Source: a virus. From it: a stretch of DNA of 29,648 nt. Below the pieces are notes generated by a model. That model was given only the letters and a program-made list of their open reading frames with translations, was not told where the DNA came from and ran no database searches. Shown here piece by piece: positions 1 through 29,648 of the stretch (positions within the stretch are counted from its first letter, which is position 1; each line of letters starts with the position of its first letter). The position numbers were made by a program, and so were the translations under genes. Location: the IMG/VR virus record IMGVR_UViG_3300020032_000002, positions 1 to 29,648 of that record, one strand, 5' to 3'.

Positions 1-1
1 G

Positions 2-133
2 ATAGAAAAAGATAAAGAAAAATATATAAAGTGTATGCTGCTTGAAGAAAGAATCACAGATGAATTAGCTGATATAAACATACAACTTAGAAATGAAGCT
101 GACAGAGTAATGATAGTTGAAAGTTGGGATTAA
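2..133 (+). CDS. C-terminal part of a gene cut by the window edge; unknown
   Basis: Open frame from base 2 to TAA at 131-133 with no start inside, so only the last 43 residues are visible. They are strongly charged (KDKEKY, LEERITDELADI, LRNEADRV) and look like an amphipathic helix or coiled coil. The next gene begins one base after its stop, so the two are probably cotranscribed. I cannot name a family. Confidence 0.6.
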   Translation: MEKDKEKYIKCMLLEERITDELADINIQLRNEADRVMIVESWD

Positions 134-134
134 T

Positions 135-521
135 ATGTCAGATGGAAGATTCAGAAGGGCAATTCTAAAGCGTGATATTGAGATTAAACAAGCAAATGGG
201 CCAGTAATAACTTACAAACTAGATCCAGCAGAGCTTGAAAAACTATATCCTACTAAAAAGAAAACTGAAAAAGAAATTAAGATGATACTCCACGATTCAG
301 ATTGGAGAGCAGGACTAAAAAGAAAGAAGGGGGAGAATAAAGTGGCTAAAAATAACAGTTTAAAAGTTAATGAGATTTCAGTTGAGGGAAAAGAACTTAG
401 ATATAAGGCTACAAAGGATACGGTTTCAATAATTAAGAACAATAATGCTGCAGTTAAATTTGGAAGGGACAAGCTAGGAGATGTTATAAAAGAACTTCAA
501 CAATTAAAGGAGCTGATATAA
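135..521 (+). CDS. Hypothetical phage protein, 128 aa
   Basis: I do not recognise this protein. ATG 135 follows the upstream stop by one base; an in-frame TTG at 117 would overlap the upstream gene and is less likely. No strong SD is visible, which suggests translational coupling. The N-terminal half is basic (RFRRAILKRD) with a Lys-rich linker near residues 45-75; the C-terminal half has alternating hydrophobic residues followed by an amphipathic helix (GDVIKELQQLKELI). No signal peptide or membrane segment. It ends directly against the next small gene. Confidence 0.6.
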   Translation: MSDGRFRRAILKRDIEIKQANGPVITYKLDPAELEKLYPTKKKTEKEIKMILHDSDWRAGLKRKKGENKVAKNNSLKVNEISVEGKELRYKATKDTVSIIKNNNAAVKFGRDKLGDVIKELQQLKELI

Positions 522-671
522 ATGCAAAACTTTATGAAAATGAGTGAGGTTCTGAACGAAGCTATAAAACTTTACTTTGAAGGAGGAGACTGGAAAGCAT
601 ACATAAGGGGGATAAAAGATGAAGGCTACATTCGAGAATGCGACTTTAAAGATTTGGTTTCAAGGCCTTAG
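522..671 (+). CDS. Small hypothetical protein, 49 aa
   Basis: ATG 522 directly follows the TAA of the previous gene, with AAAGGAG about 10 bases upstream. The product starts MQNFMKMSEVLNEAIKLYF and ends SRP; it looks like a small helical protein with a GGDWKAYIRG turn. Its last 53 bases overlap the start of the next gene in another frame. Function unknown. Confidence 0.55.
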   Translation: MQNFMKMSEVLNEAIKLYFEGGDWKAYIRGIKDEGYIRECDFKDLVSRP

Positions 672-798
672 TACAAGCAGAAATATTGACAATGTAGTAA
701 GCATTGAAAAGGTTGAAGATGCAATGGTTATTACAGATAAGGATGATAATGCAGTATTTATAAACTTTAGGAATGTAAATCTAATAGAAGAAATTTAA
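619..798 (+). CDS. Small hypothetical protein, 59 aa
   Basis: ATG 619 is preceded by AAGGGGGAT at good spacing. The reading frame begins inside the previous gene and continues to TAA at 796-798. The protein (ENATLKIWFQGL..., then VEDAMVITDKDDNAVFINF) has the alternating hydrophobic pattern of a small beta-rich domain. The MazG-like gene follows 15 bases later. Function unknown. Confidence 0.6.
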   Translation: MKATFENATLKIWFQGLSTSRNIDNVVSIEKVEDAMVITDKDDNAVFINFRNVNLIEEI

Positions 799-813
799 AG
801 GGAGGACAAGCTA

Positions 814-1149
814 ATGGAATTTAATGAATATCAAATGAAAGCTATGAGGACAGCACCACACTATGACAGTATAGAGGATCAGTTAGATAACGGAATATAT
901 GGACTTATAGGAGAAGTAGGGGAGCTTATAGATCATATAAAAAAGCATAAGTACCAAGGTCATCCACTAGATAAACTATACATTACTAAGGAGCTAGGAG
1001 ATATAAACTGGTATTTAGCACTAATAGCTGATGCAATAGGAATACCGTACAACTCAGTAGCAGAATCAAACATCTTGAAACTACTTAAAAGATACCCTGA
1101 CGGATTTAAAGTTGATGATAGCATAAATAGGTGTGATAAGAATGAGTAA
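814..1149 (+). CDS. MazG-like nucleotide pyrophosphohydrolase
   Basis: 111 aa. The all-alpha NTP-PPase metal-binding pattern ExxE...ExxD is visible as E34/E37 (GEVGELID) and E60/D63 (KELGDINWYL). Members of this superfamily hydrolyse (d)NTPs to the monophosphate and pyrophosphate; phage copies are often in early regions, where they may alter nucleotide pools or ppGpp. The start is ATG 814 behind AGGGAGG. Its stop lies inside the start region of the next gene (ATGAGTAA). The exact substrate cannot be read from sequence. Confidence 0.85.
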   Translation: MEFNEYQMKAMRTAPHYDSIEDQLDNGIYGLIGEVGELIDHIKKHKYQGHPLDKLYITKELGDINWYLALIADAIGIPYNSVAESNILKLLKRYPDGFKVDDSINRCDKNE

Positions 1150-1318
1150 ATTTGCAAAGTATTGTATTGGAGTATATGCTTTCATGTTTTTAATGTACGG
1201 TTTACAGTTTTACTTCTACTTAAAAGGAAATATGAAAATGCTACTCAACTTAAATCTTATAATGCTAGGGTGTATTGTATTTGGAATATATAGAGCTTTG
1301 AGGTGGTTGTATGAGTGA
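1142..1318 (+). CDS. Small membrane protein, two predicted TM helices
   Basis: 58 aa from ATG 1142 (AGGTGTG upstream); an in-frame GTG at 1133 is possible but is badly placed. Two hydrophobic stretches, about residues 8-26 (CIGVYAFMFLMYGLQFYFYL) and 35-50 (NLIMLGCIVFGIYRAL), suggest a two-pass inner-membrane protein with short charged ends. It overlaps both neighbours by a few bases. No family recognised. Confidence 0.6.
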   Translation: MSKFAKYCIGVYAFMFLMYGLQFYFYLKGNMKMLLNLNLIMLGCIVFGIYRALRWLYE

Positions 1319-1721
1319 AATAAAGATAGTTATTCCTGGTGAACCAAAAGCAAAAGCTAGACCAAGAGTAACAAGAAAGGGAATAGCATATACCCCTAAA
1401 AAGACTTTAGAATACGAAAATTGGGTTAAAGAGTGCTTTGTATTATGCAGACATAAGAAAATGCTAAAGGGACAAATAGAAGCCGAAATAAAGGCATATT
1501 TCAAAATACCTAAGAGTGCCAGCAAGAAAAAGAAAACTGAAATGATAAAAGGCAAGATGAGACCGACTAAAAAACCTGATACGGATAATGTGGCAAAGAT
1601 TATTTTAGACAGTTTAAACGATTTAGCATATTCAGATGATAAGCAAGTTATAAAGCTAATAGTTGAAAAGTTTTACAGTGAAGAGCCAAGGGTGGAAGTA
1701 GTCCTGAGAGAGATTTCCTAA
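1311..1721 (+). CDS. rusA: RusA-family Holliday junction resolvase
   Basis: 136 aa. N-terminal IPGEPKAKARPR and the acidic signature KPDTDNVAKIILDSLND...YSDDKQV match RusA. The acidic residues expected to bind metal at four-way junctions are D90, D92 and D109/D110. RusA dimers symmetrically cleave Holliday junctions; in phages this supports recombination or debranching before packaging. ATG 1311 lies inside the end of the preceding membrane-protein gene, with AGGTGG as SD. Length is typical of the family. Confidence 0.92.
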   Translation: MSEIKIVIPGEPKAKARPRVTRKGIAYTPKKTLEYENWVKECFVLCRHKKMLKGQIEAEIKAYFKIPKSASKKKKTEMIKGKMRPTKKPDTDNVAKIILDSLNDLAYSDDKQVIKLIVEKFYSEEPRVEVVLREIS

Positions 1722-1733
1722 GGAGGGTTAAGC

Positions 1734-1919
1734 GTGAATGTCGGCGATAGAGTTTTTATATACGATTATGCTAGTGATTTGTTTATATTTGCTGGAGAGA
1801 TCATCGACAGAGAGGGAGGACAAGCGTTAGTATTGGTTCCTACAAGGGAACATGGAGTTACAGTTGCAGATTGGTTCGATGTAGAAAAGTTATATAAGAA
1901 ATCTAAGGCAACTGCTTGA
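1734..1919 (+). CDS. Small hypothetical protein, 61 aa
   Basis: GTG 1734 follows AGGAGGGT. The sequence (NVGDRVFIYDYA..., AGEIIDREGGQALVLVP..., ADWFDVEKLY) looks like a compact beta-barrel-like domain with a final short helix, but I do not recognise a family. Twelve bases separate it from the rusA stop, so it is in the same operon. Confidence 0.6.
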   Translation: MNVGDRVFIYDYASDLFIFAGEIIDREGGQALVLVPTREHGVTVADWFDVEKLYKKSKATA

Positions 1920-1933
1920 AGGAGTGATGATAG

Positions 1934-2038
1934 ATGTCTGCAGCAGCAGAATCAATAGATCTGATTGAAAATCTTACAGCACTATGGGTTGCGATAGAGT
2001 ATGGTATAGATGATCCTAAGGTTGTAGTTAGCGACTAA
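1934..2038 (+). CDS. Very small hypothetical protein, 34 aa
   Basis: ATG 1934 follows AAGGAGTGAT with 7-base spacing. The product (MSAAAESIDLIENLTAL, then WVAIEYGIDDPKVVVSD) is acidic and mostly helical. Good SD and tight spacing support translation; function unknown. Confidence 0.45.
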   Translation: MSAAAESIDLIENLTALWVAIEYGIDDPKVVVSD

Positions 2039-2064
2039 ATAAGATATTAACGGAGGTTAAGAAA

Positions 2065-2160
2065 ATGAAAATCTATGATATGATAATGAAATTTATATAT
2101 AAATTTAAAAAATCAGATGCAGAGAAAGCTGTAGAAGATTTTTTAAAAGAATGTAACTAA
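2065..2160 (+). CDS. Very small hypothetical protein, 31 aa
   Basis: ATG 2065 follows CGGAGGTTAAG. The protein (KIYDMIMKFIYKFKK, then SDAEKAVEDFLKECN) is an amphipathic basic helix followed by an acidic helix. The frame continues past TAA 2158-2160 for 17 more codons ending EKAEEVE and a stop at 2212-2214, which resembles the C-terminus of the next gene; a longer ancestral gene broken by a stop is possible. Confidence 0.45.
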   Translation: MKIYDMIMKFIYKFKKSDAEKAVEDFLKECN

Positions 2161-2213
2161 TATAAGACTTTGTCCGAAGGTGAGCATATAGAAAAAGCAG
2201 AGGAGGTTGAGTG

Positions 2214-2567
2214 ATGAAATTTAGTGAGATATTACAACACTATGATAAATATAGTTTTAGAGTAAACAATGACTTAGAAGGTTATGATTTATTAATAAAA
2301 GATAATATAGAAACTCCGGAAGGTGTAGAAGATTCTTGGTGTGCTACTATATTTGATATGCAAGACTTCTCTAAATTCCTAAAAGATACTACGAATATAA
2401 AAGCTAAATACTGGAAAGACAAATTTAAAACAAAAGATAAAGAATATAACGAATTAGTGCAACTATTAGAAGCTATAAAAGCTACACATGAAATAGGGTA
2501 TACATTAGACGATAGCATGATAAAAGATATTGAGAAAGCACTAGAAAAAGCCGAGGAGGTTGAGTGA
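2214..2567 (+). CDS. Hypothetical acidic phage protein, 117 aa
   Basis: ATG 2214 with AGGAGGT upstream (an in-frame GTG directly precedes it). The central part is hydrophilic and the C-terminal half is predominantly helical and charged (KDKFKTKDKEYNELVQLLEA; KDIEKALEKAEEVE). No signal peptide or TM. Its stop overlaps the start of the next gene as TGATG. Function not recognised. Confidence 0.6.
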   Translation: MKFSEILQHYDKYSFRVNNDLEGYDLLIKDNIETPEGVEDSWCATIFDMQDFSKFLKDTTNIKAKYWKDKFKTKDKEYNELVQLLEAIKATHEIGYTLDDSMIKDIEKALEKAEEVE

Positions 2568-2788
2568 TGAATTGCTTTTATTGTCGTTATTATCGAGAAG
2601 GCTACATGGAGAATGAATGTAAATTAACAGGTGCTTATAATTTTAGAAAACAAGATAATTGTAACCTAATAAATAATGATGGAATAGTAAATAAAATTGA
2701 ATTGAGGAAGTTAATTGAAATTCCAATTGTGATAGAAGATGCAGAAGAATTTACTTGTCAAGATTGTGAATATTACAAAGAAATCTAG
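2567..2788 (+). CDS. Cys-rich small protein; IS inserted at its stop codon
   Basis: Starts MNCFYCRYYREGYM. Cysteines occur as CxxC near the N-terminus, single Cys in CKLT and DNCNL, then CQDC near the C-terminus, suggesting a zinc-binding mini-domain. The pattern CxYCxYY...DG(I/L)VN...EFxCxDCE is shared with the gene at 6000, so they are probable paralogues. The IS608-like element starts after base 2776, directly before what would have been the native stop TAA (now 4492-4494); the current protein therefore ends KEI from transposon sequence, only three added residues. ATG 2567 is preferred over the in-frame GTG 2564. Confidence 0.65.
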   Translation: MNCFYCRYYREGYMENECKLTGAYNFRKQDNCNLINNDGIVNKIELRKLIEIPIVIEDAEEFTCQDCEYYKEI

Positions 2789-2835
2789 CCGAAAGCCCAC
2801 GACTTCAGTCGTTGGGATGAAGGCTTATTAAATAC

Positions 2836-2864
2836 TTGACACCTATCTAATATTATGATATATT
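2836..2864 (+). promoter_or_regulatory. tnpA promoter with overlapping dyad
   Basis: TTGACA (2836-2841), 17-base spacer, TATATT (2859-2864): near-consensus sigmaA promoter. A perfect 12-bp inverted repeat, CACCTATCTAAT (2840-2851) and ATTAGATAGGTG (2868-2879), flanks the -10; the right arm contains the start of the tnpA SD. A third segment, TATCTAAT (2885-2892), can pair with 2868-2875 instead. Confidence 0.75.
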
Positions 2865-2890
2865 ATAATTAGATAGGTGGTGGTTATCTA

Positions 2891-3289
2891 ATGAATAATA
2901 AATACATGCATAAAAAAGGAATTGTTTATCTAAATCAATATCATATAGTATTTTGTCCTAAATACAGACGTAAGGTATTAGTTGGAGATATAGAGAAAGA
3001 TTTAAGGCAAATATTTTATGATATAGCTAAAGAGAAAGATGTTGAAATAAAAGCATTAGAAATAATGCCAGACCATGTTCATATGTTTATAAGTTTCGAT
3101 CCACGACAACATTTGCACAGTTTAGTACGATATTTTAAAGGAACAAGTAGTAGAATTTTAAGAGAAAAATATCCTGAATTAAGAAGTAGAATCCCTTCAC
3201 TTTGGACACGAAGTTATTTTTGCTGTACTGTTGGATACGTAAGCGAAAAAGCAATACAAAAATATATAGAAAATCAAAAGAATGTATAG
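2891..3289 (+). CDS. tnpA: TnpA, Y1 HUH transposase of IS200/IS605 family
   Basis: 132 aa, normal length. The HUH motif is H62-V-H64 (MPDHVHMFI) and the nucleophile tyrosine is Y125 in KYIENQ, with Q129 one turn later as in the family. TnpA works as a dimer on single-stranded DNA, recognises the subterminal hairpins and cuts and rejoins DNA through 5'-phosphotyrosine links. ATG 2891 follows GGTGGTGG; the initiation region lies within alternative hairpins, implying low expression. tnpB starts 14 bases after the stop. Confidence 0.97.
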   Translation: MNNKYMHKKGIVYLNQYHIVFCPKYRRKVLVGDIEKDLRQIFYDIAKEKDVEIKALEIMPDHVHMFISFDPRQHLHSLVRYFKGTSSRILREKYPELRSRIPSLWTRSYFCCTVGYVSEKAIQKYIENQKNV

Positions 3290-3303
3290 AAAGGTGGTGA
3301 ATT

Positions 3304-4365
3304 ATGAAATTAACAGTTAAATTTAAAATACTACTAAGTAAAGAACAAGAACAATATTTAGAGCAAACTTTAAATGAATATATAAATACTGTAAATAATA
3401 TAGTTCAAATTATGATTAATGGACACACAAAGCTAACCTCAAAAGATATTAAAGCTAATCTACCAAGTGCAGTAAAAAACCAAGCCATAAGAGATGCTAA
3501 AAGTGTTTACAGAAAATATAAGAAAACCGACAAATTACCAATACTGAAAAAACCAGTATGCATATGGAATAACCAAAGTTATAAAATAAATGATTATTTA
3601 AGTTTTCCAGTTATGATTAATGGTAAATCCCAAAGAATAAAAGTTAAAACTATACTAACAGATTATCAAAAACAACAATTAAACAACAAATTAGGCACAT
3701 TAAGAATAACTAAAAAATCGGGTAAATGGATAGCACAAATATCTGTAGATGTACCAGAAAAACAAAACAATGATACAGAAATAATGGGTGTAGATTTAGG
3801 TTTAAAAGTACCAGCAGTAGCGGTGACAAGCAACGGCAAAACAAAATTTTTTGGTAATGGCAGACAAAATAAATATATTAGGCGTAAATATAAGTCACTA
3901 AGACAAAAGCTAGGTAAAGCTAAAAAGCTAAAAAAAATTAAACAAATAGGCAACAAAGAACAAAGATGGATGAAAGACCAAGACCATAAAATAAGTAGAC
4001 AGATAGTTAATTTTGCTAAAGAAAATCATGTTTCGACAATTCGCCTTGAAAAGTTGGCGAATATCCGAAACACGGCAAGAACAAGCCGTAAAAACGAAAA
4101 GAATTTGCATACATGGTCTTTCTATCGTTTAGCAAAATATATAGAATACAAGGCAAAATTAGAAGGAATAAAAGTAGAATACGTAAATCCAGAATATACA
4201 AGCCAAAAATGTCCTCATTGTGGCACTTTAAATAAAGCGAGAGATAGAAAATATGTATGCAAATCATGTGGATATATAACACATAGAGATAGATTAGGTG
4301 CTATAAATATAATGAAAGCACCTGTGGTAGATGGTGTAGCAAATAGCGATAGTCTGCCAGCCTAA
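3304..4365 (+). CDS. tnpB: TnpB, RNA-guided RuvC-like nuclease of the IS608-like element
   Basis: 353 aa. RuvC residues visible: D164 (MGVDLGLK), E249 (IRLEKLANIR) and D329 (HRDRLGAINI, a variant of the usual DRDxNAAxNI). A zinc ribbon CPHC...CKSC lies before the last motif. TnpB proteins use an RNA from the transposon right end (omegaRNA) to cut DNA next to a TAM, here expected to be TTAC, helping the element persist after excision. SD AGGTGGTG, ATG 3304. All catalytic acids are present although the third motif is atypical. Confidence 0.95.
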   Translation: MKLTVKFKILLSKEQEQYLEQTLNEYINTVNNIVQIMINGHTKLTSKDIKANLPSAVKNQAIRDAKSVYRKYKKTDKLPILKKPVCIWNNQSYKINDYLSFPVMINGKSQRIKVKTILTDYQKQQLNNKLGTLRITKKSGKWIAQISVDVPEKQNNDTEIMGVDLGLKVPAVAVTSNGKTKFFGNGRQNKYIRRKYKSLRQKLGKAKKLKKIKQIGNKEQRWMKDQDHKISRQIVNFAKENHVSTIRLEKLANIRNTARTSRKNEKNLHTWSFYRLAKYIEYKAKLEGIKVEYVNPEYTSQKCPHCGTLNKARDRKYVCKSCGYITHRDRLGAINIMKAPVVDGVANSDSLPA

Positions 4366-4491
4366 GATGCTATATGCACTGTCTTAGGAGGGGTGATGGC
4401 ACACCCTAAACTTTGGGGAACTACGGATACCAGAAATGGACTTCCGACTACCACCAAAGAATCCCCTGACTTTAGTCACGGGGAGTGTCAA
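4366..4491 (+). ncRNA. Candidate omegaRNA scaffold of tnpB (right end)
   Basis: Non-coding 126 bases between the tnpB stop and the element tip. Foldable parts: CTAAG (4362-4366) with CTTAG (4382-4386), then GGGGTG...CACACCC, then the right-end hairpin 4463-4483. By homology with IS200/IS605 elements the omegaRNA would start inside the tnpB 3' end, run to 4491 and use the next about 16-20 bases (from 4492) as guide. Boundaries are inferred. Confidence 0.55.
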
Positions 4492-4531
4492 TAAGTGCAA
4501 AAAATCAAAATCTCATGGAAGTATTGATGAA

Positions 4532-4660
4532 ATGATACATTCTTTAGAAGTAAAAGAAATTGATAGTATACCTAATGAAATTTTAGAATTGGAATTTGAT
4601 AAAGAGGATTCATGGATAGTGGGTGGATTTTTATCATTGGATTTAGTTTTAAGTATTTAA
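4532..4660 (+). CDS. Small hypothetical protein, possibly 5'-truncated by the IS
   Basis: ATG 4532 (GGAAG about 11 bases upstream) gives 42 aa: MIHSLEVKEIDSIPNEILEL..., ending LSLDLVLSI. The frame continues upstream into the transposon right end, where a longer version would start at 4436, but that part is IS sequence. With the IS removed, the frame runs back into the end of the Cys-rich gene, so the original start is unclear. Acidic, no recognised domain. Confidence 0.4.
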   Translation: MIHSLEVKEIDSIPNEILELEFDKEDSWIVGGFLSLDLVLSI

Positions 4661-4696
4661 ATATACGAGAACTGAGGACTTTGTGGAGGTGGAGAT

Positions 4697-4999
4697 ATGA
4701 GTATAGATTATTATTCAGATAGTAAGAAATTACAAAATTCGGAAAGTAAATGTTATGGTGAAATATTTATAGAACAATTTAATAATTTATTAAAACGATA
4801 TGAACAACAAATAGCAACCGATGATGAATATAAGAATGAAAATAAAACATTAAAAGATTTTATAAAATATGAAATTGTAGAATTATTAGAAAGAATTTTA
4901 AATGATTACGCATCAGAAGGTTATTTACTTGATGAATTTATTACTTATGATATAGAAACTCTTTTAGAAAAATCAAAGGGGGTAGTAGAAGAACTATGA
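4697..4999 (+). CDS. Hypothetical protein, 100 aa
   Basis: ATG 4697 with GGAGGTGGAG upstream. Acidic and almost entirely helical, with a heptad-like centre (FIEQFNNLLKRYEQQI, LKDFIKYEIVELLERILNDY) and a C-terminal repeat-like helix (LDEFITYDIETLLEKS). The N-terminus SIDYYSDSKKLQ resembles the 29-aa ORF at 6686 (DYYSELNQDKK). Overlaps the next gene by 4 bases (ATGA). No family recognised. Confidence 0.6.
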   Translation: MSIDYYSDSKKLQNSESKCYGEIFIEQFNNLLKRYEQQIATDDEYKNENKTLKDFIKYEIVELLERILNDYASEGYLLDEFITYDIETLLEKSKGVVEEL

Positions 5000-5295
5000 A
5001 ACAACATATAACGGTTGAACAATATGAAGAATCGAAGGAAATTAGAAGAAAATTAGAAGATTTAAGTTTATTTAAAAATGATAAAATTACAATAGGCAAA
5101 ATGATAGAGATATTATCTTCAAAATATGATGCAGTGGATTATTCAGATGATAGAGAATTTGGTGTGGGATATACGGTATCTTGTATAACTTTTGATAGTT
5201 ATGATTGGTGTGATGATGAACATAGGGAATATATAGCCAATGAACTCTGTGATGCTCTTTGGGAAGCAGTGAAAGAAGTTTTGAAAGGGGAATAA
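4996..5295 (+). CDS. Hypothetical protein, 99 aa
   Basis: ATG 4996 overlaps the previous stop (ATGA) and has AAGGGGGT about 14 bases upstream. N-terminal helical region (EQYEESKEIRRKLEDLSLF), then a mixed domain rich in Asp/Tyr (AVDYSDDREFGVGYTVSCI; DSYDWCDDEH) and a C-terminal helix. No TM or signal. Unknown function, probably translationally coupled to its neighbour. Confidence 0.6.
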   Translation: MKQHITVEQYEESKEIRRKLEDLSLFKNDKITIGKMIEILSSKYDAVDYSDDREFGVGYTVSCITFDSYDWCDDEHREYIANELCDALWEAVKEVLKGE

Positions 5296-5298
5296 GTG

Positions 5299-5463
5299 AT
5301 GAAATGTTTTACTTGTGGAACTAGGATGGAGAATTATGATGATATAAGAAATGATTTTGTAAAGGTAGACTTCCGAAGATGTCCTAAGTGTGGTAGTAAA
5401 GCAGAAATACAATATTATGATGATGAATGCACATTTTTATCGGAAGTAAAGTGGAGAAGGTGA
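5299..5463 (+). CDS. Small zinc-ribbon-like protein, 54 aa
   Basis: ATG 5299 follows AAGGGGAATAAGTG and lies 3 bases after the previous stop. Two zinc knuckles are visible, C3-x2-C6 (KCFTCGTRM) and C28-x2-C31 (RCPKCGSK), followed by a short acidic tail. This is the usual layout of a treble-clef or zinc-ribbon mini-domain that binds nucleic acid or protein. Specific role unknown. Confidence 0.6.
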   Translation: MKCFTCGTRMENYDDIRNDFVKVDFRRCPKCGSKAEIQYYDDECTFLSEVKWRR

Positions 5464-5467
5464 TATA

Positions 5468-5509
5468 GTGTTACATATAAACATGGTTAAAGGTGATTAC
5501 ATTGAATAA
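5468..5509 (+). CDS. Possible 13-codon peptide
   Basis: GTG 5468 stands exactly five bases after AGAAGGTG, the spacing most genes here use. It encodes VLHINMVKGDYIE and its end covers the SD and start codon of the next gene, so it could act as a coupling leader. Too short to be certain. Confidence 0.3.
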   Translation: MLHINMVKGDYIE

Positions 5510-5687
5510 AGACGAAATTAAAATTATAGGAGTAGATGTTGCAAAAACTACTAATAGAATGGATGATAATTTAAAAGAGTTTTATAAAAAATACCCTGAT
5601 AAATTTATAGAAGAATTTTTAGATTTAAAGCTATATTGGTATCAAAAGGTTATTTTGAGACAGCTAGTTAATAAAAAAGATAAATAA
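5502..5687 (+). CDS. Terminase-large-subunit-like N-terminal fragment, 61 aa
   Basis: TTG 5502 follows AAAGGTG at 6 bases (an in-frame GTG lies at 5493, within the SD). Residues about 26-55 (FYKKYPDKFIEEFLDLKLYW, then YQKVILRQLV) resemble the segment just before the ATPase core of phage TerL proteins, where a Trp/Tyr-Gln motif contacts adenine. No Walker A, Walker B or nuclease part follows: the frame stops at TAA. It is either a gene remnant or a small stand-alone protein. The assignment rests on motif similarity only. Confidence 0.4.
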   Translation: MNKDEIKIIGVDVAKTTNRMDDNLKEFYKKYPDKFIEEFLDLKLYWYQKVILRQLVNKKDK

Positions 5688-5707
5688 AATTTTGTGAGAG
5701 TGATATT

Positions 5708-5776
5708 ATGTTTAAAATTAAGTGTTGCACATGTAATAATGAATCTGAAATAACCGTAAAAGATAATAGGTTGTAA
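5708..5776 (+). CDS. Tiny Cys-containing ORF, 22 aa
   Basis: ATG 5708 lies five bases after GAGAGTG. Product MFKIKCCTCNNESEITVKDN ends RL; the CCxC start resembles half of a zinc knuckle. It may be a remnant of one of the nearby Cys-rich genes or a real micro-protein. Confidence 0.35.
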   Translation: MFKIKCCTCNNESEITVKDNRL

Positions 5777-5797
5777 GGTTTAAATGGAGGTGAGTGA

Positions 5798-5992
5798 TTG
5801 AAGTGTATTAAAGATAAGTGTGAATTTTACGCTGAGCATGATTTTTATTCAGGATATTTTATTTGTGGTTTGTTAATAAGAGGTCGAAGTTTCCCAAAAA
5901 ATAAAGAAGTTAATTGCATTGTAGACGAAGAATTAGATAATATACTTAAATACATTTCTGTATTAAATAAAATAAAAAGTGAGAGGAGGTAG
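5798..5992 (+). CDS. Small Cys-containing hypothetical protein, 64 aa
   Basis: TTG 5798 follows GGAGGTG with five-base spacing. CIKDKCEFY, ICGLL and a later NCIVDEEL give four Cys that could bind a metal; the C-terminus is helical (LDNILKYISVLNKIKSERR). It belongs in style with the other Cys-rich small proteins at 2567 and 6000 but is not clearly homologous. Its end contains the SD of the next gene. Confidence 0.55.
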   Translation: MKCIKDKCEFYAEHDFYSGYFICGLLIRGRSFPKNKEVNCIVDEELDNILKYISVLNKIKSERR

Positions 5993-5999
5993 TTTTCTT

Positions 6000-6248
6000 T
6001 TGCTAGAGGAAAAATGTGAATATTGTAAGTATTATGAAGAAGATTATGACTTAGAGTGTAAAGATTGTAGGGTTGATGATGGATTGGTGAATTATAGTAA
6101 ATTTGAATTAAATGATGAATTAGAAAAACTAATAAATTTAGCAGAGTTTAATTGCTGTGATTGTGAGTTTACTTATTATGAAGAAAATTGCAACTGTAAA
6201 TATGGGGATTTTATCAGAAAACAAGCAAGAAGACTCCCACCTCTTTAG
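6000..6248 (+). CDS. Cys-rich protein, 3' end replaced by a small mobile element
   Basis: TTG 6000 is chosen because AGGAGGT (6084-type SD at 5984-5990) precedes it by nine bases. Cysteine pairs: CEYC, CKDC, CCDC and CNC. The N-terminal and central parts (KCEYCKYYEE, DDGLVNYSKFEL, EFNCCDCE) match the gene at 2567, so these are paralogues with a putative zinc-binding fold. The last 12 residues (IRKQARRLPPL region) are encoded by the inserted 190-bp element that starts near 6215; without it the frame would run on into the downstream flank. Confidence 0.55.
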   Translation: MLEEKCEYCKYYEEDYDLECKDCRVDDGLVNYSKFELNDELEKLINLAEFNCCDCEFTYYEENCNCKYGDFIRKQARRLPPL

Positions 6249-6404
6249 GTGGGAGATGAATTGCTCAAAGGCATTCCCAGAGCAATACAAGTTGCGAGGG
6301 ATAATGGGTGTTTGAACCACCCTTTGAGAATAAGGGTAGTGTAATCTACCAAACTTCTCATGAATCTCCCACTTCTTAGCGAAGCGTAAGTGGGAGAGGT
6401 TCAA
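6215..6404 (+). mobile_element. 190-bp non-autonomous IS200/IS605-type element (PATE-like)
   Basis: Left hairpin 6234-6255 (perfect 9-bp stem, loop CTTT) begins 19 bases from a TTAT target (6211-6214). The right hairpin 6366-6396 is preceded by GAAT (6362-6365) and followed by TCAA (6401-6404), the same guide and cleavage tetranucleotides as the IS608-like element at 2777. No transposase or tnpB inside. The interior has hairpins (6261-6266 with 6280-6285; GGTAG and CTACC near 6334-6350) resembling an omegaRNA-type right end. TnpA from 2891 could act on it in trans. Left boundary is inferred from the 19-base rule. Confidence 0.7.
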
Positions 6405-6412
6405 ATCATGGT

Positions 6413-6589
6413 ATGGAATTAGGTTGTTGCTTAAATATAGTAGAAATATTAAATAATGGTGGTACATTAGATGAAGCTAAAGCAGAAATTCAAAATCAAA
6501 GTCATTCGGGTATGTCTTATGGATTAGTATGTAGTATGGTTAAAGAGTTTTGTGAACGTGGTAAAGAATTCGTTAGCTATGCAAATTAA
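6413..6589 (+). CDS. Hypothetical protein, 5' region disrupted by the 190-bp element
   Basis: From ATG 6413, 58 aa: MELGCCLNIVEILNNGGTL..., SHSGMSYGLVCSMVKEF..., ending SYAN. It reads like a genuine helical phage protein. If the element at 6215-6404 is removed, the frame continues upstream as MGILYHG from ATG 6202, overlapping the end of the Cys-rich gene. No good SD exists for ATG 6413 itself, so the present copy may be poorly expressed or dead. No family recognised. Confidence 0.5.
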   Translation: MELGCCLNIVEILNNGGTLDEAKAEIQNQSHSGMSYGLVCSMVKEFCERGKEFVSYAN

Positions 6590-6685
6590 GAATGGCTATA
6601 TTGCTACGTTACAGAGGTTATGAATTGCGTTAAAACCATTGATTTAAAAGGTTTAATAAAAAATATAATGATAGGAGGTTAAATT

Positions 6686-6775
6686 ATGGGAATTGAAAGA
6701 GTAGATTATTATTCAGAACTAAATCAGGACAAAAAAATAAATGTTATTCATAAAAAACAAACAACAAAATTATAA
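6686..6775 (+). CDS. Small ORF, 29 aa
   Basis: ATG 6686 follows AGGAGGTTAAATT. The start MGIERVDYYSELNQDKK resembles the start of the protein at 4697, suggesting a truncated relative. Its last codons are made of the AACAAAATTATAA motif (6763-6775) that precedes the next promoter. Confidence 0.4.
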   Translation: MGIERVDYYSELNQDKKINVIHKKQTTKL

Positions 6776-6784
6776 TAAAATATA

Positions 6785-6814
6785 TTGACAAAGTATGTTT
6801 TGTCATGGTAAAAT
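6785..6814 (+). promoter_or_regulatory. sigmaA promoter with dyad operator
   Basis: TTGACA (6785-6790), 18-base spacer, TAAAAT (6809-6814). Nine bases upstream is AACAAAATTATAA (6763-6775). The dyad TGACAAA-N6-TTTGTCA (6786-6805) covers the -35 and most of the spacer, a typical repressor position. The start point would lie about 6821, only a few bases before the SD at 6824, so the leader is almost absent. Confidence 0.75.
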
Positions 6815-6836
6815 GTTGGCAAAAGGAGGTGATTAT

Positions 6837-7412
6837 ATCAAATTGAATAAATTTAAAGTGTTAGTTTTAATACTAATTATATTAATAACATTTATAATAG
6901 GTTGTCCAGTAAAAAAAACTCAAACTGTTAAACAAGTTACGAATCAAAATTCAACAATAATTTATGAAACAGCTGAAGCAGCCGAAAAACCAGAAGAAAA
7001 AATAGTAAAAGAATTAGTAGAAGAAAAGGTTAACAAAAAACAAAATTATAAATATATAGGCGAATTTGAAGTTACAGCCTATGATTTATCAATTCAATCT
7101 TGTAGTAAACCAAAATCGCATCCACAATATGGTATAACTGCAACAGGATTTGATTTAAAAAATAAATCTATAGAAGATATAAAAATTATAGCAGTAGATC
7201 CGAAAGTAATACCATTACATAGTAAAGTATATATAGAATTTGCAGGTTGGAGGAGTAAATATAATGGGGTATATTTAGCAAAAGATACAGGTGGTGCAAT
7301 AAAGGGTAATAAAATTGATATATTTATGGAAGATACAGGAGATAAAGTAGTTTCTAAAAAAGCTATGAAATTTGGTAGAGTTAAAGGTGTAAAAGTTTGG
7401 TTGGCTGAATAA
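6837..7412 (+). CDS. 3D-domain cell-wall protein with lipoprotein-type signal, AUC start candidate
   Basis: 191 aa from ATC 6837. N-terminal basic KLNKFK, hydrophobic segment LVLILIILITF and lipobox-like IIGC suggest export and lipidation. After an Ala/Glu/Lys linker, the 3D domain runs from about EFEVTAYD to the end: ATGFDL, AVDPKVIPLHSKVYIE, AKDTGGAIKGNKIDIFM. The three Asp that name the domain are in these motifs; it occurs in peptidoglycan lytic enzymes such as MltA and YocH-type proteins. ATC stands five bases after AGGAGGTG, exactly where the identically spaced gene at 10658 has ATG. TTG 6843 (spacing 11) is the alternative; the ATG-less longer frame from TTG 6795 would begin upstream of the transcript. 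Confidence 0.8.
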   Translation: MKLNKFKVLVLILIILITFIIGCPVKKTQTVKQVTNQNSTIIYETAEAAEKPEEKIVKELVEEKVNKKQNYKYIGEFEVTAYDLSIQSCSKPKSHPQYGITATGFDLKNKSIEDIKIIAVDPKVIPLHSKVYIEFAGWRSKYNGVYLAKDTGGAIKGNKIDIFMEDTGDKVVSKKAMKFGRVKGVKVWLAE

Positions 7413-7440
7413 CAAAAATATAAAAAAAGGGGTGAATTTT

Positions 7441-7584
7441 GTGGATGATTTATTAAAAATGATTTTAAATCATTTTGCTGAATATTGTGTTAAATGTGAT
7501 AATAAAAAATGCAGAGAAAAAGAAGAAGAAATGATTAATAAAAAATGGAAACAATACGTTGAGAAGTTGAACAGGAGGGGTTAG
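7441..7584 (+). CDS. Small hypothetical protein, 47 aa
   Basis: GTG 7441 follows AAGGGGTG. Product starts MDDLLKMILNHFAEYCVKCD; three Cys (CVKC, KCRE) and a charged helix (REKEEEMINKKWKQYVEKL). The stop TAG directly precedes ATG 7585, so it is coupled to the kinase gene. Motif AACAAAAATATAA (7411-7423) sits between the previous stop and its SD. Function unknown. Confidence 0.5.
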   Translation: MDDLLKMILNHFAEYCVKCDNKKCREKEEEMINKKWKQYVEKLNRRG

Positions 7585-8190
7585 ATGAGTCATATTTTAG
7601 TTTTAACAGGTTTTAGTGGTTGTGGCAAAGATAGTGTAGCTAGAGTATTAGAAAAAGAACATGGATATAAGTTTGTAGTTTCAACTACAACTAGACCAAA
7701 AAGAAGTAATGAAAAAGATGGTGTGGAATATTATTTTAAAACTAATGAAGAATTTCAAAAATTAATAGACAATAACTTGTTAGTAGAATATAGAAGTTAT
7801 AACACAATTCAAAATGGTAAGCCCACTGTGTGGCATTATGGAATAGAGAAAAAAGAGTTTGATTTAGAGAAAAGAAATTATGTGGTTGCCTGTGACTTAA
7901 AAGGATTAGAAGATTTAAAAAGAAATTTTGGAAGTAAGGTAATATCTTGTTTTATAGATGTAGATGAGGAAAGTAGAAGGTTAAGAGCAATAGTAAGAGA
8001 TAGAAATTTTGAACTAACTGAATGGAATAGAAGATGGGAAGATGATAAAAAAAGGTTTTATAGTATTAAACATAATGTTGATTTTATTGTTAAAAATTAT
8101 GATTTCAAAAAATGCATTGAAAATATATTAAAACAAGTAGACTATAGGTTAAAATTAAAAAATTTTTTTGAAAGTTATTGTAGTTATTAG
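7585..8190 (+). CDS. Guanylate-kinase-like (d)GMP kinase
   Basis: 201 aa. P-loop GFSGCGKDS at residues 9-17; GMP-binding signature STTTRPKRSNEKDGVEYYF near 33-51; later RLRAIVRDR fits the lid/arginine region. Guanylate kinases phosphorylate (d)GMP with ATP; in a phage this would feed dGTP synthesis alongside NrdJ and dUTPase. The C-terminal portion (VDYRLKLKNFFESYCSY) is longer than needed. Lengths and motifs fit a functional enzyme. SD AGGAGGGG is inside the end of the preceding gene. Confidence 0.88.
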   Translation: MSHILVLTGFSGCGKDSVARVLEKEHGYKFVVSTTTRPKRSNEKDGVEYYFKTNEEFQKLIDNNLLVEYRSYNTIQNGKPTVWHYGIEKKEFDLEKRNYVVACDLKGLEDLKRNFGSKVISCFIDVDEESRRLRAIVRDRNFELTEWNRRWEDDKKRFYSIKHNVDFIVKNYDFKKCIENILKQVDYRLKLKNFFESYCSY

Positions 8191-8216
8191 AAGTATAAAT
8201 TTTAGGAGGTTATATT

Positions 8217-8549
8217 ATGAAAACTTTAAAAACATGGGAAATGATTAAAGAATTAACTGAAAAGCCATATAAAAAATTCAAACATATTGAATATCCCGTT
8301 ATAGTGTATTCTTTTGATGATAAAATTATTGTAAAATCTACAGATGATAAATATAAAAATTTATCGTTGTACACAAAAGATGAATGGGAAGAAAAAATAA
8401 TTGTTATGAAGTATATGAGTATCGATGAATTCATAAAAATATTAAAAAACTTTCATTATATTGATTGTGAGTTTAAAGAATGTAAAGAGTGTGAATTGTA
8501 TGGTGAAGTGTGTGATGTTCTTGCTGAATTTAGCAATAAATATATGTAA
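8217..8549 (+). CDS. Hypothetical protein, 110 aa
   Basis: ATG 8217 follows AGGAGGTT at five bases. A beta-rich N-terminal half (IEYPVIVYSFDDKIIVKSTD) precedes a helical segment and a C-terminal Cys cluster (CEFKECKECELYGEVC, five Cys) that could bind metal. No recognised family. It sits directly after the kinase gene. Confidence 0.6.
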   Translation: MKTLKTWEMIKELTEKPYKKFKHIEYPVIVYSFDDKIIVKSTDDKYKNLSLYTKDEWEEKIIVMKYMSIDEFIKILKNFHYIDCEFKECKECELYGEVCDVLAEFSNKYM

Positions 8550-8595
8550 AATAGTGATTTTGTAAACAAAATTATAAAAAAGATATGGGGTGATT

Positions 8596-8787
8596 ATGTT
8601 GAGAAAATTTAATTTTATTAAAGAAATTAAACGATTTAAAAATGACCTAGAGGAAGAAATAAATAAATTAAGACCAATAGAAAGTGATTATTATACTGGA
8701 TTATGTGATGCGTATGACGAAGTAATAGATTGGTTAAATATTTTATTAGACGCTCAACAATTTGAAGATTTTAAAAACAACAAATAG
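8596..8787 (+). CDS. Small helical hypothetical protein, 63 aa
   Basis: GGGGTG precedes ATG 8596 (3 bases) and TTG 8599 (6 bases); either could be used. The product (FIKEIKRFKNDLEEEINKL..., YDEVIDWLNILLDAQQFED) is acidic and helical, coiled-coil-like. AACAAAATTATAA at 8565-8577 lies upstream of the SD. Function unknown. Confidence 0.55.
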   Translation: MLRKFNFIKEIKRFKNDLEEEINKLRPIESDYYTGLCDAYDEVIDWLNILLDAQQFEDFKNNK

Positions 8788-8796
8788 GTGATTATT

Positions 8797-9006
8797 ATGA
8801 CCAATATCAAACATTACTTCAATGTAAAAATTCCATACTGGAAGCACAGATATGTCAAGTTTACTCTATGCAAAATATCACATGAAGACAAATACAGAAT
8901 ACAATTCACAATATGGTTAATAAGAAAACTTGTTGATATAAAAGGATATAAAGATGAATTTGGCACTAATTGGTGGAAACATTTTGTAATTTATTCAAAA
9001 AAATAA
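8797..9006 (+). CDS. Hypothetical protein, 69 aa
   Basis: ATG 8797 with AGGTG upstream, ten bases after the previous stop. Basic and aromatic-rich (KHYFNVKIPYWKHRYVKF, WWKHFVIYSKK), no Cys cluster, no TM. Could be a small nucleic-acid-binding or structural protein, but this is a guess from composition. It is the last intact gene before a hairpin and a truncated gene. Confidence 0.5.
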   Translation: MTNIKHYFNVKIPYWKHRYVKFTLCKISHEDKYRIQFTIWLIRKLVDIKGYKDEFGTNWWKHFVIYSKK

Positions 9007-9042
9007 TTTTCCCACCTAACAATAAGATTCAGTGGGAAAATT
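9005..9042. repeat. 11-bp inverted repeat after the 8797 gene
   Basis: AATTTTCCCAC (9005-9015) and GTGGGAAAATT (9032-9042) separated by 16 bases. It overlaps the preceding stop. There is no T-run 3' on either strand, so it is not a standard terminator; it could still end transcription weakly or be a relic of a mobile-element end. Confidence 0.5.
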
Positions 9043-9148
9043 AAGATATATGAAGAAAAAGTAATTTTATTATAATCTGTTTTTATATGAATGTCAACTT
9101 GTAATATTTTTTAATTAAAAAATGGGAGAAATAATAAGGAGTGATGTT

Positions 9149-9304
9149 TTGGCTTATCATATTTCAGATACACATTTTTATCATAACAATATAATTAGGT
9201 ATTGCAATAGACCTTTTCAAGACACTAAAGAAATGAATGATTATATTATTAAATCATGGAATAGTGTTGTGAAAGAAAATGATATTGTCTATCATCTTAA
9301 TTAA
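9149..9304 (+). pseudogene. Truncated calcineurin-like metallophosphoesterase
   Basis: TTG 9149 lies five bases after AGGAGTG. The 51 codons encode the family N-terminus: AYHISDTHFYHNNIIRYCNR, FQDTKEMNDYIIKSWNSVV, NDIVYHL. In complete proteins this last motif continues as GDF with the remaining metal ligands; here it becomes N and stop. The truncation point coincides with the start of a 58-base sequence that is repeated at 11102, suggesting loss by recombination at the repeat. The D-x-H metal pair is present but the rest of the active site is missing, so it should be inactive. Confidence 0.75.
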
Positions 9305-9354
9305 ATATTATTTTTATAGAAATTAAATAACAAAAATATAAAAATATATTGACA
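9297..9354 (+). repeat. 58-base promoter-bearing repeat, copy 1
   Basis: Begins TTAATTAAATATT and ends TTGACA. Nearly identical to 11102-11160 (one indel and two or three substitutions). It contains motif AACAAAAATATAA (9329-9341) and the -35 of the following promoter. Confidence 0.85.
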
Positions 9355-9377
9355 ACCCGATGAAATAATGTTAATAT
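9349..9377 (+). promoter_or_regulatory. sigmaA promoter for the 9444 gene
   Basis: TTGACA (9349-9354), 17-base spacer, TAATAT (9372-9377). Motif AACAAAAATATAA ends seven bases before the -35. The leader (from about 9384) contains a second motif copy (9410-9422) just before SD AGGAGGG. Confidence 0.8.
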
Positions 9378-9443
9378 GTTATTGAGGGTTAAATAAGATT
9401 TTTTTTAACAACAAAAATATAATTTAAAAAAGGAGGGTAGATT

Positions 9444-9821
9444 ATGAGAGACTTTAATCATTCAATAAAAAAATTAGCAAAGCTTTTGAATATAGATTTA
9501 GATAAAATTGATGAAGAAATCGAAAATAAGGATAATGTTGCGTTAAATATGATAATTGACAAAGTTAAAGAATTAAAATTTGAAAATAAAAAGTTACAAA
9601 AATCAAAACAATTTTTAGCTAATATGTTAAAAATTAAAGATGAAGAGCAACCAAAAGATTTACATATTATTAAGCAGGAATTTGATAAAATTTATGATAA
9701 AACAAGAGTATATTATGAAAAAGAAATTACCGAATTAGGTGAAGTAATAGCTGGTTTAAGAAAAGAGCTGGATTATTATAAGAATGTGGTTAAGAAATAT
9801 AATGGTAAAATAATTAGTTGA
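9444..9821 (+). CDS. Coiled-coil hypothetical protein, 125 aa
   Basis: ATG 9444 follows AGGAGGGTAGATT. N-terminal short helical region (IKKLAKLLNIDLDKIDEEI), then heptad-like coiled coil (IIDKVKELKFENKKLQKSKQ) and a second helix (KEITELGEVIAGLRKELDYY). No enzymatic motif. First gene of a transcript from the promoter at 9349. Function unknown. Confidence 0.65.
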   Translation: MRDFNHSIKKLAKLLNIDLDKIDEEIENKDNVALNMIIDKVKELKFENKKLQKSKQFLANMLKIKDEEQPKDLHIIKQEFDKIYDKTRVYYEKEITELGEVIAGLRKELDYYKNVVKKYNGKIIS

Positions 9822-9837
9822 CAAAGGAGGTGTTGTT

Positions 9838-10158
9838 GTGTTATTAGATAATGAAATTAAAATTGGCGAAGTATATGCTTATGATATTGAACATAACCTT
9901 TCGGGTTTGCATATGGGTACATATACAGTTAAATTAATAGATATCCAACCAGATGGATTATTATTAGTTGAAAGTGTTGAAACAGGAGAATTGTTTATGT
10001 GTGGCAAACATACGTTGACTTCATTAGGTAGAATAAAAAGAATGATTAAAGGTTATGAAAATGTTAATTATGAGGAATTAGAGGATTATGAAAAATGGCT
10101 GTATGATAAAAGAATAAAAAGAATGAGAAATGCAATAACATCTAGTATTTGGTGTTAG
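9838..10158 (+). CDS. Hypothetical protein, 106 aa
   Basis: GTG 9838 is five bases after AGGAGGTG. The N-terminal two thirds are beta-rich (KIGEVYAYDIEH, GTYTVKLIDI, GLLLVESVETGELFMCGKHT) and the C-terminus is a charged helix (YEELEDYEKWLYDKRIKRM). No known family. Coupled to the preceding gene by a 16-base gap. Confidence 0.6.
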   Translation: MLLDNEIKIGEVYAYDIEHNLSGLHMGTYTVKLIDIQPDGLLLVESVETGELFMCGKHTLTSLGRIKRMIKGYENVNYEELEDYEKWLYDKRIKRMRNAITSSIWC

Positions 10159-10168
10159 TATAATATTG

Positions 10169-10208
10169 TAGACACAAAAATCCGAACGCTATAAAATTGG
10201 AATTTTAT
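10169..10208 (+). promoter_or_regulatory. Promoter with palindrome at the -10
   Basis: TAGACA (10169-10174), 17-base spacer, TAAAAT (10192-10197). A perfect palindrome ATAAAATT-GG-AATTTTAT (10191-10208) covers the -10 and the presumed start point, suggesting a regulator site. Drives the 72-aa membrane protein. Lacks the AACAAAAWTATAA motif found at the other promoters. Confidence 0.55.
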
Positions 10209-10230
10209 TTAAAAGTAAAAATACGAAGAT

Positions 10231-10449
10231 ATGCAAAATGTAAACATTGCAGACCAAATAATGTCGATTATTAATCAAATAGCAGAAAAACTAGGTGTAG
10301 CTGCTGAAAAAGTTTATCCGATACTAAGGAAACAAGCAATAGTTGAAGGAATTATTTATTTAGTTTGGGTTTTATTTAGTTTAATCATTCTAACAATAAC
10401 AACAATCTTAATAGTAAAATACCTGAAGGAACAAAAGAAGGAATATTGA
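10231..10449 (+). CDS. Small single-pass membrane protein, 72 aa
   Basis: ATG 10231; only a weak GAAG precedes it. N-terminal helix (NIADQIMSIINQIAEKLGVA), one TM segment about residues 40-64 (GIIYLVWVLFSLIILTITTI), then a basic tail KYLKEQKKEY. This topology occurs in small phage membrane proteins, but no holin or immunity motif is evident. Promoter at 10169 directly upstream. Confidence 0.6.
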   Translation: MQNVNIADQIMSIINQIAEKLGVAAEKVYPILRKQAIVEGIIYLVWVLFSLIILTITTILIVKYLKEQKKEY

Positions 10450-10470
10450 GAAATTGATGAAGGTGATATA

Positions 10471-10596
10471 ATGGGGTGTTTTATGTTGGGTATTGTACCT
10501 TGCTGTGTTGGAATTATAATGTTTGCTGAAAACATAAAACTAATGTTAACGGCGTTTGCAAATCCAGATTGGTATATATTCAACGAATGCTATTAA
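10471..10596 (+). CDS. Small hydrophobic protein, 41 aa
   Basis: ATG 10471 is five bases after AAGGTG. One hydrophobic segment (MGCFMLGIVPCCVGIIMF) followed by a short soluble tail (ANPDWYIFNECY). Probably membrane-associated; CC pair of unknown meaning. Cotranscribed with the membrane protein upstream. Confidence 0.5.
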   Translation: MGCFMLGIVPCCVGIIMFAENIKLMLTAFANPDWYIFNECY

Positions 10597-10657
10597 ATTT
10601 AATTAATTAAAACTCAATATTAAATGAAATTTTTAAATTAATTAAGGAGGTGATTAT

Positions 10658-10927
10658 ATGATTAAATATGATATTAATGATATGTTATCACTTTCAATAT
10701 GTGATGCTGTTACTTATAATAAATTTGATAAAGAAAATATAAAAAAAGTAATATTCAATCCACCAGCAACTATAGTAATATTTAAAAATGGTAGTAAAAG
10801 AGTGGTAAAATGTGATAGTAAAGATGAGTTTAATCCTGAGATTGGTTTTGCAATGGCAATGATGAACGAAATGTTTGGGAGTAGGAGTGCTTTTAAGAAA
10901 TTTATTAAAAACTATATAAAAGAATAG
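10658..10927 (+). CDS. Conserved-type phage hypothetical protein, 89 aa
   Basis: ATG 10658 is five bases after AGGAGGTG. The core IKKVIFNPPATIVIFKNGSK, then RVVKC...DEFNPEIGFAMAMMNEMFG, resembles a small protein family I have seen annotated as hypothetical in many Firmicute phages. Beta-strand-rich then helical. No catalytic motif. Role unknown. Confidence 0.7.
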   Translation: MIKYDINDMLSLSICDAVTYNKFDKENIKKVIFNPPATIVIFKNGSKRVVKCDSKDEFNPEIGFAMAMMNEMFGSRSAFKKFIKNYIKE

Positions 10928-10941
10928 GAGTGTATAGTTTT

Positions 10942-11105
10942 ATGTCAAAATTAATTATAGAAGTACCTGATACAGAAAAACTTTCAGAAAAAGAATTATG
11001 TAATATAATACATATTTAGTTAAAACAAAATATCCTGAATTTGAAAGAATTGATATTATTTGCACAGAAAATGAAATTCGATTAGAAGTCGCTTATACAT
11101 ATTAA
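10942..11105 (+). pseudogene. Frameshifted small gene
   Basis: ATG 10942 opens MSKLIIEVPDTEKLSEKELC and stops at TAG 11017-11019. Immediately after, another frame reads YLVKTKYPEFERIDIICTEN, EIRLEVAYTY and ends at TAA 11103-11105. Together they make a plausible 54-aa protein, so one indel near 11005-11017 has broken it. No slippery heptamer suggests programmed frameshifting. The 3' end abuts the second 58-base repeat. Confidence 0.55.
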
Positions 11106-11160
11106 TTAAATATTATTTTTATAGAAATTAAACAACAAAAATATAATAAATATATTGACA
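11102..11160 (+). repeat. 58/59-base promoter-bearing repeat, copy 2
   Basis: Near-identical to 9297-9354, again starting TTAATTAAATATT right at an upstream stop codon, containing AACAAAAATATAA (11134-11146) and ending in the -35 TTGACA. Confidence 0.85.
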
Positions 11161-11183
11161 TAATAAAATGTATTTGTTAAAAT
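11155..11183 (+). promoter_or_regulatory. sigmaA promoter for the SSB-like/replication genes
   Basis: TTGACA (11155-11160), 17-base spacer, TAAAAT (11178-11183). Motif AACAAAAATATAA ends eight bases before the -35. Transcription would cover the 22-codon ORF at 11215 and then the SSB-like gene. Confidence 0.8.
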
Positions 11184-11214
11184 AGTACTAGGCGTTAAGA
11201 AAGGGGATGATATT

Positions 11215-11283
11215 ATTAAGAACAAACTTGGATTAAGAGTACCTATTAAGAATTTAAGAGAGCCTCCTATTGAAAGTTTTTAA
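11215..11283 (+). CDS. Possible 22-codon peptide with AUU start
   Basis: ATT 11215 stands five bases after AGGGGATG. The frame, MKNKLGLRVPIKNLREPPIE then SF, has no in-frame ATG, GTG or TTG. It could be a leader peptide for the SSB-like gene 40 bases downstream or a free micro-protein. Another ATG at 11207 overlaps the SD and opens only nine codons. Confidence 0.4.
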   Translation: MKNKLGLRVPIKNLREPPIESF

Positions 11284-11322
11284 ACAACAAAAATATAATA
11301 TAAAGAATGGGAGGTATGTATT

Positions 11323-12267
11323 ATGAGTAAATTACAACAAAATAAAGGAACCGTTAAACTAAAAGGTAAAATTTTTAATTTGCATAGTGACAAAAAAGAT
11401 TCAAAATTTGAAAATGAATCAATTAAAAAACTTAATTTTGGTATAAAAACAGCAGATGACAATGTTCATTTTGTTCAATTATTACAATTTAAAAATAATA
11501 AGAGGGTATGGGTTTCGTGGAGAGATGAAAACAAAAAAAATCACACTAAGGAAATTAATTGGAATGAAAGATTAAATTATAAAACTGGCAATAAAACAGT
11601 TATAGGCGTAAGGGTTAAATCTAAAAATGACGAAGAAGTTGTTAATTTAGTAGCTGATGATGCAATAGATTATATATTATCAAGTTTTGAAGATGGTGAT
11701 GATGTATTTGTATTATGCGATGTAAATTATAGAGAGTATAACGATAAAACTATACAGGATAAAGAAATTAAATCTATATTTGCTGCAAAAGAAGAGATAG
11801 ATTTTGCTGCTGAAGATTTTGAAGAAATTAATGATTTTGAACAAGAAATAGTATTTGAAAAAGCAATTGCAAATAAAGACGGAAAAATTTTAGTATATGG
11901 AAGAATAATAGATTATAAAAAGGATTTTATATTAGTTCCTTTTGTGGTCAATGGTAATGAAAATAAAGAACTAGCAAAATATTTAGTTAAACAATGTGAT
12001 TTTGGTGATATATTAAAAATAGTAGGTAAGGTTCATAATAGAGTCATATACAAAGAAATAGAACAAGAACAACCGCAATTTCTAATAGGAAGCGTTCCTA
12101 AATCTTATAAAAATACAAAAAAACAACGCGTAATAGATTCAGAAAGAAAAGAATTTGAAATACTAGGAATTACAGAACATAAAAAAGGAATATATAAAGC
12201 TGAAGATTTTGCTAAAAATAAAGAAGAAGAAAATGACAATGAAGATTTGCCGGACTTTTTAAAATAA
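11323..12267 (+). CDS. Probable phage single-stranded-DNA-binding protein
   Basis: 314 aa. Two beta-rich segments (about residues 7-145 and 175-255) with OB-fold-like alternation, KLKGKIFNL...VWVSWRDE and GKILVYGRIIDY...GDILKIVGKV, and an acidic tail ending EDLPDFLK, like the protein-interaction tip of SSBs. The following Sak4-like ATPase supports the call: such ATPases are commonly paired with an SSB for annealing or recombination. ATG 11323 follows GGGAGGT; motif copy at 11286-11298. Family membership is inferred from tail and context, not from a specific signature. Confidence 0.65.
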   Translation: MSKLQQNKGTVKLKGKIFNLHSDKKDSKFENESIKKLNFGIKTADDNVHFVQLLQFKNNKRVWVSWRDENKKNHTKEINWNERLNYKTGNKTVIGVRVKSKNDEEVVNLVADDAIDYILSSFEDGDDVFVLCDVNYREYNDKTIQDKEIKSIFAAKEEIDFAAEDFEEINDFEQEIVFEKAIANKDGKILVYGRIIDYKKDFILVPFVVNGNENKELAKYLVKQCDFGDILKIVGKVHNRVIYKEIEQEQPQFLIGSVPKSYKNTKKQRVIDSERKEFEILGITEHKKGIYKAEDFAKNKEEENDNEDLPDFLK

Positions 12268-12301
12268 CAAAATTATAAAATAATAATAGGAGGTATGTTT
12301 A

Positions 12302-13318
12302 GTGGGCAGATTATCAAATAAAAAAATACATAAACCTACTACAGATTTAAAAAATTATTTTTGGATCATAAGTGGGATTCCTAAAATTGGGAAAACAAGT
12401 CTTTTTGCAAAAATAATCAAAAAAAAATATGGCGATTTAAAGAAGGGTTTATTAATTGCATTTGAAACTGGATATGAAGCTTTAAATGTATTTGCTGAAG
12501 ATGTAACTGATTGGGATGACTTTGAAGATTTAGTAGATGATTTAATTGAAAATAAAGATGAATATGATATTGAATTTTTAGGGTTAGATACATTAGATAC
12601 TATGTGGGATTTTGCACAAGATAAAGTAATTGAAGAGTGGAATAGAGAAAATCCTAACTTGTATGCACAAGATATTAATAGTGTGGGAATGAAAAAACCA
12701 GGTGGTAAAGGTTTTGGTGTAGGTTATAATAGAGCAGCGAAAAAAATAAAAAATACAATAGCAAAACTAAGAAGAGCGGGTTATGGCTTGATGGGAATTA
12801 CTCATAGCAAAGAAGAACATAAAGAAGAAAAAAGTGGACTTGAATATGACCAATTAACTTTATCTTTATCAGGGAGTGCTAGAAAAGTATTTTTAAATGA
12901 TGCTAGTATGGTTGTTTTTATCACAAGTGAAAAAGTCCAAGAAGGCGATGAATTAATAACTAAAAGAATAATGCATTTAAGAAATGATAGTTATATAGAA
13001 GGTGGTTGTAGATTTGAAAATATACCTGAGAAAATTGAGTATAGTCCTAAAAAATTGTTAGAAGTATTTGAAGAAGCTGTAAAATCAGTAGGTGAATATA
13101 CTGAAGAAAAAAGAAAAGCACAATATAGAGAGCCTAAAAAAACGCTTGCTGATATTAAAAAAGAAATAATAAATATAGCAACTAAAAAATCAAATGAAGG
13201 TAAGAAAAAAGAGATAATTAATGCAATAGCAGAAAATAATGACGGCAATCAAAATCCAAATGCTATAAATGATATTGTTACAGCACAGACAGTTCTCGAA
13301 GCAATTAAAAAAGTTTAA
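12302..13318 (+). CDS. Sak4-like RecA-type ATPase
   Basis: 338 aa. Walker A GIPKIGKTS (about residues 26-34), Walker B FLGLDTLDTM (about 97-106), followed by a His-containing switch GITHSKEEH. This is the compact RecA core seen in phage Sak4/AAA_24 proteins that help SSB-dependent strand annealing or recombination. A basic linker and a C-terminal helical domain (ADIKKEIINIATKK..., NAINDIVTAQTVLEAIKK) follow. GTG 12302 has AGGAGGT upstream; an ATG at 12296 is in another frame and stops quickly. Terminator follows at 13327. Confidence 0.82.
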   Translation: MGRLSNKKIHKPTTDLKNYFWIISGIPKIGKTSLFAKIIKKKYGDLKKGLLIAFETGYEALNVFAEDVTDWDDFEDLVDDLIENKDEYDIEFLGLDTLDTMWDFAQDKVIEEWNRENPNLYAQDINSVGMKKPGGKGFGVGYNRAAKKIKNTIAKLRRAGYGLMGITHSKEEHKEEKSGLEYDQLTLSLSGSARKVFLNDASMVVFITSEKVQEGDELITKRIMHLRNDSYIEGGCRFENIPEKIEYSPKKLLEVFEEAVKSVGEYTEEKRKAQYREPKKTLADIKKEIINIATKKSNEGKKKEIINAIAENNDGNQNPNAINDIVTAQTVLEAIKKV

Positions 13319-13326
13319 AATTAAAT

Positions 13327-13354
13327 AGCCTGCCCTTATGGCAGGCTTTGTATT
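13327..13354 (+). terminator. Rho-independent terminator
   Basis: AGCCTGCC (13327-13334), loop CTTAT, GGCAGGCT (13340-13347), then TTTGTATT. It is the only GC-rich intrinsic terminator in the replication region and lies nine bases after the ATPase gene; the short T-run may allow read-through into the helicase genes. Confidence 0.8.
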
Positions 13355-13375
13355 ACCCTTATAAGAGGTGGTTAA

Positions 13376-13840
13376 ATGAAATGTGGATATAAATATTGTA
13401 AATTTGGCGGTGAAGTTAGCAAAGAAGAAGGGGTTAAATATAAAAATAGATGGCATCACAAGGAGTGTGCCAAAGAAAGAAAAAACAAAGAAAAAATCAG
13501 AAAAATTTATTTAGAAAAAATTGATAAATATGCTAACAAAGCACAACTAAACAAAGCAATAAAACAAATTATACATGACAAAAAACAAAATAGTAGTTTT
13601 GTATTATTTGCTTTAAATTATGCGATAGAAAACAATATTAAATTAAATAATCCTTTCGGACTCCATTGGATTATAAAAGATAAAAATATAATTAAAACCT
13701 ACAAAGAAAAAATATTAAAAAAACAAGAATATGAAATAATTAATAAAATTTTAAATCAAGATGAGAAAGGCTATGAAACAAGCTTTAAATATAAACCTTC
13801 AAAGAAAAATAGAAATTGGAATAAAATTTTACCTGAATAG
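13376..13840 (+). CDS. Zinc-knuckle hypothetical protein, 154 aa
   Basis: ATG 13376 follows AGAGGTGG. N-terminal Cys/His cluster, CGYKYCKFGG and WHHKECAKER, suggests a single zinc site; the rest is a very basic helical protein (KNKEKIRKIYLEKIDKYANK). Position between Sak4-like ATPase and helicase suggests a replication or recombination accessory role such as loader, but no motif proves it. Confidence 0.6.
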   Translation: MKCGYKYCKFGGEVSKEEGVKYKNRWHHKECAKERKNKEKIRKIYLEKIDKYANKAQLNKAIKQIIHDKKQNSSFVLFALNYAIENNIKLNNPFGLHWIIKDKNIIKTYKEKILKKQEYEIINKILNQDEKGYETSFKYKPSKKNRNWNKILPE

Positions 13841-13852
13841 GTAGGTGATTAA

Positions 13853-15214
13853 GTGGCACAACAAGTTAATTTACCTTTTGATGTTGTAGCAGAAACAGGT
13901 GTAATTGGAACGTTGTTATCTAATCCAAGATTTATATTGCATTCTGAATTTTTAAAGCCAAAACATTTTTATGAATATGAAAATGGATGTATATATTGGG
14001 CTATAAATGAGCTTTATAAACAAGGAGTATCAGAAGTTGATGATTTTAGTATAATAGCACAAATTGAAAGTAATGAACAGGTAAAAAAAATATTTGAAAA
14101 GAAAAATATAAATGATATTAAAGATTTTTTAAATAAAGCAAAATATGTAGCAAGACCAACAAAGGAAGAGTATTTAAAATTATGTAAAAGAATATTAAAT
14201 TTATCTTTTAAAAGAGATATGTATAATAAATTAGAAAATTTTCAACAACAATGTCTAAGTATTGATGATACTTCAGCCAATGAAATTAATATGAATATAA
14301 ATAATTCGTTAGGAGAATTAGCAAAAAACTATATTATTGACGATAATGTAAAGTTATTTGGCGAAGTAGTAGACGAAGTATGGGAAGAGATAGTTGAAAG
14401 TAGAAACGAAAGTGGATTTGCAGGTATTCCTTCTAAATTTCCAATATTAAATGAATTTTTTACATATGAAGATGGCGAACTTGTTTTAATACCGGGTAGA
14501 GAAAAAACAGGTAAAAGCATGTATTTTATAAATGAAACCATACATAAAATAGAGAATGGTGTACCTACAGCTTATTTTGATACTGAAATGAGTGATAAAA
14601 GGTTTTTAGAAAGAGCATTAGCATATTTAACTGGTATTAAAATCCAAAATATAAGGAATGGAAAGTATACAAGTGAAGATTATCATAAAATAAAAGATGC
14701 TTTAAACTGGATCAAAAAGCAAAAGTTTGTTCATTATTATGAACCTGTATGGACTTTCGATAAGATATATGCAATGTCTAGAATACTTAAAAATCAAATG
14801 GGATTAGGTTTTTTAGTGTTTGACTATATAAAGCAAACTGATACGAACACTGATATGAAAGAAGCAGATTATTTGGGTGAAATGTGTAATTTATTAAAAA
14901 ATAATGTGGGTGGTGCATTAAATATACCTGTTTTAGCTGGTGGACAACAATCTCCATATGATATGAGATTAGCTGACTCAGCTAAATTGGCAAGATATGC
15001 AAGTGTCATAGCTTATTGGATGTATAAAGAACAAGAAGAAATAAATAATGATGGTGCAGATGGTGGGAATATGAAACTTATTATTGATAGGAATAGGTTA
15101 GGCAGACAAATGCGTGAAGGTGAATATATTAATTTTAGATTTAGAGGTGATTATGCACGAATTGAGCAGGCAAAATACCAGCCACTTAAAGAAAAACCTG
15201 ACTTTATGAAATAG
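13853..15214 (+). CDS. DnaB-type replicative helicase
   Basis: 453 aa. N-terminal helical domain (AETGVIGTLLSNPRFIL...) as in DnaB, then the RecA-like motor: Walker A PGREKTGKS (about residues 215-223), DTEMSDKRFLERALA (H1a-like), Walker B LGFLVFDYIK (about 320), GGQQSPYDMR (H3-like Gln) and DRNRLGRQ (H4-like). It would form a hexamer that unwinds DNA 5' to 3' and recruits primase, encoded next. GTG 13853 is five bases after AGGTG. Confidence 0.93.
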   Translation: MAQQVNLPFDVVAETGVIGTLLSNPRFILHSEFLKPKHFYEYENGCIYWAINELYKQGVSEVDDFSIIAQIESNEQVKKIFEKKNINDIKDFLNKAKYVARPTKEEYLKLCKRILNLSFKRDMYNKLENFQQQCLSIDDTSANEINMNINNSLGELAKNYIIDDNVKLFGEVVDEVWEEIVESRNESGFAGIPSKFPILNEFFTYEDGELVLIPGREKTGKSMYFINETIHKIENGVPTAYFDTEMSDKRFLERALAYLTGIKIQNIRNGKYTSEDYHKIKDALNWIKKQKFVHYYEPVWTFDKIYAMSRILKNQMGLGFLVFDYIKQTDTNTDMKEADYLGEMCNLLKNNVGGALNIPVLAGGQQSPYDMRLADSAKLARYASVIAYWMYKEQEEINNDGADGGNMKLIIDRNRLGRQMREGEYINFRFRGDYARIEQAKYQPLKEKPDFMK

Positions 15215-15228
15215 GGAGGTGATAAAAC

Positions 15229-16242
15229 TTGGACTCTAAAGAGCTTAAAAGATATTTAAGAAATAATCCAAATAAGATTGCATTAATATTAGAAAGTATA
15301 GGATGTCATAACTTAAAAGTAGTAAAAGATAAAAGAGTTCAGGCAGCTAGACCAGGTGGTGATAATCCTACTTCAGTCCAAGTTTTATTAACCGATGACA
15401 TTTTAACTTCTATTATACATACTGTATCTGATTTTAATGGTAGAGATATATATGATTTAATAGGATATTTTATAGGTAGTGATTTTAAATCATCATTTAC
15501 ATATATATGTGATTTATTAGGTATTAGTTGTGATTTTAAGCCTATTAAAAAAGAAAAATCTTATTCATATGAGTTTTTAAATAACTTTTTGGGATATAAG
15601 CAATACAATAATGATTATTCACCAAGTTATATTTCAGAAAAAGAATTAATAGGCTTTATATACAAACCACATCGATTGTTTTTAGAAGAAGATATTAGCA
15701 TTGAAAGTCAAATTAAATTTCAAATAATGTATGATATTAAAGATAGCAGGATTTGCTTTCCTATAAGAGATGAGAATGGCAATATTGTTTCAGTTAAAGG
15801 AAGAACTGTAATAGAAAATTATAAGGAATTGGGTATTCCTAAGTATATATATTATTATCCATTTGAAAATAGACATTATTTATATGGTTTGTATGAAAAT
15901 TATTTTGATATATTGAGCAAAGGCGATGTAATAGTCTTTGAAGCTGAAAAATCAGTACAAAAAGCAGATAGCTATGGTATAAACAATTGTGTATCTATAG
16001 GAACTAAGTCAATTACTGATGAACAATTGTTGAAACTTCTAGAATTGAAAGTAGATATAGTTTTGGCGTTTGATAAGAATGTTTCACTTGAAGAAATAGA
16101 AAGACAAGCAAAAAAATTTGATAAACTTGCTAATGTATATGCAATATATGATAACTTAAATTTATTAGATGAAAAAGATGCGCCAATTGATAAAGGATAT
16201 GACACTTTTATGAAGTTATATAGAAACAAAATTATAATTTAG
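15229..16242 (+). CDS. DnaG-type phage primase (TOPRIM)
   Basis: 337 aa. The N-terminal part shows the primase layout (ARPGGDNPTSVQVLL, DIYDLIGYF) but lacks the usual zinc cysteines. The catalytic TOPRIM region has GDVIVFEAEKSVQKADSYG (Glu of motif I) and VDIVLAFDKN (the Asp motif, short form). Catalyses RNA primer synthesis with the helicase upstream. TTG 15229, SD GGGAGGTG. The last codons contain AACAAAATTATAA (16225-16237). The tnpB-only element begins about 10 bases after the stop. Confidence 0.87.
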   Translation: MDSKELKRYLRNNPNKIALILESIGCHNLKVVKDKRVQAARPGGDNPTSVQVLLTDDILTSIIHTVSDFNGRDIYDLIGYFIGSDFKSSFTYICDLLGISCDFKPIKKEKSYSYEFLNNFLGYKQYNNDYSPSYISEKELIGFIYKPHRLFLEEDISIESQIKFQIMYDIKDSRICFPIRDENGNIVSVKGRTVIENYKELGIPKYIYYYPFENRHYLYGLYENYFDILSKGDVIVFEAEKSVQKADSYGINNCVSIGTKSITDEQLLKLLELKVDIVLAFDKNVSLEEIERQAKKFDKLANVYAIYDNLNLLDEKDAPIDKGYDTFMKLYRNKIII

Positions 16243-16315
16243 AGGGTGATAGAAGTTAAGTCCACTCGCAAACCACTGTGGCTTGCCCTGTGGTAAGAGT
16301 GGACGGTCTTGACTT

Positions 16316-16468
16316 TTATTTTTGGTATTTTTCTCTTACTGCATTTTCAATAAGCCTATTAATTGGAATACCAGTATCCTTACTAATCCCTCTAATAATA
16401 TTCATTAATTCTTCATCAATAGTAGTACTAATTTGTTCTCTATTAACTTTGTTTTTAGGTCTAGCCAT
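16316..16468 (-). CDS. Ribbon-helix-helix DNA-binding protein, 50 aa
   Basis: On the - strand, ATG at 16468-16466, SD TAAGGAGG seven bases upstream, stop TAA at 16318-16316. Product: MARPKNKVNREQISTTIDEE, LMNIIRGISKDTGIPINRLI, ENAVREKYQK. This is a complete RHH (CopG/Arc-type) fold: basic N-terminal arm, beta strand QISTTID, helix A ELMNIIRGISKDTG, turn, helix B PINRLIENAVREKY. RHH dimers bind DNA through the strand pair and usually repress. It is divergent from tnpB inside the same element, with two direct repeats between them, so autoregulation and control of tnpB are likely. Its short length makes it easy to overlook. Confidence 0.85.
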   Translation of the reverse strand: MARPKNKVNREQISTTIDEELMNIIRGISKDTGIPINRLIENAVREKYQK

Positions 16469-16480
16469 TTTAAAACCTCC

Positions 16481-16532
16481 TTATAGTTTTATATATAAAA
16501 AACTTGAAATTTATAGTTTTATATAGTATAAT
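16481..16532 (+). promoter_or_regulatory. tnpB promoter with two candidate RHH operators
   Basis: TTGAAA (16504-16509), 17-base spacer, TATAAT (16527-16532). The 15-base direct repeat TTATAGTTTTATATA occurs at 16481-16495 and 16511-16525, 30 bp (about three helical turns) apart. The second copy fills the promoter spacer, the first lies just upstream of the RHH gene's SD. This layout fits a repressor controlling both divergent genes. Confidence 0.7.
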
Positions 16533-16556
16533 TATATATAAGGAGGTGAGTTGTCA

Positions 16557-17669
16557 ATGAATATCAGAGAAAAAGCTTATAAGTTCAGATTATGTCCTAA
16601 TAAAGAGCAGAGAATATTAATTAATAAATCAGTAGGGTGTGCAAGATATGTTTACAACCATTTCTTGGCTAAGGCTAAAGAAAATGAATACCAATCATAC
16701 TCTAAATTTTCTAAAGAATTAACTCAACTAAAGAAAGAAATAGAGTGGTTAAAAGAGCCAGATAAATTTAGTTTACAAAATGCACTTAAAGATTTAGACA
16801 GGGCTTTCAAGAATTTTTTTAGTAAAAAATATAGTTTTCCTAAGTTTAAATCTAAGAAGAATCCTAAAAATTCTTATCGTACTAATAAATTTACTAGAAA
16901 AAACGGAACTACCAATATTGAGATAAAAGATAATAAAATCAAATTGCCCAAATTAGGTTGGATTAAATTTAGAAAATCTAAAGAAGTTAAAGGTAAAATA
17001 TTAAATGTTACAGTAACTAGAACTAATACAGATAAATATTACATTTCAATAACAGTTAAAGAAGAAATTGAAGAATTATCTAAAGTAGATAAGCAAGTAG
17101 GGATAGATTTAGGTCTTAAAGAATTTGCTATTATGTCAGATGGTGAGAAGATAGCTAATCCTAGAATATTAAAGCAATATGAGAAAAAAGTTGCTAAGTT
17201 AAATAGAAGTTTAGCTAGGAAAGAAAAAGGAAGTAATAATTGGTATAAAGCTAAAAAGAAATTAGCTAAGGCTCATGAAAAGGTAGCTAATATTAGATTG
17301 GATTTTCTTCATAAATTTTCAACTAAGCTAATTAAGGAAAACCAACTTATAGCAGTTGAAACTTTGAAAGTAAAGAATATGCTTAAAAATTCTAAGTTGG
17401 CTAAATCCATATCAGATGTATCTTGGAGTAAGTTTGTTGAATTACTAACTTATAAAGCGAAATGGTATGGTAGAGATTTAATGAAGATAGACACATTCTT
17501 TGCTAGTAGTCAACTATGTAGTAACTGTGGCTACAAGAATGAAAAAGTTAAAGATTTAAAGGTTAGAAAGTGGGAATGTCCTGAATGTAAATCAGTTTGG
17601 GACAGAGATATTAATGCAAGTATAAATATTTTAAACGAAGGATTAAAAATTAAGGCAAGTACCACTTAG
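16557..17669 (+). CDS. tnpB: TnpB RNA-guided nuclease (IS1341-like type)
   Basis: 370 aa. Helix-turn-helix-like N-terminus (AYKFRLCPNKEQRILINKS), RuvC motif I with Asp in VGIDLGLKEFAI, Glu in IAVETLKVKNM, zinc ribbon CSNC...CPEC and final WDRDINASINIL with its Asp. All catalytic residues are intact, unlike nuclease-dead TnpB-derived repressors. The protein is clearly different from the tnpB at 3304. ATG 16557 gives 8-base spacing from AGGAGGTG; TTG 16551 would be too close. Its omegaRNA would come from the right end of the element. Confidence 0.94.
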   Translation: MNIREKAYKFRLCPNKEQRILINKSVGCARYVYNHFLAKAKENEYQSYSKFSKELTQLKKEIEWLKEPDKFSLQNALKDLDRAFKNFFSKKYSFPKFKSKKNPKNSYRTNKFTRKNGTTNIEIKDNKIKLPKLGWIKFRKSKEVKGKILNVTVTRTNTDKYYISITVKEEIEELSKVDKQVGIDLGLKEFAIMSDGEKIANPRILKQYEKKVAKLNRSLARKEKGSNNWYKAKKKLAKAHEKVANIRLDFLHKFSTKLIKENQLIAVETLKVKNMLKNSKLAKSISDVSWSKFVELLTYKAKWYGRDLMKIDTFFASSQLCSNCGYKNEKVKDLKVRKWECPECKSVWDRDINASINILNEGLKIKASTT

Positions 17670-17772
17670 GATATGTACCGTTGGACTAACGGGAAGTTAC
17701 GCTTAGGAGATATGAGTAGTGGGTACACTCTCAGCCTAAGAATCCTCGGTGGCTTGCCCCGAGGAGGGTCAA
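17670..17772 (+). ncRNA. Candidate omegaRNA scaffold of the tnpB-only element
   Basis: Non-coding right end with possible pairings CTTAGG (near 17666) or CTTAGG (17702-17707) with CCTAAG (17735-17740), GTACC/GGTAC (17676-17680 with 17722-17726), and the terminal hairpin 17744-17764. The guide would begin at 17773, inside the start of the nuclease gene. Extent inferred by family analogy. Confidence 0.5.
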
Positions 17773-17775
17773 TAA

Positions 17776-18576
17776 TTGTCTAGTAAGAAAATAATGATAG
17801 ATGAAAACGGATTTGTAGATGTGAAAAATATGACATGGAGTTTTAGTAGACTTAATAGTTTTTATACTTGTCCTTACTGCTGGGCTATGAATTACATATT
17901 TAGAAGAGAAGATAGTATGCAAAATGCTTTTGCCCAGTATGGGACACTGTGTCATGAAATATTAGAAAAGTTTGCTAAAAATCAATTAATGATATGGGAT
18001 TTGGTTGATGAATTTAAAAAAAGTTTTGAATTTATGATTACTAATGATTTTCCACCAAATAAATATGTTGATTTAAGAAACAGTTATTATAAGCAAGGAA
18101 TTGATTATTTTATTAATTTCAATGGTTTTTCTAATTATGAAATTATTAGTGTTGAAGAAGAAGTTAAATTAAAAATTGAAGATTATGAATTTACAGGGTT
18201 TATTGACTTGGTTGTAAGAGATAAAACGGATAATAAAATTATTGTAATAGATCATAAAAGTAAATCTTCTTTTAAAAATAAAGAAGAGCAAAAGGAATAC
18301 GCTAGACAACTTTATTTATATAGTAGTTTTATAAAACAAAAATATAAAGAATATCCCAAGCAATTAAAATTTAACATGTTTAGAAAGAAAAAATGGGTAA
18401 TTATTCCATTTAAATTAAAAGATTTAGAAGAAGCTAAAGAATGGATGTTAAAGACTATTGATAAGATTAGTAAAACAAAAGAATTTCCAGTAATAGAAGA
18501 TGATTTTTTTGGTCAGTATTTATGTAATTTTCGACATGATGAAAACCATAAAAAAGGATATGTATTAAGAATATAA
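17776..18576 (+). CDS. PD-(D/E)XK nuclease, RecB/Cas4-like
   Basis: 266 aa. N-terminal WSFSRLNSFYTCPYCWAMNY (typical entry of PDDEXK_1 nucleases), H60 in GTLCHEILEKF, D144 in TGFIDLVV, D159-H-K161 in VIDHKSKS and the helix RQLYLYSSF. These fit a metal-dependent DNA exonuclease as used in phage recombination. TTG 17776: the present SD is AGGAGGG at the very end of the mobile element (spacing 7). The original SD was probably GAGGGTG at 16242-16248, separated by the insertion. Four Cys that would form an iron-sulphur cluster are not evident. Confidence 0.85.
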   Translation: MSSKKIMIDENGFVDVKNMTWSFSRLNSFYTCPYCWAMNYIFRREDSMQNAFAQYGTLCHEILEKFAKNQLMIWDLVDEFKKSFEFMITNDFPPNKYVDLRNSYYKQGIDYFINFNGFSNYEIISVEEEVKLKIEDYEFTGFIDLVVRDKTDNKIIVIDHKSKSSFKNKEEQKEYARQLYLYSSFIKQKYKEYPKQLKFNMFRKKKWVIIPFKLKDLEEAKEWMLKTIDKISKTKEFPVIEDDFFGQYLCNFRHDENHKKGYVLRI

Positions 18577-18605
18577 ATAACAAAATTATAAAAGGTGGTG
18601 TAGGA

Positions 18606-21600
18606 TTGAGGTACAATAATTATCATAGACATGACCATTATAGCAATATTAGAACACCAGATGTCATAGTTAAACCACAGAATTATATTGATAGGGCATT
18701 AGAACTTAGTCATACCACAGTTTTTACTACTAATCATGGTTGCAGTAGTAATGTATTTGAAATGTATGATTTATGTAAAAAAAATGGATTAAAATGCATA
18801 TATGGTATGGAAATGTATTATGTGGATAATAGATTTAAAAAAGATAAAAATAATTACCATATTATTGTAATAGGACTTACTAAAAATGCTTATTACGAAA
18901 TTAATAGAATATCGTCTGAAGCAAATAGAACAGGATTTTATTATTATCCACGTATTGATATGGAATTGTTATTATCTTTGCCCAAAGATGAAGTTGTTAT
19001 TACTACAGCTTGTATAAATAATAGAATTTTTAAAACAGATGATGGTATAGAGTGTTTTTTAATTCCAGTAAAAAAACACTTTGGTAATAATTTTATGTTA
19101 GAAATACAATCACATAATCATCCAACTCAAATAGAATGGAACAAGCAAATATTAAAACTATCTAATAAATATGACATACCTATTATTCATGGAAATGATT
19201 CGCATTATATATATCCACAAGACAAAGAAGATAGGGATTTATTCTTAAAAGGCAAAGGGATGGATTATGGTGATGAGAATAATTTTATATTAGATTATCC
19301 TAATACAGAAATTATTTTTAAAAGATATGAAAAACAAGGAGTTTTAAGTAGGAAACAAGTTGAAACTGCTTTAAAAAATACTTTAATATTTGATAAAGCT
19401 GAAAATTTAAATTTCGATAAAAAATTTAAAATTCCAAGTTTATATCCCAATAAAGATAGCAATAAAATATTAAAAAAAATTTTAGCTAAAAAATGGCTTG
19501 AAGAAAAAGACAAGATACCTGAAGAAAAACACGAGCAATATAAAAAAGCTATTAAAACTGAAATGGATATTATCGAAAAAACAGGTATGGCAGATTATTT
19601 TATATTAAATGAAAAGATAGTAAAAAAAGCAAAAAAAGAATACGGTGGAATATTAACAAGGACAGGTCGTGGTTGTTTTACAAAAGATGCTTTAATAGTT
19701 ACTAAAGAAGATTTAAAAACTATTGATAAAGTTAAAATTGGCGATGAAGTTATTGCAGATGATGGGAAATTTCATAAAGTAATAAATAAGTTTGAATATG
19801 ATATAAATGAAGAATTAATTGAATTTGAATATCAATTACAAGGAAGTAGTAAAAAGAAATATAAAAATATTTGTACTAAAGATCATAAAATATTAGTTAA
19901 AAAAAATGGTAATATAATATATATACCAGCAAATAATTTGAAAGTGGGTGATTTACTATGTTCACCAAAAATTAAAATTAAAGATTATGATAACAACTTG
20001 TATATTGATTTACAAAAATATAATATATATAATTTTCAATATGATGATAAATATATTTATGAAGTTATACCTACAAACAAGGAATATAAATATAGTCCTA
20101 GATGGTTAGAAAAACACAGGATTATGAGTCATAGTTTAGCTAAAAAAATTATAAATGGTCATATTCCATCACGTGTAAGTGGTATAAAACAATTAAAAAG
20201 ATTATTTAAAAACACGCCTTTTAAATCATTAGAAGATTATAGTAAATATTGTAAAAAACATGGATTTATTAGAAGAAAAATTAACAGATATATAAAAAAA
20301 GATTATTTATTTAATTTATTTATTGGTCTTTTATATGCAGACGGATGGACTAATCATGATACTGGCGTAGGACTGGCAATAAATAATAGTAAAGAAAATA
20401 GAAAATTTATATTTAATAAGTATGCTTTTGAAAAATTTGCACAAAGACTAGGTTTTGATAAAAAAGACTTATACTATCATGTAGCTAAAAATGGAAAAAA
20501 TTTAACTCAAATATTTATTAATTCAAAGATTGTATGTAATTGGATTAAAACAGAATATTTTGTATCTAAGAAACATAGAAATAAAATTATAAATACTAAT
20601 TTATTAAATCAAAGCAAGGATAATTTGCGATGGTTATACATAGGGTTGTTAAAATCTAATGGAAGTGTAAATAGAAAAACAAATAAATTGTCATTTGATA
20701 ATACTTCATTATCACTAATAAATTTATTTAAGTTATTAAATAATATTTTAGGATATGAGCCTATGTCATTAGATATTAGATTAAGTCATAAAGATAAAAG
20801 AGGTTATACTAACAAAGAATCATATAAATTAAGAAGACCAATAAACAGAAAAAGAAATATTATTGAAAGTGATAATGAATATTATTATTTACCTATAACT
20901 AAAATTATAAAACATAAAAAGACAAAAACAAAAGTATATGATATATCTGTAGAAGGTAACCCAAGTTATATGATTAATAATATAATAGTACATAATTCGT
21001 CGGTATCTTTTTACATAAACAAATTATTAGGATTTACGGAGATAGATAGACTTGATGCAGAAGTACCTTTATATCCTACAAGATTTATGTCTGTTAGTAG
21101 AATCTTAGAAACACATAGTGCTGCTGACATAGATTACAACACGGCTGATCCAAAACCATTTATTAAAGCTAGTAAGGATATATTAGGTGAAGATGGTATA
21201 TATTATATGGTTGCATATGGTACAATGAAAGAATCGGCTGCTTTTAGAAATTTGTGTCGAGCAAAAGGGTTGAAAATGAGTGAATATAATGATGTAGCAA
21301 AAAACTTAGAATTATATAAAGATAACTTTAAATGGAAAGATTTAATTAAACAATCAGAAAAATATGTCGGTGTAATTGATTCAATATCACCTTCACCTTG
21401 TAGCTTTCTTCTTTTGGATAAACCAATATCAAAAGAAATAGGGCTGATAAGAGTAGGTGATGAAATATGTTGTGCAATAGATGGTTATACAGCCGATGTA
21501 TTTGGATATCTCAAAAATGATTTTCTTACAGTTAAAGTATGGAAAATTATTTCTGATACCTTTAAATTATTAGGAAAACCAATACCAGATATTAAAAGTT

Positions 21601-23066
21601 TAAAAGACTTAATAGATAATAAAGTATGGAAACTTTATGAAGATGGTATTACTGCTACATTAAATCAAGTGGATAGTGAATGGGCTACTGGTTTAGTTAA
21701 AAGGTATAAACCTAAATCAATTGCAGAACTATGTGCTTTTGTTGCATCAATAAGACCTGGCTTTGCTTCATTGTTAGATAATTTTTTAGATAGAAAACCA
21801 TATACAACTGGTGTTAAAGAGTTAGACGAAATATTGAAAGATAGTTTTCATTATATGTTATATCAAGAATCAATTATGAAATATCTAACTTGGTTAGGAA
21901 TAGAAGAAGATAAAACGTATGGGATAATCAAAAAAATAGCCAAGAAAAAGTTTACTCAAAAAGAATTAGAGGAATTAAAAACTAGATTAAGAAATAATTG
22001 GATTGATAGAATTGGTAACGAAAAAGGGTTTAAGAAAACTTGGGAAGTGATTGAAAATTCTGTTTTTTACGCGTTTAATGCCTCGCATAGCTTAAGTGTG
22101 GCATGGGATAGTGTATATGGGGCTTATTTAAAAGCTAATTATCCTTTACAGTATTATAAAGTTGTATTAGATAATTTTGAAAATGATACGGAAGAGACAG
22201 CCAAGATAATAAATGAATTAAAATATTTTAATATTAAATTAAAACCTATTAAGTTTAGATATTCAAGAGCTGAATATTCTTTTGATAAAATACAAAATGC
22301 TATTTATAAAAATTTATCATCAGTCAAATACATGAATCGTAAGGTAGCCGAAGAATTATATGAATTAGGTAAAAATCAGTATAATAATTTTGCAGAATTA
22401 TTAAAAGATATAAATGAAAAAACTTCAGTTAATTCAAAACAATTAGACATATTAATTAAGTTAGACTTTTTTTCAGAGTTTGGCAAGTCTAGAAAGTTAC
22501 TTAATTTTGTAAAATATTTTAATTTAATAAATAATGTAAAAGTTGTTAACAAACAAAAAATAGAAGAAAAATGGTTATATAGTATTATTAAAAATAATTC
22601 ACGAGAAACTAAATCACAATTTAGAGATTTAGATAATAACAAAATATTAGAGCTTATATGGAATGGATTACCTAATAAAGACTTGTCATTACTTGAAAAA
22701 ATACAAACTGAAAAAGAATACTTAGGTTATATAAATTATATTAACCCTAATTTAGATAAAAAATATGTGCTAATAACTAATTTGAACACTAGATATACTC
22801 CTATATTAGATGTTTATTGTTTAAATAATGGTAAAACAGGAACGGTTAAGATTAGCAAGAAAAATTTTAGTTATAAACATATTAAAGAAGGTACAGTACT
22901 ATATATTAATTCAATGAAAAGAAAACATGGATGGAAAAAAGTTGGTGAATATAAAAATGGCAAACCTAAATTCGAACCAGACCATACAAAACAAGAGTGG
23001 TGGATAACTAATTATTCAATAGTACATAATGTAGAAAGTATTATTGAGGAGGTAGCTAATGATTGA
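18606..23066 (+). CDS. DNA polymerase III alpha, DnaE-type, with intein
   Basis: 1486-aa precursor; the extein is 1045 aa, a DnaE-like length. PHP domain at the N-terminus (NYHRHDHYSN; TTNHGC; YGMEMYYV). The pol core starts at TGRG before the intein and SSVSFYINKLLG after it, matching the GRGS loop. Catalytic Asp: D841 and D843 in ADIDYNTADP, D972 in KNDFLTVKVW. C-terminal helix-hairpin-helix and OB-like parts follow. No 3'-5' exonuclease domain is inserted, so this is not PolC. TTG 18606 is five bases after AGGTGGTG. Overlaps the ERCC4-type gene by 8 bases. Replicates the element's DNA once spliced. Confidence 0.92.
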   Translation: MRYNNYHRHDHYSNIRTPDVIVKPQNYIDRALELSHTTVFTTNHGCSSNVFEMYDLCKKNGLKCIYGMEMYYVDNRFKKDKNNYHIIVIGLTKNAYYEINRISSEANRTGFYYYPRIDMELLLSLPKDEVVITTACINNRIFKTDDGIECFLIPVKKHFGNNFMLEIQSHNHPTQIEWNKQILKLSNKYDIPIIHGNDSHYIYPQDKEDRDLFLKGKGMDYGDENNFILDYPNTEIIFKRYEKQGVLSRKQVETALKNTLIFDKAENLNFDKKFKIPSLYPNKDSNKILKKILAKKWLEEKDKIPEEKHEQYKKAIKTEMDIIEKTGMADYFILNEKIVKKAKKEYGGILTRTGRGCFTKDALIVTKEDLKTIDKVKIGDEVIADDGKFHKVINKFEYDINEELIEFEYQLQGSSKKKYKNICTKDHKILVKKNGNIIYIPANNLKVGDLLCSPKIKIKDYDNNLYIDLQKYNIYNFQYDDKYIYEVIPTNKEYKYSPRWLEKHRIMSHSLAKKIINGHIPSRVSGIKQLKRLFKNTPFKSLEDYSKYCKKHGFIRRKINRYIKKDYLFNLFIGLLYADGWTNHDTGVGLAINNSKENRKFIFNKYAFEKFAQRLGFDKKDLYYHVAKNGKNLTQIFINSKIVCNWIKTEYFVSKKHRNKIINTNLLNQSKDNLRWLYIGLLKSNGSVNRKTNKLSFDNTSLSLINLFKLLNNILGYEPMSLDIRLSHKDKRGYTNKESYKLRRPINRKRNIIESDNEYYYLPITKIIKHKKTKTKVYDISVEGNPSYMINNIIVHNSSVSFYINKLLGFTEIDRLDAEVPLYPTRFMSVSRILETHSAADIDYNTADPKPFIKASKDILGEDGIYYMVAYGTMKESAAFRNLCRAKGLKMSEYNDVAKNLELYKDNFKWKDLIKQSEKYVGVIDSISPSPCSFLLLDKPISKEIGLIRVGDEICCAIDGYTADVFGYLKNDFLTVKVWKIISDTFKLLGKPIPDIKSLKDLIDNKVWKLYEDGITATLNQVDSEWATGLVKRYKPKSIAELCAFVASIRPGFASLLDNFLDRKPYTTGVKELDEILKDSFHYMLYQESIMKYLTWLGIEEDKTYGIIKKIAKKKFTQKELEELKTRLRNNWIDRIGNEKGFKKTWEVIENSVFYAFNASHSLSVAWDSVYGAYLKANYPLQYYKVVLDNFENDTEETAKIINELKYFNIKLKPIKFRYSRAEYSFDKIQNAIYKNLSSVKYMNRKVAEELYELGKNQYNNFAELLKDINEKTSVNSKQLDILIKLDFFSEFGKSRKLLNFVKYFNLINNVKVVNKQKIEEKWLYSIIKNNSRETKSQFRDLDNNKILELIWNGLPNKDLSLLEKIQTEKEYLGYINYINPNLDKKYVLITNLNTRYTPILDVYCLNNGKTGTVKISKKNFSYKHIKEGTVLYINSMKRKHGWKKVGEYKNGKPKFEPDHTKQEWWITNYSIVHNVESIIEEVAND
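19674..20996 (+). other. Intein (441 aa) with LAGLIDADG homing endonuclease
   Basis: Residues C357 to N797 of the polymerase precursor. Block A begins CFTKDALIVT; block B is CTKDHKILVKKNG (TxxH); block F/G ends KVYDISVEGNPSYMINN then IIVHN, followed by extein Ser+1. Splicing chemistry residues (Cys1, His-Asn C-terminus, Ser+1) are present. Endonuclease motif 1 is IGLLYADGW (D579 intact); motif 2 is IGLLKSNGS with N685 where the catalytic Asp is expected, so cleavage may be reduced to nicking or lost. Inserted in the conserved GRG/S loop of the active-site region. Confidence 0.93.
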
Positions 23067-23592
23067 AAAATTTAATTATACAGATAAAGAGATTAGTGAA
23101 GTTTTAAAGAGTATAAAAATTCTAATAGATACTAGAGAAAAAAATAATAAACATATTTTAAATTTCTTCGATAATAAAAATATAAAATATAAATTAAAAA
23201 AATTAAATCAAGGTGATTATAGTTTTTATATTCCTAAAAATGGAGAGTTAAATATACTACGTGATTTATACTTTGATAAAGAGATTTGCATAGAAAGAAA
23301 AAATTCTACAGATGAATTAATAAGTAATTTTGCTCAAGATAGAAATAGAATTGAATCAGAGTTTATTAGAAATAAAGGTAAAATGATTTTAATGATAGAA
23401 GATGAAGGTTTTTATAGAAAAATATGTAATGGAATATATAAAAGTAAGTATAGCAAACAATCAGCATTAGGAAGTTATCACTCATTTGTTGATAGATATG
23501 ATCTATTTCCTGCATTTATTGACAAAGAATACTCAGCATTGTTTATATATATGACATTTTATTATTATCTTAGAAATTTTTTAAAACATTAA
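23059..23592 (+). CDS. ERCC4/XPF-type nuclease
   Basis: 177 aa, a single nuclease domain. Motifs: LIDTREKNN (D24), GDYSFYIP (D53), IERKNSTDEL (E79, R80, K81, D85: the ERKxxxD signature) and RIESEF. Such proteins cleave branched or structured DNA, and stand-alone phage versions probably process replication or recombination intermediates. ATG 23059 with AGGAGGT upstream overlaps the polymerase stop by 8 bases, so the two are translationally coupled. No HhH domain is attached, so DNA structure selection may need a partner. Confidence 0.87.
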   Translation: MIEKFNYTDKEISEVLKSIKILIDTREKNNKHILNFFDNKNIKYKLKKLNQGDYSFYIPKNGELNILRDLYFDKEICIERKNSTDELISNFAQDRNRIESEFIRNKGKMILMIEDEGFYRKICNGIYKSKYSKQSALGSYHSFVDRYDLFPAFIDKEYSALFIYMTFYYYLRNFLKH

Positions 23593-23610
23593 CCTAATTA
23601 ACGACAGAAG

Positions 23611-23640
23611 TCGCCCACTTCTATAAGTGGGGGTAGTTCA
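23611..23640. repeat. Possible solo IS200/IS605 end (hairpin)
   Basis: Perfect 7-bp hairpin CCCACTT-CTAT-AAGTGGG (23614-23631) followed by GGTAGTTCA. It lacks a T-run, so it is not a terminator. Stem sequence, size and the following TTCA resemble right ends of clostridial IS605-family elements; no GAAT guide precedes it. Perhaps a decayed end. The 344-base stretch 23593-23936 otherwise holds a promoter, two hairpins and one short ORF. Confidence 0.4.
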
Positions 23641-23671
23641 CAACATTAATAACAAAAATATAAAAAAATAA

Positions 23672-23733
23672 TTGACAAATCATAAAATTATGGTAAAATA
23701 GTAAGTAGATATGGAGTTAATCTCCATATCTAC
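23672..23733 (+). promoter_or_regulatory. nrdJ operon promoter and 5' hairpin leader
   Basis: TTGACA (23672-23677), 16-base spacer, TAAAAT (23694-23699); AACAAAAATATAA (23651-23663) ends eight bases upstream of the -35. The transcript would begin near 23706, inside a perfect 12-bp hairpin GTAGATATGGAG (23705-23716), loop TTAAT, CTCCATATCTAC (23722-23733). A hairpin at the extreme 5' end commonly protects mRNA from 5' decay, and could also be bound by a regulator. Confidence 0.75.
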
Positions 23734-23773
23734 AAATAATAAATAACAAAAATATAAGAAAGGAGATGGCGGA

Positions 23774-23833
23774 ATCTCGAAAAAATTAGGAATTAATAGT
23801 AAATGGGGGTGTTTTAAAAAAAATAAAAAATGA
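23774..23833 (+). CDS. Possible 19-codon peptide with AUC start
   Basis: ATC 23774 stands five bases after AGGAGATG, itself two bases after a copy of the repeated motif (23745-23757). Reads MSKKLGINSKWGCFKKNKK and stops at TGA 23831-23833. No in-frame ATG, GTG or TTG. It may be a leader peptide of the nrdJ transcript or a basic micro-protein. Confidence 0.4.
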   Translation: MSKKLGINSKWGCFKKNKK

Positions 23834-23866
23834 AACCTAGTATTTTCAAGGGTTACAGGGGTTAAA

Positions 23867-23898
23867 AATTCCAATAAAATGTGGATTTTATTGGAATT
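23867..23898. repeat. Perfect 14-bp inverted repeat upstream of nrdJ
   Basis: AATTCCAATAAAAT (23867-23880), loop GTGG, ATTTTATTGGAATT (23885-23898). It lies 27 bases before SD AGGAGG of nrdJ, with no T-run after it. Candidate operator, RNase III site or translational control hairpin. No cobalamin riboswitch consensus is visible nearby. Confidence 0.75.
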
Positions 23899-23936
23899 GT
23901 CATAATAATAAAAATATAATATATAGGAGGCAGTAT

Positions 23937-26357
23937 ATGATAATTAACAATGAAGTTTCTAAACAAATATGGGCTGATAGATATAAAAAAGGTAATGAAG
24001 CCATAGAAGATAATTTAAAAAGAGTAGCAAAATTCTGTTCTAATAATAAGTGGGAAGAAGAAGAATTTTATAAAGTAATGAGCAAAGGATTGTTCTTTCC
24101 AGCAGGAAGAACAATGTCTAACGCAGGAATAGGGAAAGAGTTAACATTAAATAATTGTTTTACTTTAAACTTTGTTGAAGATAGTATAGATGATATATTT
24201 GACAAAGTAAAAATGGCAGCCAAAACACACCAAAGAGGTGGAGGTACAGGTTTTGAATTTTCAATGATAAGACCTAATGGAACACCTACATCAAATGATG
24301 CTATAGCAAGTGGCGTTGTAAGTTTTTTACATGTATTTGATGCACAAACAGCAACAATCAATCAGGGTTCAAGAAGAGGAGCAAATATGGGTGTTTTATC
24401 AGTATATCATCCAGACATAATAGAATATATAAATGCAAAATCTTATGATGAAGGCAAGTTAGTCCATTTTAATCTTTCTGTTATGGTAGATGATGATTTT
24501 ATGAAAGCAGTAGAAAACGATGAAGAAATTTATTTGCATTATCCAATTTATAATCCTGATGGAACAATGATTAAAGATGAAAGTAAATGGACTCATAAAA
24601 AGAAAATCAAAGCCAAAGAATTATGGGATTTAATAATTAGAAAAGCATATGATAATGGTGAGCCAGGTATTTTGTTTTATGAAAATATGAATAAAGACAA
24701 CAATATTTGGTATATAGAAAAAATTGTAAATACGAATCCATGTGGTGAATACCTATCAGGGGTGTTATCAGACAAAGTATTTGTAAATGAAGATGGAATT
24801 TTAGTTGAAAAGCAAATTAACCCAACAGAATATAAAGGTGCTTGTAATTTAGGAAGTTTATTTATACATAATTTGGTCAAAAATCCATTTACTAAAGAAG
24901 CGTATATAGATTATATTGAATTAAAAAATACCATTAAAGTGGCGGTTAGATTTTTAGATAACATTGTAGATAAAAATAAATTTCCATTAAAAGATTATGA
25001 AAATTATCAAAAAGCATTAAGAACTATTGGTTTAGGAATTACTGGTCTAGCAAGTGCTATGGCAATGCTAAATATTAAATATGGCAATAAAGAAAGTATT
25101 AAATTTACAGATGAAATAATGAATTTTATTGTTAAAGAAGCATATAAAAGTTCAATACAATTAGCTAAAGAAAAAGGATGTTTTCCATTTTTAAATAGAA
25201 AAAAATTCGTGCAAAGTAATTTTATTCAGAAACATATAAAAAAAGATAAAGAATGGCAACAAATAGCCGAAGATATAATTAAATATGGTATAAGAAACGC
25301 AAGACTTATAAGTGTAGCTCCAACAGGAACATTATCTTTAACATTTGGAAACAATTGTTCTTCTGGATTAGAACCAATTTTTTCATTAGAATACGAGAGA
25401 AAAGTAAAAATAGGCGGGCAAGATGAAAAAAACGCAAAGATAATTAAAATGCGTGATTATGCTTATGAAAAATGGTTAAAAAATAAAGAAAACAATATTG
25501 TATCCAAAGATATATTTGTTACTGCCATGGATTTGAGCGTAAAAGAACACCTAGAAACATTAAAAACAGTAGCTTTTCATGTAGATATGAGTGTTAGCAA
25601 AACTATAAATATACCAAATGAATATTCTTTTGAGAGGGCAAAAGATGTTTATATGTATGCATGGAAAAATGGTATAAAAGGTTGTACTATATTTAGACCA
25701 AACCCAATAAGACAAGGCGTATTATTAACTAAAAGCAAGAATGAAAAAGAATTACCTAAAGATAAAAAACATACTGAAATACCAAGAGGAATTATTTATC
25801 AAGTTGATGATGATTTAATAGGAAAAAAAGCCAAAATAATGACAGGATGTGGCAGCTTGCATATCCAAGCATGGTTTGATTCGATTACAGGTGATATGTT
25901 AGAAGTGTTTTTGGCTAAAGGTTCAGACGGTGGTTGTAATTCTTACATGATTGGCTTATCAAGAACGATTAGTTTAAGTTTAAGAGGAGGAGTGCCTTTA
26001 GAAGCTGTAATTGACCAACTTAATTCAGTGCCTTCTTGTCCATCATATGCAATTAGAACAGTTACTAAGAAAGATACAAGCAAAGGCAATAGTTGTCCAG
26101 TAGCAATAGGCAATATATTATTGAAATTGCAAGAAGAAGTAAAATATGAATTAGGTATTGATGATGAAAGTTCACAAAATGCAAAAGATTATAGTATGAA
26201 AACAATAAATTTAAGCAAAGAAGAAGAAAAATATTTAAATAAACATGGCGAAATACCATTTGCTATGAAATATAATAAATGCCCAATATGTAACGAGCAT
26301 ATAAATCATGTTGAAGGCTGTTTAACTTGTAAAAGTTGTGGTTGGACTAAATGCTAA
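23937..26357 (+). CDS. nrdJ: Class II (adenosylcobalamin-dependent) ribonucleotide reductase
   Basis: 806 aa. Redox and catalytic cysteines: C74 (NNCFTLNF), C269-G-E271 (NTNPCGE, thiyl-radical site and Glu), C303 (GACNLGSL). Other signatures: RGGGTGFEFS, GSRRGANMG, APTGTLSL, NNCSSGLEPIF, KGCTIFRP. C-terminal zinc-ribbon and redox tail CPIC...CLTCKSCGWTKC. Reduces ribonucleotides to deoxyribonucleotides using B12 and no oxygen, matching an anaerobic host. No intein. ATG 23937, SD AGGAGG. Followed by dut, giving a dNTP-supply unit. Confidence 0.97.
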   Translation: MIINNEVSKQIWADRYKKGNEAIEDNLKRVAKFCSNNKWEEEEFYKVMSKGLFFPAGRTMSNAGIGKELTLNNCFTLNFVEDSIDDIFDKVKMAAKTHQRGGGTGFEFSMIRPNGTPTSNDAIASGVVSFLHVFDAQTATINQGSRRGANMGVLSVYHPDIIEYINAKSYDEGKLVHFNLSVMVDDDFMKAVENDEEIYLHYPIYNPDGTMIKDESKWTHKKKIKAKELWDLIIRKAYDNGEPGILFYENMNKDNNIWYIEKIVNTNPCGEYLSGVLSDKVFVNEDGILVEKQINPTEYKGACNLGSLFIHNLVKNPFTKEAYIDYIELKNTIKVAVRFLDNIVDKNKFPLKDYENYQKALRTIGLGITGLASAMAMLNIKYGNKESIKFTDEIMNFIVKEAYKSSIQLAKEKGCFPFLNRKKFVQSNFIQKHIKKDKEWQQIAEDIIKYGIRNARLISVAPTGTLSLTFGNNCSSGLEPIFSLEYERKVKIGGQDEKNAKIIKMRDYAYEKWLKNKENNIVSKDIFVTAMDLSVKEHLETLKTVAFHVDMSVSKTINIPNEYSFERAKDVYMYAWKNGIKGCTIFRPNPIRQGVLLTKSKNEKELPKDKKHTEIPRGIIYQVDDDLIGKKAKIMTGCGSLHIQAWFDSITGDMLEVFLAKGSDGGCNSYMIGLSRTISLSLRGGVPLEAVIDQLNSVPSCPSYAIRTVTKKDTSKGNSCPVAIGNILLKLQEEVKYELGIDDESSQNAKDYSMKTINLSKEEEKYLNKHGEIPFAMKYNKCPICNEHINHVEGCLTCKSCGWTKC

Positions 26358-26390
26358 ATAACAAAATTATAATAAAAAGGGGAGATATAT

Positions 26391-26828
26391 TTGGAAGAAC
26401 TACAAATTAAAATAAAATACTTTGATGAAGAACTAGAAAAAATAAAAAAAATATCTGTAGGTGACTGGATTGATTTAAGAGCAGCAAAAACAATTGAACT
26501 TAAAAAAGATGAATTTAAACTTATACCATTAGGAATTGCAATGGAATTACCTAAAGGGTATGAAGCACATATAGTGCCAAGGTCAAGTACATTTAAGAAG
26601 TTTGGTGTAATTCAAACTAACCATCAAGGCGTTGTAGACGAATCATATAAAGGTGATAATGATCAATGGTTTTTCCCTGCTTATGCATTAAGGGATACCA
26701 TAATTAATAAAAACGATAGAATATGTCAATTCAGAATAGTAGAAAAAATGCCCGAAATAGAATTTATAGAAGTTGAAAAACTAGGAAATGAAGATAGGGG
26801 TGGACATGGAAGTACAGGTGTTAAATAA
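26391..26828 (+). CDS. dut: dUTPase (trimeric type)
   Basis: 145 aa with all five motifs in order: DWIDLRAA (1), [10 protein letters not shown] (2), [13 protein letters not shown] (3, with the nucleophile-activating Asp), NDRICQFRI (4) and RGGHGSTG (5, the ATP-lid-like arm). Hydrolyses dUTP to dUMP and PPi, preventing uracil incorporation and supplying dTMP synthesis. TTG 26391 follows AGGGGAG; motif copy AACAAAATTATAA at 26360-26372 between nrdJ and this SD. Normal length. Confidence 0.96.
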
Positions 26829-26832
26829 AAAA

Positions 26833-26855
26833 TAGAAGGGGTTTATCCCCTTCTA
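26833..26855. repeat. 9-bp hairpin after dut
   Basis: TAGAAGGGG (26833-26841), loop TTTAT, CCCCTTCTA (26847-26855). The + strand has no T-run after the stem; on the - strand a T-rich run follows. On the + strand it may protect the dut mRNA 3' end or act as a weak terminator. Confidence 0.6.
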
Positions 26856-26931
26856 AATAATAAAAGTGTAATTTTATTGCAAAATCAAGTTCTGGAAGCG
26901 TTGAAAATACTAGGGTGTGGGAGGTGAGAAG

Positions 26932-27132
26932 ATGGAAAAGTTTGACATTGGGAATATTACCTTAAAAATTAAATTTAATACTGAAGAATTACTTGATGAA
27001 ATTAGAAACATTGCAGAAAATGAAGAAATATTTGATATTTATTTACGAGATAGTAATGAGCTTTGTATTTCAACTGAAGAAGATTTTTATATCTTTGACT
27101 TATTAGATTATGTCGCAATTGAAGATAAATAA
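26932..27132 (+). CDS. Small acidic hypothetical protein, 66 aa
   Basis: ATG 26932 is five bases after GGAGGTG (a longer frame from 26917 is unlikely). The product (KFDIGNITLKIKFNTEELLD..., IFDIYLRDSNELCISTEEDF, YIFDLLDYVAIEDK) is acidic with an alpha/beta pattern. No recognised family. Confidence 0.55.
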   Translation: MEKFDIGNITLKIKFNTEELLDEIRNIAENEEIFDIYLRDSNELCISTEEDFYIFDLLDYVAIEDK

Positions 27133-27187
27133 AAAGTTGATTCTATTGAAAGTTAATAAATTAAATTATAAATTAGAAGGAGGTAAA

Positions 27188-27202
27188 ATGAAAATTTTAT
27201 AG
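27188..27202 (+). CDS. Four-codon minimal ORF MKIL
   Basis: ATG AAA ATT TTA TAG at 27188-27202 is preceded by AGAAGGAGGT, one of the strongest SDs here, and followed three bases later by AACAAAAATATAA (27206-27218). It may be a minimal leader, or the 5' stump of a deleted gene. Confidence 0.25.
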   Translation: MKIL

Positions 27203-27275
27203 CACAACAAAAATATAAAACATATGTTTTGATTAGAACTTGACAAACAAAATTATAAACAAGGAAGGTGGTATT

Positions 27276-28055
27276 ATTAATTTTAAAGACTGGTATAAAA
27301 ATAAATATTTTGAAACTGATTTAGGATACATAATTCATGGTGATTGTTTAGAAGTTATGGATGAATTAATACATAATGGTGCTAAATTTGATGCAATAAT
27401 TACCGATATACCATATGGAACTACTGAATGCAAATGGGACACAATAATTCCTTTTGATGAAATGTGGAATAAATTAAAAAAAATTAGAAAAGATAATACA
27501 CCTATAATATTATTTGGTAAGCAACCATTTACAAGTTATTTAAATATTAGTAATATTGATGAATTTAAATATGAAATTATATGGGAAAAAGATAAGGGAA
27601 CGGATTTCGGAAATGCTAATAGGAAACCACTGAATATTCACGAAAATATATCTGTGTTTTATAAAAAACAACCTAAATACAACAAAATTAAAGATGAAGG
27701 CGAACCATACATAAGAAAAAACAAGAGAAACAATGGAAAAGAAGATTTAAATTTTAAAAGTGACAATAGTGGAACATGGATTAACAAAGGTGGTAGAACC
27801 CCAACAACTGTAAGAAAAATTAATAGATATAGCGCAGGAGGTAAAAAGCCTTTGCACCCAACACAAAAACCCATTGAATTGCTTGAGTGGTTAATTAAAT
27901 CATATTCTAATAAAAATGATATTATTTTAGACTTTACAGCAGGTTCTATGACAACAGGTTTAGCAGCAGAACAACTAAATAGAAGATGGATTTGTATTGA
28001 AAAAGAAGAAAAATATTGTGAATTAGGGAAACAAAGATTTATTGAATCAACATAA
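27276..28055 (+). CDS. DNA N6-adenine-type methyltransferase (beta order), AUU start candidate
   Basis: 259 aa from ATT 27276. Catalytic motif IV is TDIPYG (D44-IPY, a variant of DPPY), the SAM-binding motif I is DFTAGSMTTGLAA near residue 219, preceded by HPTQKPIELLEWLI, i.e. motif IV before I: beta class, mostly N6-adenine or N4-cytosine. ATT 27276 is five bases after AGGAAGGTG; no ATG, GTG or TTG occurs in frame between that SD and the ATG far inside (LEVMDEL). A TTG at 27240 lies upstream of the SD within a motif copy and is unlikely. No restriction gene nearby, so probably an orphan modification enzyme. Confidence 0.88.
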   Translation: MNFKDWYKNKYFETDLGYIIHGDCLEVMDELIHNGAKFDAIITDIPYGTTECKWDTIIPFDEMWNKLKKIRKDNTPIILFGKQPFTSYLNISNIDEFKYEIIWEKDKGTDFGNANRKPLNIHENISVFYKKQPKYNKIKDEGEPYIRKNKRNNGKEDLNFKSDNSGTWINKGGRTPTTVRKINRYSAGGKKPLHPTQKPIELLEWLIKSYSNKNDIILDFTAGSMTTGLAAEQLNRRWICIEKEEKYCELGKQRFIEST

Positions 28056-28111
28056 AATAGATGTTTTAAACAGATTTTAAAAACAAAATTATAAATAAAG
28101 GAGATGGTATT

Positions 28112-29575
28112 ATCGAAAAGTTAAGAGTATTTGAAGCATTTAGTGGTGTAGGGTCACAAAGGATGGCATTAAGAAATTTAAATATACCACATGAGGTGGT
28201 AGCCACAGCGGAGATAGATAAATATGCAGTCATATCATATGCAGCAATACATTGTGATTTAGAAAATGAATTAAAAAAAATTGGGATTAAATTAAAAAAG
28301 AATAAAATTGAAATACTATATGACAAAATTATGAGTAAATTAACCAAAAAAGGCTATCAGAAAGTTACTAAAAAAGATGTAGTTACATTACTATTAGCTG
28401 ATAAATTAAGTAAAAATCTTGGAGATATAAGCAAGTTAACTATAGAACAAATTCCAAATCATGATTTATTTACATATAGCTTTCCATGTCAAGATATATC
28501 AATAGCAGGAAGACAAAGAGGTTTAGATGAAAATAGTGGAACAAGAAGTAGTTTATTGTGGGAATGTAGAAAAGTTATAAAAGGCAAAAAACCAAAGTAT
28601 CTTCTCTTTGAAAATGTTAAGAATCTTGTAGGTGTTAAGCATAAAGAAAATTTTGATAAATGGTTAGAGTGGTTAGAAGAACAAGGATACAATAACTATT
28701 GGGAAGTTCTTAATGCTAAAGATTATGGAATTCCACAGAATCGAGAAAGGGTATTTGTAATTAGTATTAGAAAAGATGTTGATGATGGTAAATTTAGTTT
28801 TGAAGAGCCGAGAGAGTTAAAACTAAGATTAAAAGATTTACTTGAAGATGAAGTTGATGAGAATTTTTATTATTCAGAGGAAAGAACGAAAGATTTACTA
28901 AAAACACTTAATGAAAAAGGCTTGGGCAAAGAACTAAAACAAGAGTGTATAGAGAGAATAAATATTGAAGGTCATGATTATCTCAAAAGAGTATATAATC
29001 CTAATGGAATATCACCTACTGTAACTTCGTGTGGTGGTGGGAATACTGAACCTAAAATAGCACACTGCCCACAATCAAGAGAGTATAATGGATTTAAAGA
29101 TGAATGTCCAACGTTAACTGCTAGAGATTATAAAGACCCAAAAACAGTATTAGAGAAAGTAGTATGTGAACAACGTACTGATGAAGGATTAAGATTTTTC
29201 AAAGGTGATTATTGTGGAACTATTAGGATTATTGATGCAGGTGGTGACAAAAGAGTTTTAGAGCCTAAAATTCAACAATTAAATAATCCCAAGCACTCAC
29301 AACAAAGAATTTATAGCAAAGAAGGTATAGCACCTACATTATGTGCAGGGAACAAAGGTGGGGGTAAAGAAACTTGTAAACATCTGACTGATAATTATAG
29401 AATCAGAAAACTTACACCTAAAGAATGTTGGAGGTTAATGGGATTTAAAGATGAAGATTTTGAAAAAGCTGCTAAATTTAATAGTAATACACAATTATAC
29501 AAACAAACAGGGAATTCCATATGTGTTAATGTGTTAGAATCAATATTTAAAAGTTTATTTTTACATAATAAATAA
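28112..29575 (+). CDS. C5-cytosine DNA methyltransferase, AUC start candidate
   Basis: 487 aa from ATC 28112. Motif I (SAM) is VFEAFSGVGSQR, motif IV TYSFPCQDIS with nucleophile C126, motif VI FENVKNL, motif VIII QNRERVFVIS, C-terminal motifs IX/X (RKLTPKECWRLMGF, QTGNSICVNV). A variable recognition region lies between about 250 and 400. The first ATG (28163) would remove motif I, and no GTG, TTG or CTG exists in frame between the stop at 28067 and 28163; ATC is five bases after AGGAGATG. Methylates cytosine, perhaps protecting phage DNA with the adenine enzyme upstream. Confidence 0.93.
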   Translation: MEKLRVFEAFSGVGSQRMALRNLNIPHEVVATAEIDKYAVISYAAIHCDLENELKKIGIKLKKNKIEILYDKIMSKLTKKGYQKVTKKDVVTLLLADKLSKNLGDISKLTIEQIPNHDLFTYSFPCQDISIAGRQRGLDENSGTRSSLLWECRKVIKGKKPKYLLFENVKNLVGVKHKENFDKWLEWLEEQGYNNYWEVLNAKDYGIPQNRERVFVISIRKDVDDGKFSFEEPRELKLRLKDLLEDEVDENFYYSEERTKDLLKTLNEKGLGKELKQECIERINIEGHDYLKRVYNPNGISPTVTSCGGGNTEPKIAHCPQSREYNGFKDECPTLTARDYKDPKTVLEKVVCEQRTDEGLRFFKGDYCGTIRIIDAGGDKRVLEPKIQQLNNPKHSQQRIYSKEGIAPTLCAGNKGGGKETCKHLTDNYRIRKLTPKECWRLMGFKDEDFEKAAKFNSNTQLYKQTGNSICVNVLESIFKSLFLHNK

Positions 29576-29648
29576 AAATATAAAATAATAAGTAAAATTT
29601 ATTGAATTAATATACAAGAACATTTAAAATATACATAATATATACATT
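29576..29648 (+). other. AT-rich intergenic end of window
   Basis: After the C5 methyltransferase stop the sequence holds a variant motif AATAAAAATATAA (29571-29583) and then only AT-rich DNA. Probably the leader of the next gene outside the window; no ORF or clear SD seen. Confidence 0.4.

Follow-up and report, generated by a model that had tools for sequence, protein, structure and literature searches.

The window analysed here is the whole 29,648-nt stretch of IMG/VR virus record IMGVR_UViG_3300020032_000002 (29.6 kb). It carries two tnpB genes, encoding TnpB1 (3304-4365) and TnpB2 (16551-17669), a Y1 transposase TnpA at 2891-3289 (Pfam Y1_Tnp), and a DNA polymerase III alpha-like ORF (18606-23066) with an apparent intein (GRG/CFTKDALIV ... 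YMINNIIVHN/SSVSFY, judged from its translation alone). The subject of this analysis is a 190-bp stretch at 6215-6404, which a preliminary description of the window had proposed to be a mobile element possibly carrying an orphan omegaRNA-like RNA. On its left lies TTAT (6211-6214, + strand), the target or transposon-adjacent motif, which also precedes the left end in the related stretches L008, L010, L011, L013, L031, L042, L043 and L050. Nineteen bases (6215-6233) separate this motif from a perfect 9-bp hairpin (6234-6255, +), which recurs ahead of tnpB in a number of plasmids and phages, and the left end (LE) as a whole (6215-6265, +) is identical to the first 51 bases of a 1579-bp parent element (51-base prefix identity; blastn 57/57 with TTTTAT included). 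Beyond a deletion junction at 6265-6266 (+) come the last 25 codons and the stop of a tnpB (6267-6344, +; KGIPRAIQVARDNGCLNHPLRIRVV), which match the C-terminal end of the 413-aa L008 TnpB exactly and now belong to the putative RNA scaffold. The right end (6362-6396, +) is composed of GAAT at 6362-6365 and a hairpin at 6366-6396, and the last four bases of the element are the cleavage-site motif TCAA (6401-6404, +). Directly 3' of the tnpB of Enterococcus phage iF6, a 43-base match to the right end is found.

The coordinates, the IS608-type signals (GAAT, hairpin and TCAA), the left hairpin 19 bases from TTAT and the lack of an encoded protein, save the last 25 tnpB codons, are all as the preliminary description had them. 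The ends are also fixed independently, because relatives can be aligned over 6215-6265 and 6265-6404 and no further; both boundaries are shared exactly by two full-length parents with different flanks and by one second mini-copy. BLAST searches returned 3 phage records (queried with the element and its flanks) and 9 plasmid records (queried with the element alone), each matching the left end or the right end only, and in the 6 of these 12 records that were inspected the left end lies upstream of tnpB or tnpA-tnpB and the right end directly after tnpB. As in PATEs (palindrome-associated transposable elements), there is no transposase gene, for which 190 bp would be too short, and both ends, with their near-terminal palindromes, match those of full tnpB elements; the ends of the element to which the Y1 TnpA of the window belongs are different. 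The structured interior that had been pointed out is borne out by a predicted RNA fold of -70.2 kcal/mol (z -6.5), which none of 200 shuffles equals and which is stronger than that of any of the 311 stretches of 190 bases sampled from the window (best of those, -59.7). The G+C content is 45%, vs 27% for the window. Comparison with the relatives confirms 6215-6404 as a non-autonomous, IS608-like mobile element with exact ends.

The right-end hairpin pattern occurs in six stretches of the viral contig set (viral_contigs), and two of these, L008 and L011, hold a complete 1579-bp element composed of a left end, a divergent 51-aa RHH-domain gene (Pfam RHH_5), a 413-aa TnpB and a right end. The parent is thus a tnpA-less, tnpB-carrying element of the IS200/IS605 type, present in two other phage contigs. 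Only 4 of 1579 positions distinguish its two full copies, which occupy different sites, each copy following a run ending in TTTTTAT and having flanks of its own, so the parent moved recently. The window element consists of the first 51 bases of this parent and its last 140 (one mismatch), which overlap by a single shared T (6265), and the 1389 bp lost between them include almost the whole of tnpB. Since the kept 140 bases open with the last 25 tnpB codons, the interior corresponds to the omegaRNA-encoding stretch of TnpB elements. The alignments therefore identify the 190-bp element as an internal-deletion derivative of the 1579-bp tnpB element, with the left end fused to the 3' end of tnpB. 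The interior is 99% identical to the tnpB 3' end of L008 and L011, meaning that the deletion is recent, and so the retention of the RNA in the window copy is no proof of selection. We also noticed a small RHH-like gene in each of two different tnpB-only elements (L016, 1254-1409, - strand, called by Pfam RHH_5; window 16316-16468, - strand, called by eye alone), divergent from tnpB and placed between the left end and tnpB, as if a repressor belonged to the element.

A search for copies in related genomes was among the checks proposed beforehand, and a second copy exists. The junction pattern, with a variable gap, recovered one further copy in viral_contigs, in L010, which has the identical junction, 183 of 190 identical bases, a different left flank and a right flank that is the inside of the RHH gene of a full element. 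The junction overlap is only one base, so two independent identical deletions are unlikely; one junction at two sites with different flanks leads us to infer that the shortened form itself has moved. Of the seven substitutions between the two mini-copies, three are unpaired, two keep a pair by a single change, and two form a compensatory change from U-A to C-G in stem 3 of the RNA fold given below, so that none breaks a stem. The full-length relative whose RHH gene houses the mini-element in L010 (2666-4345) has no left end of its own, the outcome expected if an insertion was followed by recombination between the two identical left ends.

The second copy also bears on the reading that 6215-6404 is an assembly or recombination artefact. 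Such a reading could appeal to the flanks, which form no single recognisable gene: the right flank (6405-6590) codes for the C-terminal portion of a longer phage protein, with identities of 71% in L110 and 66% in L111, and so matches the inside of that gene, whereas the left flank holds a different, cysteine-rich ORF unrelated to it. An identical junction in another contig with different flanks, and element ends that coincide exactly with the parental ones, make an artefact extremely improbable. Possible explanations for the unlike flanks are that the L110/L111-type gene differs in the phage here, or that the element marks a rearrangement breakpoint. With respect to target-site duplication, which PATEs lack, the left flank (...TTTTAT) and the right flank (ATCATGG) are not repeats of each other; an empty site for comparison was not found, and the upstream 70-aa ORF had no relative in viral_contigs or among the phages.

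A total of 19 right-end RNAs were aligned, namely those of the window, the L010 mini-copy, L008, the L010 full copy, L009, L013, L014 (as L024), a Mycoplasmatota plasmid (L050) and 11 mini-copies from genomes G030 and G146; L011 was omitted because its RNA equals that of L008. The structure tested was named from the window's own sequence. It is composed of stem 1 (6306-6310/6318-6322, +; helix 1), stem 2 (6325-6330/6355-6360) with stem 3 (6335-6339/6346-6350) inside it (6325-6360, +; helices 3 and 4), stem 4, which is the right-end hairpin (helix 5), and a pseudoknot (helix 2) in which the strand in the stem-1 loop (6312-6317) pairs with GTTCAA, the last six bases of the element (6399-6404, +). 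Across stems 1 to 4 and the pseudoknot, 94.5% of 549 cells are paired, vs 38% to 49% in slid-partner controls. Double-sided changes are seen at 10 of 29 pairs (34 cells), counts that are not independent events since much of the covariation lies between two groups of related sequences; 0 of 500 shuffles scored as high on any of five measures. The pseudoknot reads UUGAAC/GUUCAA in the window and GUGAAC/GUUCAC in several G030/G146 copies. A two-part hairpin predicted by folding further 5' (6275-6278/6298-6301 and 6282-6286/6291-6295; 6275-6301, +) lies in a poorly aligned region, where most rows reach a like fold from different bases, and its equivalent is lost or altered in L013 and L047. The DNA ends covary as well: GAAT stands with TCAA in all 7 GAAT rows and GAAG with TCAC in 8 of the 12 others, the remaining four being GAAG/TCGC, AAAG/TTAC, GAAG/TCAT and GAAG/TTAT. 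In IS608-type recognition, the last base pairs at the DNA level with the fourth base of the guide tetranucleotide, and the contrast between GAAT/TCAA and GAAG/TCAC is as such recognition expects. The omegaRNA fold, with stems 1 to 4 and a 3'-terminal pseudoknot, is well supported by this covariation.

A covariance model, R1, was built from 13 of the 19 RNAs, leaving out the window, L008, L009, L010, L011 and L013. On the window it gives 90.6 bits at 6272-6404, and its next best score is 22.2 bits at 23519-23641. The omegaRNA-model comparison that had been proposed as a further check is hence positive with a model built without the element, and the suggestion that the stretch carries an omegaRNA-like RNA sequence stands on the tnpB 3' end joined to a right end, the covarying fold and this score. 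The position agrees, as 6267-6344 is the parental tnpB 3' end and 6404 the parental right terminus. In 391 genomes, R1 identified 36 places in 11 genomes, 12 of which are model members. Eighteen of the other 24 were examined: ten lie at the 3' end of a parent-clade tnpB (37% to 65% identity to L008/L050), two at contig ends where the final 18 residues of such a tnpB remain, one downstream of a partial relative (L114) and one next to a TnpB2-like fragment (L138), while four have no TnpB in the stretch (L117, L121, L128 and L140), two of these (L128 and L140) with a left-end-like hairpin. R1 is therefore a model of the right-end RNA of that clade, and tnpB-less copies exist besides the window's. 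A search of the whole window against Rfam (E up to 5) gave no match in the element and one chance match elsewhere, and is not decisive. A lone GAAG/TTCAC-type right-end-like hairpin without a left end occurs directly after an ORF end at 23600-23641 of the window, inside the 22.2-bit R1 hit, and is probably the remnant of another mini-element or of an IS right end.

When genomes were scanned with a loose pattern, a tnpB 3' end turned up in one clostridial MAG (L014). Among 196 relatives of its genome, 12 have some match, and in two of them, G030 and G146, there are several mini-elements, each about 235 bases long and made up of a left end, the RNA core and a right end. These stem from another tnpB, whose start codon and first codons are kept; in G146 all that was seen of it was a fragment, truncated to 127 codons, behind the same left end, and a search for the parent TnpB in both genomes found only proteins of other elements with about 30% identity and no intact cognate TnpB. 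The mini-elements have more than one junction, since two copies (L102 and L106) keep more of the 5' part of tnpB. The pseudoknot hairpin is lost in L100, L104 and L106, and the left end is absent in some copies (L047). The group (L031, L032, L042, L043, L047, L048, L073, L074, L100-L109 and L140), with 36 and 28 partial matches in G030 and G146, respectively, has the appearance of a decaying family of tnpB-less mini-elements. Most copies have an extended -10-like site ahead of the RNA (TGATAnAAT in 7 of the 10 checked, near-matches in 2 more). For two pairs at apparently orthologous sites, identity is 98.5% and 95.7% in the omegaRNA, 96.7% in the LE part of both, and 96.4% and 92.9% in the left flanks. 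Right-flank identity is 99.2% in the second pair; the 13.5% obtained for the first was discarded as a presumed alignment artefact at a contig end. Better conservation of the RNA than of its surroundings is not clearly seen in these two pairs. In L013 (78-1002), the place of tnpB between a left end and an omegaRNA/right end of this element type is taken by a passenger gene rich in G+C (Pfam Imm5_like), which could reflect cargo capture or chimeric assembly.

The preliminary description had also suggested that the interior resembles the layout of the right ends of the two tnpB elements of the window and that the RNA could program one of their proteins in trans. The resemblance is indeed one of layout (hairpins, AATC, terminal TCAA) and does not extend to the sequence family, since R1 has no match at either right end (4366-4494 and 17670-17775) with filters off and E up to 10, and the interior derives from a third clade: in a multiple alignment, the 413-aa parent TnpB shares about 23% identity with TnpB1 and with TnpB2 alike. 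The Pfam Cas12f1-like_TNB scores are 85.8 bits for TnpB1 and 84.5 for TnpB2 vs 43.4 for the parent protein, which is without the usual Zn-ribbon cysteines, has GD instead of the others' E at the second RuvC motif and has an E preceding the YTS motif. Rearranged active sites of this kind occur in the TnpB literature. TnpB1 and TnpB2 were thus rejected as leading partners; although they share genome and strand with the element and have a similar general right-end layout, we regard their programming by the orphan RNA as very unlikely in view of the low identity, the silence of R1 and the differing domain scores. With the window's proteins this distant and their right ends unseen by R1, any partner probably comes from another element in the same cell. 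A parent-type TnpB was not found in the 29.6-kb record, which may be a fragment, and the likely candidate is one encoded on a co-resident element.

The presumptive guide is the flanking phage DNA at 6405-6424 (+), directly after the right end, beginning at 6405 as had been proposed; it is assigned by its position relative to the right end, following published TnpB biology. In viral_contigs, TTTAT followed by the flank was not found, and no sequenced target came to light. A promoter-like site was not found inside or just upstream of the window element; the nearest + strand candidates upstream are weak, at 5711-5740. TnpB makes omegaRNA by 5' processing of its own mRNA, according to the relevant part of PMC10278001, and processing from a read-through phage transcript is therefore plausible here, as the larger ORFs to the left and right of the element are encoded on the + strand. 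In the mechanism that we propose, the 190-bp element would be mobilised in trans by the Y1 transposase TnpA of another element. Read-through transcription of the phage + strand would yield an RNA with the scaffold followed by the adjacent DNA from 6405 onward as guide, which a parent-type TnpB from a co-resident full-length element would process. The loaded TnpB would then cut insertion-free copies of the site (TTTAT and guide), and through this borrowed cutting the mini-element would gain the retention advantage of TnpB without the cost of the protein.

Our favoured reading, which we hold with somewhat better than even confidence, is that the element is a PATE derived from the 1579-bp tnpB element, with an RNA used together with a parent-type TnpB in trans. 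Within it, the element, its parentage and the omegaRNA fold are well supported, and the making and use of the RNA in trans is reasonable but unproven. The main and serious rival, to which we would give about one chance in three, is a passive PATE: TnpA would mobilise the deletion derivative in trans, and the omegaRNA, left over because it overlaps the right end, would be inert. The near identity of the window copy to its parent requires no selection, the G030/G146 mini-elements persist without a detectable intact cognate TnpB, some with RNA stems lost, and the Haloquadratum PATEs described in PMC3119063 include 52-bp terminal-only forms. A passive remnant accounts less readily for the 140 bases kept, vs about 45 bases in the right-end hairpin region, for the compensatory stem change between the two mini-copies, for deletion derivatives of two different tnpB parents both keeping ends and omegaRNA, and for the corresponding unit kept in the PATE-like element of Halanaerobium as reported in PMC7290912. 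More tentatively, and in our judgment as a rather doubtful extension of the trans-acting reading, guide-only micro-elements, formed by deletion from several tnpB lineages, might be recurrent TnpB satellites in clostridia and their phages that keep exactly ends and omegaRNA, spread between phages and turn a parent-type TnpB, acting in trans, against insertion-free phage copies for homing or exclusion.

The 190-bp element, whose parent is known and of which a sister copy exists, is a natural minimal case for asking whether TnpB serves elements that do not encode it. If it does, TnpB would be a shared good exploited by non-coding elements, which bears on why PATEs are so common and on how guide-RNA genes become nuclease-free, which the passage from TnpB to CRISPR-Cas12 requires. 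If it does not, the element is a clear case of an omegaRNA fossil. Stand-alone trans-acting omegaRNAs have reportedly been observed for IscB/TnpB-type systems, with a guide RNA locus that has no nuclease gene nearby. Our search for a tnpB-less omegaRNA phage element by title and the start of the abstract found none, which says little on novelty as subscription journals are thinly covered there; none of the terms MITE, non-autonomous, PATE, orphan and in trans appears in PMC12558985.

In the portion of PMC10097598 considered here, the ISDra2 omegaRNA is described as a scaffold of about 116 nt that overlaps the tnpB 3' end and contains stems 1 to 4, with a pseudoknot between a strand of the stem-1 loop and GUUCA before the guide (bases -6 to -2); 5' trimming to -116 kept its activity intact. 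The stem-1-loop pseudoknot, the nested stems 2 and 3 and the right-end stem 4 are common to this RNA and that of the window, whereas the ISDra2 RNA comes from an intact tnpB locus, the window element has no tnpB, and the stem sequences differ. The kept 140 bases start upstream of stem 1 (-99), so that the ISDra2-like core is apparently not missing. As an element, the 190 bp are nearly equal in architecture to the PATE-like element of Halanaerobium hydrogeniformans (28 left-end bases, the last 58 of the tnpB ORF and the whole right end; about 271 bases), which differs, in the account available from PMC7290912, in being a single chromosomal copy with another tnpB and other ends and is given no RNA analysis there. 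The PATEs of Haloquadratum walsbyi are, in the sections of PMC3119063 that deal with them, likewise transposase-free and short with IS605-type near-terminal palindromes, several having arisen by core deletion of a tnpB element. Those are haloarchaeal, predate the omegaRNA concept and come with no RNA structure in these sections, in contrast to the phage element, which keeps a complete covarying omegaRNA scaffold. Hence PATEs of matching anatomy are known already, and what sets the window element apart from these is that the retained part is a complete covarying omegaRNA scaffold, and that it is found in a phage.
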